Shown in pieces: positions 1 to 60,951 of a stretch of DNA of 60,951 nucleotides (its first letter is position 1; every line of letters starts with the position of its first letter). The notes under the pieces are model-generated. The model saw only the letters and a program-made list of their open reading frames with translations, made no database searches and was not told where the DNA came from. A program made the position numbers and the translations under genes. This DNA comes from an uncultured Lachnospiraceae bacterium (GTDB taxonomy: Bacteria; Bacillota; Clostridia; Lachnospirales; Lachnospiraceae). The stretch is taken from contig ONEJ01000062.1 of the NCBI GenBank assembly GCA_900316805.1, positions 1 to 60,951 on the forward strand, given 5' to 3'.

Positions 1-577
1 CTTTCATATATGCTGTAACCTCTCGAATGGTCTCTGCCAGATCTCTGTTACAGAACCGTTTCGTGATTCCTGCTTCCTGCAGTTTCTCCTCCGAAAAATC
101 AGCAGAATCCGCAAGAAACCGTCTGCACATTTCCTCATAATGGGGCTTCTCCTGTTGCCGCTCCCGATCAATGGCGCGAAGCAGCCGCTCTCCATCCTCC
201 ACTTCTATATAAATCGGCACAACCTTGTCTTTTCCAAAGTACCTTTGTATTTTAACATATCCTTCTAAAGTTACAATATACAGATAGTTAAAGTGCTCCA
301 GATCGATCTGTCCATCATCCACGGTAAAATATTTCCATACTCCGTAAACCGTATCATAGGCGCGAAGCTCCAGGATAACACCCTTTTTCTCCAGTTCACG
401 CACGGTGTCCTCGCTGCAGAAGTGATACTCTCTGCCCTCCGTCTCTCCCTCCCGGCACGGGCGGGTGGTGTAAGGAACGATTGGCTTGAATGCAGCCCCT
501 TCCCGCTCCATAATCTGTTTATATATGCTGTCCTTGCCCGAGGAACTTTTCCCCATGATGCAGAATATTTTTCCCAT
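1..577 (-). CDS. Guanylate-kinase-like protein (3' end cut by window edge)
   Basis: Read by hand on the minus strand. It starts at ATG 577 and stays open to base 1, giving about 192 residues, so the stop lies just outside. The N-terminus carries a P-loop, GKSSSGKDS, at about residues 9-17, followed by YTTRPCREGE, the GMP-binding motif typical of guanylate kinases. A long charged C-terminal helix follows. Guanylate kinases phosphorylate GMP to GDP with ATP in the cytosol. This could be Gmk or a divergent paralogue of the kind found beside PLP decarboxylases in Clostridia. It lies 50 bp downstream of the decarboxylase on the same strand, so co-transcription is likely. Family confidence is high; exact substrate is inferred. 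Confidence 0.8.
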   Translation of the reverse strand, partial: MGKIFCIMGKSSSGKDSIYKQIMEREGAAFKPIVPYTTRPCREGETEGREYHFCSEDTVRELEKKGVILELRAYDTVYGVWKYFTVDDGQIDLEHFNYLYIVTLEGYVKIQRYFGKDKVVPIYIEVEDGERLLRAIDRERQQEKPHYEEMCRRFLADSADFSEEKLQEAGITKRFCNRDLAETIREVTAYMK

Positions 578-627
578 CTGTAACCTAGATCCTTTACTGT
601 CTGTTTTCTATATTTAGTATAATATAT

Positions 628-2055
628 TCATCCCTTTTTCACAATGTTTATACTGTGATTTCTCGCTAATCCCTGCACATCCAGCCCTAATTTCAGACAC
701 CGGCACAGATGATCCACCATCACGCCATCGATCCGCTCCCCCGGCACCAGTACCGGAATTCCCGGCGGATAGAGAAATACCGTTCCTGCCGAGACCTGTC
801 CGACAGCCTGTTCCAAGGGTAGACTTTCCTGTTCCGCTTCCTCTGCCTCATAGATTTCCATGACCTTTTCCGGCCTCCGATACAATTCCCCCGGAGTAAT
901 GATTTCACCCATTGTTTCCATCTTTTCTCCCTGTTCCCCGGAAATAGATAGTTCCTCATCCATCTTATGCAGCGCTGCGGAAAGCCGGTCGAATCCTTCC
1001 TGCCGGTCCATAAGCGATGTCATGGCAAGTGCATAATTGCCGCTGGCCATCTCCATCTCCAGACCAAAATCCCACAGCAAGCGCTCCTGCAGTTCCTGTC
1101 CGCTCGGTCCATGACTGCTTAGAATCGGCAGTTTCCCGGGATCAAAAGCAAATGCTTCCGCATTGGAAAAGTCATCCGCTCCCAGCACTCGTAAATGTTC
1201 CAAACCCTTCACGGATTCCCGGAAGGAATAAAGCATCCCCACATATTTGTCAAACAGTTCTGCCCCCTGTTCCTTTACAATAGAAAGGCTTTTCTCAATT
1301 CCCGCCATCAGAATATAGGAAGGTGAGCTTGTCTCGTAGATGCCAAGAAACCGCTCCACCGCTACCCGGTTGATGCGGTCCGAACACAGGTGCAGCAGGG
1401 CCGTCTGGGTAAAAGCAGGCAGCGTCTTGTGTACACTCATGATCACTGCATCGGCACCAAGTCTTACCGCATTTTCCGGAAAAGCCCGATGAAAACCGAA
1501 ATGAGCCCCATGCGCCTCATCCACGATAAGTGGAATTCCATACCGGTGAACCACTTCCGCAATCCCCGCCACATCCGACACGATTCCGTCATATGTGGGA
1601 GATGTGATTACCACAGCCTTCACATCCGAACATTCCAAACTCTGCTTTATCTGCTCCACAGTGATCTGTCCCTGAAGCCCCCACCGCGTTTGTTCCGGAT
1701 ACATATATTCTGCGGAAAGCTGACGCAGATAGATGGCGTTGTAAACCGCCTTATGACAGTTCCTCGCCACAAGGATCCGCCCATCTCTGGGCACTGCTGC
1801 ACTGATGGCTGCAAGAATTCCACAGGTGCTTCCGTTCACAAGATAATAGCAATGACGGGATCCGTAAAGCCCGGCTGCTTCCTCCTGAGCTTCTTTCAAA
1901 ATGCCTTTTGCATGATGCAGATTGTCAAAGCCCTCTATCTCCGTAATATCTATAGCATAGGGATTTGCAAAATCCAGCACCGCCCGCTTATGCCCCGGCA
2001 TGTGGAAGGGATAAATGTCTGATTTTGCATACATCTTCAGTTTTTCTTCTAACAT
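628..2055 (-). CDS. Orn/Lys/Arg decarboxylase-family PLP enzyme
   Basis: A fold-type I PLP enzyme of about 475 residues. Visible family marks are FHMPGHK at residues 17-23, the cofactor-ring Asp and neighbours in VDEAHGAH at about 178-185, and the Schiff-base lysine in SVHKT (K210). A C-terminal domain typical of the short SpeA/YaaO-type basic amino acid decarboxylases follows. I prefer ATG 2055, which has GGGAG about 8 nt upstream. The longer TTG start at 2076 has GGAGG directly against it, too close to work. These enzymes decarboxylate arginine, lysine or ornithine in polyamine metabolism; the substrate here cannot be read from sequence. The downstream partner is the guanylate-kinase-like gene, a pairing common in Firmicutes. 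Confidence 0.88.
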   Translation of the reverse strand: MLEEKLKMYAKSDIYPFHMPGHKRAVLDFANPYAIDITEIEGFDNLHHAKGILKEAQEEAAGLYGSRHCYYLVNGSTCGILAAISAAVPRDGRILVARNCHKAVYNAIYLRQLSAEYMYPEQTRWGLQGQITVEQIKQSLECSDVKAVVITSPTYDGIVSDVAGIAEVVHRYGIPLIVDEAHGAHFGFHRAFPENAVRLGADAVIMSVHKTLPAFTQTALLHLCSDRINRVAVERFLGIYETSSPSYILMAGIEKSLSIVKEQGAELFDKYVGMLYSFRESVKGLEHLRVLGADDFSNAEAFAFDPGKLPILSSHGPSGQELQERLLWDFGLEMEMASGNYALAMTSLMDRQEGFDRLSAALHKMDEELSISGEQGEKMETMGEIITPGELYRRPEKVMEIYEAEEAEQESLPLEQAVGQVSAGTVFLYPPGIPVLVPGERIDGVMVDHLCRCLKLGLDVQGLARNHSINIVKKG

Positions 2056-2145
2056 CGTCCACGCTCCCACATACAACCTCCAATCCCTTAGCGTTTACTG
2101 TACTGTTCTCAAATCAACTTGAACCCGAGCCCCCAGCAAACATTC

Positions 2146-3057
2146 TCACCCAAGAAATTTCCCCAGCTCCGGCATCCAGTCATCAAAGAAAATCCGGTTA
2201 TCACAGAGACAGTTCCATACCGGCTTTGCAAAATTCAAAATCAGCTCAAGTGCTTCTTCCCATGCCACAGGTTTCTGCTTATGATTCCTAAGAAATTTCT
2301 CCCAGCGCTTACGCATATAGGCATAAGTTCTGTACTCCGCAATCTGATCCAGACGCTTCTTCGTCTTTATCTTCGGTTCCTTTTCCGTAAGAGCCTCCAA
2401 CTCTTCCAGCACAAACCGGCCACTGAGAGACTGATTTTTCAGAATCTCATACACTTTCCAATAACATCCCATGTCGCTGACCAGCTCCAGCCATTCCAGC
2501 ATGGTAAAAAGCTCCCGGCTCAGCTTATATTCCGGGGCATAGATCAGATAAGAGACCTTTTTCCCGGAAATAGCCACAAGCTCCTCCTTGCGGCTGCCCG
2601 GAATCTGCTTTTCCTCCCGGCCGCCATGCAGGCAGATCGTAACCGGCACCCTCATCTGACAGTAGGTTCCCTCCAGCCCCAGAAAGAAGTCCCCCTCCTC
2701 TTCGCGCACCTGGCCTTCCCAGTGGATTTCCTGCCGGTTATCCGGACAAAAGATATCCGCCATCAGCTGCTCCGCCATAGGCACCGATAGCTTCTGCCCC
2801 GGCTTCAACTTTTCCGGCGGCAGAGGACGCTCATTTTCCTGATAAAAGAATCGGATCCTTTTCTGCTCTCTGGCACGATAAGCCGCCTCTCCTATAACAG
2901 GAACTGTTTCCAGCCAAAGAATATCTTTGTACTCCGACTGATAAATCCGAATCATCATATCCTCGATCATGTATCCCCACAGCAGATCCGAAAAAGGAAT
3001 GTCCAGCTCCTCACTTCTCTTTTTCAGTGAAGTTTCCTCACAGGCACCGATCACCAT
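2146..3057 (-). CDS. Degenerate AbiEii/AbiGii-like protein, partner of AbiEi-like gene
   Basis: About 303 residues. The N-terminal helices (SLKKRSEELDIPFSDLLWGY, then IEDMMIRIYQSEY) match the general layout of AbiEii/AbiGii nucleotidyltransferases. So does the later block YAPEYKLSRELFTMLEWLE, where the family usually has a YP-E-AEKL helix. The catalytic marks expected in that family, a Lys-Gly-Gly segment and an Asp-x-Asp pair, are not seen. LWLETVPVIG occupies the LKGG position. The TAA of the upstream AbiEi-like gene overlaps this ATG (TAATG), so translation is coupled; a GTG at 3066 is the alternative start. If related to AbiEii it is probably a catalytically dead or re-purposed member. 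It could instead be an unrelated helical protein. This assignment is inferred. Confidence 0.5.
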   Translation of the reverse strand: MVIGACEETSLKKRSEELDIPFSDLLWGYMIEDMMIRIYQSEYKDILWLETVPVIGEAAYRAREQKRIRFFYQENERPLPPEKLKPGQKLSVPMAEQLMADIFCPDNRQEIHWEGQVREEEGDFFLGLEGTYCQMRVPVTICLHGGREEKQIPGSRKEELVAISGKKVSYLIYAPEYKLSRELFTMLEWLELVSDMGCYWKVYEILKNQSLSGRFVLEELEALTEKEPKIKTKKRLDQIAEYRTYAYMRKRWEKFLRNHKQKPVAWEEALELILNFAKPVWNCLCDNRIFFDDWMPELGKFLG

Positions 3058-3686
3058 TACAGCCACACTCCAATCATGCTCTGTACCTTGCCCACCACCT
3101 TGCGGGCTCTGGCATACTCCATCAGCGCGGAAATATTCTTGTCCTCATCCCGGATAAAGGATTGCAGGCCTTCCTTGAATATCTCACGTTCCAGCTTTTC
3201 CTCATACTTCAAGCAGTCGCAGATCAGGCGCTCCTTACTGTATATTTGAAAGGGCAGGCCATTCATCTCTATCACTGTGGATCCAAGTTCCAGCGCATCC
3301 GGCTCTGTATAATAAGGAATTACCTTGGGATAATCCATCTTAAACCGGGACTTGGAAGTATTCTTGTCCACTGCCAGATGCCAGCCGTAGGGCTTCTGCC
3401 GAATGTAACCGTAGGCATACAGCGCACTTTCCATACACAACCTCGCGTCCGGGAAAAGTCTTGCAATCAGCTCCTCCTCCGTAAACCGGTCGATCCGGTC
3501 CGTGTAATACCCATTTTTGATCCGCACCAGGGAACCGTTATCCACGAACTCAAGGATTTTCCGGTAATCCACATCCAACTGGGTAAATTCTTCCTTCTTG
3601 ACAATTCCACCCTTCTGGTCAATAAAGGCCCGAACCGCCTCCAGAACTTCTTCTGATGTTTTCATCTTTTTGCTATTCGTCGACAT
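3057..3686 (-). CDS. AbiEi-family antitoxin-like transcriptional regulator
   Basis: 209 residues. The N-terminal 70 residues form a winged-helix-like domain (FIDQKGGIVKKEEFTQLDVD, then LVRIKNGYYT), typical of the AbiEi antitoxin DNA-binding domain. A C-terminal AbiEi region follows, containing CMESALYAYG and IYSKERLICDCLKYEEKLER, the latter a common conserved helix in this family. In type IV toxin-antitoxin systems AbiEi represses the operon and counteracts the AbiEii nucleotidyltransferase. ATG 3686 has GGAG 6 nt upstream. The next gene begins at the stop codon, so the pair is an operon. The oddity is its partner, which lacks the usual catalytic motifs. Confidence 0.72.
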   Translation of the reverse strand: MSTNSKKMKTSEEVLEAVRAFIDQKGGIVKKEEFTQLDVDYRKILEFVDNGSLVRIKNGYYTDRIDRFTEEELIARLFPDARLCMESALYAYGYIRQKPYGWHLAVDKNTSKSRFKMDYPKVIPYYTEPDALELGSTVIEMNGLPFQIYSKERLICDCLKYEEKLEREIFKEGLQSFIRDEDKNISALMEYARARKVVGKVQSMIGVWL

Positions 3687-3838
3687 TTTCCGCTCCGTAA
3701 AAATAATAGTGGTAATTTATTTCATATTTTACGTTATTTTTCCATCTGCGTCAATCATGGAATCAAGGACGGAACGTCCGGAATCCTTCCAAAATTAATT
3801 CTTTCAGCATGTATTTTTGTCTTGAAATCCCCTATAAA

Positions 3839-3864
3839 ATGTCATATATTAATATATAGGACAT
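3839..3864. promoter_or_regulatory. AT-rich dyad upstream of two divergent genes
   Basis: ATGTC and GACAT arms flank a self-complementary 14-bp AT core (3844-3857). It lies between the divergent AbiEi-like gene (start 3686) and the gene at 3923. A TATAAT at 3897-3902 could be the -10 of the rightward gene, with no good -35. A regulator-binding role is plausible but unproven. Confidence 0.35.
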
Positions 3865-3922
3865 CAGATTTTGTCGTTATTGTCTTCCAAATACTTTATA
3901 ATATACAGAAGAAGGGAGTACT

Positions 3923-4438
3923 ATGGATCAACAGACACCGCTTCGCAAAAACCCCTCCCGGGAAACCTGCGAGGGCATTATCAAACGAATCCTCATGTCT
4001 GAGGTACTGCAGAAGGGAACCAACGAACACTTCAAAAGCGCATCGGATTTCATGAAGTACTTTGAGTCCCTCTACCCGGCATCCGATGCCCTTACCAAGC
4101 AGGTGCAGCGCGCTGTCAAGGTTCTTAATATGCCAAAGGATGAACATGGCTACTTCATTGCCAACAAGACCGTGGATCAGTTCCATCAGGAAAAAGAGAT
4201 CACACACATGTTTGAACAGGCAGATGTACAGATTGATCCCATGGAGGATATTGAGACCATCTTCCTGTCTGCAGCACCCCATATGCGTTCCTGCCTTACC
4301 CATCTGCTGGAAAACTCCACCACATTTCAGGGTAAGTTCCTGACCCTGGTGGAATGCTCAAATGGTCTGTTAATTTATACCAAAAACAAAAAACAGCTTT
4401 TAATTTTACTAAATAGTCTGATAAATGAGTCTCAATAA
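3923..4438 (+). CDS. Unrecognised protein with possible ArgR-like layout
   Basis: 171 residues, with GGGAG 4 nt before ATG 3923. It has no signal peptide or membrane segment. The order of parts is a helical N-terminus (about residues 12-75) that could be a winged helix and ends in HGYFIANKT, then a C-terminal alpha/beta part ending GLLIYTKNKKQLLILLNSLI. This resembles arginine repressors (DNA-binding domain plus effector-binding trimerisation domain), but I cannot see the ArgR signature clearly, so I leave the function open. It is transcribed alone from an intergenic region shared with the AbiEi-like gene and ends at a strong hairpin. Confidence 0.6.
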   Translation: MDQQTPLRKNPSRETCEGIIKRILMSEVLQKGTNEHFKSASDFMKYFESLYPASDALTKQVQRAVKVLNMPKDEHGYFIANKTVDQFHQEKEITHMFEQADVQIDPMEDIETIFLSAAPHMRSCLTHLLENSTTFQGKFLTLVECSNGLLIYTKNKKQLLILLNSLINESQ

Positions 4439-4457
4439 CTGTCTGTCTGTAAAAACA

Positions 4458-4494
4458 AAACCGACAAAATATTTTCCAAATATTTTGTCGGTTT
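4458..4494. terminator. Bidirectional terminator hairpin
   Basis: Perfect 15-bp arms (4458-4472 and 4480-4494) around a 7-nt loop, between convergent genes. On the minus strand the stem is followed by a T-rich tail, so it best serves the carboxypeptidase gene and may also end the rightward gene. Confidence 0.8.
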
Positions 4495-4542
4495 CTGATA
4501 TTACTGTCTTTTTCTTCGTCTTCTCTTGCCAGATATTGTCTT

Positions 4543-5949
4543 TTACTTAAACATCCGGTCTCTTCTCCGATAACGCTTTTTCCGTTTCCTTACCCGGAAA
4601 CGAGCCCTCTCATTTCTTCGCATCTGCATATTATGGCAAATCACGTAGAAATTGTCATAAAGCTTTTTCGCCAGATAGATCAGAAGCCCCAGCACAACGA
4701 TAGCAGCAAATATAATCACAAACATGACAGGCTTAATCTGCACCTCGCGAACCTCCCCCTCTTCCCCGGAAGCGCTCCGCTGCTGATTGAAATAACTGTT
4801 GTCCACTTTTGCACCTGTGGCCACAATATTGGCCTGCCCCACAATTCTTCCTGCGTATGTGTACTTTAATTTGGCAAGAGTTCCCTCCTCCACATTTTCC
4901 TTATCCTCTTCAAACGCCGCATCAGAAAATGAAGCCGTCTTCGGCATCACAATATAGGCGTTCTCATCCAGCTTCGCATAGGGCTCGTTCGTATTCATCA
5001 AACCATAATCTCTCGTTGCACTCTCTCCCACAACGGCATCATTTTCAGCGATGCTTAAGGCCTGAAAATTCTCAAATCCATAATCAAAAAGTTTTCGGGT
5101 ATCTGTATAATGTGCCGGAGAGTCCGCATCCATCACGACACAAACCAATGTCAGCCCATCCTTCTCGGCATAGGTGACCAGGGTACTGTTGGCAGCAGAG
5201 GTATATCCGGTCTTCCCACCGGTGCAATATTCATAGAGCTGCGAGGTGTCTCCCCGGAAGGGATACAGCATCTTGTGGTGATTGTGTCCGTAATGCACCT
5301 CCTCACACTTGTTGGTTATCGGAATGGAGTAGCTTGTAGATCCGGTTATCTTGCGAAACTCTTCATTTTTATAGGCTTCAATAGAAATAAGTGCCATATC
5401 GTAGGCACTGACCCAGTGATCTTCATCCGGAAGACCATTACTGTTGTTAAAATGGGTGTTTTCACATCCCAGCGCCTTGGCCCGGTCATTCATCATATCA
5501 ATAAATGTCCGGTAATCGCCCCCCATCTTCTGTCCCACATGCTCTGCCAGCGCATAGGCACACTCGTTGGCAGACTCCAGCATGACCGCATACAGACACT
5601 GTTCAACCGTCAGCACTTCCCCCAGATCGCGGCCGATATTGGAAGTATCCCCTTCATTTTTGAACACCGCATCTGCGGAAAAAACCACCTCTTCATCCAT
5701 ATCACAGTTCTCTATGGCAAGAAGAGAGGTCATGATCTTAGTGATGCTGGCCGGATAATGCTTTTCATGGCTTTTCTTTTCATAAAGAATCGTTCCGGTA
5801 TTGACCTCCATCAAAACCGCACTCTTAGATTCCACCCTGGGTCCCTTGGGCCAGATTTCTTGTGCCCGAACCGGCTGAGGAACAAGAGACAGAACACAGA
5901 TTATGGTAAGAATCACGGAAAAAATCCGCTTTCGTATATTTTCTTTCAT
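4543..5949 (-). CDS. D-alanyl-D-alanine carboxypeptidase (DacF/PBP5-like)
   Basis: 468 residues from ATG 5949 (GGAG 8 nt upstream); the longer reading from 5997 has no signal-peptide-like start. It has an N-terminal signal peptide (residues 1-29). The three penicillin-binding-protein motifs are visible: SxxK in ASITK (S68, K71), SxN in ESANECAYA, and KTG in GGKTGYTS. A PBP5-like C-terminal beta domain follows, then a transmembrane helix and a strongly basic cytoplasmic tail (RKRKKRYRRRDR). The enzyme trims the terminal D-Ala from peptidoglycan pentapeptides on the outer face of the membrane. The basic tail with a true TM anchor, instead of an amphipathic anchor, is typical of Lachnospiraceae forms. 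It ends at the bidirectional hairpin. Confidence 0.93.
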   Translation of the reverse strand: MKENIRKRIFSVILTIICVLSLVPQPVRAQEIWPKGPRVESKSAVLMEVNTGTILYEKKSHEKHYPASITKIMTSLLAIENCDMDEEVVFSADAVFKNEGDTSNIGRDLGEVLTVEQCLYAVMLESANECAYALAEHVGQKMGGDYRTFIDMMNDRAKALGCENTHFNNSNGLPDEDHWVSAYDMALISIEAYKNEEFRKITGSTSYSIPITNKCEEVHYGHNHHKMLYPFRGDTSQLYEYCTGGKTGYTSAANSTLVTYAEKDGLTLVCVVMDADSPAHYTDTRKLFDYGFENFQALSIAENDAVVGESATRDYGLMNTNEPYAKLDENAYIVMPKTASFSDAAFEEDKENVEEGTLAKLKYTYAGRIVGQANIVATGAKVDNSYFNQQRSASGEEGEVREVQIKPVMFVIIFAAIVVLGLLIYLAKKLYDNFYVICHNMQMRRNERARFRVRKRKKRYRRRDRMFK

Positions 5950-6055
5950 TACTTTTTCTCCAAATATTATCACGTGAACACCAGCATTTTGTGGCACACA
6001 ATCTTATGTTATGATAAAATAAGTAAAAAAATACAAAATCATCAGGAGAATACAC

Positions 6056-6697
6056 ATGAGACTTCGTAATATTCCGGGCGCAGACGAAATCGTTTCTGCA
6101 AGCCCCTGCTGCATACAAAATCCAGCCCAATACCGCGGACAGTGGCATACCCTGCTCCACAGCCCGAACCCGATACACGTGGAGATTGGCATGGGAAAAG
6201 GCCGCTTCCTCATGGATCTGGCTGCCCAGAATCCCGATATCCAGTATATCGGTGTAGAACGCTACACCAGTGTCCTGCTGCGGGCCGTCCAGAAAATGGA
6301 CGAGCTGCAGCTGTCCAACGTACACTTTATCTGCGAAGACGCTGCCCGGCTCCCGGAGGTTTTTGCCCCGGCAGAGGTTGCGAGGATCTATCTGAATTTC
6401 TCAGATCCATGGCCCAAGGATCGGCATGCCAAGCGGCGCCTGACTTCCCATCAGTTTCTGGAGCGCTACGACCAGTTCCTTGCCCCGGAGGGACATCTGG
6501 AGTTCAAGACCGACAACCGGGATCTCTTTACCTTCTCCTTAGAAGAGATTGAAAACTCTGATATCTGGCATGTGGATGCCTCTACCCGGGATCTGCACCA
6601 TGATCCGGTCATGAATCAGGGAAATATCATGACCGAATATGAAGAGAAATTCTCCTCCCTCGGCAACCCCATCTGTAAACTCATTGCCTCCCGCTAA
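6056..6697 (+). CDS. trmB: tRNA (guanine-N7-)-methyltransferase TrmB
   Basis: 213 residues, full family length. The SAM-binding motif is VEIGMGKGRFLMDLA (about residues 41-55). YIGVERYTSVLLRAV and the TrmB signature YLNFSDPWPKDRHAKRRL follow. The C-terminus has the family FKTDN and TEYEEKF elements. It methylates N7 of G46 in the tRNA variable loop using S-adenosylmethionine. It stands alone, convergent with the PurF-like gene, with AGGAG upstream of the ATG. Its stop codon lies inside the terminator hairpin. Confidence 0.96.
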   Translation: MRLRNIPGADEIVSASPCCIQNPAQYRGQWHTLLHSPNPIHVEIGMGKGRFLMDLAAQNPDIQYIGVERYTSVLLRAVQKMDELQLSNVHFICEDAARLPEVFAPAEVARIYLNFSDPWPKDRHAKRRLTSHQFLERYDQFLAPEGHLEFKTDNRDLFTFSLEEIENSDIWHVDASTRDLHHDPVMNQGNIMTEYEEKFSSLGNPICKLIASR

Positions 6698-6705
6698 AGG
6701 GAGGC
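6686..6705 (+). terminator. trmB terminator overlapping the stop codon
   Basis: GCCTCCC and GGGAGGC arms around a 6-nt loop containing the TAA of trmB, followed by CGTTTTCT. It separates the convergent trmB and PurF-like genes. Confidence 0.75.
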
Positions 6706-6711
6706 CGTTTT

Positions 6712-8121
6712 CTATTCTTCTCCGTTCCAGCAGTAGGTACACAGCTTGCAGTGGTCAATTCCCACTGCATCCAGCATATCATCCAGCCGGTTGAACCGCA
6801 GCGAGGTAAAATGAAGTTCCTCGCAAATTTCATCCACCATCCGCTCATATTTTTCCGAGTTCGGATCCGTATATTCCTTTAAAACCTCATCGGTTACATT
6901 GCCATTTTCCAGTCTTGCGATCACCCGTCTGGTGATCAGATCCATCTCCGAGCTTGACCTGGAGAAATTCAGATATTTACATCCATAAACCAGTGGCGGA
7001 CAGGCCGGACGGATGTGTACCTCCTTCGCACCGCACTGATACAGGAACTCGGTAGTCTCACGAAGCTGCGTTCCCCGGACGATGGAATCATCAATCAGGA
7101 GAAGGCTCTTATCCTTAATTAATTCTTCCACTGCCAGCATTTTCATCTTGGCGATCAAATTCCGCCTGCTCTGAATCGTCGGCATAAAGGAACGGGGCCA
7201 GGTAGGTGTATATTTGATAAATGGTCTGGAAAAAGGCACACCCGACTCATTGGCATAGCCTACCGCATGGGCCGTCCCGGAATCCGGAACTCCGGCAACA
7301 ATATCCGGCCTCACGTTATCCCGCTGCGCCATCTTGGCACCACAGTTATACCGCATCTGCTCCACGCTGATTCCCTCGTAAGAGCTGGCCGGATAACCAT
7401 AGTATACCCAGAGGAAGGTGCAGATTCTCATATCCTTCCCCGGCTGCATCAGGGTAACGCAATTGGTATCTGTCAGCACCGTAATTTCTCCCGGTCCCAG
7501 TTTCTTGTAATCCCGAAACCCAAGATTCTTGTAGGCAAAACTCTCAAAGGAGGCACAGAAAGCACCATCCTTTTTTCCAATTGCAATGGGTGTACGCCCC
7601 ATCTTGTCTCTTGCAGCATAAATTCCATTGGCATTCATCAAAAGCAGGGACAAGGAGCCATCGATCATCTCCTGTGCATAATGAATTCCCTCGATCAGGT
7701 TCTCCTTCTGATTGATAAGGGCAGCCACCATCTCTGTGGCATTGATCTCTCCCCCACTCATCTCCAGAAAATGAGAATGGCCATTGTCTAAGAGCATTTG
7801 TTCCAGCTCCCTGGTATTGTTGATCTTGCTTACCGTAGTCAGTGCATAGGTTCCATGGTGTGAACGAACGATCAGAGGCTGTGGCTCAAAATCGGAAATA
7901 CAGCCGATTCCCAGCCGTCCCTTCATCTGCTGCATGTCCCCATCAAACTTTGTACGGAATGGTGCATTCTCAATGTTGTGGATGGATCGGTCAAATCCCA
8001 GATCATCATCATACACAGCCATTCCACCTCGTCTGGTTCCCAGATGGGAATGGTAATCCACCCCGAAATACAAGTCAAATAAACAATCCTCTTTTGCTGC
8101 TACTCCAAAAAATCCTCCCAT
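6712..8121 (-). CDS. Amidophosphoribosyltransferase (PurF) paralogue lacking the catalytic Cys
   Basis: 469 residues with the two PurF domains in order: a class II glutamine amidotransferase-like Ntn domain (about 1-240) and a type I phosphoribosyltransferase domain with the PRPP loop LLLIDDSIVRGTQ. In PurF the residue after Met is the Cys nucleophile that hydrolyses glutamine. Here the start reads MGGFFGVAA, so that Cys is replaced by Gly and glutaminase activity should be absent. The C-terminus has two close Cys (CKLCTYC). The start at 8121 has AAAGGA at good spacing. It lies 28 bp downstream of the kinase/phosphatase gene and may share its transcript. It may act with ammonia, be regulatory, or do another PRPP-dependent reaction; the true PurF is presumably elsewhere. 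Confidence 0.85.
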   Translation of the reverse strand: MGGFFGVAAKEDCLFDLYFGVDYHSHLGTRRGGMAVYDDDLGFDRSIHNIENAPFRTKFDGDMQQMKGRLGIGCISDFEPQPLIVRSHHGTYALTTVSKINNTRELEQMLLDNGHSHFLEMSGGEINATEMVAALINQKENLIEGIHYAQEMIDGSLSLLLMNANGIYAARDKMGRTPIAIGKKDGAFCASFESFAYKNLGFRDYKKLGPGEITVLTDTNCVTLMQPGKDMRICTFLWVYYGYPASSYEGISVEQMRYNCGAKMAQRDNVRPDIVAGVPDSGTAHAVGYANESGVPFSRPFIKYTPTWPRSFMPTIQSRRNLIAKMKMLAVEELIKDKSLLLIDDSIVRGTQLRETTEFLYQCGAKEVHIRPACPPLVYGCKYLNFSRSSSEMDLITRRVIARLENGNVTDEVLKEYTDPNSEKYERMVDEICEELHFTSLRFNRLDDMLDAVGIDHCKLCTYCWNGEE

Positions 8122-8149
8122 TCGTTTTATCCTTTCTATTCTACACGGC

Positions 8150-9814
8150 TCAAAATTTTAATACAACCGCCGTATAATTATCGTTTTCTGTGTTTCTTGC
8201 GATGGCCTTAAACATGGCCGGAACTGTCTTTTCCCCCTTCTTGGAAAGAAAATGCTTAAGCCTGCTGTCTTCGATTCTCTTGGTCACCCCATCGGAACAA
8301 ACCAGAAAGGTGTCTCCCTTCTGCAGCTTTCCGTATCGAAATGCCGCCATCTGACTCCCTGCTACACCCTTTTTTCCAAGGAACTCCATCAGGGTATTAA
8401 AATCTTCCTTCTGCACGGGCCGTTGTGTCATGATATTCAGGTCTGCCCGTGTCTGGGGCATACTAAGCCGCTTCAGCCTGCCCTTCCGCAGGCGGTAGAC
8501 CGGGCTGTCTCCGATATTTACCGCATAATAGCGGTTTCCCTGCCACAAAAGAAGGGACAATGTGGTAGCTGTCTGCCCAATTTTCTCACACAGTGTCAGG
8601 ATTTTCTCATTCACCTGATCCAAGAGATCCTCCAGAAGCCGGTCCGGCAGTACATCCCTTCTGGGCTGCTGCTCTACAAAATGGATCAGCGCCTGAATGG
8701 CCGCCTTGGAAGCCAGTTCTCCATAATTGGAACCGCCAACTCCGTCACACACAGCTGCCACATGGATTTCCTCCGGCCTGCATACAAAAGTTCCTGCCTG
8801 CTGGCAGTCCTCCCCTAAATAACAGGACACCGTATCCACCATAAAATTATCCTGATTGATTTTCCGGGAACCGATACAGGTTCCGGCGTGGTAAAAAACC
8901 TCCCAGGTTTCCGGCAGATGTTCCGCTGTCAGTGCTTCTCCGTAGAGCTCTCTGTGAAGCTGTTCCACATCCGAAAGCCGGTAGGAAATATCCGGGTTCA
9001 GGCCATGCAGCAATGCGTTCTGCTGTCCTGCGGAAAGAGCCGTTCCCATCAAAAGCTGGGGCAGTTCCTCCATATATCGCCCGCTTTTGGCCTCCGCAAT
9101 CCCCTCGCCGGTAATCAAATATACCATCATTGAACACAGGGAAAAAATATCCGTCCATGGTCCCTGCTTCCCGGGCTGGGAGCTTTCCGGAGCCTCAAAA
9201 CCTTTGTGCTCAAAAACCTGTCTGCTGCAAAGCTCTTCCCTTCCATCATACGAAGTCGCAGAACCAAAGTCAATCAGAAAAAGCACTCCATCCTCGGAAA
9301 GCATCAGATTTCCGGGGCAGATGTCCCGGTGGATGATGCCCATACCATGCAGATATTTCAGCGTATCAAAGGTATAGGAAAGCAGTGACAGCACCTCCGC
9401 AGCCGGAAGTGTCCCGCCTCTCCTTTTCGCATAGGCAGACAGTGTCTCCCCCTGAATCAGCCGAAGGACGATGTACTCTGTCCCGTTTTCTTCGAAATAA
9501 TCCTTCCGTCTTGCGATATAGGGAACGTCTCTGACTGCCTCAAGGAGCTTTGCCTCATGGCGAAAATTGCGCCGGCATTCCGCCACCGTTTTCTGCCCTT
9601 CCTCGTCATCAGAGTAAATGACCCCATAGGATTTGTTCGCATCTCGGAATGCCCAGTTCTGCGGAAAAAATTCCTTAACTGCCACGTAACAGTTTAGCAG
9701 CTGATCCACCGCCCGGTAGGTAATTCCAAAGCCGCCGGTTCCAAGAACCGACCGGATCTCATATCTATTCTGCAGAACCGCTCCCTGCGGCAAAAAAATA
9801 TCCTCGTTTTTCAT
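8150..9814 (-). CDS. Hanks-type Ser/Thr kinase fused to PP2C phosphatase
   Basis: 554 residues carrying two opposing activities. Residues 18-290 are a kinase: glycine loop GTGGFGITY (25-33), ATP-binding lysine in VAVKEFF (K47), catalytic HRD in IIHRDICPGNL (D164) and DFGSA (182-186). Residues from about 318 are a PP2C phosphatase: SRKINQDN, CDGVGGSNYGE, VNIGDSPVYR, LVCSDGVT and NDNYTAVVL are the metal-binding motifs. There are no PASTA repeats and no transmembrane helix, so it is probably cytosolic, unlike the membrane PrkC plus separate PrpC arrangement. Key residues look intact in both halves. The substrate is unknown; the adjacent PurF paralogue is one candidate by position. Only a weak ribosome binding site (AAAAGG) precedes ATG 9814. 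Confidence 0.92.
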   Translation of the reverse strand: MKNEDIFLPQGAVLQNRYEIRSVLGTGGFGITYRAVDQLLNCYVAVKEFFPQNWAFRDANKSYGVIYSDDEEGQKTVAECRRNFRHEAKLLEAVRDVPYIARRKDYFEENGTEYIVLRLIQGETLSAYAKRRGGTLPAAEVLSLLSYTFDTLKYLHGMGIIHRDICPGNLMLSEDGVLFLIDFGSATSYDGREELCSRQVFEHKGFEAPESSQPGKQGPWTDIFSLCSMMVYLITGEGIAEAKSGRYMEELPQLLMGTALSAGQQNALLHGLNPDISYRLSDVEQLHRELYGEALTAEHLPETWEVFYHAGTCIGSRKINQDNFMVDTVSCYLGEDCQQAGTFVCRPEEIHVAAVCDGVGGSNYGELASKAAIQALIHFVEQQPRRDVLPDRLLEDLLDQVNEKILTLCEKIGQTATTLSLLLWQGNRYYAVNIGDSPVYRLRKGRLKRLSMPQTRADLNIMTQRPVQKEDFNTLMEFLGKKGVAGSQMAAFRYGKLQKGDTFLVCSDGVTKRIEDSRLKHFLSKKGEKTVPAMFKAIARNTENDNYTAVVLKF

Positions 9815-9941
9815 GATTACGCCTTTTCCATTTTACCCTCTTCATGCATCAACATCACCATTATATCATAAGACAACAAAAGATTCGCCCTAGGCAATAA
9901 AATCTCATATAGTAAATAAGTAACAAAACACTTGTATTTCC

Positions 9942-10370
9942 CGGAAAACGCCGGATCATATGATGATCTTCGTTCTGATTGCAGGAACGTACACACCGAT
10001 CTGCCTTCTGGTACTTGACAGGAAAACCGGAATCATGCTTCTTTCTATTGTATGGGGAATCGCACTGATAGGCATTATCATGAAAGGCTTTTGGGTATTC
10101 TGCCCGAAGTGGGTGTCCTCCGTTCTCTATATCGGAATGGGCTGGACCTGTGTACTTGCCTTTGGAAAACTCATGGGAGATCTGACCCACGCAGAATTTG
10201 GCTGGCTTCTTGCCGGCGGTATCATTTATACCATCGGTGGAGTGATATACGCTTTGAAGCTGCCAATCTTTAATCATAAGCATAAAAACTTTGGCTCCCA
10301 TGAGGTTTTTCATCTCTTTGTGATGGGTGGAAGCTTCTGTCATTTTATGGTGATGTTCTCACTTTTATAG
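9942..10370 (+). pseudogene. Hemolysin III (YqfA/TrhA) family, N-terminal half missing
   Basis: The sequence DHMMIFVLIAGTYTPICLL is the characteristic middle segment of hemolysin III-family membrane proteins (usually about 210-220 residues). Here the frame opens only about 12 codons before it, after a TAA at 9921-9923, with RKTPDH where homologues have an RKLDH-like segment. The first two to three transmembrane helices and the conserved N-terminal His/Glu segment are absent. The C-terminal half, including SHEVFHLFVMGGS, is intact. A protein could start at ATG 9960 (136 residues), but no good ribosome binding site precedes it. I read this as a 5' deletion remnant. Confidence 0.75.
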
Positions 10371-10381
10371 AAATGATGTAT

Positions 10382-11113
10382 CTATTCCGGAGCATCTAAG
10401 GCTGCCCCGTCTTCCCAGTCCCTGCAGTACCGCAGATACTCTGCCTCGGTATTCAGAAAATTCTCTGAATTCCGGGGCAGCACAATGGGTTCAATAGTAT
10501 TATTCCCGTAATTGCAGACATAAATGGTCTTCACACAGTTCAAAAACACCCAGTCAAAACGCTTTTCCTTATGTTCCTGCGTAAAACGCATATATTCAAA
10601 CAGTGCCCCCGCATCAATATCATTCTCTCCCGTGGGATGAAGAAACAGATAAAGTCCGTTATAGTGCTTTTGTGCGTAATTGGTATTCAGTTTTTCCAAT
10701 TTTCTGTCAAACCGGTATTTTGCTTTGGAAAGATAATCCTGCTGCACCGAAGAATCCGGTAAAATCGCCCAGAATCTCCCGTTATAGAAATTCAGTCGAT
10801 CTCCATATTTCTCAAAGGCGTGAGGCGGCAGCTCCTCCTTCCGGCAGCCCAGATACTGCTCAATGAAGCTCTCCTCCTGGCCATCATCCGGCAGAAGCGC
10901 CTGGCTCACCTCCAGACCGAAATCCATGGTCTCATTGATCCAGTCCGGTGATTCACTCTTGATAAAACAGGGCCGGTACTCCTTCCACAGATATTTTAAC
11001 GATACCGCCGCATAGATTTCGTTCAATAATTTTTCGTAAGCCACTGTATTCACCCACCTGTATGTTTCTGTACCCCAAAAGTCTTTACCTAATTTGATTA
11101 TACTAAGATACAA
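10382..11113 (-). CDS. Conserved-looking protein of unknown function
   Basis: Up to 243 residues, soluble, no signal peptide. The start is uncertain: ATG 11113 gives MYLSIIKLGKDF, and internal GTG codons near 11050 could also initiate. Recognisable stretches are YRPCFIKSESPDWINE and FGLEVSQALL, a layout (Asp, then a beta strand ending Glu-Val) loosely like the core of PD-(D/E)XK folds, but I do not recognise the family with confidence. It stands alone, 11 bp from the end of the hemolysin III remnant and convergent with it. Confidence 0.6.
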   Translation of the reverse strand: MYLSIIKLGKDFWGTETYRWVNTVAYEKLLNEIYAAVSLKYLWKEYRPCFIKSESPDWINETMDFGLEVSQALLPDDGQEESFIEQYLGCRKEELPPHAFEKYGDRLNFYNGRFWAILPDSSVQQDYLSKAKYRFDRKLEKLNTNYAQKHYNGLYLFLHPTGENDIDAGALFEYMRFTQEHKEKRFDWVFLNCVKTIYVCNYGNNTIEPIVLPRNSENFLNTEAEYLRYCRDWEDGAALDAPE

Positions 11114-11333
11114 CTGACTTTACAACAGAAAACTCCATGCCGTGAACCAGTTAGAATCTTACATCTTCCCGTTCATTCCCCACAATTGTTTTCACGTTCT
11201 CATCCGCTTTTTATTGTGGGGGTTCTCGTTTCTTTTGGCTCAGTTGTATATGGAATCGTTACAATACGTTGCCTTTATCATGATCTCGTATCCAACCCTG
11301 TACTGATCAACTGCTGCATCTCCATACTTAAAT

Positions 11334-11930
11334 CTATTTTTTCTCAGTCCATATCGCGCTTACAGACTTTTTAACGCCATATAGCGAGAAAATCATTAAA
11401 AAGATACCTGTCAGCAGTAAATTTTTCAACTTAACACCGGAAACCTGTTGAATAGCAATGTCTGACCGAAGACGATTGATATCAAAGTCCTTCGCACCTT
11501 CATACCATGAAGTATATAAATCAGTGCCCTCTACCACTTTCCCCACAAAGGAAACCGTCCTGCCTTTGCCCATCTGAAAATTTTCTAATTTCTTTACGAT
11601 GTCCTCTTCATAAACAATGATTCGCACGTAGCTCTCATCATCTACAACCATGGTATAAGTTATATAGTCCTTGGGGCCGGCAATAAAAACCTCACTTTGT
11701 CCAGTCACCTGATCATCACGATAACTGCCGATGGGAACGGCAACGTAACGATCAACCTGGCACTGCACATAATCATCTACATTTAATTGGGCCAGACTCT
11801 CCTCATTTAGCTGCTTCGGATGTGAAAACCCTCGATATTCCCCATAATATTTGGCTGCCAGACAAATACCTATTATTGCCAATATCGTAAACACGATGGT
11901 ACTAATCGAAAAGAAATATGTTTTCTTCAT
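11334..11930 (-). CDS. Membrane protein with two TM segments, unknown function
   Basis: 198 residues from ATG 11930, which has GGAG 6 nt upstream. A transmembrane helix lies at about residues 5-28 and a second near the C-terminus (LLLTGIFLMIFSLYGV). Between them is an extracytoplasmic region of about 130 residues that looks like a beta barrel (VDDYVQCQVDRYVAVPIGS, then GRTVSFVGKVVEG), OB-fold-like in feel. It lies 17 bp after the lipoprotein gene on the same strand, so they are probably co-expressed and may act together at the membrane. No function is assigned. Confidence 0.7.
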   Translation of the reverse strand: MKKTYFFSISTIVFTILAIIGICLAAKYYGEYRGFSHPKQLNEESLAQLNVDDYVQCQVDRYVAVPIGSYRDDQVTGQSEVFIAGPKDYITYTMVVDDESYVRIIVYEEDIVKKLENFQMGKGRTVSFVGKVVEGTDLYTSWYEGAKDFDINRLRSDIAIQQVSGVKLKNLLLTGIFLMIFSLYGVKKSVSAIWTEKK

Positions 11931-11947
11931 AGTAATCTCCATTCCGC

Positions 11948-12427
11948 TTATTCTATGGTCAAACACAAGCTGCCCAGACCAAGCTCATCATCCTCTGCCA
12001 GTCTAAAATCTATTATTTCAAAGTCAGGCAGTTCCCATACCAGAGATGACAAATTCAAACCCTGAAGATATTCTTTTGGCTCATCCACAACCACAGGTTT
12101 GATTGTAAATACATATACTTCGCCTGGCTCCAGCTGTTTTCCAATCTCTTCTCCTACATATACGGTAAATGGGTAACTTTGAAATTCTGTAACAACCGCA
12201 ACGCTAGGTGTTGTATCGTCATAACAGTAATCCGGAATCACATCCCGGACACCAACCGTAAAAGATCCACTGACAGTTGTTTTTATATCACTTGATTGGG
12301 TATCCTCCAGCTCAAGCTCAGATGAAATCATGGATTCCGTTTGTTTTATTTCACCATCCGATTTACTGCAGGCATTCGTAACCATTAGCATAGATAGTGA
12401 TAAAAATACTAAAATACACTTTTTCAT
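11948..12427 (-). CDS. Small lipoprotein
   Basis: About 159 residues from ATG 12427 (AGGAGG 7-8 nt upstream); the longer in-frame reading to 12544 runs through untranslated leader. It has a signal peptide with lipobox MVTNAC at about residues 16-21, then an acidic, Ser-rich linker and a beta-rich domain of about 110 residues. The lipidated Cys would anchor it to the outer face of the membrane. It is the first gene of a two-gene unit with the membrane protein at 11334-11930. Confidence 0.75.
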   Translation of the reverse strand: MKKCILVFLSLSMLMVTNACSKSDGEIKQTESMISSELELEDTQSSDIKTTVSGSFTVGVRDVIPDYCYDDTTPSVAVVTEFQSYPFTVYVGEEIGKQLEPGEVYVFTIKPVVVDEPKEYLQGLNLSSLVWELPDFEIIDFRLAEDDELGLGSLCLTIE

Positions 12428-12549
12428 AAACACTCCTCCTACATGATCTGGTTTTCTATCGGGTAGTATAACATATGATCCTTTCCAAACTCTTTCGGAA
12501 ATCTTAAAGTTTCGAAAGAAATAGTAAAACGGGTTACTGTTCACGGGTA

Positions 12550-12573
12550 GGTATTTTCGGTACCGAAAATACC
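12550..12573. promoter_or_regulatory. Perfect 24-bp palindrome upstream of lipoprotein gene
   Basis: GGTATTTTCGGT is followed directly by its reverse complement, with no loop. It lies about 120 bp upstream of the lipoprotein start at 12427 and about 90 bp beyond the stop of the nuclease gene. No T-run follows on either strand, so an operator fits better than a terminator. Confidence 0.45.
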
Positions 12574-12660
12574 GTATGAAAGTCTGACGTTTGCAGTTTT
12601 GGGCAATTTTTTCCCCATTTCTTTCCCCCTGTACTGAAACATCAATCCGTGCGTAATCTG

Positions 12661-13938
12661 CTACCGCAAAAACTTCAGAATATGCTCCTCAAATACTTTT
12701 ACAGCATTTCCCACAAATTCCTTTCGCTTCTGCCTATCAACAAGATCTACAGCGCATTGATTCATATGCTTGAAATCCGGCACATCATCATAATAAGCAT
12801 CCTGGCGTTTTCCGTTTGGATAACACCATGTGAACCACCAATCTGCCGGAGTCATAACATCTCTGTCAAGATATTGGGCAGCTTCCTCTATAAGCTCCTC
12901 CGTTATTTCATTTACCTGATACCCTTTCCTATTACCATCCTGAGAAACAGCCTCAGTATCAAATAGCACAATTCCAGCAAAAAGGTTATGTTCTACTTCA
13001 ATCCGAAACCACATCTGCAGGCTGCTTTGAGTAAATCTTGCATTTTTTACCACATAATTAAGACCAGGATATGTACTGTAACAGTCATAAAATTTGTCAT
13101 GCTGTTTTTCTTCATAAGAATAATAAACTGCATCTCTTTCAAGCTCCAACCCATATTTTGGTGCAATTTTTTCTATTTCTTCCTTAAAATCATCGAACAC
13201 AAGCCTCATAAGGCGAAGCTTAGCTGTTTTCATAGACTTTTCAATCTGAATTCCGGCACCAAAATAATCCGGCGATTCATACAATATTTCCAAACATCTT
13301 TCCATCAGCAGCTTCTCCCCTTCATCCGTAACAGCACGAATTGCATCCATATACTGTACAATCATCGATTTGACCGGATCCCTCAGTTGCACAAGAAGCC
13401 TCATCAGCCAACTGTAAATATCATCTTTCCATGAAATGCACTGAATCTGATCCAGTGATAAAATATCTGTGCCATCTTTCTTTTTCCTGCTATAAGGAGA
13501 GGGTGGATTTCCAAATCTCGTCAGATAAACGATTGGGGCATTTTTCGCAGCCTCATAGTAATCATAGCATTGCCCCTCCTGCTCATCTGCGTATATTTTT
13601 ACCTCCATTGGGATTTGAAATCGGGCATTCTGAATCACAATATCAATCCGTCGGTCATGATCGATCACGTATTCCTTCGTGACATCTGTGTTCGCAAGCA
13701 AAGTATCATTTATGTCACTTCGTTTTAAAACATCCCGAAGAAAAGATTTCAAAAACAAGATTCCATATCCATGCCGCCCTTCCGGATTTAATATATCCGC
13801 CAGAAAACGACACATAAGAACTTCTTTTGCACTGATTTCCAATACATGAAATAGATTATATTCTGACATAGAGCCATCATCTAGCAGCTTTCTATTGCAG
13901 TCATTTATTTTTGATAGCAGCTCCGTGTACTGATTCAT
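12661..13938 (-). CDS. PD-(D/E)XK nuclease superfamily protein
   Basis: 425 residues from ATG 13938 (AGGAGG with good spacing). The N-terminus has the arrangement of the PDDEXK_4-type family: VLMCRFLADILNPEGRHGYG, then the core DRRIDIVIQN and IPMEVKIYADEQEGQCYDYY. There D of RIDIVI and E/K of MEVKI form the predicted D...ExK site. The C-terminal two-thirds are less conserved and end in an alpha/beta region. It is a predicted DNA- or RNA-cleaving enzyme of unknown target. The AAA ATPase gene ends 44 bp upstream on the same strand, so the two probably form one operon. Such pairs often act in mobile-element or phage conflict, but that role is inferred. Confidence 0.78.
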   Translation of the reverse strand: MNQYTELLSKINDCNRKLLDDGSMSEYNLFHVLEISAKEVLMCRFLADILNPEGRHGYGILFLKSFLRDVLKRSDINDTLLANTDVTKEYVIDHDRRIDIVIQNARFQIPMEVKIYADEQEGQCYDYYEAAKNAPIVYLTRFGNPPSPYSRKKKDGTDILSLDQIQCISWKDDIYSWLMRLLVQLRDPVKSMIVQYMDAIRAVTDEGEKLLMERCLEILYESPDYFGAGIQIEKSMKTAKLRLMRLVFDDFKEEIEKIAPKYGLELERDAVYYSYEEKQHDKFYDCYSTYPGLNYVVKNARFTQSSLQMWFRIEVEHNLFAGIVLFDTEAVSQDGNRKGYQVNEITEELIEEAAQYLDRDVMTPADWWFTWCYPNGKRQDAYYDDVPDFKHMNQCAVDLVDRQKRKEFVGNAVKVFEEHILKFLR

Positions 13939-13982
13939 CGACAATTGCCTCCTATCCCCTTTCCCTTTCAATCATTAGAAAA

Positions 13983-14798
13983 CTATATAAACTCATCCTC
14001 ATGTTGTTTGAAAAAATCATAGAAATATCTGACATTTTCCAGTTCACTCCACTTACAGACATCATAATCTACTGTGTCCAAATTATATATTTTTGCACTC
14101 AGAGTCCCCAACATAAAGGGAGAATGTGTCGCAATAATGAACTGACAGCCCAGAAGCCGTGCCATTTTATTAAGTTCCTCTGCCAAGGAAACCTGATTCG
14201 CAGGAGACAGGGATACCTCCGGCTCATCCAGCAAATATAAGGCATCCGGAATCAGATAATCATTAAAATACTGCAGAGATGTCTCTCCATTTGAATACTT
14301 CTCCTGGCCAAACTCGATATACCCCTGCTGTTTACTGCCTTCTTTTGATTTTAAGAACTCTTTCGCCTCTTGATATGTCATTCCGTTTTGCACATAATCG
14401 TAGATCATTCCATCCGACAAGACCTGCCGCTGCTGAATTTTCTTAATGTCATAAAGAATATCTTCACTCTTTATATACCTGCTGTCTGCCGGAATCTTCC
14501 GAAGGGTTCTTCCTGCTTCATCTTCTCCAAGACTGTAAGAACATTCCTCAGAAAAAGCTCCACAATAATCAACATTTCCGAAGGTGTTGCTGGTAGCATA
14601 TTCTTTTCCCTGCAATCCCAGCTTATTCGCAATAATGTTCAAGAGGGTTGACTTTCCAGATCCATTATTTCCATACAAAACTGTAATTGGCGAAAATACA
14701 AAGGGATCAATATATTTCCCGCGGAAAACATTATATGGATAAATATTGGGATTTTTTACTTCCCTTTCACTTAATTTGAAACTGCTTAGATATATCAT
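13983..14798 (-). CDS. ABC/SMC-type AAA ATPase (AAA_21-like)
   Basis: 271 residues. Walker A is [14 protein letters not shown] (about 41-54), Walker B is ALYLLDEPEVSLSP, and the H-switch is FIIATHSPFMLG. The insertion between Walker A and B is short and helical, without a long coiled coil. There is no transmembrane segment, so this is a soluble stand-alone ATPase like those that partner nucleases or toxins. It is followed by the PD-(D/E)XK gene and preceded at 17 bp by a small reading frame. It could be the motor or sensor for that nuclease. Confidence 0.8.
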   Translation of the reverse strand: MIYLSSFKLSEREVKNPNIYPYNVFRGKYIDPFVFSPITVLYGNNGSGKSTLLNIIANKLGLQGKEYATSNTFGNVDYCGAFSEECSYSLGEDEAGRTLRKIPADSRYIKSEDILYDIKKIQQRQVLSDGMIYDYVQNGMTYQEAKEFLKSKEGSKQQGYIEFGQEKYSNGETSLQYFNDYLIPDALYLLDEPEVSLSPANQVSLAEELNKMARLLGCQFIIATHSPFMLGTLSAKIYNLDTVDYDVCKWSELENVRYFYDFFKQHEDEFI

Positions 14799-14815
14799 CC
14801 TTTTTTCACCTTTTC

Positions 14816-14992
14816 TCAGTCCAAAATAGAATTATTCTCTATATATCCATAAAACTGTGTATGTAATTGCCGCATTTCATCCGAAGCATTCATTGAATGC
14901 TGATACATAAACATATTTTCGAAATCACTTCTAAAAGTTATAATAAGCCCGGCTTTTAACACACAAACAGGTGCAAGGCGGAAGAAATTCAT
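14816..14992 (-). CDS. Small hypothetical protein
   Basis: About 58 residues from ATG 14992, with GGAG 4 nt before it. No motif is recognised; the N-terminus is mildly hydrophobic (FFRLAPVCVLKAGLIITF). It sits just upstream of the ATPase gene, so it may belong to that operon or be a fragment of a lost gene. Low certainty. Confidence 0.3.
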   Translation of the reverse strand: MNFFRLAPVCVLKAGLIITFRSDFENMFMYQHSMNASDEMRQLHTQFYGYIENNSILD

Positions 14993-15064
14993 TTTTCTCC
15001 ATCCCCACATTTTTTACACTCCGGATCTTTGATCCGGGATAATGATACCTTTTTCAAACTTCTT

Positions 15065-15298
15065 CTAGTGATGGAATCCTTTCAGTTCCTGCTCATATTT
15101 TGCCTTCATGCCTTCATAATACGAAATCTGCTTTTCATTCAACTGACCGGCTGCCTTTAGTTCTTCAAACTTATTGCGAAAATCCTTAAAGGCTTTCTGC
15201 GCCGCATCCTTGTAATTATTTGCCGCATTGTTGGCCACCCCATTTAGGAGAGCATCCAATTCCTTATGGTTCTTTGAAAATCGTTTAAATATTCCCAT
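15065..15298 (-). CDS. Small helical protein of unknown function
   Basis: 77 residues from ATG 15298, with AGGAG 7 nt upstream. Highly charged and predicted all-helical (AAQKAFKDFRNKFEELKAAG), possibly coiled coil. The start overlaps the 3' end of the alpha/beta hydrolase gene by 14 bp, so translation is likely coupled. No family recognised. Confidence 0.55.
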   Translation of the reverse strand: MGIFKRFSKNHKELDALLNGVANNAANNYKDAAQKAFKDFRNKFEELKAAGQLNEKQISYYEGMKAKYEQELKGFHH

Positions 15299-16172
15299 TT
15301 CCCGGCTCCTTCCCACCTTTTAGAAATGTTATAATTCTGGCTTTTTCCTTTTCAGGCAGAATATGCATATGACCACAATCCTTCAATTCCACTGTCTGAC
15401 AGTCTGAAATGATCTGCTTGGCGCGCGGCAATACTTTATTTGCGGGAAAGAGACAATCCTTTTCACAGGCAATGACAAGTGCCGGTGATTGGTACTTTCT
15501 CATCCGTTCCGCGTCAACATTGGAAGGCATTCCTACTTTTGTTTTCACATTTTCAAAACTATCCCTTAAAATATCAAGCGTGTCCTCATCAATTACATTT
15601 CTGTGCAGTGCCATAAATAAGGCTGTATCGATCAAATATTTTTCCTGCTTTGTAACTCGGTACTGGATGAGAGGAATCATCATTTTAGCGGAGGAAATGG
15701 GAAGCGCATTGTTGATTCCGGAGGGAACAAGCAAAACTGCCCGCTCGACTTTGTCTGGGGCATAACACATCAGCTTAGCCAGAATTCCTCCGCCAAAAGA
15801 GCCCCCATAACAAAGCATTTTCCCGTGTCCAAGTGCAGCGATCACTTCACTGGCCCATTTTCCATAGTCATAGTCCCTGGGAGAAAGATCCACTTCAGCA
15901 CTTTTTCCCGGATGCCCAATGGTATCAACCGCATATACATGAAAATCATCCAATAAAAACCGGGAAATAAGAAGGTTGTATGCGGTTGTACTGTTTCCGC
16001 CATGAAACACCAGAAGGGGCTTTCCGTTCCGGTTTCCTGTTTCGATCAGATGCGTTTTTCCAAAGGAAGTTTCCACATAAATATCTGAACAGGGCATGTT
16101 CAATTTTGCTATCTGTTTGTCATATAGGGCAAGGGATCTTGCTTTTGCTTCTTCTGAGTGATAGGTTGCCAT
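15285..16172 (-). CDS. Alpha/beta hydrolase
   Basis: 295 residues from ATG 16172 (GGAGG 8 nt upstream). It has the alpha/beta-hydrolase oxyanion segment LLVFHGGNST, the nucleophile elbow CYGGSFGGG (GxSxG, Ser), an acid in ACEKDCLFP and the catalytic His in LKDCGHMHILPE. It is soluble, with no signal. It resembles the carboxylesterase/proline-iminopeptidase-like group common in Firmicutes; the substrate is unknown. It is the last of three neighbouring hydrolases on the minus strand, the other two being membrane-anchored. Confidence 0.85.
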   Translation of the reverse strand: MATYHSEEAKARSLALYDKQIAKLNMPCSDIYVETSFGKTHLIETGNRNGKPLLVFHGGNSTTAYNLLISRFLLDDFHVYAVDTIGHPGKSAEVDLSPRDYDYGKWASEVIAALGHGKMLCYGGSFGGGILAKLMCYAPDKVERAVLLVPSGINNALPISSAKMMIPLIQYRVTKQEKYLIDTALFMALHRNVIDEDTLDILRDSFENVKTKVGMPSNVDAERMRKYQSPALVIACEKDCLFPANKVLPRAKQIISDCQTVELKDCGHMHILPEKEKARIITFLKGGKEPGNGNI

Positions 16173-16232
16173 TGTATGTACCTCCAAAATCTAATCATCC
16201 ATATCCGTTTCTTCAGATGGAATAACCATTTT

Positions 16233-17336
16233 CTATCTCAGAACTTCACTTAATATATCATCGATTGTATCACAATACAGCTTCGGGTTGTCCATAAACA
16301 TGCTGTGCCCTACATTTTCAAGGCTATAAAAGTTCTTCCTGGGAGCTTCTATACTTTCATAATATTCTTCTGCATCCTTCTGACACACTGCATAATCCCC
16401 CTCCCCGGAAATATAATACACAGGCACCTGATACTCCGCCGGAAGCTCTCTGATATCAAACCCGAAAAAGGCATAGGCCATGATATTTTTGTTACTTTCA
16501 AAAAAACCTGATGTGTCCATTTGTGCTAAGAACCACTTCATATCATCCATATTCATATCCGGTGATGTGATACCTGTCCACATCTGTTGTAATCCTGACA
16601 TCTGACCGTCACCGGCAATGTATTTCGCAGTAATTGAAACCAGCTGGTTAAGATCTTCAAAAGACATATCCTCGTATTTGTTCACCTTACTCATACGATC
16701 CAGAAGCTTCTTAAGCTTTTCTTCGTCTTCTGTGCCTTTCACCTGATCCTTTTCAAGGGCCAGCCGCGCTGCATTTAACTTGTTTTCATAAAGATCGGTA
16801 ATCTGGCTGATACCAATATAGCACTCCACATTTTCAGGATATTTTTGAACATAAATACTGCCGATCACTGTCCCCCATGAATGACCGGCTATCAAAACTT
16901 TTTCCTTACCAAAGCGCTCCTTTGCATACTCTACAAGGGCATTCAAATCGCTGACAAAAGTATCAATATCTGCATCCGCTTTACAATTATTCTTATAATA
17001 GGTTCTTCCGCATCCGCGCTGGTCATAGTTGATAATGGTAAGCTGCGATTCTAGTTCTTTCTGATAATACGATGAAACATATCCCATAGGACTGGCAGGA
17101 CCGCCATGAATAAAAATCATAACCGGGTTATCTGTGTTTTCTCCCCGTATCTGAACATATTGTTTTATTCCGTTAATGTCTATATATGTAGATTCCTGAA
17201 TGCCAAGTGGCGTTTTAATTTTTGTCTTTCCGGCATTTATCATCCGGACTGCAATAATGATCAGTAACAGAGCTAATACGATAACCATACATAAAACTAA
17301 GATATTCTTCATAATAAGTAGAATCTTCCTTTTCAT
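16233..17336 (-). CDS. Membrane-anchored alpha/beta hydrolase, proline-iminopeptidase-like
   Basis: 367 residues. An N-terminal transmembrane helix (about 10-32) anchors an external hydrolase domain. MIFIHGGPASP is the oxyanion-hole motif typical of proline iminopeptidase relatives, YDQRGCGRT follows, and GHSWGTVIGS is the nucleophile elbow. The acid lies in ISGEGDYAVC and the His in VGHSMFMDNP. A helical cap domain sits between elbow and acid. It may hydrolyse peptides or esters at the cell surface; the substrate is unknown. It is separated from the next hydrolase upstream by about 120 bp. Confidence 0.85.
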   Translation of the reverse strand: MKRKILLIMKNILVLCMVIVLALLLIIIAVRMINAGKTKIKTPLGIQESTYIDINGIKQYVQIRGENTDNPVMIFIHGGPASPMGYVSSYYQKELESQLTIINYDQRGCGRTYYKNNCKADADIDTFVSDLNALVEYAKERFGKEKVLIAGHSWGTVIGSIYVQKYPENVECYIGISQITDLYENKLNAARLALEKDQVKGTEDEEKLKKLLDRMSKVNKYEDMSFEDLNQLVSITAKYIAGDGQMSGLQQMWTGITSPDMNMDDMKWFLAQMDTSGFFESNKNIMAYAFFGFDIRELPAEYQVPVYYISGEGDYAVCQKDAEEYYESIEAPRKNFYSLENVGHSMFMDNPKLYCDTIDDILSEVLR

Positions 17337-17455
17337 TCGTCATTTACCCCATATTCCCTTTGCCTTTGCCAATATGATTCTACCAAATCTTTTATCAGAT
17401 ATGATTTTACTCATACTTACTTCCCTCGTAAACATCCATTTCTTAATAAATTCCA

Positions 17456-18502
17456 TTATCCCATGTGCCTGTCATAAAAATCTACAAATTCCTCAAACAA
17501 ATCCGTGTTGAGCATATTGCACCATCTGTCCCGGTCAAGGTGATTATGTATATATTCCACTTTATCTGCGTAAAAACGCTCCCTGTTCTCCGCAGCCTTA
17601 TAATCGTAATCTAACGTTTCGATCCATTTGTCAAGATCCGCAAAGAATTCGTTGCTATAGGTCGTATCATCATAGACATAGTTGTGTCCCGTGTCCTCAA
17701 GACGAACAAAAGAAAAACGGGGATTACCCTTATATTCTTCATAATATCTGTCATAACCATACTCCGTTGGAACAACATTGTCATCGGCGCTATGCACCAC
17801 CATAACCGCTGCCTCTGTAGCCGCAAATCCGTCCATTGCCGTATTCGAGGCATAATTGCCATAGTTGATGCGCTCATGCAGCTTCACAAAGGGCATCATC
17901 AGATAAATCCCGTTTCCTACCTGCTTTTTCCCCTCTGTCTCAAACAGATCGGATGAACTGTTAAAACCGGAACACTCGATTACTGCCTTTACTTCCGGAT
18001 GATAGGTAAGTACACTGCAAACGCTGTAACCACCCCAGCTGTGTCCGAATAAAGCGATCGGCAGATCCGGGAAATTCCCGCTTTCCTCCACGAAGGATAT
18101 TGCATAGTCAAGGTCGATCACGCCCTGTGGAAATCCACCAACACCTTCTCCTTCGCTTTCGTCATTTCCTGTAGCGTCATATACAAAAACATAATATCCG
18201 TGCTGCGCAAAAAAATTTGCACAGTCCATATAAGAATTATGTCCGCCTCCCCCAAAGCCATGTGCCATGACTATGATTCCATGCTGGTTTTCTCCTGCGC
18301 TGTACATATACCCCGTCAGTCTCTGTCCTTTATCAGATGAAAACTCATATTTCGTGCGCTGTAGTCCATCAAAATCATCCACATACAGCATGAGCGGTTC
18401 ATAACTTTCAAAACGCTGATTAAAATTGTCATTATAGATTGTGACCGACAAAGCCCAATCGCCAACGACCAGTAGTAATGCCGCAATCATGAATACAATC
18501 AC
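17456..18502 (-). CDS. Membrane-anchored alpha/beta hydrolase with apparent N-terminal frameshift
   Basis: 348 residues as an open frame from GTG 18502. The hydrolase parts are intact: MAHGFGGGG (oxyanion), FGHSWGGYS (nucleophile elbow), SADDNVVP (acid) and DTGHNYVYD (His). The N-terminus is a transmembrane helix, but no good ribosome binding site precedes GTG 18502. A well-placed site and ATG (18537-18539) lie upstream in a different frame, followed by a run of eight A on the coding strand and later a run of six A. Losing one A from either run would join that ATG to this frame and give a normal Lys-rich signal anchor. This may be a frameshift, a slippery or phase-variable tract, or a sequencing error. 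Confidence 0.72.
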   Translation of the reverse strand: MIVFMIAALLLVVGDWALSVTIYNDNFNQRFESYEPLMLYVDDFDGLQRTKYEFSSDKGQRLTGYMYSAGENQHGIIVMAHGFGGGGHNSYMDCANFFAQHGYYVFVYDATGNDESEGEGVGGFPQGVIDLDYAISFVEESGNFPDLPIALFGHSWGGYSVCSVLTYHPEVKAVIECSGFNSSSDLFETEGKKQVGNGIYLMMPFVKLHERINYGNYASNTAMDGFAATEAAVMVVHSADDNVVPTEYGYDRYYEEYKGNPRFSFVRLEDTGHNYVYDDTTYSNEFFADLDKWIETLDYDYKAAENRERFYADKVEYIHNHLDRDRWCNMLNTDLFEEFVDFYDRHMG

Positions 18503-18636
18503 GAATACTTTTTTCTTCTTTGGTTTCGTTTTTTTTCATTTCCATTATTCCTCTCATTTCGCATACTCCGTCGAAGTGCTGCTCTTTTATTTACATTTTA
18601 TCATATTTTCGACACAAATAAATTGCGCAAAAATAA

Positions 18637-18673
18637 AAAAACTCACTGTTTTTATAAAATTCAGTGAGTTTTT
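18637..18673 (-). terminator. Terminator for the zinc-ribbon membrane protein gene
   Basis: 12-bp arms AAAAACTCACTG and CAGTGAGTTTTT around a 13-nt loop, followed on the minus strand by a long T-rich tail. It lies 60 bp beyond the stop at 18735. Confidence 0.8.
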
Positions 18674-18734
18674 CATCAAAATCGAGCATTTTTTCACTCT
18701 TTATGCCTATTTTCTTGTTTTGAACTGCTTAAAT

Positions 18735-19202
18735 TCATCGAAATTCCTCAGGAACATCGTATCCGTACGCAATCAACTTATATACATATGATTTGTTTTG
18801 CAAACGTTTTACCGATTCATCATAATATCTCCTGTTTTGCCTGTCTTCGTAGCCTGTTACAATTCTTAACAAAACAACAAAACATCCAATAGTACCTACC
18901 ATTCCAATAAGTACACAACCTAAGAGTCTCTCAGGATAACCACCCAGGGTCTTAATATCGTATATTAACCATAAAGCACAAACACAAGTAAACACAAAAA
19001 AAGCGATTGTTGCTCCAAGATATAATTTTGCATTTTTTGATGCCGGTTCTACTCCCTCAAGAGCAATCTCTCTCCACCTACGATCAAAATATTCCGCGTT
19101 ACACTCCTTGCAATTTCTAATGGGACTACCATAGACCCAAGCGTTACACTTTTCTCTATTCTTCTTTCCACATCTTGGACAGTTCCATTCAACGAATCCC
19201 AT
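18735..19202 (-). CDS. Zinc-ribbon membrane protein
   Basis: 155 residues, with AGGAG before ATG 19202. The N-terminus has two Cys pairs, NCPRCGKKNREKC and RNCKEC, a probable zinc ribbon. Two transmembrane helices (about 62-84 and 93-115) and a short cytoplasmic tail follow. Function unknown. It overlaps the end of the upstream XRE gene by 14 bp, so the two are probably translated together and may form a regulator/effector pair at the membrane. Confidence 0.7.
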   Translation of the reverse strand: MGFVEWNCPRCGKKNREKCNAWVYGSPIRNCKECNAEYFDRRWREIALEGVEPASKNAKLYLGATIAFFVFTCVCALWLIYDIKTLGGYPERLLGCVLIGMVGTIGCFVVLLRIVTGYEDRQNRRYYDESVKRLQNKSYVYKLIAYGYDVPEEFR

Positions 19203-20076
19203 AAGTTCTCCTTTTTAACACTCTAACTGCAATAATGCAGATACCCACTTCCACTATGACCATCATTGTTCCGAAAATGAACATTTGACAGGCAGATTCA
19301 AAGGTTGTCAGGCGATGCAGAATATCTCCATACAATGCCGTCAGGTAAAGCATTGCAACCGAAATAAAATCCCCTAAATCAATGCCACTTCTCCCTGTCA
19401 TTATACCATAAAAGCTTATCCCCGCTATAGCGAAATTTACCAGAAATGCCATCGTCAGCTGATATCCTAAAAACGGACCGACAGGGGCCTCCTTCATATG
19501 AAATGGAGTGATACCTTTCCCTGCCATTACAATGATAATTCCTGTGACCAATATGATCCAGATCCCGGAAACCGAAGACACAATTAATAATACTTTACGA
19601 ACTTTATCACTGGTTGGCAAAAGGCTCTCTTTTTCAGACACACTTTTATACCCCATGACCAACAATACGACTCCCAGTGAAATCAGATAGACTGCGCCGG
19701 AAGCATCCCCTATCATGCTGCCGCTTCCCAGGCCGCAATACCCAATGACAGCACTATACAGCAAAATGAGCGAGCCAATTACAAATTGAATGACTCGTTT
19801 ATGCGATAAGATTTTTTGAAGCTTTGCCAATCTGACAACTTCCGTCAACGCAGTTTCATCATCCGCCTGAACTTCCCCTACTACGATATCCTGTATTTTT
19901 ATTTCAAGAACTTTCGACAAATTCTCTAAGATTCCGATATCCGGGAAGCTCTCCCCATTTTCCCAGCGTGACACAGCCTTGTTGGTAACGCCGATCAAAT
20001 CCCCCAATTCTGTCTGTGTGTAATTTTTCTTTGTTCTCGCTTCTCTGATCAGTTCCCCTGTTTTCTTTTTATCCAT
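19189..20076 (-). CDS. XRE-family regulator with C-terminal membrane domain
   Basis: 295 residues from ATG 20076 (AGGAGG 8 nt upstream; the GTG two codons earlier is less well placed). An N-terminal Cro/C1 helix-turn-helix lies at about residues 5-60 (YTQTELGDLIGVTNKAVSRW, then NGESFPDIG). The rest carries about five to six transmembrane helices with short loops. Membrane-tethered XRE regulators are common in Lachnospiraceae and may sense membrane state or a partner protein. The downstream overlapping gene encodes a zinc-ribbon membrane protein. Confidence 0.82.
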   Translation of the reverse strand: MDKKKTGELIREARTKKNYTQTELGDLIGVTNKAVSRWENGESFPDIGILENLSKVLEIKIQDIVVGEVQADDETALTEVVRLAKLQKILSHKRVIQFVIGSLILLYSAVIGYCGLGSGSMIGDASGAVYLISLGVVLLVMGYKSVSEKESLLPTSDKVRKVLLIVSSVSGIWIILVTGIIIVMAGKGITPFHMKEAPVGPFLGYQLTMAFLVNFAIAGISFYGIMTGRSGIDLGDFISVAMLYLTALYGDILHRLTTFESACQMFIFGTMMVIVEVGICIIAVRVLKRRTYGIR

Positions 20077-20165
20077 GTGCACCGCCTCCTATTGTTGATG
20101 CCTTCATGGTAACATTCGCCCTGATAAATGACAATCCACTGTAGCGAGAATGCCTGATGAATAGC

Positions 20166-20477
20166 TTATTTAGCCTCAACAAATTCGGTCTCATCTAAAT
20201 CTTCGGTTGACAAAATATCAAGCAATCGAAAAACCGGACCCGTTGGGTGAGTTCTTCCACATTCCCATGCCTCAACTGTCTTCTGTGAAACACCCATATA
20301 AGCCGCAAAGACCTTCTGTGTCATTCCTGCTTTTAACCGAATCTCCCGAATCTCGGTATGAGAATATTCTTTGACAGGTAGAATTGTATATGTTTTTACC
20401 CGAGCCTTGCCCTGTCCTTTCTCATAACTAATTGCTTCCTCTAAGCCCTGTTTTAAATCTTCAAATAACGAACTCAT
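20166..20477 (-). CDS. HTH antitoxin-like regulator (HigA/MqsA-type), orphan
   Basis: About 103 residues from ATG 20477 (AAAGGAG 9 nt upstream). The C-terminal half is an XRE helix-turn-helix, MTQKVFAAYMGVSQKTVEAW, of the type found in HigA/MqsA-like antitoxins. The N-terminal half has KTYTILPVKEYS, as in many stand-alone relatives. No toxin-like gene lies on either side: an XRE membrane protein is downstream and the Crp/Fnr gene upstream. A near-consensus promoter with a palindrome filling its spacer lies just upstream, so it probably represses itself. Confidence 0.75.
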   Translation of the reverse strand: MSSLFEDLKQGLEEAISYEKGQGKARVKTYTILPVKEYSHTEIREIRLKAGMTQKVFAAYMGVSQKTVEAWECGRTHPTGPVFRLLDILSTEDLDETEFVEAK

Positions 20478-20499
20478 AGAAATCATCTCCTTTCATTTT

Positions 20500-20528
20500 A
20501 TCATATACCCTATATTATAGGGTGTCAA
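20500..20528 (-). promoter_or_regulatory. Consensus promoter with operator in its spacer
   Basis: On the minus strand: TTGACA (20523-20528), exactly 17 bp, then TATGAT (20500-20505), just upstream of the orphan antitoxin-like gene. The spacer holds ACCCTATA-T-TATAGGGT (20507-20523), a perfect dyad placed to block RNA polymerase. Probable autoregulation site. Confidence 0.75.
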
Positions 20529-20565
20529 CATTTTCGCAATGCGTGGAGTTATGTTAATTTCGATT

Positions 20566-21225
20566 TCACTTCAACACAAACCAGGACCCCCGGGTATCGA
20601 TTACGCCCTCTTTCTTCAACTTGCTAATCTCAGCGGACATGGCGCTGCGCTCCACCCCCAGATAATCCGCCAGCGACTGTCGATCATAAGGGATCGTAAA
20701 CTCCGCACGTTTCTGCTGCTTCGCCTGATCCATCAGATAAGACATCAGTTTCTCTCTGGTTGTCTTCTCCGACATATAGCGAATTTTTCTGGCCAGCACC
20801 AGATTTTTCTGTGCCATGTCCTGCAGCAGATTTTTGATCAGCACACTGTGAAAATGGCAGGCCTTATTGCAGGACGTCATCACATGGCGGCAATCCAGAA
20901 GCAGCACCTCGCTGTCCTTAAGGGCTATGGCACTTACCGGCAGTTTTTCAAGCCCTGCACAGGAAAATGCTTCTGCAAACATCTCCCCGGGCTGCAGGAC
21001 CGCAAGCACGCTTCGGTTCCCATAATAGTCCTCCCGTATTACCTGCAGGGCTCCTGAAAGAACAACCCCCACAAACCAGGCGGGATCCCCCTCCAGAAAT
21101 ACCGGGCTTCCTTTTGCCACCGTTATACTTTTCCCCTTCAAACATTCGATAATGGTGTTAATTTCTGTTGTATTTATTCCTTGAAACAGCGGGCAATTCG
21201 ATAAAACATCCATATATTTTTGCAA
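20566..21225 (-). CDS. Crp/Fnr-family regulator, probable regulator of hcp
   Basis: 219 residues. An N-terminal cyclic-nucleotide-binding-type beta barrel (about 10-120) has FLEGDPAWFVGVVLSGALQV and LQPGEMFAEAFS. A linker helix and a winged helix (about 150-219) with IPYDRQSLADYLGVERSAMS, the recognition region, follow. Several Cys are present, but the N-terminal FNR-type iron-sulfur Cys cluster is not obvious. TTG 21225 has AGGAG 6 nt upstream; ATG 21213 would be 18 nt away. It is divergent from hcp and resembles the nitrosative-stress regulators (HcpR-like) that control hcp. A palindrome in the shared region supports this, but the ligand is inferred. Confidence 0.82.
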   Translation of the reverse strand: MQKYMDVLSNCPLFQGINTTEINTIIECLKGKSITVAKGSPVFLEGDPAWFVGVVLSGALQVIREDYYGNRSVLAVLQPGEMFAEAFSCAGLEKLPVSAIALKDSEVLLLDCRHVMTSCNKACHFHSVLIKNLLQDMAQKNLVLARKIRYMSEKTTREKLMSYLMDQAKQQKRAEFTIPYDRQSLADYLGVERSAMSAEISKLKKEGVIDTRGSWFVLK

Positions 21226-21237
21226 AATTTTCTCCTT

Positions 21238-21253
21238 TGTTGGAATTCCAACA
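21238..21253. promoter_or_regulatory. Perfect 16-bp palindrome between Crp/Fnr gene and hcp
   Basis: TGTTGGAATTCCAACA, perfect dyad symmetry, 12 bp before the regulator start. A related imperfect dyad TGGAA-N6-TTCCA lies at 21345-21360, about 48 bp before the hcp ATG. Both fit as operator sites for the Crp/Fnr protein acting on itself and on hcp; binding is inferred. Confidence 0.55.
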
Positions 21254-21407
21254 TACAGCTTTCTATCTTTGTAATAAGATACACATGCAACGCTGCGTAT
21301 AGCAAACGTCAGTAAACGGATCTAAGATCAGCATTGCATATTTGTGGAAATTTTATTCCATTTCATCAATGATGCATGGATCAGTGTTCAGGAAAGGAGC
21401 AAATTCT

Positions 21408-23000
21408 ATGAGCAACAATATGTTTTGTTTTTAGTGTGAACAGACCGCCGGTTGCAGCGGTTGTACCGGAAAAATGGGTGTATGTGGCAAAACCGCCAAC
21501 GTAGCGAAACTGCAGGATCAGCTGGTGGGAGCCCTGATCGGCCTTGCAAGAGCCGCTGCAGATCATACCCCTTCCGATTCCACCCACAAAGTGATGATCG
21601 AAGGTCTGTTTACCACTTTAACCAATGTGAATTTTAATGAGGAAACCATACGGTCTCAGATAGATACCGTCCGGCGTGAGCACACAGCCCTCCTCCCGGG
21701 ATGCGGCGCCGGTGCAGCCACTTGTAACGATATGGATGAATATGATATGACCAGACTTTGGACGGATCACGAAGATATCCGTTCCCTGAAATCCCTGATC
21801 CTGTTCGGATTAAAAGGAATTGCCGCCTATGCATTCCATGCGCTGGCACTGGGATATTCCAACGCGAATGTTAATCAGTTCTTTTACGAAGGGCTGCGTG
21901 CGGTCGGGGAAGACCTTGACATGGAACAGCTTCTGCCTATCGTTATGAAGGTGGGAGAAATCAACCTCATCTGCATGGAGCTTCTGGATAAGGCCAACAC
22001 CGAAACCTATGGACATCCGGCCCCTGCGGAAGTGACTTTAACTGTAGAAAAAGGCCCCTTTATCGTTATCTCCGGACACGATCTGCGGGACCTTCAGCTG
22101 CTTCTTGAACAGACGGAAGGGAAAGGCATCAACATATATACCCACGGAGAAATGCTTCCGGCCCATGCTTATCCGAAGCTTAAGAAATATGCCCATCTCA
22201 AGGGAAATTTCGGCACCGCATGGCAGAACCAGCAAAAGGAATTTGCAAATCTTCCGGCACCGGTTCTCTTTACCACCAACTGCCTGATGCCGCCGAAGGA
22301 CAGCTACGCTGACCGGGTATTTACCACGGAGGTCGTGTCCTTCCCGGGCATGGTGCACATCGGAGAGGAAAAAGATTTTACGCCTGTGATTGAAAAGGCT
22401 TTAGCGCTGGGTGGATTTGATAGCCACCAGGAATTTACGGGAATCAATGGCGGCAGATCTGTTACCACCGGATTTGGCCACCATACAGTTTTATCCGTAG
22501 CGGATACCGTCATTAACGCTATAAAAGAAGGGGATCTGAAACACATTTTTCTCGTAGGTGGCTGCGACGGTGCCCGGATGGGAAGAAACTATTACACGGA
22601 ATTTGTAAAACAGACTCCGAAAGATACCTCTGTCCTCACCTTAGCCTGCGGTAAGTATCGCTTCAATGACTTAGACCTTGGAACCATCGGCGGCCTGCCA
22701 AGGATCATGGATATGGGACAGTGTAATGATGCCTACAGTGCAGTCAAGGTGGCACTTGCATTAGCCGATGCCTTTGATTGCGAGGTGAACGATCTGCCCT
22801 TGACTTTAGTTTTATCATGGTACGAACAGAAGGCGGTGTGCATTCTGCTGACACTGCTGCACCTGGGAATGAAAAATATTTATCTGGGGCCTACCCTGCC
22901 GGCATTTTTGTCTCCGAATATCGTGGATTTTCTGGTGAAGAATTTTCAGATTCATCCCACTACAACGCCGGAGTAGGATATGGCAGAGATTCTAAACTAA
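21408..23000 (+). pseudogene. hcp: Hydroxylamine reductase / hybrid-cluster protein, two in-frame TAG codons
   Basis: The full frame of 531 codons starts at ATG 21408 (AAAGGAG upstream) with MSNNMFCF, then TAG at 21432-21434 where Hcp proteins read Gln (FCFQCEQ). It then continues CEQTAGCSGCTGKMGVCGK. A second TAG at 22974-22976 (codon 523) lies where the second hcp copy in this window has CAG in TTTPEQD. Only seven residues and a TAA follow. Everything between is open, and the hybrid-cluster Cys segments ([30 protein letters not shown]) are present. A restart at ATG 21474 would lose four of the first five Cys, including most N-terminal cluster ligands. Hcp reduces nitric oxide or hydroxylamine. 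The gene looks broken unless TAG is suppressed. Confidence 0.85.
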
Positions 23001-23082
23001 ATGGGTAAGTGCTACTGATTTATAATTCTACTTGTAACGCAACCGTGAAGGTGCAGTACACTTATACAATGACAAAATCACA

Positions 23083-23126
23083 GGGGCTGCCGCATGACGA
23101 ATTGATATTCGTTATGCGGCAGTCCC
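23083..23126 (+). terminator. hcp terminator
   Basis: Long hairpin with arms beginning GGGGCTGCCGCAT and ending ATGCGGCAG-TCCC, near-perfect over about 19 bp, followed by TTTTCTTTTTTC on the plus strand. It lies about 85 bp beyond the hcp end. Confidence 0.85.
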
Positions 23127-23253
23127 TTTTCTTTTTTCTCCATTTAAGACTTCGTTATACTCACCAATCACGAAGTTATCAAGTTCTTGCTGATGATAAT
23201 ACGGACCAAATGACCAATACTGAAACTTTGCCCGCACGTTTCTTGCCCTTTGT

Positions 23254-23465
23254 ACGGACTGTTTTCTACTTCCGGTAATTTAGTCCGTGCTTTTTCCGCC
23301 TCCTGTACGGACCGTTTCCCACATTCAGCTTTTCAGTCTGTTTTGACCCTCGATTTTATACGGACTATTTTCCGCATTTGTCGATTCAGTCCGTTCTGCT
23401 CCTCGATTTTGCACGGACTGTATCTCAAGTTCTGGGGTTTGGTCCGTACCCCCTCAATAGAAAGT
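23254..23465. repeat. Four tandem 53-bp units, each with internal inverted repeat
   Basis: ACGGACT-like arms occur at 23254, 23307, 23360 and 23413, and AGTCCGT-like arms at 23282, 23335, 23388 and 23441. The spacing is exactly 53 bp each time, and each unit has 7-bp arms with a 21-bp spacer. Spacer and inter-unit sequences have diverged more than the arms. The region is non-coding; 53 is not a multiple of three. Confidence 0.85.
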
Positions 23466-23568
23466 GTCTATTTTTAGGAAAACCCAAATTGACCAAGCTC
23501 TTTGAGCGAGAGGCGTTTCCTTCTTGCCCGAAGGACAAGAAGATGCTTCGAGTATTTGAAAAGAATAT

Positions 23569-23732
23569 CTGCCCAAATCACCTGCATTCATTATCGTTGG
23601 GCAGACAAATCGTCCAGTTTTTCACATTTTCTCTGCCCAAAATATCATGATTCTCTATCCTTGGGCAGAAATGCTACAGATGTCACTATATTTTATCTGT
23701 CCTATGCAAGATATTATCTCTCTTTTGGGTAA
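23569..23732. repeat. Three tandem 64-bp units, each with internal inverted repeat
   Basis: CTGCCCAA arms at 23569 and 23633, with a degenerate third at 23697; TTGGGCAG arms at 23597 and 23661, with a degenerate third at 23725. The period is exactly 64 bp, with 8-bp arms and a 20-bp spacer. It has the same architecture as the 53-bp array just before it but unrelated arm sequence. It ends next to the stop of the minus-strand permease gene. Confidence 0.8.
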
Positions 23733-23736
23733 TCTC

Positions 23737-25710
23737 TTAATATGTCTCCATATAAAATTCATTATCACGCACGGTAACAATATAGATCGTCTCTCCATCC
23801 GCAGACGACTTTATCTCACACATTTCACGCTCCGTAGAGATCGTTCTGCGTTTCTCCCCCGTACTGATATCAATCACATACACGGTTGTCGGATCATCAC
23901 TGCAATAAACCGTGTTTTGATCCGCATGCAGCATATCTCCGACACCATCGCATATTGTCGTAAATTGATTCGTTTCGTAATCCACAGAGACAATTTCGCC
24001 CGTCATATGCTGAATCAACATCCGGTCGTCTAGTGCCTGCATGCGGGAAACGAGCGCATCATCAATGATTTTTTCCTCTTTATCGGCAATATCATAGCCT
24101 GCAAGTTTCTTCTCCTCATTGATATAATAAATCGTGCCGTTTCCGCACGACATCCGGGTAATTCCCAGATGGTCTGCAATCAGGCTCCTTCTTTTCGTAA
24201 GAAGATCAACCTCATAGATAGAGCCATCCGTCAATAAATAAAGCCTGTTCCCAATGGCAAAACACGAATAAACCGGCTCCTGTTTCGATGCATGATACGA
24301 TTGCAGCCGTCTCGCCTGCATATCTAAATAATCCGTCCCATCCAGAAGATAAGCGTGATGTTCATAAATCCGTTTTTGCTCCTGATTAGACAGATTGATT
24401 TCTATTATGTCGTAATCCCCGGATTCTTCCTCTCTTTGAACGAGATATGCACAATCGCCCCATACGCCGACAATTTCAAGATTCTCCTGTTCTTCATGCA
24501 AAAATGGATCGGTAATCAAATCTTTTGTACCTGAGGAATCTGTAATAGTCATATCATTTCCCGTTGCATCTATGATCCCGTATTCTGACCAGAATGCTTT
24601 TCCCCAGCCGTTGTCGTTGAAAAATGCTCCTGTTTCCTCCCTCTGCGAGCCACATCCCGCCAGCAGAAGCAGACTCAGAAGCAGAAATGGAACCGCCTTT
24701 TTTAGCCTGTACATTTTTTTCGCCAAAAACAAAACAATCAGACAGACCACTGTCGTCCCTATTAAAACTGCAACCAGCTTGTTCCATGAGTCAAACTCAT
24801 GCTTTCCGGTCTCGACATCATAAACGCCTGTCACATACCCCAGACGCCGGAGCAGGCTCACCGGCAGCGGCACGCAATATAATTTTTTCTCATCCAATAA
24901 AAACAGCGGGATAAAAACAATACTGCACACCATAAGAACGGTCGGAATGGTCTTTTTGAACAGCACCGAAAAAAGAAAAATCAGTGTTGTACAAAACACC
25001 GCGGCAACCACCCCCAGCATGATATAGAGTGCAAAAACTTCACCAATGCTTTTATTCCATGGACAATTGCTGAAAATATGAATGCTCTGAATGGGATAGG
25101 AAAATCCGGATAGGCCGAACCTCCATGCAGTAATCAGAACATTTTCGATATTAAACAGCAGACTGATCACAACAGCGGCGCACATTCCTGCCGCAACTTT
25201 TGCGATATACTGCAATCTGTGTCCCCCGGAAGTGACAAGATTGACCTCCAGCATGCCCATCTCATATTCATTGCAAAACACGGAAGTAACCTCCAGAAGA
25301 AGCATAAAAAACACAAAATAATTCACTTCCGTCCCCGCAAACAATTGAATCCACCCATTCTGATACATGTAATACCGATTGTCGGTGTCCTCCGATACAT
25401 ACTGCGCCTGAGATGCAATCATACTTGTCACATCCTGATCTTTCAATTCTGCGGACAGCCTTAACGTTTCCTTTGTATACTCTTCTTCCGTGATCGTCCC
25501 ATCTATATAATCCTGAACTGCTTTTGCCAATTCAGCATCCGCCTCTTCGATCTTCTCTTCCAAGGCCTTCACATACTGCCGTTTTTCAGAATTATCTTTC
25601 CCCTCCAGATTGCGGAGCATATCCATATACTGCTCCTTACACGCTTCGATATCCGTATTCACATAATACGCCGGTTCACTGCAAAAAGCATAGATGCCAT
25701 ACACGAGCAT
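23737..25710 (-). CDS. ABC-2-type permease fused to a lipoprotein-like propeller domain
   Basis: At least 657 residues in two parts. Residues 1-345 are an ABC-2-like permease: an N-terminal helix, a large external helical loop (about 12-120), then five or so transmembrane helices. Next comes a hydrophobic stretch ending LLLSLLLLAGC, which is a textbook lipobox, followed by about 300 residues of beta-propeller-like sequence (IYEVDLLTKR, VYVIDISTGEKR). So a lipoprotein signal sits inside a longer frame. The start is uncertain: the frame is open upstream to about 25790 and the first helix is clipped if ATG 25710 is used. GGGAGGG near 25786 is spaced for an ATT codon at 25776. Last gene of the ABC operon. 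Confidence 0.75.
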   Translation of the reverse strand: MLVYGIYAFCSEPAYYVNTDIEACKEQYMDMLRNLEGKDNSEKRQYVKALEEKIEEADAELAKAVQDYIDGTITEEEYTKETLRLSAELKDQDVTSMIASQAQYVSEDTDNRYYMYQNGWIQLFAGTEVNYFVFFMLLLEVTSVFCNEYEMGMLEVNLVTSGGHRLQYIAKVAAGMCAAVVISLLFNIENVLITAWRFGLSGFSYPIQSIHIFSNCPWNKSIGEVFALYIMLGVVAAVFCTTLIFLFSVLFKKTIPTVLMVCSIVFIPLFLLDEKKLYCVPLPVSLLRRLGYVTGVYDVETGKHEFDSWNKLVAVLIGTTVVCLIVLFLAKKMYRLKKAVPFLLLSLLLLAGCGSQREETGAFFNDNGWGKAFWSEYGIIDATGNDMTITDSSGTKDLITDPFLHEEQENLEIVGVWGDCAYLVQREEESGDYDIIEINLSNQEQKRIYEHHAYLLDGTDYLDMQARRLQSYHASKQEPVYSCFAIGNRLYLLTDGSIYEVDLLTKRRSLIADHLGITRMSCGNGTIYYINEEKKLAGYDIADKEEKIIDDALVSRMQALDDRMLIQHMTGEIVSVDYETNQFTTICDGVGDMLHADQNTVYCSDDPTTVYVIDISTGEKRRTISTEREMCEIKSSADGETIYIVTVRDNEFYMETY

Positions 25711-25789
25711 TGCAATCGCAAAAATCCCCAGAATATTTCCTTTTAAAAATATTTTTTTTAACTCTTGTGCAAAAATATGTATTCCCTCC

Positions 25790-26929
25790 CTAATCGACGT
25801 CAGGCGCCTTATAACAACCCAGGAAAAACAACAGGATAATCATAAAAATCACAACAACAATTACTTCCTGAAAATAATAAACCGGAAACCCTGCCACATT
25901 TACCACATCAAAGTCTTTGATAAGCTGTATAGGAGCAAACAGCCCAACCGGATTTAAAAAAAGTTTCTCATTGAGGCACAGCCATACAGAGCCTGCGAAG
26001 AGACCGATAACCGATACGATAGTCCATGAATTTTTCTTACTTTTTTTTGAGATAACAAATACCGTCAGCCCCCAGAAAAACGCTCCAATCATTCTCATCA
26101 GCATCTGGAAAAAAACGCACTCCAAAACCGTCATATTCACTGCAGTATCTGCGTAATCGGATATCGCATATAACGGCTGGTTCCATCCCTCCAATTGGAA
26201 GAAAAAAGAAAAAACGGCAAAATCAACGATTGCCACAAAAACGGTCACCATACATGCATAAATCCCGATCGCGAGCATTTTTGAAATCATACTCCTGCGC
26301 AACCCCATCGAACTCGTTTTTACCAGATATAACACTTTTCCCTTCCGGTCATAATACAAAATCCCGGAGGCTGCCGCAATGACGAGAAGAAAAATAAATA
26401 TCGTAGAGAAATCATACTCCAAGTATAACTGCATATGCTCCATATTATAAAATTGTTGTATTTTTCGATTGGAATAATCGCTTACGATTTTTTTGTTTTT
26501 CCGAATTTGAAATTTGCTGCTATTTTCGAGATTCTCTATATTCCCGCGCGCCGTAGTGACAACTCCGTCCATCCGTTCCGTATAATCATAAATATATTTA
26601 TACCTCTCATAATACGTTCCAAACTCGCTATAGTCTCCGTATATGTATCCGGTATAGGTGCCCTCCTGATTTCCACTTGTACTATAGTTCCCCGCACTCA
26701 CAATCTGTGTAAGTTCCTCATAGCGGCTGATCAAAAACTGCGCTTTTTCATTCGTCACGTTTCCCTTGATCTCTTCATAAATTTTCTCACCGCCGGGAGT
26801 CGGATTATTTAAACCGTTTTCAATTGCATAAATTTTATAGATATCTGCCATCATAAATAAAATGATAAGAAGCCATACAAACCGGTTGCATATCATTCTT
26901 TTTAATTCAAATCTAACTAAATGTGACAC
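25790..26929 (-). CDS. ABC-2-type transporter permease
   Basis: 379 residues from GTG 26929, which overlaps the ATPase stop by 13 bp. Layout: an N-terminal transmembrane helix (RFVWLLIILFMMADIYKIYA), a large external helical domain of about 130 residues, then five transmembrane helices. It has the same architecture as the following permease, so the two probably form a heterodimeric channel powered by the ATPase at 26917. Permeases with large external loops often move peptides or lipids, or confer resistance to them. The external domain has no recognised motif. Confidence 0.82.
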   Translation of the reverse strand: MSHLVRFELKRMICNRFVWLLIILFMMADIYKIYAIENGLNNPTPGGEKIYEEIKGNVTNEKAQFLISRYEELTQIVSAGNYSTSGNQEGTYTGYIYGDYSEFGTYYERYKYIYDYTERMDGVVTTARGNIENLENSSKFQIRKNKKIVSDYSNRKIQQFYNMEHMQLYLEYDFSTIFIFLLVIAAASGILYYDRKGKVLYLVKTSSMGLRRSMISKMLAIGIYACMVTVFVAIVDFAVFSFFFQLEGWNQPLYAISDYADTAVNMTVLECVFFQMLMRMIGAFFWGLTVFVISKKSKKNSWTIVSVIGLFAGSVWLCLNEKLFLNPVGLFAPIQLIKDFDVVNVAGFPVYYFQEVIVVVIFMIILLFFLGCYKAPDVD

Positions 26930-27663
26930 TCGTTTCCCCGCCTCGTATAATATAAAAAAACATCTTCCAGATCTGCACTGGTTTGCTCCAGGCTGTCGGC
27001 TGTCCGCTGCATAAGTTCTTTGGGATTTCCTTGAACGACAATTCCTCCGTCACTAAGAATCAGCACTTCTCCCGCAATCTTTTCCAAATCCTGAACAATG
27101 TGCGTGGACAAAAGCACAGTACAATTCTGACCAAGTTCCGAAATCAGATTGCGGAACCGGATTCTCTCATCCGGATCAAGTCCTGCTGTTGGTTCATCCA
27201 GAATAAGCAATTCCGGGTTATTTAAGAGTGCCTGTGCAATGCCCAGACGCTGCCTCATGCCGCCGGAAAAGGTTCTGATCTTATAATCGGCGTCATCCGT
27301 AAGATTCACTCGGTCCAATAAATTTTCAATCGTATGCTTATGCTCCGCTTTCGGCAATTCCTTCATGATGCACATGTAGTTTAAAAATTCTCTCGCCGTA
27401 AAATCCGGGTAATAAGAGGCATACTGCGGCATAAACCCTAACAGGCTGCGGTAATCACTCCGCTTGTCATAAATACTCACCCCGTCATACAGGATATCCC
27501 CCGAATCAGGCAGCAGGATTCCGGTTATAATATGCATCAGCGTTGTTTTCCCCGCTCCGTTAATCCCCAGTAATCCATATATCCCATCCGAAAGCTTCAT
27601 GGAAATATGATCCAACACATGTTTTGATCCATAAAATTTTGTAACTTCCCGAAGTTCCAACAT
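26917..27663 (-). CDS. ABC transporter ATP-binding protein
   Basis: 248 residues. Walker A is GINGAGKTTLMH (about 35-46), Q-loop in GFMPQYASYYPDFTA, signature FSGGMRQRLGIAQAL, Walker B LLILDEPTAGLDP and H-loop LLSTHIVQDLE. The C-terminal tail resembles bacitracin/lantibiotic-type (BcrA-like) transport ATPases. It is preceded at 2 bp by a lipoprotein gene and overlaps the permease gene, so it is one operon. It powers the two permeases. Confidence 0.92.
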   Translation of the reverse strand: MLELREVTKFYGSKHVLDHISMKLSDGIYGLLGINGAGKTTLMHIITGILLPDSGDILYDGVSIYDKRSDYRSLLGFMPQYASYYPDFTAREFLNYMCIMKELPKAEHKHTIENLLDRVNLTDDADYKIRTFSGGMRQRLGIAQALLNNPELLILDEPTAGLDPDERIRFRNLISELGQNCTVLLSTHIVQDLEKIAGEVLILSDGGIVVQGNPKELMQRTADSLEQTSADLEDVFLYYTRRGNECHI

Positions 27664-27665
27664 GC

Positions 27666-28667
27666 TTATTCCCTCACAAAATACGCCGAGCTTGTCTTAT
27701 CAATCAGCAGATTATCCCTGTATCCTGTTTCATCGATCGGACATAGGACAAAATACAGAGGACTATAATTTTGTATCTCTGAAAGCTCCTGAAATCCCAC
27801 AGTCACTTCCGCCATCCTCCCGCTCTCAACGACAACATCGCAGTACGCTTTACCGCCAAAAACGCTGACCGGGCAGTGATCCACCATGGCACAAATCCGG
27901 TACTTTTGATTCTCCCCTCCGTAGAGCTGAAGCGTCAGATCATCCGAGACATCTATTTTAGCATTTTCAACAATTGTACCGTTTTGCACATATTTCGTGA
28001 CGAGCTGTGTATCTAATTTATTTGTCGTTGTCCCATCACTGCTCTCTATAATGTACTGTTTTCGTACTTCATCCGGCAAATCGGTATATTGCACCTGATC
28101 GTCTGTGCAATCTGCATGATCTCGGGCTGCATACTTAATTTTCCATGGAAGGCAGGGAAGAATACTCTCATAATTTCCATACCCTGCATTTTCTTCCGTT
28201 ACACGATAGGAAGGACCATACATACTTGCAATGTACATTTCGTGCTCGTTTCCTGCTATGGCAAATTCCGGTTCCAACGTAAGCAGAACCGTTTTCTTTG
28301 TACTTTCCTCTAACTCAATCGGATGAATATACGCTTCTGCAGTATCTTCTTCCAGCCTGTATGGTTGTGCAATACCGTCAATAAAAACCATAAATCCTAT
28401 TTCGCAGGCTGCCTGCATATTATCAATCTCAATTTCTAATTCCAGCCCGTTCCCATCATAGGTAATTGTTCTTTTTTCCTTATCATAATTTGCAATTCCC
28501 CAGCTATAGGCTGCTTCAGTGGTTGCCTGATCAATCTGAGAAGAAAACGGGTTTTCCTCCCTGGCCGCACTTTCGCTGGTTATCATTTCTGCTTTGTCCG
28601 AAGCCGTACATCCTGTCATTGCAATACAACATGTCATCATTATTATAATTGCTATTTTCTTTTTCAT
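27666..28667 (-). CDS. Secreted lipoprotein, unknown function
   Basis: 333 residues. Signal peptide with lipobox IAMTGC (Cys about residue 20), then an acidic linker and a largely beta-structured domain of about 290 residues. No enzymatic motif recognised. It lies between another lipoprotein gene (13 bp) and the ABC ATPase gene (2 bp). The tight operon suggests it works with the transporter, for example as a binding or protection protein on the outer face of the membrane. Confidence 0.8.
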   Translation of the reverse strand: MKKKIAIIIMMTCCIAMTGCTASDKAEMITSESAAREENPFSSQIDQATTEAAYSWGIANYDKEKRTITYDGNGLELEIEIDNMQAACEIGFMVFIDGIAQPYRLEEDTAEAYIHPIELEESTKKTVLLTLEPEFAIAGNEHEMYIASMYGPSYRVTEENAGYGNYESILPCLPWKIKYAARDHADCTDDQVQYTDLPDEVRKQYIIESSDGTTTNKLDTQLVTKYVQNGTIVENAKIDVSDDLTLQLYGGENQKYRICAMVDHCPVSVFGGKAYCDVVVESGRMAEVTVGFQELSEIQNYSPLYFVLCPIDETGYRDNLLIDKTSSAYFVRE

Positions 28668-28680
28668 ATGTCACACCCGC

Positions 28681-29808
28681 CTAAAACGTTTCTGCTTCTA
28701 TTTCTGTTTCGCCATTATCATAATAAAATCCATACACCGTATGACTGTCTTCACAGATGATCATCTCATACAAAACATGGTCAAATACGATATCAGCAAC
28801 CGGTTCTTCTGTTGCCCGGTCATACAAACTGACCATATTTTCTTTTGCTCCGGTTTCCGGATCTGCATATGCTCCCAGATAATTCCCCTTATCGGAGATA
28901 AACAGACACTGGCTTTGCCATTTCTCATCAAATGTTATCGTCTCTTCTTTTCCATCCGTATACAGAACCGCAGCTGTTCCGCCCGCTTCCGTTCCATATT
29001 CCACAAATCCTTCATAGTAAAGACAGGCATTTTCAAACTCCTGATAAAAGGTAAGCCCGGTCGGATATATCCATGTTTCCAGACTCTCCCGGTCAAGCAC
29101 ACCGATGCAGATTTCCCCATCCTCCCCTGCTTCCGCCGATTCAAAATATGCTCCCGAAAGGAAAATACAGCTTCCATCCTCCGAAAGTTCCATACCATAA
29201 ACCTCATTAATCTGATTTCCCTTTTCCGGGCTCAAGATCTGCATCAGCAGTTCCTCATCCGAACCGTCATAATTCATTTCAACAATTTTCCCAAGCGTAT
29301 CGTCCATTTCCCCCGGCATGATCACAATTTTTTTTTTTCTGATCGGATCTATGATATATTGATACGAAAACCCATTTCCTGTTGCATATTCCGTCATATC
29401 AATCGTATCCGTAATTGCATATGTATCATCCACTACAAACACCTGATTGGACGATGTATAAAGCACCAGATTCTGATTATGCTTTCTGACCGTCATATTG
29501 CGGTCAAAAGATGCATCCGTTATTTTCGCCAGAACCTGATTCTCACTTGTATTGACAATTTCACAAAAAATATCGCGTTCCTGATTCTCTGTGATAAATG
29601 CAACAATGCCGCCGCCAAGTTCCGTGACGGAACATACATGTTGATCTCCAAGCGTTAAATCCTGTTTCTCATTAGAGATACTGTCTTCCTTTTCCGTATG
29701 TCGTACGGCCTCTGTATCAACTGATGCCCCTCCAGCAGAACCGAATGCACACCCGGAGCAAATCAGTATCAGTATCAATATGGCATCTGCCAAGATGTTT
29801 TTTTTCAT
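28681..29808 (-). CDS. Secreted lipoprotein with propeller-like repeats
   Basis: 375 residues. Signal peptide with lipobox ILICSGC (Cys about residue 20), then a beta-rich domain with repeated WD/YWTD-like strands (VFVVDDTYAITDTIDMTEYA, ICIGVLDRESLETWIYPTG). Overall character is close to the C-terminal domain of the permease fusion at 23737, suggesting related extracellular domains in one operon. It is preceded by an intercistronic hairpin (29838-29869). The role is probably extracellular binding or sensing; no ligand is inferred. Confidence 0.8.
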   Translation of the reverse strand: MKKNILADAILILILICSGCAFGSAGGASVDTEAVRHTEKEDSISNEKQDLTLGDQHVCSVTELGGGIVAFITENQERDIFCEIVNTSENQVLAKITDASFDRNMTVRKHNQNLVLYTSSNQVFVVDDTYAITDTIDMTEYATGNGFSYQYIIDPIRKKKIVIMPGEMDDTLGKIVEMNYDGSDEELLMQILSPEKGNQINEVYGMELSEDGSCIFLSGAYFESAEAGEDGEICIGVLDRESLETWIYPTGLTFYQEFENACLYYEGFVEYGTEAGGTAAVLYTDGKEETITFDEKWQSQCLFISDKGNYLGAYADPETGAKENMVSLYDRATEEPVADIVFDHVLYEMIICEDSHTVYGFYYDNGETEIEAETF

Positions 29809-29837
29809 AGTTCCTCCCGTTTACTGATTCGGAATGT

Positions 29838-29869
29838 GTATTCCCCCTGCTACACAGCAGGGGGAATAC
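29838..29869. promoter_or_regulatory. Perfect 14-bp intercistronic hairpin
   Basis: Arms GTATTCCCCCTGCT and AGCAGGGGGAATAC around an ACAC loop, between the secreted-protein gene and the first lipoprotein gene on the minus strand. No T-run follows, so it looks more like an mRNA stability or processing element, or an attenuator, than a full terminator. It would set different expression for the secreted product and the genes after it. Confidence 0.6.
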
Positions 29870-29877
29870 CAAAAACT

Positions 29878-30333
29878 CTAATATGTTACCTGAGTATAAA
29901 CAACATATGCATTTTCTGTAATGGCATCAGCCGCGCCATAAGCTGTGCATTTTGTACTTACAAATCCATCATAAGTATTGTTATTCAACTTATTTTTAAA
30001 ATGATGCATCTCATAATTCGCTGTAAGCGCACTACTTGCATTTGAAATCCATCCGGTAGTCTCGCCATCACCAATTACTTCTCCCGTAGTATAATAGCAA
30101 ACGGTCAAAGTCGCTCTGATCCGAGGTACTGCGCTCGTGGTTGTAGCCTGCGTGCAATATAATTTCTCCTGATATCCCATGCATCCATCGGTTTCGCCCC
30201 TGAGCGTTCCATACGTCGCATTTATGTATTTTGATCCCGAAACAGATGCTGCCTCTGCCTTTGAGTCCACACCCATAACGCTGACAAATACTATAAGTGC
30301 TGCTGTTAATAATCTTAAAAATCTTTTGCCCAT
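29878..30333 (-). CDS. Small secreted Cys-containing protein linked to agr genes
   Basis: 151 residues from ATG 30333, which has AAAGGAGG 8 nt upstream; a longer TTG frame to 30423 lacks a site. A Sec signal peptide (residues 1-29, ending SKAEAA) leads to a mature protein of about 120 residues. This is beta-rich, with Cys in GCMGYQEKLYC, LTVCYYT and STKCTAYG, so disulfides are possible. No family recognised with confidence; size and layout recall secreted bacteriocin-like proteins such as the lactococcin 972 group, but that is only a resemblance. It is encoded between agrB and the lipoprotein/ABC genes on one strand, so it may be the secreted product under quorum control. Confidence 0.72.
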   Translation of the reverse strand: MGKRFLRLLTAALIVFVSVMGVDSKAEAASVSGSKYINATYGTLRGETDGCMGYQEKLYCTQATTTSAVPRIRATLTVCYYTTGEVIGDGETTGWISNASSALTANYEMHHFKNKLNNNTYDGFVSTKCTAYGAADAITENAYVVYTQVTY

Positions 30334-30462
30334 TTTCTTTTCCTCCTTTGGATTGTGAAAATTTAATAATCTTAGCAAATCAATGACTGCCATCAATATA
30401 TCTTCCATCCAACTTTTTTTCAAGCATCTACGCGCGAAACAACCATTTTTACTACTGAGTGG

Positions 30463-31026
30463 TCATTTTTCTTTAAAGAATCTCGGAATACATGGGAGTT
30501 GGAGAAATGCCGCAAGAATAATTCCTATTGCAACGCTCGAAGCAATCTTCTCATATCCCAACCTCCAAATGATAAAATACACAGTTTCACATAGTAATGC
30601 GGTCATGATAGCAGCCATTTTATATCGTTTTTTCTCAATCTGATCAAGCGATCGATTCTTGGAATCAATCGGGCTCATAATGCACAGACTAAGAACAGCC
30701 AATACCGTTAAAACAAAAAGCCATACATTACATTGTATATATGGCTGAACAAGAAAGCAGAGGAGTAATAACCCCACCGACATGATAATACACAGCCAGC
30801 CATATGGAGCATGGTATCCTCCGCTATATCTGCGAATCAGGCATAACGGAATACTAAGTACAATGCCATATTGTACACGTCCAATTATTGCACCAATAGT
30901 CAATGACAGTATCATTGGTGCAACGGAATAGTAAAGGCTCTGAATGGCATACTCATATAATTCCTCCTCTTCTTCCTTTATGGCGTTCTGGCGAACCAGC
31001 CAGCGGGTTATCACTCTCACTATCAT
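30463..31026 (-). CDS. agrB: AgrB-family autoinducer-processing membrane peptidase
   Basis: 187 residues from ATG 31026, which has GGAG 9 nt upstream inside agrD. The longer frame to 31191 reads through agrD in another frame and is not real N-terminus. Several transmembrane helices surround the AgrB hallmark RRYSGGYHAPYGWLC. H72 and C79 are seven residues apart, as in the catalytic His/Cys pair of Staphylococcus aureus AgrB. AgrB cleaves the C-terminal tail of AgrD and helps form the cyclic peptide. Here it is two bases downstream of the agrD stop, so translation is coupled. Confidence 0.9.
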   Translation of the reverse strand: MIVRVITRWLVRQNAIKEEEEELYEYAIQSLYYSVAPMILSLTIGAIIGRVQYGIVLSIPLCLIRRYSGGYHAPYGWLCIIMSVGLLLLCFLVQPYIQCNVWLFVLTVLAVLSLCIMSPIDSKNRSLDQIEKKRYKMAAIMTALLCETVYFIIWRLGYEKIASSVAIGIILAAFLQLPCIPRFFKEK

Positions 31027-31028
31027 TT

Positions 31029-31175
31029 CTACTTTCTCCTGTACTGTGCTAATTGCTCCGGTACCTTCGGCTGATAAAACAAATGACTCGATGCTGAATT
31101 TGCATCTGCCTTTATCACTTGTTTCAATGCTCTGGCAGAAACCGAAGCGATAACGCTCCCTAATTTCTCCTTCAT
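31029..31175 (-). CDS. agrD: AgrD-like cyclic peptide autoinducer precursor with Ser in the ring position
   Basis: 48 codons, ATG 31175 to TAG 31029, with GGGAGG about 7 nt upstream. It is hidden inside, and out of frame with, the over-extended agrB frame. Layout follows AgrD: an amphipathic N-terminal helix (MKEKLGSVIASVSARALKQV), a core ANSASSHLFY, and the tail QPKVPEQL, which matches the conserved P-x-x-P-E-x-L recognition tail cut by AgrB. The ring Cys found in most AgrD is absent. Ser30 stands five residues before the tail (SHLFY), so a serine lactone like that of some staphylococci is predicted. Ring size and cleavage site are inferred. Confidence 0.85.
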   Translation of the reverse strand: MKEKLGSVIASVSARALKQVIKADANSASSHLFYQPKVPEQLAQYRRK

Positions 31176-31353
31176 TACTCTCACCTCCCAATCATGTTTA
31201 TTGCCATTGATTGCTATATCCTAATTTTACTAAAAATGAGATTATCTTTCGACAGCATATGCAAAAACGAACCGATTCATGCACAATTTGGTCTATTTAT
31301 ACAATGTTGACTTTAAAATATAAACTATTACAGAACAATTAATTTACAAAATA

Positions 31354-31381
31354 TAATATAGGGCAGAATTATTCTATATTA
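31354..31381. promoter_or_regulatory. Dyad in the agrD / XRE divergent region
   Basis: Perfect 8-bp arms TAATATAG and CTATATTA around 12 bp, 56 bp before the XRE start and about 180 bp before agrD. A candidate operator for the XRE protein or the LytTR regulator. The region 31176-31437 is otherwise AT-rich with no clear consensus promoter. Confidence 0.4.
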
Positions 31382-31437
31382 CATTCTTCTTGCATTATTC
31401 TTGATTTGGTAAGATACATATAAAGGAGGAGCATCCG

Positions 31438-31776
31438 ATGTTAGATTTTTCTTTGATGGGAAACCGAATTAAGCAACGCAGAAAAGAATTAAACATTACC
31501 CAGAATCAATTTGCAGAAACGCTTCAAATATCTAATAATCACCTTTCGACAATCGAAAACGGAAAAAGTCACGCGAGTATTGAACTATTCTGTCAGATTT
31601 GCGTTGAGTTGAATGTCACTCCTGATTATCTTTTGTCAGGACAGCTGCATCCCAATGATGTTCCACGTAATATTCAGGATATGCTTCGTTTATGCAATGA
31701 CGAAGACCTTGCATTTATCCAATATATGGTTGAATTTCTGATATCCCGGCATAACACCAATCCACATCAATCTTGA
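31438..31776 (+). CDS. XRE-family transcriptional regulator
   Basis: 112 residues, with AAAGGAGG before ATG 31438. An N-terminal Cro/C1 helix-turn-helix lies at about residues 7-65 (NQFAETLQISNNHLSTIENG), with a short helical C-terminal extension. It is the first gene of the plus-strand run with the LytTR response regulator (55 bp on) and the histidine kinase. It is divergent from agrDB, so it probably adds a repression layer to the signalling locus. Its target is inferred from position. Confidence 0.85.
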   Translation: MLDFSLMGNRIKQRRKELNITQNQFAETLQISNNHLSTIENGKSHASIELFCQICVELNVTPDYLLSGQLHPNDVPRNIQDMLRLCNDEDLAFIQYMVEFLISRHNTNPHQS

Positions 31777-31831
31777 ATTTCAATTTATCATCACATATAA
31801 TAAATGCAAATAATACACGAATGGAGAAACC

Positions 31832-32536
31832 ATGCGAATCCTTATATGTGATGATGATTCTCTCTTTTCAGCCCGGCTGAAACAGTCCATAACCGAATAT
31901 TTTCAAAAGCATAAACTTGCCTTGCCGGATATCTGCACTTATGACAATGGGGAAGCTGTACTCTCAGACTCCGGGGATAAGGATCTTGTATTTCTGGATG
32001 TGAAAATGCCAGGGCGAAGCGGAATCTACGTAGGCAACCGTCTGACAGAAAAGAATCCCGACACAATCATTTTCGTGGTCACCTCATTTGCAGAATATCT
32101 GGATGATGCGATGCGTTTCCATGTGTTCCGCTACCTGAACAAACCGCTGGACAAAACTCGCCTGTACCGTAATCTGGCAGACGCATTACATGAATATGCG
32201 TTTCGTACTTCCAAGCTCCTTGTCGAAACCAAAGAGGAAACCGTGACACTTTCAACAGCAGATATCATCAGTATCGAAACACAGAATCGCACTCTCACCG
32301 TTCATTCCACCAGAGGAGACTATATATCCGTTCACCCAATGCAGTACTGGCTGGACACCCTAACACAGCCATGCTTTTTTCAATGTCACCGCAGCTACAT
32401 CATTAATTTCATGCATGTACTGCAATTCAATAAGGATTACATACAGCTAACCGACAATCAACAGGCTTATTTGACAAGAAGAAAGTACACCGCTTTTAAA
32501 AAGGCTTATATGCTCTATCTGGAAAACACGAGGTAA
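31832..32536 (+). CDS. LytTR-family response regulator (AgrA-like)
   Basis: 234 residues. The receiver domain (1-120) has acidic residues CDDD (7-9) and phospho-acceptor D56 in LVFLDVKMPG. The LytTR DNA-binding domain (about 128-234) has ISIETQNRTLTVHS and FFQCHRSYIINFMHV. AgrA-type regulators bind direct repeats and switch on agr and target genes when phosphorylated by the AgrC-like kinase. The kinase gene starts 4 bp after the stop, so the two are co-translated. Confidence 0.92.
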   Translation: MRILICDDDSLFSARLKQSITEYFQKHKLALPDICTYDNGEAVLSDSGDKDLVFLDVKMPGRSGIYVGNRLTEKNPDTIIFVVTSFAEYLDDAMRFHVFRYLNKPLDKTRLYRNLADALHEYAFRTSKLLVETKEETVTLSTADIISIETQNRTLTVHSTRGDYISVHPMQYWLDTLTQPCFFQCHRSYIINFMHVLQFNKDYIQLTDNQQAYLTRRKYTAFKKAYMLYLENTR

Positions 32537-32540
32537 TACT

Positions 32541-33869
32541 ATGGATGCTATTATATATCTATTCACTTTTATTACGGAAGCATATATCTTTTATCTGTAT
32601 ACTTCCAAATTATTTATCATGAAACATTCCCGGACCAGCACAATCCTTTGCATTGCCCTCGGCTATCTTGTGATGTTTCTATTATCGTTTTTTCACAACC
32701 CTGATGTCAATATCACAATTTTTACTGTCATCGTATTTCTGCTAATTTTACGATTATTTTCTGCACGTATTTCTCAAGCCCTGTTTCATACTCTGATTCT
32801 GTCATCGACCATGTCGCTTAGTGAAGTTATTGTTACCGATTTCTTATTCAAATATATATCCACCATCTGGAATGAATGGGTAAACTGGAGCCAAACTTTC
32901 GTTTTGATTATTGGGGTATTTTTCAGCAAACTACTCTACCTTTTTATCACACAATTTTTGGCTGCGATACAGAAAAAAAACAAAAGTCAGCACACTTCTC
33001 TCAATCTGGGAACAGTTCTGCTCATTATAATCAGCATCTGCTCATTTGCTTCCATAAATATCTTATGTGAGTTAGTCTGGAATCTTCCATACTCCACCAC
33101 CTTGGAGCACACCATTGCAGTCGGCTCCACTCTCATGTTCATCATACTGATTCTCGTATACAGTCTGTATGGCTACAACCAGAAAAAAAGAGGCGAGTTT
33201 ACGGACTTACAGCTGCAGCTGCAAAAAGAAAAGGATGCGGGAAAATACTATCATATGCTGGCTGCGCAGGACGAACAGCAAAAAATCATGATTCATGACA
33301 TCAAAAATCATTTGCAGTCCCTTGCACAATTGAACCAGGACGGCAGGCAAAAAGAGGTCGAACAGTATCTGAATGAGCTCCTGCAATCCGATAGTCTGCG
33401 TCCATCTGTCCGGGTTTGCGACCACGAATTACTGAATGCCATTCTCTGTCGTTATCAGATACAATGTCAGGAAAAGAATATTGGCTTTCATACCGATATC
33501 CGCAGCGGTTGTGCAGACTTTTTGACTGATGAGGAAATCACTGCGCTATTCTGCAATCTGTTAGACAATGCCATAGAGGCCATCGGCGATACCGCAGACA
33601 GTTTTATCGAAGTCAGCATGGCAAAACGCCCAAATCCGCCCGTTACAACGCTTATAGTAAAAAACAGCTGCCCAAACGCTCCCAAATCGGGGAACGCCGG
33701 ACAACTTCTGACAAGCAAATCCAATCCGCAATACCACGGTTACGGACTACGCAGTGTAAAACGGATTGCCACCAAATATCACGGATATATGCAGGCATAC
33801 TACGATGAGATGGACGCCACCTTTCATGTAATTGTAAGTTTTGACACAAGGGAAATGTCCTATCCTTAA
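32541..33869 (+). CDS. AgrC-like sensor histidine kinase
   Basis: 442 residues. The N-terminal sensor has about six transmembrane helices (1-210), as in AgrC receptors. A coiled linker, the dimerisation helix with the phospho-accepting His in MIHDIKNHLQSL, and a GHKL ATPase domain follow: N-box FCNLLDNAIEAIG and G-box YHGYGLRSVKRI. It belongs to the HPK10 class that senses cyclic peptides outside the cell. Together with the LytTR regulator and the divergent agrDB it completes the quorum-sensing circuit. Its presumed ligand is the Ser-containing peptide. Confidence 0.92.
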   Translation: MDAIIYLFTFITEAYIFYLYTSKLFIMKHSRTSTILCIALGYLVMFLLSFFHNPDVNITIFTVIVFLLILRLFSARISQALFHTLILSSTMSLSEVIVTDFLFKYISTIWNEWVNWSQTFVLIIGVFFSKLLYLFITQFLAAIQKKNKSQHTSLNLGTVLLIIISICSFASINILCELVWNLPYSTTLEHTIAVGSTLMFIILILVYSLYGYNQKKRGEFTDLQLQLQKEKDAGKYYHMLAAQDEQQKIMIHDIKNHLQSLAQLNQDGRQKEVEQYLNELLQSDSLRPSVRVCDHELLNAILCRYQIQCQEKNIGFHTDIRSGCADFLTDEEITALFCNLLDNAIEAIGDTADSFIEVSMAKRPNPPVTTLIVKNSCPNAPKSGNAGQLLTSKSNPQYHGYGLRSVKRIATKYHGYMQAYYDEMDATFHVIVSFDTREMSYP

Positions 33870-33887
33870 TATCCCGGTATAATATCC

Positions 33888-34186
33888 TCATACTGCTGTC
33901 GCAAAAAGCTTCCCTCTGATGGCTCCAATTTCTATTCCTCTGACTCTATCACAACATCTGTATATTTTCTTTGCATATCGTGACGCTTCTTCTCCATATG
34001 CAGCACGAATCGCCACCTTTAACATTTCCCTTGGCATTCCTAACCGGTCTGCAATATAAAAATCACAACTTTCACTTCACCTAACAACATCGTTTTCTTT
34101 ATTCCCTCATTGGTACACTCAAGTGCCATTAACCGATTGATGCAAGCTGATTCGTCAATTTCCTGTATTTTTAACCAAGCTGCTAT
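33888..34186 (-). pseudogene. Remnant of an unrecognised gene with a frameshift
   Basis: Minus-strand translation gives two coding-like pieces in different frames. The first piece is AWLKIQEIDESACINRLMAL up to about 34060. The second is DFYIADRLGMPREMLKVAIR followed by AAYGEEASRYAKKIY, ending at TGA 33888. The switch near 34055 looks like a frameshift in one original protein. The family is not recognised. It abuts the end of the Nudix fragment, so two damaged genes lie end to end. Confidence 0.5.
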
Positions 34187-34563
34187 ACTCTCTCATCCGT
34201 AATAATATGTTCAATTCCTGAATGCTCCCTGCTAAGATAGTCCTTCATAAAACTTGGAAATGCTTTATATTGATCCAGATCCTCTATCGGTATCCAGTGC
34301 ATTTCTTCCTTAACCCCATGAGTAGTACTATTGCTATGAAGTTCTTTCGTACCTCTTGGTTTCATCAAAAAATAAAAACTAATTTCATGACAATTTAAGC
34401 CTTTTAATGTCCCTTCGTTCTCATTAAAAAAGTTTTCATGAATAACAGCCAGATGATCTATTTCATACCTCACGCCGGTTTCTTCAAAAACCTCCCTCAA
34501 TACCGCATCCTCAGCAGTTTCTCCCATATGAACTCCGCCACCAATGGAATATAAATAATTCTC
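34183..34563 (-). pseudogene. Nudix hydrolase fragment lacking its N-terminus
   Basis: The Nudix box is present: GGGVHMGETAEDAVLREV then FEETG, with the normal ExxEExG metal-binding core. The preceding NYLYSIGGGVH is coding-like, but it runs into the stop of the upstream membrane-protein gene. Thus the first 30-40 residues of a Nudix domain are missing and no start with a ribosome binding site precedes the Nudix box. ATG 34527 would drop the GGGV half of the box. The remaining 114 residues to TAG 34183 look intact. Confidence 0.7.
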
Positions 34564-35002
34564 ACTCCATATGCTCTGCTTCTTCCTCCATCTTCATAAG
34601 CATCCTGTTTGCTCTTTTGATATCAACAAAAAAGACGACATAATAAATAATGGCACCCACAATAAAGGGAACAGTAACAGATATAAACAAATCCCAGTAA
34701 CCGACAGCCGCAATCTCTGTAATTCCAATCTTCTCTGCGAAAAATACTCCCCCCAGAACAATTCCTATCACCAGCACATACTGCCCGATGATCACCGGAA
34801 TCAACGGATATTTCTGCAGCTTTTCATAAAGATGCAATATTGCTGTGGCAAGACAGGTAATCAGGAACATAAGCATAAGATTTTTCCCATACTGCGCATC
34901 TGTTATACCTTTTAGTGCTTCCAGAATTACCTTCCAAATTACCATACAGGTATACACCACACAGACTGTCTGCGCATATTGTTTCCACTTTCTCCAGTTC
35001 AT
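34562..35002 (-). CDS. Four-TM membrane protein, unknown function
   Basis: 146 residues, with GAGGGG before ATG 35002. Four transmembrane helices (about 10-28, 42-60, 67-90, 103-126) and an acidic C-terminus. It overlaps the preceding membrane-protein gene by 4 bp (ATGA), so they are made together. Such small membrane proteins often travel with PadR regulators in Lachnospiraceae; no function is assigned. Confidence 0.65.
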   Translation of the reverse strand: MNWRKWKQYAQTVCVVYTCMVIWKVILEALKGITDAQYGKNLMLMFLITCLATAILHLYEKLQKYPLIPVIIGQYVLVIGIVLGGVFFAEKIGITEIAAVGYWDLFISVTVPFIVGAIIYYVVFFVDIKRANRMLMKMEEEAEHME

Positions 35003-35391
35003 TTTTTCCCCTCGGCCTTTTGCATATATCTTGTTTTGAGTTCCGAAAAAAAGTCTTTTTTATATGCCCGGTTCATAATCACAATTTCCCCATGCTTCGA
35101 CAAAGTTTCCACGAGCCCGCTTAAAAACACAAGAAGAAATACCAGTGCCATGGTGGATATATAAATCTCCACCGCTTTTAACCCACTGTTTTTTACCGGC
35201 AGGTAACATGCCATTGCATATGCGATGGTTCCGATCAACACCATCACTGCCCGTGTCAGCTCATGCCAGTTCCCATTGGGATCCTCATAAACACCATTTG
35301 CCAGATACAGCACACTGTTTGCAATTGTGGCAACCGTATAAATTAGACAATAAAGTACCAGCGCTTTTTTCAGACCCTGCTTTCCATTCAT
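34999..35391 (-). CDS. Four-TM membrane protein, unknown function (DUF6608-like from memory)
   Basis: 130 residues from ATG 35391 (GGAGG 11 nt upstream); ATG 35409 has a weaker site. Four transmembrane helices with a characteristic loop YEDPNGNWHELTRAV after the second. Overlaps the next gene by 4 bp. I recall similar PadR-linked proteins, but the family name is uncertain. Confidence 0.65.
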   Translation of the reverse strand: MNGKQGLKKALVLYCLIYTVATIANSVLYLANGVYEDPNGNWHELTRAVMVLIGTIAYAMACYLPVKNSGLKAVEIYISTMALVFLLVFLSGLVETLSKHGEIVIMNRAYKKDFFSELKTRYMQKAEGKK

Positions 35392-35501
35392 TTCTATCCA
35401 TGCCTCCATACCTATTTTTCATGTATGCTACCATCGGTAGAAAAATATAACAAGGATCTTCGGTCTATCCTGCATATATTGCGGTTTAAGATACATTTAT
35501 C

Positions 35502-36155
35502 TCATGAATTGAAGAAATGGAAAAAGAATCCGATACCAACAGCTATTGCAAGTAAAATCGTAAAAATTCCCGCGTATTTATACAACGTTCCCGAATTCTC
35601 CGGCGATACAAATTTCTCATACTGATAAAATTGGAATGACATTACCGCAAATAAAACCAGATACAACCCGGCTATCACCAAAAAGACAACCGAAAGCACA
35701 TCCTGAACGATTCCACCTCTGCCATATCCAACAACATTCATACATAACTGCGGGAGTATCACTCCGAAAAATAGAATAATCAGAGGCCATACCCTTCCCT
35801 TAAAGACACACTTCATCATGTCCAGCCGGGATGCATCATCGCAGAATATTTCTTCACGCTCCCCGGACAGACTATCCTTCTTGCAGAAATAACTATACCC
35901 TACAAAATCAAACAGGTAATCCCAGCCACAGTCGGAAAACATTTTCACATATTCCGCTTTATTGCTGACAGCTTCCTGATTATAATCTAACCGGTAGGTC
36001 ACTTTGGCCGGTTCACATTTTTCAAAATGATAGAATCCGGGCATTGTTATTCCCGTCAGTTTCCATCCCTTCTCGTGCATGGAACTTAAATAATTTTCCT
36101 CCTGTCTGTACTGGGGTATTGTAAAATACTTAAACTCTGTCTTCTTATTGCTCAT
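35502..36155 (-). CDS. DUF2812 domain membrane protein
   Basis: 217 residues. The N-terminal domain (about 1-110) has the DUF2812 pattern: EENYLSSMHEKGWKLTG, then CEPAKVTYRLDY and FSDCGWDYLFDFVGYSYF. Three transmembrane helices follow (about 122-140, 152-172, 193-212). DUF2812 proteins are nearly always paired with PadR regulators, as here, where the start overlaps the padR stop by 4 bp. It is probably a membrane-stress or anti-regulator component; the mechanism is unknown. Confidence 0.85.
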   Translation of the reverse strand: MSNKKTEFKYFTIPQYRQEENYLSSMHEKGWKLTGITMPGFYHFEKCEPAKVTYRLDYNQEAVSNKAEYVKMFSDCGWDYLFDFVGYSYFCKKDSLSGEREEIFCDDASRLDMMKCVFKGRVWPLIILFFGVILPQLCMNVVGYGRGGIVQDVLSVVFLVIAGLYLVLFAVMSFQFYQYEKFVSPENSGTLYKYAGIFTILLAIAVGIGFFFHFFNS

Positions 36156-36469
36156 GATCTCATCTCCTTCATATTTTTGTACAAGCGCTCTATGCGGTTC
36201 ATTTCCAAGTCCAGCACTTCTCTTCCCAGATCTGTAACCTCATATATTTTTCTCTTATCCTCTTCCCGAAGGAAACGGATTAACCCATCCTTCTCCATCT
36301 TGGACAAGCTGCCATACATGGTGCCCGGGGCTAACACGATATCCCCCTGGGTCATCTCTTTTACCATCTGGACAATTCCGTAGCCGTGGTTAGGTTCCTG
36401 AAGACATAGCAGAATATAAAACCCTGTTTCTGTCATAGGGACATACACTTTTTTAATATGCGCGTCCAT
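36152..36469 (-). CDS. PadR-family transcriptional regulator
   Basis: 105 residues. A winged helix of the short PadR (PadR-s1) class: TETGFYILLCLQEPNHGYGI, then LAPGTMYGSLSKMEKDGLI, the recognition helix and wing. It regulates the overlapping DUF2812 gene and probably the membrane-protein genes beyond. The upstream promoter carries two copies of a TATCGCA-type palindrome, typical PadR autoregulation. Confidence 0.92.
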   Translation of the reverse strand: MDAHIKKVYVPMTETGFYILLCLQEPNHGYGIVQMVKEMTQGDIVLAPGTMYGSLSKMEKDGLIRFLREEDKRKIYEVTDLGREVLDLEMNRIERLYKNMKEMRS

Positions 36470-36499
36470 TTGTTCTGCCTCCTGTATTTCACTACGATA

Positions 36500-36548
36500 T
36501 ATCGCACTTCGATATTGTTATATTATCGCAGTGCGATATATTTGTCAA
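36500..36548 (-). promoter_or_regulatory. padR promoter with two operator copies
   Basis: On the minus strand: TTGACA (36543-36548), 17 bp, TAATAT (36520-36525). A perfect dyad TATCGCA-G-TGCGATA (36524-36538) lies between the two elements. A second copy with one mismatch (36500-36514) lies 24 bp away, covering the start site. PadR binding is inferred. Confidence 0.75.
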
Positions 36549-36714
36549 GAGACAATTTCTAGTACACCAAATGAGCATTCCGCATGTTGCCGGCTTTTAC
36601 AAGGAGAATCTGGGTGCCGAAAATTTTTATTTGTATACGCCCATTACACTACGAGGCGATACGAAGCAAAATAATCTTTCGTAATCATTTCCTATATGGT
36701 ACAGTATAGTGAAT

Positions 36715-36828
36715 ATGTGTGAAATTAAGTTTTACAGTAGTGAATTTTCGGTTGACAAAGACTATCACAAAAAACTAATGAACCGCGAGGAATTATTGGC
36801 TAAAGAAATTTCCACACCCCTCACTTAA
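36715..36828 (+). CDS. Short reading frame, possible gene remnant
   Basis: 37 codons with coding-like composition (MCEIKFYSSEFSVDKDYHKK) but no clear ribosome binding site. It lies in the 390-bp gap between padR and the ATPase gene. It could be the start of a lost gene. The rest of the gap holds the padR promoter and nothing else I can identify. Confidence 0.25.
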   Translation: MCEIKFYSSEFSVDKDYHKKLMNREELLAKEISTPLT

Positions 36829-36856
36829 TAATATGAACAAATTCATACACATTTTA

Positions 36857-38248
36857 TTACTTATACATATCTTCCAGAGTTACAAGCCGAACCTCGCCTT
36901 TCTCTGCAAGTTCCTTTAGTCCGTTGGTAAATCCACTCTTAGAAAAAATATAATAGTGATATGCTTTCCCTTTTCCAAATACTTTTGCATACTCCTTGAT
37001 GAGTTCTAATTCATCTACACCAACCGGTTCATTCTTATACTTACACGAACCAATAATAAACTCATTTCCCTCTGCCGGAGTACCGACAATGTCAATTTCT
37101 ACTTCCTTTTTAAGTTTTGAATCAGTACCCCACCACTGCCCAATGTCAGATAAGATAATAGGTACATCTTCTGCATATAAAAATAAGTATTCTCTACACA
37201 TCTGCTCAAAAACATGTCCCATATAATCAGCATAATGTTTTTTAATGACTGCATTATAAATATGCTCAATTCTTCCTGCACTAATAGACGATGTATTCTG
37301 TGGTACGAAACGATACCAAAACTTAAAGAAATTATCTCCTATTGCATATACCGTTTTCTTTCCCGGTTTTTCGGTAATCGGTGTCTTCTTAATTAAAATT
37401 CCAAGGTCTAATAATACTTTCAGATACTTTGCACAAATTGGAGCTTCTATTCCTACTTTGGTAGCAATTTCATTAGAGCGTGACGCCCCACCTGCCACCG
37501 CTGTAATCACTGAATTATAGATTGCCGGCTCTCGTAATTCCTGCTTTAAAAGATTTTCCGGCTCTTCAAACAAATAACTTGACGTATTAAATAGATTGTC
37601 TTTCAATGCCTCATCCACATCATTTTCGACAGCCAACTTATTTATATAATGCGGTATTCCACCGGTAATTCCATACACAAACGCTTGTTGTTCTTCTGAA
37701 AGTGTCGGATTAAATTCCTTAATTTCCTTATAAGACAAAGCCTGTATCTTTAACTGTCCGGTACGTCGTCCGTACAGTGGGCTTTCATATCCCAATACCT
37801 GATATTCCATAAAACTCATGGATGAACCACATAAAATCAAAAATAACTGTCCGTTCCTCCAAGTATGGTCAATTATATGCTGTAAGCGTGATGAAATAGA
37901 TTTACTTGCTTTTGCAAGATATGGATATTCATCAATTACAAGCACTAATCTCTCATTTTCTGCCATCTGTGTGATTTTCGTAAATGCAGCATCAAACGAA
38001 GGATAAACCGGTGCTAAATCTGTCCCCGGATGTTCTTTTTCACAAATTGCTTTTGAAAAGGCTGCAAGATTTTCTTGTGCAGACGCATTCAACGCAGAAA
38101 AGAAAATAGTAGGCTTATCTTTGCAAAATTCATTAATAAGCGCTGTCTTACCCACGCGACGGCGTCCATAGATGACGATACACTCAAACTCTCCTCGATT
38201 ATATCTTTTATTCAGTTCTCTAAGTTCTTTTTCTCTGCAATAAAACAC
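36857..38248 (-). CDS. Archaeal-type ATPase with DUF234 nuclease-like C-terminus
   Basis: 463 residues. The N-terminal ATPase has Walker A YGRRRVGKTALIN (27-39) and Walker B LVLVIDEYPYL. A winged-helix segment (GASRSNEIATKVGIEAPICA) lies in the middle. The C-terminal DUF234 domain has a PD-(D/E)XK-like core (KEVEIDIVGTPAEGNEFIIG, then SCKYKN). These ATPases are common near mobile DNA and toxin-antitoxin islands; their target is unknown. It stands alone with no operon partner. Confidence 0.88.
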   Translation of the reverse strand: MFYCREKELRELNKRYNRGEFECIVIYGRRRVGKTALINEFCKDKPTIFFSALNASAQENLAAFSKAICEKEHPGTDLAPVYPSFDAAFTKITQMAENERLVLVIDEYPYLAKASKSISSRLQHIIDHTWRNGQLFLILCGSSMSFMEYQVLGYESPLYGRRTGQLKIQALSYKEIKEFNPTLSEEQQAFVYGITGGIPHYINKLAVENDVDEALKDNLFNTSSYLFEEPENLLKQELREPAIYNSVITAVAGGASRSNEIATKVGIEAPICAKYLKVLLDLGILIKKTPITEKPGKKTVYAIGDNFFKFWYRFVPQNTSSISAGRIEHIYNAVIKKHYADYMGHVFEQMCREYLFLYAEDVPIILSDIGQWWGTDSKLKKEVEIDIVGTPAEGNEFIIGSCKYKNEPVGVDELELIKEYAKVFGKGKAYHYYIFSKSGFTNGLKELAEKGEVRLVTLEDMYK

Positions 38249-38385
38249 AAAACCGCTCCTTCTTTCAACTTACAAGTTTTCAACTCGTAAGTTGATTATA
38301 TCTCTTTCATTCCCGAAAGTCAATTATATTATCTCCAAATGCAAAAAAGAGAGAGCCCGACGATAATATATCTCTACTACCATGT

Positions 38386-38430
38386 ATTATATCAGCTTTT
38401 GACAGATAATCTGCCAAAAGCTGATATAAT
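38386..38430. repeat. 16-bp perfect inverted repeat next to recombinase remnant
   Basis: ATTATATCAGCTTTTG (38386-38401) and its exact complement (38415-38430) around 13 bp that is itself nearly symmetric. It lies 12 bp beyond the stop of the recombinase tail. It could be that gene's terminator or an element end; no T-run follows. Confidence 0.6.
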
Positions 38431-38442
38431 CTTCCTTAATGC

Positions 38443-38598
38443 TTAGTTGTTTCTGTTCGAGAACTTCCATCTTAATTCTATGGTCTTGTCCGCATACACT
38501 ACAATGCTATCAAGCAGTGCATCCAGTAGCTCATCCGTAATCTCTGCTACTTCCGAATTGCCTTCTAAGAACTTTAAGCCGTTATTATCCGATGTTTT
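38443..38598 (-). pseudogene. C-terminal tail of a large serine recombinase
   Basis: About 51 codons ending TAA 38443, read as EVAEITDELLDALLDSIVVY followed by ADKTIELRWKFSN. The final IVVYADKTIELRWKF matches the usual last residues of TnpX/large serine recombinases in clostridial transposons. The frame is closed just upstream by a TAA, so the rest of the gene is lost. It marks a former mobile element at this locus. Confidence 0.65.
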
Positions 38599-38817
38599 TT
38601 AGTTGAACGATGCACCATTTTTGGTGGGTCATTCAACTGACCTCCTTCTTCATTATATATTTATGTGGTGACATTTTCTACCAACTAAAGAATACGCATT
38701 TCTATGTTTTTTGTAAAGTTTAGTTGCCCTGGTGTTCGGCTGTATCCTTCCCACTGCTAGGGTGGATTAGGGACACTTTCACCCATTAGAAACGTGTGCC
38801 GCAAGGCACACAATTAA

Positions 38818-38847
38818 AGAAACTCAGAGTGCCAGCTCTGAGTTTCT
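38818..38847 (-). terminator. Toxin-side terminator hairpin
   Basis: 12-bp arms AGAAACTCAGAG and CTCTGAGTTTCT around loop TGCCAG, followed on the minus strand by TTTAATTG. It lies about 30 bp beyond the small toxin-like frame. Its core GAGTGCCAGCTC recurs in the plus-strand terminator at 39130. A smaller hairpin (GTGTGCC-GCAA-GGCACAC) lies at 38794-38811. Confidence 0.65.
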
Positions 38848-38878
38848 CAAGTTCATTGCGGAGAACCACACCGTCAGG

Positions 38879-38974
38879 CTAGTGCTGTCCTTCATCTCCG
38901 TCTAACCATTTGCAAATGTAGTAGCCAGCTACAGATGCCAATACGGAGATAAGAAATGCGATTATGTACTCCAA
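38879..38974 (-). CDS. Small hydrophobic toxin-like peptide (holin-like, type I toxin candidate)
   Basis: 31 codons from TTG 38974 (GGGGG about 8 nt upstream) to TAG 38879, reading EYIIAFLISVLASVAGYYIC then KWLDGDEGQH. A GTG at 38983 is the other possible start, but it touches the ribosome binding site. One transmembrane helix with a charged C-terminus is the shape of Fst/TxpA-like type I toxins. Close relatives are often labelled putative holin-like toxin in Clostridia. An overlapping plus-strand RNA ending at 39155 or the hairpin pair could act as antitoxin. Function is inferred. Confidence 0.65.
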   Translation of the reverse strand: MEYIIAFLISVLASVAGYYICKWLDGDEGQH

Positions 38975-39082
38975 GTGAGCCACCCCCTTTCCGCTGGAAA
39001 GAGTCGACAGCATAATTTAGAATATCATAGAAGATACAAATTATCAATTAAACAGTTGATTTTTAATAAAAAGGAGCATATA

Positions 39083-39112
39083 ATGATGATAGCTAAGAAA
39101 TGCGAATTATAG
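39083..39112 (+). other. Nine-codon frame with ribosome binding site before a terminator
   Basis: AAAAGGAG, 6 nt, then ATGATGATAGCTAAG and a TAG at 39110-39112, directly ahead of the plus-strand terminator at 39130. Too short to call a gene; it may be a leader peptide or part of a small RNA opposite the toxin-like locus. Confidence 0.3.
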
Positions 39113-39129
39113 TCTAAGTGGGCGTAAAG

Positions 39130-39155
39130 AAGTCTAGAGTGCCAGCTCTAGACTT
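39130..39155 (+). terminator. Plus-strand terminator sharing its loop with the toxin terminator
   Basis: 10-bp arms AAGTCTAGAG and CTCTAGACTT around loop TGCCAG, then TTTTATTTTG. Strong intrinsic terminator on the plus strand. The inner 12 bases GAGTGCCAGCTC are identical to the hairpin at 38818-38847. Confidence 0.75.
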
Positions 39156-39224
39156 TTTTATTTTGAAAACACCCGCCTATTTCTTTAAATGGACGAGTGT
39201 TTTTCATAGTCTATTGAACAAGAT

Positions 39225-40016
39225 TCAGCTTGCTAAATCCCGCCGGCAATAAATCACCCCGGCAGCTACCGCAGATACCAACATAATTCCCACACCAAAA
39301 ATCAGTGCTGTGGCATTGTCTGCAGTTTTTGCAAATATTCCCGTGGCATTTGCATAGGAAAAAGGAGAAAGGAAAATGGCATCCTTCAAATCCGGAATCA
39401 CTCTTGCCATGAGATCATATACATACAAAATCATTGCCACACCGATTCCGAATCCCAGCTTATTTTTCCTGCTGCATGCGGAAATCAGAAAACATACAGC
39501 TGCAATTTCAATATTCATCAGCAGCTGAGACCCCATAAAAATCAGGTATTCCTTTCCCAGCCCCTGCTCTCCGGCCAATAAAATTCCCACCTGATATAGC
39601 AGGCCGCAAACCACGGTAAAGATCATGAGATGCATCACAACGGAAATAAATTTCACTACCACCACTTTCGCTCTGGATACAGGCAGGGTATAAGTAAACT
39701 CTGCAGTGTGTCCATCCTCCTCCTTGGACAAAATAACGGTGGCAATAGATGCCGCAAACAAACTGCTGCCCAAAGAATGAACCGTTCCAATCTCCGTGGC
39801 AAAATAGCCTTTCAGAGTTGCAATACTAAGGGTACTCATACCCATGGCATCGGAAAATGCTCCCATAGAAGCAAAATTCTCCGCCACGCCCGCCATACTT
39901 TCCTCCATGCTCTTATATAGCACGATACAAAGCATCCCCATAACGCCTACTGCCAGAGACCATATCAAAAGAGCCTTGATCCCGGCTTTCCACTCATATT
40001 TTAACAATGCGCCCAT
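39225..40016 (-). CDS. ABC-2-type transporter permease
   Basis: 263 residues from ATG 40016 (GGAGG upstream); the longer frame to 40091 overlaps the ATPase gene in another frame. About six transmembrane helices, starting EWKAGIKALLIWSLAVGVMG. It has the layout of the small ABC-2 permeases paired with the CcmA-like ATPase just upstream (25 bp). Substrate unknown. It forms a regulated export module with the LytTR and DUF3021 genes at 41015-41933. Confidence 0.82.
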   Translation of the reverse strand: MGALLKYEWKAGIKALLIWSLAVGVMGMLCIVLYKSMEESMAGVAENFASMGAFSDAMGMSTLSIATLKGYFATEIGTVHSLGSSLFAASIATVILSKEEDGHTAEFTYTLPVSRAKVVVVKFISVVMHLMIFTVVCGLLYQVGILLAGEQGLGKEYLIFMGSQLLMNIEIAAVCFLISACSRKNKLGFGIGVAMILYVYDLMARVIPDLKDAIFLSPFSYANATGIFAKTADNATALIFGVGIMLVSAVAAGVIYCRRDLAS

Positions 40017-40041
40017 TTTGTTTTCCTCCTTGATCTTTTCT

Positions 40042-40866
40042 CTATTCTGAATAGTAATGCATAAAGATTTCTTCGATGGAAGGCTCCTCAATCAGGATAT
40101 CCTCGATGTTATGCCCTTCCAGTTCTTTATACAGATTGTTCAAATCCTCTTTATAAATATAGTCCAGATGTTCCCCATCCCGTATCATTTTGATGCGCTT
40201 GGCACTTGTTTTTGTCATATGTTCCACCGTATCCGTAACCAGCAGTTTTCCTTCTTTCATGATAGCCACCCGGTCACAGTAACTGCGCACCTCGGAAAGT
40301 ACGTGAGTAGACAAGAGGCAGGTAGCTCCCTGGTCCACATACTCTTTGATTAAAGAAAAAAATTCATTCTGCATCAAAGGATCCAGACCGCTGGTGGGCT
40401 CATCAAAGATAAAAAGCTTTGGCTTATGCTGCATGGCACATACGATACTTACTTTTTTCCGGTTTCCCAGTGAGAGGTCACTGATCTTCCGGTTCACATC
40501 CACCTGCAGTCTTTCGCAGATTCGCGCCGCCTCATCCGCACAATCCTGTTTTCTCACATCTGCAGCCAGCTTTAGGGTATCCTTTATGGTCATTCCCGGA
40601 TAAAACCATGCTTCGCTTGGCATGTATCCTACATTTTTTCGTATCTCTTCCTGCTTTTTCGCTGCATCCAGTCCACAGATTGTAATCTGTCCCTGCTGGT
40701 ATTTGATCAATCCCAGCATAGAGCGGATGGTCGTGGATTTCCCTGCTCCGTTTGGTCCTAAGAAGCCAAAGATTTCCCCTTCCCGGACGGTAAAGGAGAT
40801 ATCGCTGACGCCCCTGTGTTTGCCATAAGATTTTGTGAGATGGCTGATCTCAATGATATTTTCCAT
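40042..40866 (-). CDS. ABC transporter ATP-binding protein (CcmA-like)
   Basis: 274 residues from ATG 40866 (GGGAGG upstream). Walker A GPNGAGKSTTIRS, Q-loop region VGYMPSEAWFYPGM, signature LSLGNRKKVSIVCAM, Walker B LFIFDEPTSGLDP and H-loop LLSTHVLSEV. The signature is LSLGNR instead of the usual LSGGxR, a common variant in this subfamily. It partners the permease 25 bp downstream. Confidence 0.92.
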   Translation of the reverse strand: MENIIEISHLTKSYGKHRGVSDISFTVREGEIFGFLGPNGAGKSTTIRSMLGLIKYQQGQITICGLDAAKKQEEIRKNVGYMPSEAWFYPGMTIKDTLKLAADVRKQDCADEAARICERLQVDVNRKISDLSLGNRKKVSIVCAMQHKPKLFIFDEPTSGLDPLMQNEFFSLIKEYVDQGATCLLSTHVLSEVRSYCDRVAIMKEGKLLVTDTVEHMTKTSAKRIKMIRDGEHLDYIYKEDLNNLYKELEGHNIEDILIEEPSIEEIFMHYYSE

Positions 40867-40958
40867 GTAATTTTCCTCCCCTGCATATTCTTCGTATCTT
40901 TTCAAATACATACACATGCTGAATAATATCCTTGAACAATATTAGCTAACCACAAAAA

Positions 40959-40989
40959 ACAAGCGGAGACAAGACCTGTCCCCGCTTGT
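40959..40989 (-). terminator. Terminator after the DUF3021 gene
   Basis: 12-bp arms (ACAAGCGGGGAC on the minus strand, one wobble) around 7 nt, followed by TTTTTTG on the minus strand. It separates the LytTR/DUF3021 pair from the ABC genes. Confidence 0.8.
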
Positions 40990-41014
40990 GACACTTTTTC
41001 TGCCGTAAGCTGCA

Positions 41015-41494
41015 CTATTCCTTTTCTGATTTATCCTGCTTTTTCGCCTTGGCTTTAAACATTTCCAAATCTGAGTTCAATATTTTATCATCAATTCTTC
41101 TTCGACACCTGTATACAAAATATACACATACATAGAGCAAAACAACATATAACACAAAACCTATGGTGACACAAATATTCCGGTCAAACCAGTTGCACAC
41201 ATAAGAAACAAACGCATACAACGGTGTGCAGATACAGATGCCCAGAATTTCCTTTTTTCCCAGCTGTTCTGCCTCGTCAAAATTCCACAGCAGGAACACC
41301 TGAATATATCCCATGATGTATGTCACCAGAATCATTTCCGCCATGTGCAGAATCTCTGCTACCGTTTTTCCCACGCATAACCGATACACACAATAGAAAA
41401 AGAGTATGGCATAAAAATACAAACATGCCTTAAATTCTATTCCGATTTCCTTAGTAAGATAGCGCTCCCATAATGTCAGTTTTTTATCTTTCAT
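41015..41494 (-). CDS. DUF3021 membrane protein
   Basis: 159 residues with four transmembrane helices (about 22-42, 52-72, 86-103, 110-130) and a highly basic C-terminal tail. This is the DUF3021 layout. Its start overlaps the LytTR gene by 11 bp. In Firmicutes, LytTR-DUF3021 pairs act as a DNA-binding protein with a membrane anti-regulator controlling a nearby ABC transporter, which fits the genes at 39225-40866. Confidence 0.85.
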   Translation of the reverse strand: MKDKKLTLWERYLTKEIGIEFKACLYFYAILFFYCVYRLCVGKTVAEILHMAEMILVTYIMGYIQVFLLWNFDEAEQLGKKEILGICICTPLYAFVSYVCNWFDRNICVTIGFVLYVVLLYVCVYFVYRCRRRIDDKILNSDLEMFKAKAKKQDKSEKE

Positions 41495-41933
41495 GCCAAT
41501 CCCCCCTTATCAGTCTCCGAAACTTGGAAGCATAAGTACGCGAAATCATAATGTGCTCCCCGCCCGCCATAGTAGCATCGATTCGATTGGACGGCAGACT
41601 CTTTAGTTTTTCCACTTTATTCACATTGATGATCATGGATTTGCTGCACCGGAAATATTGGATGTCATCTAAAATAAGCTCCACAGCAGCCAGCGACATA
41701 TCCAGTTGAATGACCTTTTCCCTGGTATAGGCAAAGGTTCTGTCATCCACTTTCTCGATATATAAAATCTCTTCCGGAGAGAAAATAACGGTTTCCTCTC
41801 CAATTCGCCCGATTAACTTTTTCTGGTGTTTTTCCATAAATGTGAGGACTGCTTCTACTTCCGGATTCAGTTCCCGATAATTAAGTATCAGCTCATCTTC
41901 CCCATCATTTCTTTGGTTAATGGTGTAACGCAT
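41484..41933 (-). CDS. LytTR DNA-binding protein without receiver domain
   Basis: 149 residues. A short N-terminal region is followed by a LytTR domain (about 45-149): FSPEEILYIEKVDDRTFAYT, then FRCSKSMIINVNKVEKL and ISRTYASKFRRLI. It lacks a phosphorylation domain, so control probably comes from the overlapping DUF3021 membrane partner. It likely regulates itself and the ABC genes downstream. Confidence 0.9.
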   Translation of the reverse strand: MRYTINQRNDGEDELILNYRELNPEVEAVLTFMEKHQKKLIGRIGEETVIFSPEEILYIEKVDDRTFAYTREKVIQLDMSLAAVELILDDIQYFRCSKSMIINVNKVEKLKSLPSNRIDATMAGGEHIMISRTYASKFRRLIRGDWHER

Positions 41934-41960
41934 GGTAGTTCCTCTTAGTGTTTTTAATCT

Positions 41961-42548
41961 CTATTTTAAGAACAAGTGCATCAGCAATCCAACCAAAAAG
42001 CAAACTGCCGCTGTAACAACAGCACTAATAATTACTTTTAAGACATTCTGGTATGGGCGTTTTCCTGATTCAACCAGCTTATTGATTTCATCCAGCTTTT
42101 TTCCTTCACAAAATGCAACAATTTCTTTGTATGTCTGCACATCATTTTTCTTTTTGATTTTTTCGACTTTGAGTGCCCAGTACATGGTAATGGCAAAAAA
42201 GATTGCGAGTGGAATTAAAGCATACTGTTCCAGCCACATAAACAAGGGTGCTGCCGACAGGATTAATAATACAAAATGAATTGAAAAAATGCTCCCATAA
42301 TAATTAAATTCTTTCACTTCCTGCTCACTAATAATTTCTTTCATTGTTTCAATATCTCCTTTGATTAATTGGTCGAGAGATACATTAAACAATGAACTGA
42401 GAAGCAGCAGACTGTGAATATCCGGATAACTCTTTCCATTTTCCCAATTTGAAATGGTCTGTCTCGTCACATATACTTTTTCTGCCAATTCCTCCTGGGA
42501 CAACTTAAGCTCTGTCCGATACTTTTTGATCTGTGCATTCAGCTCCAT
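41961..42548 (-). CDS. XRE-family regulator with membrane C-terminus
   Basis: 195 residues. Cro/C1 helix-turn-helix at about 5-62 (SQEELAEKVYVTRQTISNWE), then a linker and three transmembrane helices (about 86-102, 108-124, 169-192). Similar in kind to the regulator at 19189-20076 but shorter. It stands alone, 27 bp before the LytTR gene on the same strand, and may regulate that module. Confidence 0.82.
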   Translation of the reverse strand: MELNAQIKKYRTELKLSQEELAEKVYVTRQTISNWENGKSYPDIHSLLLLSSLFNVSLDQLIKGDIETMKEIISEQEVKEFNYYGSIFSIHFVLLILSAAPLFMWLEQYALIPLAIFFAITMYWALKVEKIKKKNDVQTYKEIVAFCEGKKLDEINKLVESGKRPYQNVLKVIISAVVTAAVCFLVGLLMHLFLK

Positions 42549-42712
42549 GAAACATCCTCCTTTACAAGTGATTTGTTCTCCTGACCTGCCCCAAGAATAA
42601 CCACTTTACCATTTTCTGTCTATCAAACCTATTTTACATTGGTGAAAAGACGGTGTCAAAAGGATTTGACATTGCTGATTTTATGCGGTTTCCGGGATAT
42701 TTCTATGCATGA

Positions 42713-42952
42713 CTATAATGTCATTACATAATCAACTAATTCCTTAATGGTACGCTGATCCGAAAAATCAATTTTCTTTCCGTATGTATCCAGCATCAGC
42801 TTATCCTCGTCAGACAGATTGTCGTAGCCCTGAAGCATGTCCGGTCGAAGGCTTTTGATATCTCTTACTTCACAGGAAAGGGCTTCTCCGATCCATTTCG
42901 CATATTTTTCTGTGCTTCCGTATTTTGATGAGTAAGTTACGATACATTTCAT
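42713..42952 (-). pseudogene. Flavodoxin with a large in-frame internal deletion
   Basis: 79 codons. The first 43 residues are a flavodoxin start (CIVTYSSKYGSTEKYAKWIG, the FMN phosphate loop region). They are followed directly by SDEDKLMLDTYGKKIDFSDQ, which matches the end of the intact flavodoxin at 50655-51176 (EKALMCSAGKKCDWTDKKYL). About 90 middle residues, including the isoalloxazine-binding loops, are missing without loss of frame. It overlaps the MarR gene by 4 bp. Probably non-functional. Confidence 0.75.
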
Positions 42953-43431
42953 AATTCTATCCGTCCTTTCAGTTGATCCACATTTTTATTCAGTCTGGTG
43001 AATACCGATATGGTTGTCACTAGTTCCTCTCTGCTTATGCCTTCAAAGATAAACTGCATGGCCTCTTCACTTGAAGCATCGTAATGTCTGCGAAACTCGA
43101 TTGCTTTATTTGTTAGTATCATCCGCTGTTTCCTCTTATCATTTAAGTCCTGCTGCACTTCCACGAATCCCTGTTTCTCCAGCTTAGTAAGAATCTGTTT
43201 GGCATTCTGATGGGAACATCCCAGCAAATCGGACATATCCCTGATCGTTGGCGCATCCTCAAACAAGGCAACACAGTTCATAAAGAAGATCTTAAAGATT
43301 CCAAACCCGGAGCTTCGCATGCTTTTTGGAATGATTTTGCTGACTGCAAAGTAACCAGCTGATCTAAAAATTCCCATCAGCGTAATAAAAGCCAGGGCAC
43401 CGGATAATCTTTTTATACCCCATCTTTTCAT
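42949..43431 (-). CDS. MarR-family regulator (paralogue of 50171-50641)
   Basis: 160 residues. Winged-helix core APTIRDMSDLLGCSHQNAKQ, then ILTKLEKQGFVEV and DKRKQRMIL, closely matching the MarR at 50171 (SSHQNVKQILLKLEKKGFIN). The first 40 residues differ and are more hydrophobic. The start overlaps the preceding small gene by 4 bp, with no promoter of its own. Paired with the deleted flavodoxin, it is a decayed copy of the MarR-flavodoxin cassette. Confidence 0.75.
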   Translation of the reverse strand: MKRWGIKRLSGALAFITLMGIFRSAGYFAVSKIIPKSMRSSGFGIFKIFFMNCVALFEDAPTIRDMSDLLGCSHQNAKQILTKLEKQGFVEVQQDLNDKRKQRMILTNKAIEFRRHYDASSEEAMQFIFEGISREELVTTISVFTRLNKNVDQLKGRIEL

Positions 43432-43646
43432 AGAAATGATGATTTCGATAATTTTTGTGTGGCGTATGCAATCTCCAACACAATTTTATATGTAGGATAT
43501 TGTTCTATATTTTTCAGCTCTTTATCATAGTCATCGTAACCCGTCGGACCAAATCCATACATACGCAAATCATCCGAGAAAGCATCTATTTTTGCTTTCA
43601 TGTAATCTTCTAAATCTTCAGCAGTTGCCCTTAAAAATTCTAACAT
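43428..43646 (-). CDS. Small acidic protein of unknown function
   Basis: 72 residues from ATG 43646, which has AAGGAGG about 6 nt upstream; ATG 43670 overlaps the ATPase remnant. Acidic and helical (AEDLEDYMKAKIDAFSDDLR). No family recognised. It is probably transcribed with the MarR gene it overlaps. Confidence 0.5.
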   Translation of the reverse strand: MLEFLRATAEDLEDYMKAKIDAFSDDLRMYGFGPTGYDDYDKELKNIEQYPTYKIVLEIAYATQKLSKSSFL

Positions 43647-43662
43647 TTCCTCCTCCTTATCA

Positions 43663-44530
43663 TCATCCACTGTCTTCTATATTCAAACACTGATCTTCTC
43701 TCTCTTTATTCTTTGGTGACAACGAAGCAAGTCCTGACACACACCATAATGGTATATTCACCAACCAATCCTGTTCCCGGTAATCCTTCATGGAAGTTCT
43801 AATTGCATATTTCGGCTCAAATTTATCTACATATGCCTTCAAACTCTTTGACCGGAGATTTTCCTCTGCTTTTACCTCAATTGGAATGACATCTCCTTTT
43901 ATCTGAATCAAAAAGTCAATCTCATTCCGTGACTTCACATTAGAATAATAGTATGGTATATACAATGTGGTACTTACAATCTGCTGATCTGGCTCCCTTC
44001 TTGATCTGTCCAAAAAAGAATTTCTTGTTTTCCTTTGCAAGCTGCATGGGAACAGAATTCCATACCATTCTTGTCCGCCCCAATTCTGTCTTGCTTTCTA
44101 TATGCTTACTGAAATCATTTTCGTAAAGGCGCAGAATGGTATTCTGAACATCCCGCACTTCATCGTAATCCCTGTCTTGTAAGTAAGTCATTACCGCTTC
44201 CGGCATCCCTCCTATAAAATAATATTTTTTCAGACAGGAAATATATTTTTCCCGAAATGTAACCAGCTTGTCATTCTCTGGTCGGTCAACATATTCTGCA
44301 AGCTGTTCTTCCCCAATTGCTTCCATAAATTCTCTATAAGAGAGTGGATACATCGTCAGCAAATTCACTTTACCTACCGGATAAGATATCCCTTTATGCA
44401 TTGCAACTCCCAGCAGGGAACCCGCGGCTATAACATGATAATCAGGTGCATTTTCGCAAAAATATTTCAGATAGCTTAATGCAAGTGGAACCTCCTGAAT
44501 TTCATCTAAAATAATAAGCGTCTCCCACGA
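43663..44530 (-). pseudogene. AAA ATPase of the DUF4143 family, N-terminus lost and frame broken
   Basis: Pieces in order on the minus strand: Walker B and sensor region (TLIILDEIQEVPLALSYLKY, then AAGSLLGVAMHKG) from about 44520; a middle piece (LLTMYPLSYREFMEAIGEEQ to PMQLAKENKKFFFGQIKKGA) ending near 44000. Then comes a DUF4143 C-terminal piece in another frame (NEIDFLIQIKGDVIPIEVKA, then ENLRSKSLKAYVDK) from about 43970 to 43663. Walker A is absent because the upstream end abuts a terminator hairpin. Clearly a decayed gene. Confidence 0.8.
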
Positions 44531-44534
44531 AAAA

Positions 44535-44560
44535 GCAGGAGGCCAATACCTGCCTCCCGC
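44535..44560 (-). terminator. Terminator after the anti-sigma gene
   Basis: 9-bp arms (GCGGGAGGC and GCCTCCTGC on the minus strand, one wobble) around 8 nt, followed by TTTTTCG on the minus strand. It lies 17 bp beyond the stop at 44577. Confidence 0.78.
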
Positions 44561-44576
44561 TTCTTACATACATTTT

Positions 44577-45812
44577 TTATGCAACATTTATTTCACTTTC
44601 CGGCACCAGGCAAACGTAAGCTCTCAACGTCACCGTTCCGTCTTCCTGCTTCTCGGCTACCACAATCACTTTATGGTACATGCCCTCTTCGCTGCTGCTG
44701 TAATATGACCGCTGCACCGCCACACCGTCCAAAAAGTCACGGTCATAGAAATAAAAGGTTCCGCTGTTCTGTGAGCCGTCATCCAGGTCTATCTGGAAAT
44801 CCAATGTGTACATTCCCTCCTCCGGGTTGTTCATCATGGTTTTTTCGATTACACACTCCGACTCGGCCACCTCTTTCTTCCACTCACCGCTGGATACATA
44901 TTCCACATATTCCGATAAAAGGTCACCGGCATCCGGGGTCTGCTCCCCATTGGCAGAAGCAGAATCCCCGTCTGCCTCGTCCACCTCCGAAAATACGGGT
45001 GTAAAATCTTTCAGATACTCCTCCACCTTCTGTGGGTCTGCCTTTGACGCATCCAATGGCAGATCAAACAGCAGATTCATTCCTGCATATTTTGCATTCG
45101 GTGTAATCGTACCGGTTTCCGGATCATAATCGTATGCATCTTTGTTGTAAAAGATGCTGTCCATCACGCACAAATGCAGTTTATGATCCGCAAATATCTC
45201 CACATTGTCACACTCCACGATGCGATACTCAACACCATTGATCACATCCCAGGTCACGGATCCATCCATTGTCATAACATTAAAGTTGACTGGATTGTAT
45301 CCCTCGATCAGCGGCGATACAAAGAAATCCTGCGATATCTCCTGATCATCCGTTCCATCCGGCATCGATGTCCCATCCGCCTTTTCAATCGCAACCACTG
45401 CATAGGTTTTCTCCTTCTCAATTTCCTCCGGCTGCGCCCATCCCAGATTTGCTCCGCTGGTCAAACCCAGCAATGTGACATTGTACTCTCCATAGGTCTG
45501 CGTCTGGTTGATTTCAATGCCGTCTCCCTGGGAAAAGGCCCTGGCCATATTGTCCATATTGAATTCCTCTGCGACCTGCCTGCTGCTCAAATAGCGGCCT
45601 GCCGCGCCCACACTCACCGTTACCGCCAGCACACATGCGGCAGCTACTGCCGCTGCCACCCATTTTTGATTTCGATTCATTTCCCGTCTCTCCTTCCACT
45701 GACTGCAAATCTTCTGCTGTAATGCAGCATCCGGTTTTGCCTGCTGTGTCAGGGCTCGGCTCAGCATGCGGTCCATTTGCCGGTCGGCTTTCTCATCTCT
45801 AACTGATTTCAT
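44577..45812 (-). CDS. Anti-sigma factor-like protein (DUF4179-type)
   Basis: 411 residues. A cytoplasmic N-terminus of about 48 residues (ALTQQAKPDAALQQKICSQW) is followed by one transmembrane helix (WVAAAVAAACVLAVTVSVGA). A large extracytoplasmic beta-rich domain makes up the rest. It overlaps the sigma factor gene by 14 bp. This is the usual arrangement of ECF sigma/anti-sigma pairs of the DUF4179 kind: the cytoplasmic segment holds the sigma factor and the outer domain senses an envelope signal. Signal unknown. Confidence 0.82.
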   Translation of the reverse strand: MKSVRDEKADRQMDRMLSRALTQQAKPDAALQQKICSQWKERREMNRNQKWVAAAVAAACVLAVTVSVGAAGRYLSSRQVAEEFNMDNMARAFSQGDGIEINQTQTYGEYNVTLLGLTSGANLGWAQPEEIEKEKTYAVVAIEKADGTSMPDGTDDQEISQDFFVSPLIEGYNPVNFNVMTMDGSVTWDVINGVEYRIVECDNVEIFADHKLHLCVMDSIFYNKDAYDYDPETGTITPNAKYAGMNLLFDLPLDASKADPQKVEEYLKDFTPVFSEVDEADGDSASANGEQTPDAGDLLSEYVEYVSSGEWKKEVAESECVIEKTMMNNPEEGMYTLDFQIDLDDGSQNSGTFYFYDRDFLDGVAVQRSYYSSSEEGMYHKVIVVAEKQEDGTVTLRAYVCLVPESEINVA

Positions 45813-46332
45813 ATCCTTCTGCCTCCATACGGTCTCTGATCATACTTCTCGCCTTGTGAAGTCTGCTCTTGACGGTTCCCTTTGGAATATGTAACATCGA
45901 CGCAATTTCCTCTATTTTCTGTTCTCTGGTATAGTACAGGTACACCACCAGCCGGTACTTTTCCGGCAGTTCTTCCGCCATACGCCGAACCACCTTCTGA
46001 ATTTCTGCCTCCGCAATCTCCTCCTCCAGAGACTGTGCGGCCTCTGCCGGGTAAACCTCCTCCAGCTGCGCATCCAACGATGTTTCGGAATGTATCCGGT
46101 TCCGCCTTGCGATCCTGCGCCTTAAATTTTTCCACAATCCAATGGCAATCCCCAGCAGATAACTCTTAGGATTCCGTAAAATATCGATTTTTCCATGGCG
46201 TTCCATTGCAGCCAGCATGGTTTCCTGGTACAGTTCCTCCGCCTCGTCTCGATTCCTCGTAAGCTGCAGGCAAAAGGCATAGATGTCTGGTCCTGTATTC
46301 ACTACCAATTGTTCAAATTCCTCGCGTGTCAT
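45799..46332 (-). CDS. ECF-type RNA polymerase sigma factor
   Basis: 177 residues, with GGAGG before ATG 46332. Region 2 is at about 12-75 (CLQLTRNRDEAEELYQETML, then NPKSYLLGIA), followed by a spacer. Region 4 is at about 115-170 (LPEKYRLVVYLYYTREQKIE, then EIASMLHIPKGTVKSRLHKA). It directs transcription of its own operon and envelope genes. The downstream overlapping gene is its probable anti-sigma factor. The leader has a possible TGAACC -35 (46401-46406), but no matching -10 is clear. Confidence 0.93.
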   Translation of the reverse strand: MTREEFEQLVVNTGPDIYAFCLQLTRNRDEAEELYQETMLAAMERHGKIDILRNPKSYLLGIAIGLWKNLRRRIARRNRIHSETSLDAQLEEVYPAEAAQSLEEEIAEAEIQKVVRRMAEELPEKYRLVVYLYYTREQKIEEIASMLHIPKGTVKSRLHKARSMIRDRMEAEGYEIS

Positions 46333-46466
46333 GTTTCCTCCAAGGGTTTCAAAAGCTTTCTCACTGCCCTACACTTTAATGTTGTCATGAGCTGGCTGGA
46401 GGTTCAAAAAATATGACTTTTATCTATTTCCCCATATAGCATTACACAATCGCTCTGTCTGTGTTA

Positions 46467-46792
46467 TTATTTCTTCTCCAATACTTTTACACAAAGTTCT
46501 GCATCATATCCAAGCGCAGTTAACTTCCTTAATGTATCATTTACATTAAGCACTCTTGCTTTACATTCTATGGCTGGTTCCATATCTGTTGTAGACGAAT
46601 CACACTCAAATGCATCCGACAATAATAATGTCTGATCATCTGGTATTTTTTCTTTGCCGTTATAGAATACAATGTATTGTGGTGTTGGCAACTTCACTAG
46701 CTTTCGTCCATATACATCGAGATCATGCATCTTAATGTATTCATCATACAACTGTGCAAAATACAGCAGGTCCCTTATTGGCGCGTATTAAT
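46467..46792 (-). pseudogene. Rpn-family / PD-(D/E)XK transposase-like fragment
   Basis: The readable frame begins with RDLLYFAQLYDEYIKM (about 46790, before any start codon), then GRKLVKLPTPQYIVFYNGKE and LLLSDAF. This is the conserved middle of recombination-promoting nuclease (Rpn/YhgA-like) family proteins, usually about 300 residues. Here the nuclease core upstream and most of the downstream part are missing. About 94 codons remain from an ATG at 46751. Confidence 0.7.
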
Positions 46793-46918
46793 CTAAACCA
46801 GCTCTTTGTTCTTTTGTAATTCAATAACTTTCCTCCTTCATTATAATAAAACAAAAGCTGTTCTGCAATGCTATTAAGTTTTTACTCTTGGGAAAATATG
46901 GCGATTTGCCTTTGATTT

Positions 46919-47582
46919 GTTCTTTTTACAACCAACTGCCTGATGCCGCCGAAGGACAGCTATGCGGACAGAGTATTCACCACAGAGGTTGTCTCTTTTC
47001 CAGGCATGATGCACATCGACGATGCGAAAGATTTTACACCTGTCATCGAAAAGGCACTGGAGTTAGGCGGTTCTGTCTGTGGCAGATACCGTCATTGACG
47101 CAGCGAACGCCGGAGCCCTGAAACACATTTTTCTGGTTGGTGGCTGCGATGGTGCCCGGGTAGGACGGAATTATTACACGGAGTTTGTGAAGCAGACCCC
47201 AAAGGATACCGCCATACTTACGCTGGCATGTGGAAAATACCGTTTCAACGATCTGGATTTGGGAACCATTGGCGGACTGCCTAGAATCATGGACATGGGA
47301 CAGTGCAATGATGCTTACAGTGCCGTTAAAGTAGCCCTTGCATTGGCAGAAGCCTTTAGCTGTGGGGTCAATGACTTACCATTGACATTGGTATTATCAT
47401 GGTACGAACAGAAGGCTGTCTGCATTCTGCTGACACTGCTGCATCTGGGAATTAAGAACATTTATCTGGGACCTACTTTGCCGGCATTTCTCTCTTCGAA
47501 TGTGGTAGATTTCCTTGTAAAAAAATTTGAGATTCATCAGACTACAACACCGGAGCAGGATCTTACGGATATATTAAAATAA
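46919..47582 (+). pseudogene. Fragment of a second hcp gene
   Basis: Homology to hcp (21408-23000) starts abruptly at [20 protein letters not shown] near 46919, runs to EKALELGG at about 47070, then loses about 25 codons and changes frame. It continues [20 protein letters not shown] to the natural end [13 protein letters not shown] (TAA 47580-47582). The 5' 60% is missing. At the C-terminus this copy keeps CAG where the larger copy has TAG. A start at ATG 47079 would give 167 residues, but it cannot be a working enzyme. Confidence 0.88.
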
Positions 47583-47589
47583 TTGGGAT

Positions 47590-48726
47590 TTATTCAAGCA
47601 TAATCTCTTTCACCGACAGCTTCTCCATTTTCCTTGTATAGGCATACATAATTGCTTCATACAATACGATAAAAACACCTAAGGTAATGAACATAACCGG
47701 AACATCGAACTTATAATCCGGCACGCCCTCCACATCCTTAAACACAACCAATACCATGAGCTTTAACAGTGCATACTGGTAAATGGTTCCCAGTACAAAT
47801 CCCAGATATGCCCACGGACGATACCCGCTGAGCACTGCTTTTCCACACTCCCTTGCGCTGTATCCAAAAACCTTCATCATGGTAATTGTTTTCCGGTTTG
47901 CCTTGATGACAGAAGTGGTAGCAATAAACAATGTCACCACTGCCAGAACGATGCCGATTGCCATAATCATAATCCCCATCATCCGGCTTGCCAGTTCATC
48001 CATACTGCAGGACATTTGCGTCATTGCCGCAAAGCAGAACACTGCAAATGTGATGAAAAAGATGAGAGATTTTTTCTGTCTCACATTGCTTTTTTCCAGT
48101 TCCTGCAAAAAGGGCAGATCGGTATCTTTCCTGGATGGAACGACTTTTCTGATGGACTGCTCCCGCATCAACTGCAATGCAGGTACTTTCAATTTCAGGA
48201 AACCGTAAATAACCGCCAGCAGTGAAAAGAAAACCGCCGGAGCAAAAACAAGGGCGATACATAATCCCAGATGAAAGGATATGGGAACATCCGGCAGATA
48301 TCCGTCCTTATTCTGGATTTCATACAGCTTCGGCATTAGCAGATGTGCCCCCAGATATCCAAGGGCAGTTCCAGCCAGTACAGGCAAACCAAACACCCAG
48401 AAGCTTTTCGCGACGGAAAATCTGCCGTAGCCCAATGCTTTCATAATGCCAAGCTGCTTCTGGTGAGTGTCAATGTAATGCCCGATATAAAAGCAAAGAA
48501 GCACAACGGTGGTTAACAGCAGGCATCCTCCGGAAACAGCACTGACTACCTTGGCAGTGCTGCACTGTGCATCATAAAAGATTCTCGACACATCCGTTGT
48601 AATCAGGTTCTCCACTGTGACAAGATCCAGATAATAATTTAAGAACATTCCGCATACAATGACGGAGCAAAAGCTGACAAGCAGCATACCGATCATCTTA
48701 AATATATCCTTAATACTAACAATCAT
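47590..48726 (-). CDS. FtsX-like ABC transporter permease
   Basis: 378 residues from ATG 48726 (GGAGG 6 nt upstream). An N-terminal transmembrane helix and external segment, then two FtsX-like blocks each with GIMKALGYGRFSVAKSFW-like and TMMKVFGYSARECGKA coupling helices. The total is about eight transmembrane helices, consistent with a fused duplicated FtsX core. It works with the ATPase gene 10 bp upstream. MacB-type modules often extrude peptides or drive envelope processes. The hcp remnant ends 8 bp from its stop. Confidence 0.85.
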   Translation of the reverse strand: MIVSIKDIFKMIGMLLVSFCSVIVCGMFLNYYLDLVTVENLITTDVSRIFYDAQCSTAKVVSAVSGGCLLLTTVVLLCFYIGHYIDTHQKQLGIMKALGYGRFSVAKSFWVFGLPVLAGTALGYLGAHLLMPKLYEIQNKDGYLPDVPISFHLGLCIALVFAPAVFFSLLAVIYGFLKLKVPALQLMREQSIRKVVPSRKDTDLPFLQELEKSNVRQKKSLIFFITFAVFCFAAMTQMSCSMDELASRMMGIMIMAIGIVLAVVTLFIATTSVIKANRKTITMMKVFGYSARECGKAVLSGYRPWAYLGFVLGTIYQYALLKLMVLVVFKDVEGVPDYKFDVPVMFITLGVFIVLYEAIMYAYTRKMEKLSVKEIMLE

Positions 48727-48736
48727 AACCGGCCTC

Positions 48737-49429
48737 CTACCATGCAATCTCATATGCAGTTTTTGGATAGTCATTGTGATACTGTTCCACAATCCTGCCG
48801 CTGTTCATAGAAATGACCTTATTTGCCATTTCCGCAATATTCTGGTTATGGGTCACCATGACCATGGTAAATCCGATTTCTTTCTGAAGTTTGCAGATCA
48901 GATCCAGCACTAACCTTCCCGTGGCTTCGTCAAGGGCACCGGTGGGCTCATCCAAAAATAATACCTGGGGCTGCTTCGCCAATGCTCTTGCGATGGAAAC
49001 ACGCTGCTGCTCCCCTCCGCTTAATTCATGGGGATATTTTTTCATCTTATCTGCAAGTCCCACTGCTTTGATCAGGTTTCGATAGTCTTTGTTTTTTGCC
49101 AGATCCGCGCCCATCTTCACATTTTTATCGATATTCAGGTTCGGCAGAAGAAAATACTGCTGAAAAACGTAGCCTATGGTATCCCTTCTGAAATTTGTAA
49201 TTTCGGCATCATTCATCTTGCAGATATCTCTATCACCGTAACATACATTGCCCATATCCGCAGGCTCCAGACCGGATATCACATTTAAAAGTGTTGATTT
49301 ACCGGATCCCGAGGCACCCAGCAGCACCATGAAATCCCCGTCTTTAATGTCCAGCGAAATCCCTTTTAACACCTCATTTTTGCTCTCGCCAGTGCCATAA
49401 GATTTATGCAGATTTTCAATCTTTATCAT
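48737..49429 (-). CDS. MacB/LolD-type ABC transporter ATP-binding protein
   Basis: 230 residues. Walker [18 protein letters not shown]-loop [16 protein letters not shown], signature [16 protein letters not shown], Walker [14 protein letters not shown] and H-loop VMVTHNQNI. It is canonical for the LolD/MacB group that pairs with FtsX-like permeases. Its start overlaps the TetR gene by 14 bp, so regulator, ATPase and permease form one operon. Confidence 0.93.
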
Positions 49430-50000
49430 CTCTTTTCCCCTTTTCCACTAACAGCAGTCCTTTAAAAACCTCTGTCAGTCGTTCCTCGATCTGTTCCATG
49501 GTGTAACTGCACAGCCTTGTGGCAAACATGGTTGCAATGCCATGGGTATAAGTCCACAAATGCTGATAAATTTTTTCTGCTGACTTCTTTTCTAAACCGT
49601 AAGATTCCTGCACAGACTTTAGTATCCTGTCGTAATTGTCTTCTATGACAGGCAGAATCGTGGATACATCCTTTGATTCCCGGCTGGCGCTCATAAACAA
49701 AAGCTGAAATAACCTGGGCTGCTCAACGGCAAAGCGAATATAAGCAATTCCCACTCCCCGAAATGCCGGTTTGTCTTTTAATCCCTCTTCGACATACTGC
49801 CCGTACATTTCCTTTGCTTTCATAATGACAAATTCCTTGACCTCATCCATGCTCTCAAAGACAGTAAAGATTGGCCTTGCCGAGCTGCCCAGCCGGTTCC
49901 CCAACTCTCTGGCTGTGACTGCATCAATGCCATGTTCCTTTGTGATGGATAATGCTGTATCAAGAATCTCATCTCTGGTAAATTTCGCTTTCGGCGGCAT
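49416..50000 (-). CDS. TetR-family transcriptional regulator
   Basis: 194 residues from ATG 50000 (AAAGGAG 5 nt upstream). The N-terminal helix-turn-helix at about 6-52 (FTRDEILDTALSITKEHGID, then AVTARELGNRLGSSARPIF) is slightly unusual in the recognition helix but clearly TetR. A helical ligand-binding domain follows. It is first in the operon with the ABC transporter, so it probably represses it and responds to the exported compound. Confidence 0.9.
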   Translation of the reverse strand: MPPKAKFTRDEILDTALSITKEHGIDAVTARELGNRLGSSARPIFTVFESMDEVKEFVIMKAKEMYGQYVEEGLKDKPAFRGVGIAYIRFAVEQPRLFQLLFMSASRESKDVSTILPVIEDNYDRILKSVQESYGLEKKSAEKIYQHLWTYTHGIATMFATRLCSYTMEQIEERLTEVFKGLLLVEKGKRDDKD

Positions 50001-50043
50001 ATGAACTCCTTTCTGCAACATTTGTTTTAAAACGTTTGGTTTT

Positions 50044-50072
50044 ATTATAGGGAGTTATCTTCTTTATGTCAA
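50044..50072 (-). promoter_or_regulatory. tetR promoter, near-perfect consensus
   Basis: TTGACA (50067-50072), exactly 17 bp, TATAAT (50044-50049) on the minus strand. It is a full sigma-A consensus and is probably repressed by TetR. An imperfect AACGTTTTAAAAC dyad lies between it and the gene. Confidence 0.8.
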
Positions 50073-50105
50073 GAAATAAATGATTCTGTCATATTTTTGA
50101 TCCTG

Positions 50106-50154
50106 TTGACAAAATAAAGGTAATTTGTTACTATTTATTTCAGTAATATATTAC
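50106..50154 (+). promoter_or_regulatory. marR promoter with two operator-like dyads
   Basis: TTGACA (50106-50111), 17 bp, TACTAT (50129-50134). A perfect dyad GTAATATATTAC (50143-50154) lies just after the -10, and GTAATTTGTTAC (50120-50131) overlaps it. Both fit MarR autoregulation. Confidence 0.75.
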
Positions 50155-50170
50155 CTATCAGGAGGAAAAG

Positions 50171-50641
50171 ATGAATATCAGAGAAGTAATGCAACAGGAA
50201 AATGTAGATTTTACCGGCATTGAATCGTCTTATTTCTTATTGGGGCTTTTGAGTGCCTTTGATAATCGTTTTCAGGCTATGGCAGACAGAACCATGGAGG
50301 AAATCAGTTGGAAACAATTTTTTGCCATCATCTGTATTAACCTGTGCAAAGAAAATCCTACCATAAAGGAACTGGCTGAAATTATGGGGAGTTCCCATCA
50401 AAATGTGAAACAGATTTTACTGAAGTTAGAGAAAAAAGGATTTATCAATATTACCATAGATGAAAATGACAGGCGGAAACAGCGTGTTGAACTGACGGAA
50501 TCCTGTATGGAATATTGTAAAAAGAATGATGATGTGAGCCGACAGACTATGAAGAAAATGTTTGAGGGTATTTCTGAGGAACAGCTTCAAGTAACCATAC
50601 AAACGATCATTCAGATTGAGGACAATTTAAAAGAATTCTAG
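50171..50641 (+). CDS. MarR-family transcriptional regulator
   Basis: 156 residues, with AGGAGG before the ATG. Winged-helix domain at about 60-115 (NPTIKELAEIMGSSHQNVKQ, then ILLKLEKKGFINI and RRKQRVEL). The flanking N- and C-terminal helices form the dimer interface. It is followed 13 bp later by a flavodoxin gene. The same gene pair, damaged, occurs at 42713-43431. Probable sensor of oxidative or electrophile stress; the ligand is unknown. Confidence 0.9.
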   Translation: MNIREVMQQENVDFTGIESSYFLLGLLSAFDNRFQAMADRTMEEISWKQFFAIICINLCKENPTIKELAEIMGSSHQNVKQILLKLEKKGFINITIDENDRRKQRVELTESCMEYCKKNDDVSRQTMKKMFEGISEEQLQVTIQTIIQIEDNLKEF

Positions 50642-50654
50642 GGAGTGAAATTTT

Positions 50655-51176
50655 ATGAATAAAGGAATTATCTTATACCAGTCAAAGTATGGCGCAACGA
50701 AAAAGTACGCCAATTGGTTGCAAGAAGAAACCGATTACGATTGTGTGGAAACGAAATCCGTAAACCTGAACCGGCTCAGTGAATATGACACCATTATTCT
50801 TGGTGGAGGCGTCTATGCATCGGGAATCGCGGGATTGTCTTTCTTAAAGAAAAACATCGGTCGTCTGTCCGATAAAAAAATTGTTGTTTTTTGTGTGGGA
50901 GCTTCTCCTTATGATGAGGATGCTATTACCCAGATTCGGACGCTGCATTTTAAGGATGAACTGAGCAATGTACCTCTTTATTATTGCCGAGGTGCATGGG
51001 ATGAAGATGCCATGACATTTAGGGACAGAACTTTATGTAAAATGCTGCAGAAGGCTGTTGCGAAAAAAGATCCTTCAACTTATGAGCCTTGGGAAAAAGC
51101 CTTAATGTGTTCCGCAGGAAAAAAGTGCGACTGGACCGATAAGAAATATCTGCAGCCGCTGATCTCATCTCTCTAA
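50655..51176 (+). CDS. Flavodoxin domain protein
   Basis: 173 residues. FMN-binding features are the phosphate loop ILYQSKYGATKKYANWL (about 5-21) and the loops YDTIILGGGVYASGIAG and VFCVGASPYDED. It resembles the protoporphyrinogen-oxidase-like (HemG/Flavodoxin_5) group more than classic electron-carrier flavodoxin. It is co-transcribed with the MarR gene, so it is probably its regulated output. Confidence 0.85.
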   Translation: MNKGIILYQSKYGATKKYANWLQEETDYDCVETKSVNLNRLSEYDTIILGGGVYASGIAGLSFLKKNIGRLSDKKIVVFCVGASPYDEDAITQIRTLHFKDELSNVPLYYCRGAWDEDAMTFRDRTLCKMLQKAVAKKDPSTYEPWEKALMCSAGKKCDWTDKKYLQPLISSL

Positions 51177-51291
51177 ATTTAAATGCCTGGAATGGCGCAG
51201 CAAACGCACCGTTTCAGGCATACAAAATAGTTTACCTATACATTTAAGTATCCATCGCAATACGGACATTTGCTGGAATTCCTCATATCTT

Positions 51292-51528
51292 CTATTGCGG
51301 TTCTGTAAAAAGCATCTCGAATTCAATATCTTCACAACCATACCCCACAATTTTCAGTCTGTTCTGTCCGCTGCTCAATGAGAGCGTTTTCGTTACAAAC
51401 CCATCCGTTGAACTTTCAGGCGTACACTCAATTACCGTTGTAACATTTCCATCGTCATCAATGTGTACAATTTTTGCATAGCGGTCTGCCTGCTCTTTAA
51501 TCTTTTCATTGGAATGTCTATCATTCCA
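51292..51528 (-). pseudogene. C-terminal remnant of an unrecognised protein
   Basis: Open frame on the minus strand reading RYAKIVHIDDDGNVTTVIEC, then GFVTKTLSLSSGQNRLKIVG, to TAG 51292. There is no start codon: the frame is closed by a TAG just inside the glycosyltransferase gene. Looks like the last 70 residues of a beta-rich extracellular or lipoprotein domain. The family is not recognised. Confidence 0.45.
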
Positions 51529-52687
51529 CTAATTTCTCTATTTTATCTGCAGCCATAACAACACCTCCGGCATCCCTCATATGCTGTGACATGGATTTAA
51601 CCCGCATTTCTATCTGCGAATCTTTCTCAAGCTTCTTGATCTTATCGAATATTAATTTGGAATCCAGCCTTTTCTCCTTTAATTGATATCCCACGCCTAA
51701 TTCTTCGACTCTGTCCGCTACAGAAAACTGATCCATATCCATAGGGATAACCAGAAGCTTATTTTGATAATACAAACCTTCATTTACACTGTTCATTCCA
51801 CCATGGGTAATAAATATTTGTGAGTGCTTCAGCACATCCAATTGGGGAACAAATGAATATATGAAAAAATTGTGAGGTATTTCACCAAGTTCGTTGATAT
51901 CGGTATGATAGCCAACTGACATGATTACCGAGATTCCCTCAACATGAGCAAATGCCTCCATAAATTTCCGATATAACTCTTTTTTTTCATTTTGAAGAGT
52001 TCCCAAGGATATATAAATTATTTTTCCCTGCATCTGACCGTATGGTATAACTAAATTGATTTTTCTGGGAGCAATCGCCGGACCTACAAACAGATAGCTT
52101 TCATCAAATGCTTCACTATTTATTTGAAACTCAGATGTGGTATATACAATGTTTAAATCCACAGGCGTATTTGCTATTTCTGAAATGATGTTTCCAGTTG
52201 TCAGCTTTATTTTTCCGCATGCAATTTTACTTATCACTTTCATGAAAAAGTCATTTTTCATAAGCTTTATTTCCAGATTCGAGCTTTGAAGCACTTCTGC
52301 CGTAATCCCGCTGTTTAATGCAAATGTAGAAAACTGTCGCACAACCTTTATTCCGATTTTCCGGGCTGCAGCATAGGCTGTATATGTAAAAAACTCATAA
52401 ATCAGAAGATCATAATCAGAACCCACGGCCACAATTGAGTCATAAACATAACGCCACGCTTTTAATGCTTTCCATATATTGGCCGGTTTTCCTTTTCTAA
52501 AGGTAATTCCGTACTCTTCATGACCAATATAGGGAATGAATTCAGCACCTGACTCTTCAACACGATCTTTCCAGTCCTTTGTCAAAATATAGGAAACACT
52601 GTGACCCCTTTTTGTCAGTTCTGATGCAAGCGCCAAGGTAGGATTGACATGCCCGCTAAAAGGAACATTTACCATGAGAATTTTCAT
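51521..52687 (-). CDS. GT1-family (MGT-type) glycosyltransferase
   Basis: 388 residues, GT-B fold. N-terminal domain KILMVNVPFSGHVNPTLALA with the acceptor-side His/Asn loop. The C-terminal nucleotide-sugar domain has IIYISLGTLQNEKKELY, VPQLDVLKHSQIFITHGGMN and PMDMDQFSVADRVEELGVG, the usual donor-binding motifs. It resembles macrolide glycosyltransferases and UDP-glucosyltransferases. In gut Firmicutes such enzymes may modify lipids or xenobiotics; the acceptor is not known. It follows the transglutaminase gene by 12 bp, so it may be the last gene of that operon. Confidence 0.88.
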   Translation of the reverse strand: MKILMVNVPFSGHVNPTLALASELTKRGHSVSYILTKDWKDRVEESGAEFIPYIGHEEYGITFRKGKPANIWKALKAWRYVYDSIVAVGSDYDLLIYEFFTYTAYAAARKIGIKVVRQFSTFALNSGITAEVLQSSNLEIKLMKNDFFMKVISKIACGKIKLTTGNIISEIANTPVDLNIVYTTSEFQINSEAFDESYLFVGPAIAPRKINLVIPYGQMQGKIIYISLGTLQNEKKELYRKFMEAFAHVEGISVIMSVGYHTDINELGEIPHNFFIYSFVPQLDVLKHSQIFITHGGMNSVNEGLYYQNKLLVIPMDMDQFSVADRVEELGVGYQLKEKRLDSKLIFDKIKKLEKDSQIEMRVKSMSQHMRDAGGVVMAADKIEKLVE

Positions 52688-52698
52688 ACGATTCCTTC

Positions 52699-55203
52699 TT
52701 AAAATCTCCTTTCTCTATAATGCTGATAAATCCGATAACAGAACCTCACTTCCTCCTGGGTGATCTCCTCCTGGGAGAACACCGCTTTCTGGACAATCTC
52801 CATATAACGCTTCCAGTCCTCCGAAGATACAACCGGATAAGTATGGATCAGCTTCTGCAACAATTCCTCATCAGTCAGATAGGAAAACTGCACCTTACTG
52901 CTGCCCTCTTTCTTCTTCGGCATGTGAAGCACCTCCGGCGCATGATTCCACAGACGCTGGTAAATCCTATGGTTCATCCGGCACACTGCCCTCCGGTACT
53001 GCCTGCGGCGCATTTCCTGCAGCAGTGTTTCTCTCTCCTTATGAAAGTGACATATCAATAAAGCTGTAAATGCACATACCATTATGAGAAGCACCAGAAT
53101 TATTACCAGATTTCGTGTACTGTATCCGGTATTTTTCCCCGCTCCACTGCCGGTTCCAACAGGATTTCTATGATTTTCTAACCCGGATTCCTTCGTCTGT
53201 GAATCCCGGGTTTCATTATGCTTAGTTTCACTGTCCTTCTTTTCACTGATCTGTGTCTCTGTAGATTGCTGCTCCTGATTTTCCGGCTTTGTCTCCTTTT
53301 TCTGGTGCTGTCTCTTCAGGTAATCCTGATGCTCCTCGTCCGTTGGCAGCGAACTCACCACATCCTGGTAGCCCGGTGTCATCTCATAGGGAACCCAGCC
53401 ATAGCCCTTCAGATAAATTTCTGCCCAGGCATGGGCATTACGGTCCAAAACCTTCGCAGTGTACTGCCCATTTTCTTTCTGAAAAGAAGATGCCTTCACA
53501 ATATAGCCGCTGGCATACCTCGCCGGAACTCCAAACTCCTGCAAGAGGAGAACCCCGGCGCTGGCAAAATGCATACAGTACCCTTCGTGGCCGGTTTCCA
53601 GAAAATACTGAATGGTGTCGCAGCCCGCCGGAATATCATCCAGATAAAGGTTATAGGATTCCTTGTTGGACAGAATACTCCGCACATCCGCTGCAATCTG
53701 AAGTCTGTTATAATTGAATTGGTAATCCTCATCGAAGGCAATAATTTCTGATGCTCCATAGGTTTCTTTTATTTCCTGCACATACTGCTTCAGTGCCGGA
53801 ACCGCCTCAGAGCCTCCCAGATTCTTCTTTCTGACATAATCCCCATACCAGTCCAGCGCAGCATTTTCTTCTCCCGGATTCAGAATCTCATACAATTCCC
53901 CTAAAAAAAAAGTATTGCGGCTAAGACCTTGAAAATCCAATGTTTTTTTACTCTTCTTTTTGTGAACTACGCCGTCCCCTTCCACCCAGACCGTATCCTT
54001 ATTGCCGGATAAATCTGAAAAATATGGAACCAGTGCAAGACTTGTCCTCCCACCTGTATAGTCAATGGAATAATCCAAAACCCAGGGCGTTTCCCCATTC
54101 CTGTCGTTGCCCCGGGTGCGCTTTGCCTCAAAATACTGCTGATGGAGAAGGCTTCCCAGATGTTCCGGGGTATATCCCGCCCCCTTTGCCTCTTTTTCGA
54201 AATCCTCTGTTTTCTCCCATTTGCCATTCGCATACGTGCTGCTGCAGAAATCCTTCAGATACAGATTTGTGACGGGACTATCTGAGGCGTGGATTTCCAG
54301 AATTTCTTTTCCGGAATACTTGGGCGTCCGGTTATCCAGCACAGCCTCATCCTGAGAAAACATCGGTAAAGACAAGGAAGCCAGCTTTTCCTCTGCCTGC
54401 TTCTGAAATACGATAAATTTATGGGCGTTCTCAGGTATTTTTTCCGCCTCTTTTCCCAACAGCCTTGGAGTACAGGTGACAACCAAAATTCCAAACAACA
54501 GCACGACAGCTGTGATTACAAATTGAATGCCAATTTTCCTGACTCCGTTTTTCTTTCTCCCTGAACTATCATGAAATACAATTTTTTCCTTTCCCCATGG
54601 CGCAGAAAAAAGAAACAGGACTCCCACAAAGCCTTCTGCAAGGCCTCTCCACAAAGGAAGGCAGTTTACCAGAAGTCCCAGTGTCAGCACCAAAGATCCC
54701 GGAAGCAAATAAAATAATCGAATTCCTGTCAGATAACGCAGGTTGATGCATAAGATAAAAATGATACAGACACTGACAGCCAGAAAGAACTCTCTTTCTC
54801 CTCCCTCCGTATCATAAAAACTATAATTCGTTTTATAGTAAGCATTCCAGTATTTGACATATTCGTTATAGACCTGATAGATTCCTTCCAGCAGCTGATG
54901 CCGGCGAAACAACACATAGAGCCCGCAGCCCGCCGGAAGCAGAATTCCGGCTGCGATCTTTCCGATTCTGCGAATACACCTTTTTGCTCCTGTCAGCAGT
55001 TCAAAACAGAGCAGCACCGGAATCAAAATCACCTGCATCTGAAGGAAATAAGCCGGCTCCAGCTGCCATTCCGGAAATTCACTTCCCAGCAGTAAAAGCA
55101 GCCCATGCAGTAAAAACTCCATGGCAAGAAAGCTTCGGATCCCGTTTCCACAAAGCTCTGCAAATCCATATTCAGTTTCTTCCTGTCTTGGCTTTTTCAT
55201 CAT
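52699..55203 (-). CDS. TgpA-like membrane transglutaminase with DUF4129 tail
   Basis: 834 residues. The N-terminal region has about six to seven transmembrane helices (24-245). A periplasm-side domain of about 450 residues holds the transglutaminase core: Cys in HEGYCMHFASAGVLLLQ, His in DRNAHAWAEIYLKGYGW and Asp downstream near PYEMTPG. A charged low-complexity linker (SEKKDSETKHNETRDSQTKE) follows, then a transmembrane helix (NLVIILVLLIMVCAF) and a C-terminal DUF4129 domain. It belongs to the MoxR-DUF58-TgpA operon type found across bacteria. Substrate unknown; it probably acts on cell-surface proteins. Confidence 0.92.
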   Translation of the reverse strand: MMKKPRQEETEYGFAELCGNGIRSFLAMEFLLHGLLLLLGSEFPEWQLEPAYFLQMQVILIPVLLCFELLTGAKRCIRRIGKIAAGILLPAGCGLYVLFRRHQLLEGIYQVYNEYVKYWNAYYKTNYSFYDTEGGEREFFLAVSVCIIFILCINLRYLTGIRLFYLLPGSLVLTLGLLVNCLPLWRGLAEGFVGVLFLFSAPWGKEKIVFHDSSGRKKNGVRKIGIQFVITAVVLLFGILVVTCTPRLLGKEAEKIPENAHKFIVFQKQAEEKLASLSLPMFSQDEAVLDNRTPKYSGKEILEIHASDSPVTNLYLKDFCSSTYANGKWEKTEDFEKEAKGAGYTPEHLGSLLHQQYFEAKRTRGNDRNGETPWVLDYSIDYTGGRTSLALVPYFSDLSGNKDTVWVEGDGVVHKKKSKKTLDFQGLSRNTFFLGELYEILNPGEENAALDWYGDYVRKKNLGGSEAVPALKQYVQEIKETYGASEIIAFDEDYQFNYNRLQIAADVRSILSNKESYNLYLDDIPAGCDTIQYFLETGHEGYCMHFASAGVLLLQEFGVPARYASGYIVKASSFQKENGQYTAKVLDRNAHAWAEIYLKGYGWVPYEMTPGYQDVVSSLPTDEEHQDYLKRQHQKKETKPENQEQQSTETQISEKKDSETKHNETRDSQTKESGLENHRNPVGTGSGAGKNTGYSTRNLVIILVLLIMVCAFTALLICHFHKERETLLQEMRRRQYRRAVCRMNHRIYQRLWNHAPEVLHMPKKKEGSSKVQFSYLTDEELLQKLIHTYPVVSSEDWKRYMEIVQKAVFSQEEITQEEVRFCYRIYQHYRERRF

Positions 55204-55211
55204 GATCCCGC

Positions 55212-56297
55212 TTATAACTGTAATTCCAAATTTCTCAGTTTCTCTTCCATATTTTCCCTGCCGCCATTCATAATAACCCTTCCGTTCTGCATTAATATTG
55301 AGCCTTCCTTTAGCACCAATCTGTTTGCCGCGAGGTCATTTGGATATTTTCTGTGATACATTTCCTCCAGGGATTCCACTCCCCGTCCCTTTTTCTCCGT
55401 GAGATATATGGTAAAAAATTCGTAAAAGCTTTCCTCATCATCCACGCGGTATCTGACAATATCCTGCCGGCTTTCGCTGTACCACGATATGTAATGGTGA
55501 CAGGCCGCATCCATAAGGGAAAAGGAAATTCCTGCTGCCACCATAAGGAAATCCTCATAATTCCTTTTCCGATTGGAAGCCTCCAGAAAAAGAACCACCG
55601 GACATGCCATGGGAAGACTTCCCTCCCGCACATAGAGCTCGTCCTGCTTGGCGCTTAACTTCCATTCAATGCTCTGGATCCGGTCTCCCGCCCGGAACTC
55701 CCGCACATCAAAGATTTCCGACTGATCCTGACCGGGATGAAAATCATCGTAAGAATCCGATTCTCCGTAAAAATTTCTCGTTTGCTCCGTAAGCCTTACC
55801 CCCACATCAACAATTTTGGGGAGCACATACAGCTGCGCAAGACCTGTGCATTTCCGATTCAGATAAAACATACCCGTCACGTCATAAATCCGAAGCTTCT
55901 TCAGTTCAATAGTGTAAAAGCCGGCACCCTGGGGTTGGAATCGATGGCTGTACTGATTCTCTCCCGGATACAGAACATCCCCCGAATACCATCCCTTTTC
56001 CCTTTTTCCTGAAAAGGAATTCCGGATACAGATACGTAAACAGGTTTTCATGCAGGGAAGCTTTGACTTATTTTCCCCGCGAATGACCAGTTTTACTTTC
56101 TCCTCCTCCGTCACAAAACCGGACCAGACATCTATGGACGCATGTATTTTTCTACTGTACCACAGAAGAAAGATATATGCGGTCACGAAAAGAACCGCCT
56201 CACAAAATCCCAGCAGTCCAAGTGCCACGCTCTCATAGATCAGAGCAAGATAAAATGTGACAACTGTCACAACTATTCCTATCAGAAACCGAATCAA
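55212..56297 (-). CDS. DUF58 domain protein (MoxR-associated)
   Basis: 361 residues. Two N-terminal transmembrane helices (about 2-50) and a beta-sandwich segment. The DUF58 signature follows in YDDFHPGQDQSEIFDVREFR and GDRIQSIEWKLSAKQDELY, then an alpha/beta part with VVLFLEASN, a degenerate vWA-like motif. The stop is 8 bp before the transglutaminase gene and the start 13 bp after the MoxR gene. The trio is thought to form an ATPase-driven chaperone or assembly system. Confidence 0.9.
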   Translation of the reverse strand: MIRFLIGIVVTVVTFYLALIYESVALGLLGFCEAVLFVTAYIFLLWYSRKIHASIDVWSGFVTEEEKVKLVIRGENKSKLPCMKTCLRICIRNSFSGKREKGWYSGDVLYPGENQYSHRFQPQGAGFYTIELKKLRIYDVTGMFYLNRKCTGLAQLYVLPKIVDVGVRLTEQTRNFYGESDSYDDFHPGQDQSEIFDVREFRAGDRIQSIEWKLSAKQDELYVREGSLPMACPVVLFLEASNRKRNYEDFLMVAAGISFSLMDAACHHYISWYSESRQDIVRYRVDDEESFYEFFTIYLTEKKGRGVESLEEMYHRKYPNDLAANRLVLKEGSILMQNGRVIMNGGRENMEEKLRNLELQL

Positions 56298-56310
56298 AAT
56301 CCTAATCCCT

Positions 56311-57264
56311 CTACTTATTCTTTCTCATGAAAGAAGCAGGCTGGCGCACACAGGAGAGAATTTCCTCAAGAATCTTTTCTGCTGTCATACGCGCTGCCCT
56401 TGCCTTCGTTCCCAGTACAATTCTATGCTTTGCCACATCCATAAAAATAGCCGATACATCCTCCGGAAGTACATAGCTGCGTCCCTGGAGAAATGCCCAG
56501 GCCTTTGCCATCCGAACGCAGGCGATGGTGCCACGAGGGCTGACCCCCAGTTCAATGTATGTGTTTTCCCGTGTAGCTTCCATCAGCATAACAATGTATT
56601 CATAAATGCTGTTATCCATATGGATTTCTTCCACATAGCACTGCAGATCATAAAGGGTCTGCGCATCCAGCACCGGATCAATTGGCTCCTGCCGGGACAC
56701 GCTCCGGCCCTTTGCGATTTCCATCTCGCTCTTTAAATCCGGGTATCCCATACTCATGCAGATCATAAACCGGTCCAGCTGGGACTCCGGGAGAAGCTGC
56801 GTACCGGCACTTCCCTTGGGGTTCTGCGTAGCCATTACGATAAAAGGCTTTGGAACTTCACGGCTGACACCGTCCACTGTAACATTGCCCTCCTCCATAA
56901 CCTCCAGCAGCGCGGACTGTGTCTTGGGAGAGGTACGGTTGATCTCGTCTGCCAGAAACAGATTGCACATCACTGCTCCCGGGTGAAATACAAACTGTCC
57001 GGTTTCCTTCTGGTACATATTGAATCCCAGAATGTCCGAAGGCATCACATCCGGTGTGAACTGTACGCGGTGATTCAGAAGCCCCATAGCCTGGGAAAAG
57101 GCAACGGCAAGGGTTGTCTTTCCCACTCCCGGCACGTCCTCAATGAGAATATGCCCTCCTGCCAGAATCGCGGCAAATGCTTTATAAATACAGGAATCCT
57201 TTCCCGATACTATTTTCTTTACCTCCTTCACAACTGCTTTCGCAGCGTCATCATACTTTTCCAT
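56311..57264 (-). CDS. MoxR-family AAA+ ATPase
   Basis: 317 residues. Walker A DVPGVGKTTLAVAFSQAMG (about 38-56), Walker B LFLADEINRTSPKTQSALLE, sensor 1 FIVMATQNP and Arg finger region LLPESQLDRFM. C-terminal helical lid SPRGTIACVRMAKAWAFLQG. MoxR ATPases act as chaperones that mature or activate partner proteins with vWA-like domains, here the DUF58 protein. First gene of the three- or four-gene operon. Confidence 0.94.
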   Translation of the reverse strand: MEKYDDAAKAVVKEVKKIVSGKDSCIYKAFAAILAGGHILIEDVPGVGKTTLAVAFSQAMGLLNHRVQFTPDVMPSDILGFNMYQKETGQFVFHPGAVMCNLFLADEINRTSPKTQSALLEVMEEGNVTVDGVSREVPKPFIVMATQNPKGSAGTQLLPESQLDRFMICMSMGYPDLKSEMEIAKGRSVSRQEPIDPVLDAQTLYDLQCYVEEIHMDNSIYEYIVMLMEATRENTYIELGVSPRGTIACVRMAKAWAFLQGRSYVLPEDVSAIFMDVAKHRIVLGTKARAARMTAEKILEEILSCVRQPASFMRKNK

Positions 57265-57345
57265 CTCATTACTCCTGACATATTATGATACCTTCATTAT
57301 AATGTCTTCTCTATAGCAATGCAATCGTATCACGCTCCCAAATCA

Positions 57346-57397
57346 AAAAGGTATTTCCACTATCCGCTGTATTGTCAGCGGGATGGAGATACCTTTT
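57346..57397. terminator. Large hairpin upstream of moxR
   Basis: AAAAGGTAT arm (57346) pairs with ATACCTTTT (to 57397); inner CCGCTG/CAGCGG also pair. It lies 80 bp before the moxR start. It may end the tRNA-Lys transcript a second time or serve as a leader structure for moxR; no extra T-run follows. Confidence 0.5.
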
Positions 57398-57483
57398 CCA
57401 TTGATGTTTCTATTTGCCCGGTTATTGTCCTTCGACAATATCATGATATATACATTGGTTATTATTTTCAATCTCTAATGTAT

Positions 57484-57514
57484 TAAAAAAACCCCCAACG
57501 AAATCACGTTTCGT
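57484..57514 (-). terminator. tRNA-Lys terminator
   Basis: ACGAAA/TTTCGT stem (57498-57514) followed on the minus strand by TGGGGGTTTTTTTAATA. It lies about 48 bp beyond the tRNA 3' end. Confidence 0.7.
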
Positions 57515-57561
57515 CAAGAGTTCTTTGTCATTTGTATTTATATAATAATATTATCTGTTAG

Positions 57562-57634
57562 TGCGCGATCAGGGGTTCGAACCCTGGACACCCTGATTAA
57601 GAGTCAGGTGCTCTGCCAGCTGAGCTAATCGCGC
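57562..57634 (-). tRNA. tRNA-Lys (anticodon CTT)
   Basis: 73 nt. Acceptor stem GCGCGAT pairs with ATCGCGC; the D-arm contains AGCTGG. Anticodon stem CCTGA/TCAGG encloses loop CTCTTAA, giving anticodon CTT. The T-arm has GGTTCGAACC. Discriminator base is A; CCA is not encoded. Confidence 0.96.
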
Positions 57635-57710
57635 ATATTTTGTTGTCTTGACTTGTTTCCCTCAAGCACATTAGTTATTATATAGTATGAGTTCGAAAAA
57701 TGCAAGCCTT

Positions 57711-57760
57711 TTTTCAATTTTTTTCTTTTTTTTCTTTTTTTTTCTTTTTTTTCTTTTTTT
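57711..57760 (+). repeat. Pyrimidine tract of about nine-base T runs separated by C
   Basis: Five T-runs of seven to nine bases split by single C, just upstream of the histidine phosphatase gene. Strong low-complexity tract prone to length change; it may affect the promoter spacing of the phosphatase gene. Confidence 0.8.
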
Positions 57761-57836
57761 TGCTCTAAAGAAACAATTTTGTGTTAAAATAGAGTAGCTT
57801 TTTATAGGAAATCAAAATACAAATGAGGAAATTCAA

Positions 57837-58442
57837 ATGAAAATATATCTGATCCGCCACGGAGAAACTGATTGGAACCAAATCTGCAGATTTCAGGGAA
57901 GAGAGGATATCCCTCTCAATGAAGGAGGGATTGCCCAGGCCAGGGCTGCCGGAAAAGCTTTGCAAAACATGGGCATTACAGCCATTTTTACCAGTCCCCT
58001 GCAGAGAGCAGTTCGTACAGGAATGGAAATTGCATCAGAAGCCGGACTTACTGCTTCCGACGTACATCCCCTTGAAAATCTGATTGAGCGGGATCTTGGT
58101 CCCTTTTCCGGCAAGCTGGTGAAGGACAGCAAAGAATATTTTGCAGTGGCTGCCGGCGAGAATGCATCCGGTATGGAGCCTTTCTCCAGTGTTCTGTCCC
58201 GTATGCAGACGGCCTTGACAGAATTGGAAGCAAGCGGACATACTTCCGTCGCAGCGATTTCTCACGGTGCAGCAATTAACGTCCTTTTGGCCGGGCTGTC
58301 CAATCATGAACTGGGCACCGGGAAAACAAAGCTTTACAATGGTGGAATCAGTCTGATTGAAGGAAATTCCAGAGACGGATTCCGCATTACAATTTGTAAT
58401 TCCAAGCCTGAGGATTTCCCCAAACTTATGACTACTGTATAA
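57837..58442 (+). CDS. Histidine phosphatase (phosphoglycerate-mutase-like)
   Basis: 201 residues. The phospho-accepting His is in YLIRHGETDWN (RHG motif, residues 7-9). The partner Arg/Glu region is FTSPLQRAVRTG and LIERDLGPFSG, and the second His is in AAISHGAAINVL. It is a cytosolic enzyme of the branch 1 histidine phosphatase family. Substrate unknown: a sugar phosphate or nucleotide phosphate is more likely than glycolytic PGM, given the small size and lack of PGM-specific loops. Single gene ending at a strong hairpin. Confidence 0.88.
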   Translation: MKIYLIRHGETDWNQICRFQGREDIPLNEGGIAQARAAGKALQNMGITAIFTSPLQRAVRTGMEIASEAGLTASDVHPLENLIERDLGPFSGKLVKDSKEYFAVAAGENASGMEPFSSVLSRMQTALTELEASGHTSVAAISHGAAINVLLAGLSNHELGTGKTKLYNGGISLIEGNSRDGFRITICNSKPEDFPKLMTTV

Positions 58443-58465
58443 AAGAATATCAAACACTTACCAAA

Positions 58466-58496
58466 AAAGAGCCCCGGTATCATACCTGGGCTCTTT
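58466..58496. terminator. Bidirectional terminator
   Basis: AAAGAGCCC and GGGCTCTTT arms with inner GGTA/TACC pairing, flanked by A-run and T-run. It lies between the convergent phosphatase and coiled-coil genes. Confidence 0.85.
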
Positions 58497-58511
58497 CTGA
58501 TATATTTCCTT

Positions 58512-59675
58512 TTATGCTCCCATATTTGCAAAGAGCGCTGCAATTTCATCTGCACTCATCTGTCTATTCGGGTCTGACAGGTCTGGCATCGGTGGCTTCT
58601 CTTCTTCCACCGGCGCTGCCGCTGCTTCTGGCTCCGCTGGTACTGGTTCTTCCGGTGCCGGGTCAGGCTCTGCCTTCGATGCTTCTGCCGGTTCGCTTTC
58701 TCCCATATTTGCGAAGAGCGCTGCAATTTCGTCAGGGCTCATTTTTTTATTCGGATCCGACAGATCCGGCATCGGCGGTTTTTCCTCTTCCATCGGTGCT
58801 GATGCTACTTCAGGCTCCGCTTCTACAGATTCCGGCGTTGGAACTTCTCTGATTGTTTCTGATATTGTCTCAGAAATCGGTTCTTGCGATACAGTTTCCG
58901 TAGCCGGATCTATATCAGGCTCCGATCCCACAGCTGGGCTTGGGCTTACCTCCGGTGTCATCGCACTCCTTGCCGGCTCCATCGCCTGCACGACAGGCGG
59001 TGCCGTATACTGTGGCATGGGAGCAGTCATCATCGGTGCCTGGGCAATTACCTTCTGGCTCTGCATGATGGCACTATTCAAACGCAGCTCCATATCTTTC
59101 AGCGCAACGGTAAGATCCTGCACCTTCATCTGAAGTGCCTTCTCTGTTTCTTCCTCTGTGCTCTTCTGTGCTGCAACCAGTTCCTGCTTGAATTCTCTTG
59201 CAATATCCTCTGTTGCTCCAACATTCTCTTTTATCTGAGCAATTTCCTCCAGCAGCTGGTCATAGCCATTCATCAATGCATCCATATTTTCGTGATTGCG
59301 ATTGATGATTACTTTGCCAATTCCCTTCTGGGCATTAATAATCTCCTCTGTCGGAACCTTTGCTGCCTTCTCTATATAATTCAGCTTATCCTCGATTTCT
59401 TCGAAATATTTTTTCAGCATTAGGTAGGAAGCCTTTTCCGACTTAAATACACTGTCGTACTGCTCCTCCTGTCTGGCCCGCTTTTGATCTGACAGATCCA
59501 TCAGTCCATTAATTACAACGAACAGAAAAACCAGATCTACACCGGCAATTACAGCCAGAATGATAAACATGCCCGGATAATTAATCATACCGTACAATTC
59601 TACCATAAATACCAGTGTAAATAACAATACTCCAAAAATTACCTGCATCCTTGCCTTTGAATTTTTGTTCTTCAT
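58512..59675 (-). CDS. Membrane-anchored coiled-coil protein with duplicated C-terminal motif
   Basis: 387 residues from ATG 59675 (GGAG 6 nt upstream). Two N-terminal transmembrane helices (about 11-30 and 36-56) are followed by a long cytoplasmic coiled coil (about 62-215). A Pro/Glu/Ala-rich linker and two near-identical C-terminal segments end the protein. Each segment contains EEEKPPMPDLSDPN, then MSPDEIAALFANMG or MSADEIAALFANMG. This short motif recalls the LSQDEIDALL segment of FliM/FliN proteins, but there is no flagellar gene here. It may be a docking peptide for a partner. Function unknown. Confidence 0.75.
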   Translation of the reverse strand: MKNKNSKARMQVIFGVLLFTLVFMVELYGMINYPGMFIILAVIAGVDLVFLFVVINGLMDLSDQKRARQEEQYDSVFKSEKASYLMLKKYFEEIEDKLNYIEKAAKVPTEEIINAQKGIGKVIINRNHENMDALMNGYDQLLEEIAQIKENVGATEDIAREFKQELVAAQKSTEEETEKALQMKVQDLTVALKDMELRLNSAIMQSQKVIAQAPMMTAPMPQYTAPPVVQAMEPARSAMTPEVSPSPAVGSEPDIDPATETVSQEPISETISETIREVPTPESVEAEPEVASAPMEEEKPPMPDLSDPNKKMSPDEIAALFANMGESEPAEASKAEPDPAPEEPVPAEPEAAAAPVEEEKPPMPDLSDPNRQMSADEIAALFANMGA

Positions 59676-59912
59676 AGCCTGCTCCTTCTTCCTGAACACC
59701 AGCTTTTGCATACTCTTGTTAATATCATATCATATAACTTTCATTCTCACAAGTTGCATATACAAAAATCAATTTATCTAACGAAATTCTGTCATATTTC
59801 TTGTGCAATTTTTCTTGTCATTATGAATAAAAATCCATCTCCAACTCCATGTTATATGTATAAATGTAACTTTATGAATACATGCTGCTTATCAGGAGAG
59901 AAAGGACCCTTT

Positions 59913-60776
59913 ATGTTTCCATATAAATTAAAAACTATTTTTACAGACATAGCCTTTGATCTGATCGGTGCCTTTTTCTACTCCATCGGCGTCTTCACCT
60001 TTGCAAAAATGGCTAACTTTGCTCCGGGAGGATTAACAGGCCTTGCTTTATTGATGAACTATCTCTGGAAATTTCCGATTGGAATCACCTCTTTTCTTCT
60101 GAATCTTCCCCTGCTTCTGATCAGCTATAAATTTGTTGGCAGGATATTTATTATAAAAAGCCTGAAAACTATGCTACTTTGCACCGTCTTTCTTGATTTC
60201 ATCTTTCCTCTTTTCCCGGTATACGCAGGCTCCAGGTTTATGGCAGCCCTCTATTCCGGCATTTTCCTGGGAATCGGACTTGCCCTGTTTTATATGAGAG
60301 GATCTTCCTCCGGTGGAACGGATTTTCTTACCATGTCCATCAAAGCTCTGCGTCCTCATTTATCCATCGGTCTTATTTCCACAATCATTGATCTTTTCAT
60401 CATTCTTCTGGGATGGCCGGTATTTGGCAATGTTGATGCAGTTCTTTACGGACTTACCTCTACCATACTTACTTCAATCGTCATCGATAAAATTATGTAT
60501 GGACTTGACTCCGGTTCCATGATTCTGGTTATCACCATGCACAGCCATGAAATTTCCCATCATATTGGAAATTACATTGGCAGAGGATCCACCATTATTC
60601 CCGCCTTCGGAAGCTACACCGGACAGAGAAGAGACATTCTCCTATGTGCCTGCTCCAAATCCCAGACCTATCTGATCTGCGGTATGATTCAATGGATCGA
60701 TTCGGGCGCTTTTGTTATGATAGCTGAAACCACTAATATCCTGGGGGAAGGATTTGCACGCCGGTCCGGCCAATAA
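59913..60776 (+). CDS. YitT-family membrane protein
   Basis: 287 residues from ATG 59913 (AAAGGA 6 nt upstream); the frame is open to 59706 but without a site. Five to six transmembrane helices (about 11-160) form the DUF161 part, with GGLTGLALLMNY and YMRGSSSGGTDFL. A soluble DUF2179 domain follows (MILVITMHSHEISHHIGNYI, then GRGSTIIPAFGSYTG). YitT proteins are widespread in Firmicutes with a proposed transport role that is not settled. The gene stands alone, with the converging tRNA fragment after it. Confidence 0.9.
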   Translation: MFPYKLKTIFTDIAFDLIGAFFYSIGVFTFAKMANFAPGGLTGLALLMNYLWKFPIGITSFLLNLPLLLISYKFVGRIFIIKSLKTMLLCTVFLDFIFPLFPVYAGSRFMAALYSGIFLGIGLALFYMRGSSSGGTDFLTMSIKALRPHLSIGLISTIIDLFIILLGWPVFGNVDAVLYGLTSTILTSIVIDKIMYGLDSGSMILVITMHSHEISHHIGNYIGRGSTIIPAFGSYTGQRRDILLCACSKSQTYLICGMIQWIDSGAFVMIAETTNILGEGFARRSGQ

Positions 60777-60795
60777 TATCATTAAATAAAAAAGT

Positions 60796-60825
60796 GCAGT
60801 AATAATTGTGATCAACTATTACTGC
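60796..60825 (-). terminator. Terminator on the tRNA-Arg side
   Basis: GCAGTAATA and TATTACTGC arms around 12 nt, followed on the minus strand by ACTTTTTTATTTAAT. It is oriented to end the minus-strand tRNA-Arg transcript, so this side is probably the original chromosome. Confidence 0.7.
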
Positions 60826-60833
60826 AAAAATGC

Positions 60834-60874
60834 TGTTCCCAGCGGGAATCGAACCCACAACTAGCGCTTAGGAG
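60834..60874 (-). tRNA. 3' part of tRNA-Arg (anticodon CCT), 5' part replaced
   Basis: Minus strand: anticodon loop CTCCTAA, then GCGCT (3' anticodon stem), variable loop, T-arm GTGGGTTCGATTCCCGC, acceptor 3' strand TGGGAAC and A. The bases before the loop (CAAGA) do not pair with GCGCT, and no GTTCCCA acceptor or D-arm exists upstream. The tRNA is therefore cut at the anticodon loop, the usual crossover point of tRNA-targeting integrases. Confidence 0.7.
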
Positions 60875-60951
60875 TCTTGGCCCTGAACATGCCCGTTGTG
60901 GTCCCCTGAGTACACTTGTGTGCAGAAATTACACGGTTTTTTCATGTGTTC

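Follow-up and report, generated by a model that had tools for sequence, protein, structure and literature searches.

An agr-type quorum-sensing locus joined to a predicted bacteriocin-like effector cassette in a relative of gut Roseburia

Introduction

What could be the function of a quorum-sensing module directly followed by genes for an orphan secreted protein, two lipoproteins and an ABC transporter? Such an arrangement lies at positions 23737-33869 of the window, the whole stretch of 60,951 nucleotides analysed here, from a relative of gut Roseburia. An earlier note on this DNA proposed a density-controlled secreted effector, perhaps bacteriocin-like, with its own export or immunity transporter. 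No description of this arrangement was found in an open-literature search by title and abstract start, subscription papers being mostly outside its reach. On the basis of the comparisons described below, the locus probably places a bacteriocin-like effector cassette, endowed with its own ABC/lipoprotein immunity, in cis to agr quorum sensing.

Gene organization and the agr module

The agr, secreted-protein, lipoprotein and ABC genes named in the earlier note were all recovered in place. The minus strand carries, 3' of agrD and agrB, the genes of the secreted protein (hereafter SEC), two lipoproteins (lip1 and lip2), an ABC ATPase and two permeases (perm1 and perm2). The genes of an XRE-type regulator, a LytTR response regulator and an AgrC-like GHKL kinase diverge from agrD on the plus strand and complete a full agr-type module. 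Spacing on the minus strand is 2 bp between agrD and agrB, 129 bp between agrB and SEC, 69 bp between SEC and lip1, 13 bp between lip1 and lip2, and 2 bp between lip2 and the ATPase gene, which overlaps perm1 by 13 bp; perm1 and perm2 are separated by about 10 bp.

The module is of agr type by its AgrB, adjacent AgrD, AgrC-type kinase and LytTR regulator, all with profile scores above the cut-offs. The 48-residue AgrD signal peptide precursor (31029-31175, minus strand) scores 32.3 bits against TIGR04223 (cut-off 19). Its predicted ring is S-H-L-F-Y, with a Ser (codon 31086-31088) instead of a Cys as the ring residue, and the AgrD of the sister locus L108 has C-H-L-I-Y. PMC3673130 describes Ser-lactone peptides for S. 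pseudintermedius and, for E. faecalis, a larger lactone ring. The processing protease and exporter AgrB (187 residues, 30463-31026, minus strand) matches PF04647 with 120.9 bits (cut-off 23). Its residues H72 and C79, which we take to be the catalytic pair, are invariant in a 15-sequence alignment (A1). Distant AgrB matches were the only ones found in plasmids and phages (1 and 4 records, respectively, at 1e-5), and a mobile-element origin, unsupported by them, is therefore not claimed.

On the plus strand, the XRE-type helix-turn-helix regulator (112 residues, 31438-31776; PF01381, 52.7 bits) is followed by the AgrA-like response regulator with its LytTR domain (234 residues, 31832-32536; PF00072, 54.5 bits, and PF04397, 59 bits, both above cut-offs). 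The AgrC-like sensor kinase comes next (442 residues, 32541-33869), with multiple transmembrane segments and a GHKL ATPase domain (PF14501, 70.7 bits, cut-off 22). A palindrome, AGAATAATTCT (31365-31375, unstranded), about 60 bp upstream of the XRE gene, is a possible operator; of 38 XRE-agrB spacers from other loci, 7 have AGAATWATTCT as the core of their longest palindrome.

The secreted protein and its cassette

SEC (151 residues, 29878-30333, minus strand) is an orphan Sec-secreted protein, predicted to be a bacteriocin-like effector. A signal peptide was recognised at its N-terminus by eye and by script, and the several cysteines mentioned in the earlier note are confirmed, four being present in the mature protein. 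SEC has no match at E 1 in Pfam or NCBIfam, which led to the rejection of its membership in the lactococcin 972 (TIGR01653/PF09683) and DUF2712 (PF10916) families. No match was found among 97 other genomes, and a pattern scan of genome contigs yielded 14 stretches, none confirmed. One truncated match (7.6e-7) and four further weak ones (9e-4 to 4e-3) came from 396 other genomes of the family. Profile comparison with 15 others, whether SEC groups or single proteins, gave no convincing similarity, and the structure prediction suggested in the earlier note, performed on the single sequence, was unusable (pLDDT 41.5). A perfect 14-bp stem-loop without U tract (29838-29869, minus strand) separates SEC from lip1, the 81-nt fold reaching -32 kcal/mol (z -4.9). 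Since stems of at least 10 bp follow SEC in only 5 of 28 other loci in addition to the window, this hairpin is not a general feature.

The two lipoproteins were identified by their lipobox sequences. Lip1 (375 residues, 28681-29808, minus strand) has a homologue in locus L193 (23.6% identity over 263 residues, 2e-8), and lip2 (333 residues, 27666-28667, minus strand) has homologues in L193 (4e-40) and L071 (2e-12). The ABC ATPase (248 residues, 26917-27663, minus strand; PF00005, 111 bits) scores 178.4 bits against the lantibiotic-protection model TIGR03740, under the cut-off of 309.75, and LanFEG membership was accordingly rejected; its best NCBIfam score of all, 201.6 bits, is under the TIGR03608 cut-off of 254.85. 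Perm1, an ABC-2-like permease with a GTG start (379 residues, 25790-26929, minus strand), matches nothing in Pfam or NCBIfam and has a homologue in L071 (26% identity over 399 residues, 9e-30). Perm2 (23737 to about 25779, minus strand) is an ABC-2 permease (PF12698, 20.8 bits, under the cut-off of 31.6) to which a lipoprotein-like domain is fused, covering the last 300 residues or so and containing an internal lipobox, LLLLAGC (Cys near 24643-24645). Its open frame can be read from near 25779, with no ATG, GTG or TTG at the natural N-terminus; the start is probably a rare codon, possibly ATT or ATA behind GGGAGGG. Neither permease matches TIGR01654 at E 1. The permease-lipoprotein fusion is also found in L071, where SEC, lip2, another lipoprotein, the ATPase, perm1 and perm2 adjoin a different, distant AgrC/response regulator/AgrB set.

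Recurrence behind AgrB in relatives

Recurrence was evaluated at the 55 related AgrB loci whose downstream sequence extends over 5 kb or more, and around 306 control genes, with gene calls, signal peptides and lipoboxes of the relatives derived from simple scripts. A secreted protein of 80-260 residues was counted among the next two same-strand genes, regulators being excluded (such as the response regulators of L134 and L144), and an ATPase within 6.5 kb. Many contigs bear two labels (L108/L100 and L109/L090, for example), and a single locus set was used for the count. Small secreted proteins follow agrB at 24 of 55 loci versus 14 of 306 controls, and an ABC ATPase is found at 23/55 versus 41/306. 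Both occur together at 18/55 loci versus 3/306 controls (Fisher p ~1e-13, the species not being independent data points); one of the three control positives comes from L183, where a 50-residue ORF occupies the agrD position. The arrangement is thus above the control rate, and the co-conservation with agrDB that the earlier note had put to gene-neighbourhood comparison is borne out. A secreted protein without ATPase was called at 6/55 loci, an ATPase without secreted protein at 5/55, and at 31/55 no secreted protein was called behind agrB.

Among 37 proteins occupying this slot, Pfam matches at E 0.1 were obtained to DUF2712 (4/37) and lactococcin 972 (2/37). In L101 and L105 the slot protein passes the DUF2712 cut-off of 22, with 28.4 and 30.3 bits, respectively. 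The DUF2712-like slot protein of L126 (alignment A3) gave a beta-rich model with a pLDDT of 67. A Foldseek search of the PDB returned no match at E 1e-3; PirA came closest (3x0t, E 1.6e-3, TM 0.45), and no fold is therefore claimed for the L126 protein.

An exchangeable slot paired with its permeases

The two closest relatives, L108 and L109, are respectively 80 and 81% identical to the window in XRE, 85 and 74% in the response regulator, 79 and 59% in AgrC, and 77 and 64% in AgrB. Neither contains a match to window SEC at E 1e-3: judging from these sequences, the SEC slot is swapped behind a conserved regulator. When the 20-kb loci are compared at 1e-6, the agr genes match, plus the cassette ATPase in L109, the other matches being only of low identity, to ABC ATPase and HTH genes. 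L108, the closest relative, has a SEC and no lipoprotein/ABC cassette.

Pairing between SEC and permeases was analysed with 17 of the 18 SEC plus ATPase loci (without L179), plus L122, L165, L185, L076 and L077. L165 and L183 dropped out with no called permease, L063 was not used, and the 18-locus version omits L076 and L077, which have no AgrB to compare. Over these 18 agr loci, the best permease scores have a median of 114.5 bits within SEC families (10 pairs) versus 23.1 between families (143 pairs), a difference reached by none of 5000 label shuffles. The corresponding AgrB values, 171.5 versus 126, are reached by 712 of 5000 shuffles. Permeases follow the SEC family, and AgrB does so without significance. 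Exceptions to this pairing exist: among the 143 permease comparisons between families, 11 are above 60 bits, and one pair within a family has only 28.

Lactococcin-972-like occupants and an orphan cassette

L125 carries the same XRE/response regulator/AgrC/AgrD/AgrB set, followed by a protein matching TIGR01653 (26.2 bits, cut-off 32.1), a permease matching TIGR01654 (166.6 bits, cut-off 189.35) and an ATPase with TIGR03608 as top match (235.3 bits, cut-off 254.85). L106, with a more distant AgrB, gives 25.3 bits for TIGR01653 and 40.7 for TIGR01654, and the SEC of L183 is a weak match to the JUQZ-1 family (20.8 bits, cut-off 40); all these lactococcin-972 and JUQZ-1 scores are under the curated cut-offs. 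As read from these profiles, lactococcin-972-like proteins are agr-linked in L125 and L106, together with the transporter type of that bacteriocin. The bacteriocin-like part of the earlier proposal therefore gains support, density control remaining a prediction.

In L193, from another genus, homologues of lip1, lip2 and the ATPase stand in the same order behind a truncated remnant of window SEC, the only good match of this protein; no agr genes were called on its 4.5-kb contig. This is how orphan immunity genes would look. PMC11796350 reports that the streptococcin B transporter genes are kept without the bacteriocin gene in 157 of 571 genomes.

Proposed mechanism and alternative readings

In the mechanism that we infer, AgrB would trim AgrD and close it into a ring of five residues, probably as a Ser lactone. 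This peptide would activate AgrC at high density, leading to phosphorylation of the LytTR regulator, while the XRE protein may set a threshold or an off state at the promoter region that agrD and XRE share. From agrDB, transcription would continue into SEC and then into the lipoprotein and ABC genes, partly damped at the hairpin. SEC would exit through the Sec pathway and act on nearby susceptible bacteria. Lip1, lip2, the perm2 lipoprotein domain and the ABC transporter would confer self-immunity, SEC being captured, or its target shielded, at the external surface of the cell membrane.

The transporter and lipoproteins might instead form a machine exporting, folding or releasing SEC. The genes are indeed tightly packed, the SEC and permease families are paired, and TIGR03608, the lactococcin-972 ATPase model, is named by NCBI as a putative bacteriocin export ABC transporter. 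However, a Sec-type signal peptide is already part of SEC, and for this reason immunity fits better than export among the two options of the earlier note. L193 also keeps lipoprotein and ATPase genes with a truncated SEC only, which would be needless for an exporter, and Sec exit is presumed for lactococcin-972-like proteins (PMC11796350). A dedicated exporter thus appears quite improbable. SEC could also be secreted under quorum control to serve in adhesion, in the matrix, in nutrient capture or in interaction with the host, its product or ligand being handled by the lipoprotein and ABC genes. Most slot proteins match no bacteriocin family, and in some related loci the proteins encoded near agr include one with repeats that look peptidoglycan-binding by eye (L058) and secreted proteins of 212 and 280 residues (L060). 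Yet SEC replacement and its pairing with permeases would suit toxin and immunity better than housekeeping surface proteins, which makes this role unlikely, if the least so of the alternatives.

Finally, two independent units could be adjacent by chance: the agrBD operon would end before SEC, and the ABC transporter would be a generic one for envelope stress. The 129-bp gap and the strong hairpin 3' of SEC are compatible with such a boundary, and related permeases are found elsewhere beside two-component genes or genes that look sigma-factor-like by eye, with no SEC called there. The co-occurrence at 18/55 loci versus 3/306 controls speaks against it, and we regard it as the least probable explanation. 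Quorum-linked antagonism with immunity is retained as the probable reading.

Comparison with known systems

Staphylococcal agr and Enterococcus fsr share AgrB, AgrD, AgrC and a LytTR regulator with the window, which differs by its divergent order with an XRE protein and by an effector cassette directly behind agrB. In S. aureus, agr output goes largely through RNAIII. Lactococcin 972 loci, such as pneumococcal streptococcin B (scbABC), likewise combine peptide quorum control with a small effector secreted by Sec and with predicted immunity/transporter genes behind it, as proposed for the window. In contrast, regulation is of agr type here and of competence type for streptococcin B; window SEC and permeases lack TIGR01653/TIGR01654 matches at E 1, and the locus has two lipoproteins and a permease-lipoprotein fusion in addition. 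The function of the transporter genes is unverified in any lactococcin-972 locus, according to PMC11796350.

The lantibiotic immunity genes LanFEG plus LanI encode an ABC ATPase, two permeases and a lipoprotein, a composition also found in the window. However, the window ATPase stays under the curated TIGR03740 cut-off, SEC is a Sec-exported protein, and no lantibiotic enzymes were detected among the locus genes scanned with Pfam and NCBIfam. Seven LanEG-sized permeases from relatives, as well as window perm1, matched no NCBIfam model at the limits used.

A more general proposal, which we put forward tentatively and hold somewhat short of even, is that this agr subclade constitutes an antagonism platform in Lachnospiraceae: one quorum circuit, a slot in which small, unrelated secreted toxins are interchangeable, and for each toxin its own ABC (often lipoprotein) immunity. 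DUF2712 and several orphan families including window SEC would then be undescribed bacteriocin families, and the ring residues would diversify (Cys, Ser, possibly Thr), with a Cys/Ser exchange among close relatives. If so, the subclade would be a sequence-defined landmark for unannotated candidate bacteriocins, position could assign function where homology fails, and a testable case of quorum-gated antagonism, with effector and immunity exchanged as a unit, would be available. One candidate bacteriocin would then lie in the cultured Roseburia inulinivorans DSM 16841 (L158), a species for which an agr-like system is cited in PMC12405376; the ATPase of L158 has TIGR03740 as its top match (197.9 bits, cut-off 309.75).

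The agr module and its secreted protein

A complete agr-type module is present in the window, where the minus-strand genes of AgrD (31029-31175) and AgrB (30463-31026), 2 bp apart, diverge from those of an XRE protein (31438-31776), a LytTR response regulator (RR, 31832-32536) and an AgrC-like kinase (32541-33869). Behind agrB, on the same strand and closely packed, lie the genes of a secreted protein (SEC, 29878-30333) and of a cassette comprising two lipoproteins (lip1 and lip2), an ABC ATPase and two permeases (perm1 and perm2). This arrangement, described in the earlier note, is borne out by gene calls and domain matches. SEC is a 151-aa protein with a signal peptide and four Cys in its mature part, and has no match in Pfam or NCBIfam at E 1. 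A perfect 14-bp stem without a U tract is found in the SEC-lip1 interval, where an 81-nt fold reaches -32 kcal/mol (z -4.9); the terminator consensus scan listed none between these two genes. Perm2 lacks the usual start codon at its natural N-terminus and is joined, through an internal lipobox (24643-24645), to a lipoprotein-like C-terminal domain. An in-frame fusion of the same kind is present in L071, a locus from the same genus (L071:8114-9766), which makes two genomes in total.

Association with agrB and exchange of the downstream genes

AgrB matches were obtained in 51 of 397 family genomes (1e-10) and 22 of 62 genus genomes (1e-5), the window's own genome being included in both counts. 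A 15-member AgrB alignment scanned against genome contigs gave 101 confirmed relatives, 80 of which were kept; agrB was called in 79 of these loci, with at least 5 kb downstream in 55. Secreted proteins of 80-260 aa were sought among the next two same-strand genes (≤900 bp) and an ATPase within 6.5 kb, regulators being excluded, and 306 non-agr genes from those same loci served as controls in the identical test. A secreted protein follows agrB in 24 of the 55 loci (14/306 controls), and an ABC ATPase lies nearby in 23 (41/306). Both occur together in 18 of 55 loci vs 3 of 306 controls (Fisher p ~1e-13, a guide only, since the species are related), which upholds the proposed co-conservation of these genes with agrDB. 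Other results count against this link. No secreted protein was called behind agrB in 31 of the 55 loci; partial sets comprise six loci with the protein and no ATPase, and five with the reverse. In L117, L119, L124, L127, L128 and L141, the gene directly after agrB encodes a non-secreted protein of 595-726 aa.

The loci closest to the window are L108 and L109, with respective identities of 80 and 81% for XRE, 85 and 74% for RR, 79 and 59% for AgrC, and 77 and 64% for AgrB. Neither contains a SEC match at 1e-3; no ABC cassette was seen in L108, and that of L109 differs from the window's (ATPase 55%, perm2 27% over 92 aa). Judged from these sequence comparisons, the slot behind the agr genes is swapped between close relatives. 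L109 belongs to one further SEC family, with L076 and L077, whose members share a SEC-lipoprotein-permease set; agr genes are present in L109, and none was called near the set in the two others. The L071 cassette (SEC126, a lip2 homologue at 22%, a lipoprotein, ATPase 47%, perm1 26% and the fused perm2) adjoins a different, distant AgrC/RR/AgrB set (24-26%).

Pairing was analyzed across 18 agr loci for which a permease had been called; five SEC families of at least two members account for 12 of these loci. The median best permease score is 114.5 bits within families (10 pairs) vs 23.1 between them (143 pairs), a difference matched by none of 5000 label shuffles. For AgrB in the identical pairs, the values are 171.5 vs 126, matched by 712 of 5000 shuffles. 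The SEC-permease pairing has exceptions, with 11 between-family pairs scoring above 60 bits.

Predicted function

The locus is rather likely to encode a density-gated, bacteriocin-like SEC with its own ABC/lipoprotein immunity. The immunity reading is suggested by the Sec-type signal of SEC, the SEC-permease pairing, the L193 locus and the analogy with lactococcin 972. L193, from another genus, keeps the window order in its homologues of lip1 (24%), lip2 (26%, 4e-40) and ATPase (51%), preceded by a match to SEC residues 104-150 (48%, E 7.6e-7) that reads open only in its last 42 codons; no agr gene was called on this 4.5-kb contig. Such an arrangement would look like that expected of retained immunity genes. 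In pneumococcus, ScbBC is encoded without the bacteriocin in 157 of 571 genomes, and at lactococcin 972 loci the transporter function is itself unverified (both according to PMC11796350). Four more SEC matches, all weak (9e-4 to 4e-3), were obtained from the 396 other family genomes.

The components are of known kinds, namely agr and a secreted bacteriocin-like protein with ABC genes. As judged by titles and abstract openings in the open-access literature, no description was found of this agr-subclade slot architecture and its orphan protein families.

Among 37 SEC-type proteins compared with Pfam at E 0.1, four matched DUF2712 and two, weakly, lactococcin 972. In L125, the same regulator set as in the window is followed by a secreted protein (TIGR01653, 26.2 bits, cut-off 32.1), a permease (TIGR01654, 166.6 bits, cut-off 189.35) and an ATPase (top match TIGR03608, 235.3 bits, cut-off 254.85), forming a lactococcin-972-like trio. 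L106, with more distant agrDB, gave 25.3 bits (TIGR01653) and 40.7 bits (TIGR01654), and L183 a weak match (20.8 bits, cut-off 40) to the family of JUQZ-1, a Brevibacillus laterosporus bacteriocin reported in PMC11747845. Since every score lies below the curated cut-off, these proteins are classed by their profile scores as lactococcin-972-like or JUQZ-1-like, and not as family members.

The AgrD signal

The five-residue ring and cleavage site of AgrD are predicted from the family pattern, giving ...ANSASSHLFY|QPKVPE... in the window and ...ANSASCHLIY|QPKAPE... in L108. The 57 pattern-found AgrDs (58 listed, L149 being removed as a false match; none from 21 of 79 loci) comprise 41 with Cys as the ring residue, 12 with Ser and 4 with Thr. 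Four further AgrDs, those of L108, L155, L160 and L185, were read by eye and have Cys. Ser-lactone peptides have been described in S. pseudintermedius (PMC3673130). The Thr-ring AgrDs lie upstream of agrB in L148, L154, L157 and L163, that of L154 having an additional Cys within the ring. No Thr-lactone agr peptide is known to have been characterised.

Additional observations

The source genome is a draft, 82% complete. At its contig ends are a second, weak agrB-like fragment (L195:5200-6701, G000:C47; 19.7 bits, less than the cut-off), which precedes two secreted proteins of 171 and 224 aa, the former without similarity to SEC, and a third agr-type set (L194:4325-6621, G000:C103) with an AgrB fragment (56.5 bits) and RR/kinase pieces. 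Near another agr locus, L060:5172-5810 encodes a 212-aa secreted protein with weak likeness to CHAT protease domains (E 0.001, short of the cut-off). The cassette lipoprotein at L137:9969-11138 matches DUF6034 with 44.7 bits, above the cut-off of 27, a possible handle on this lipoprotein family.
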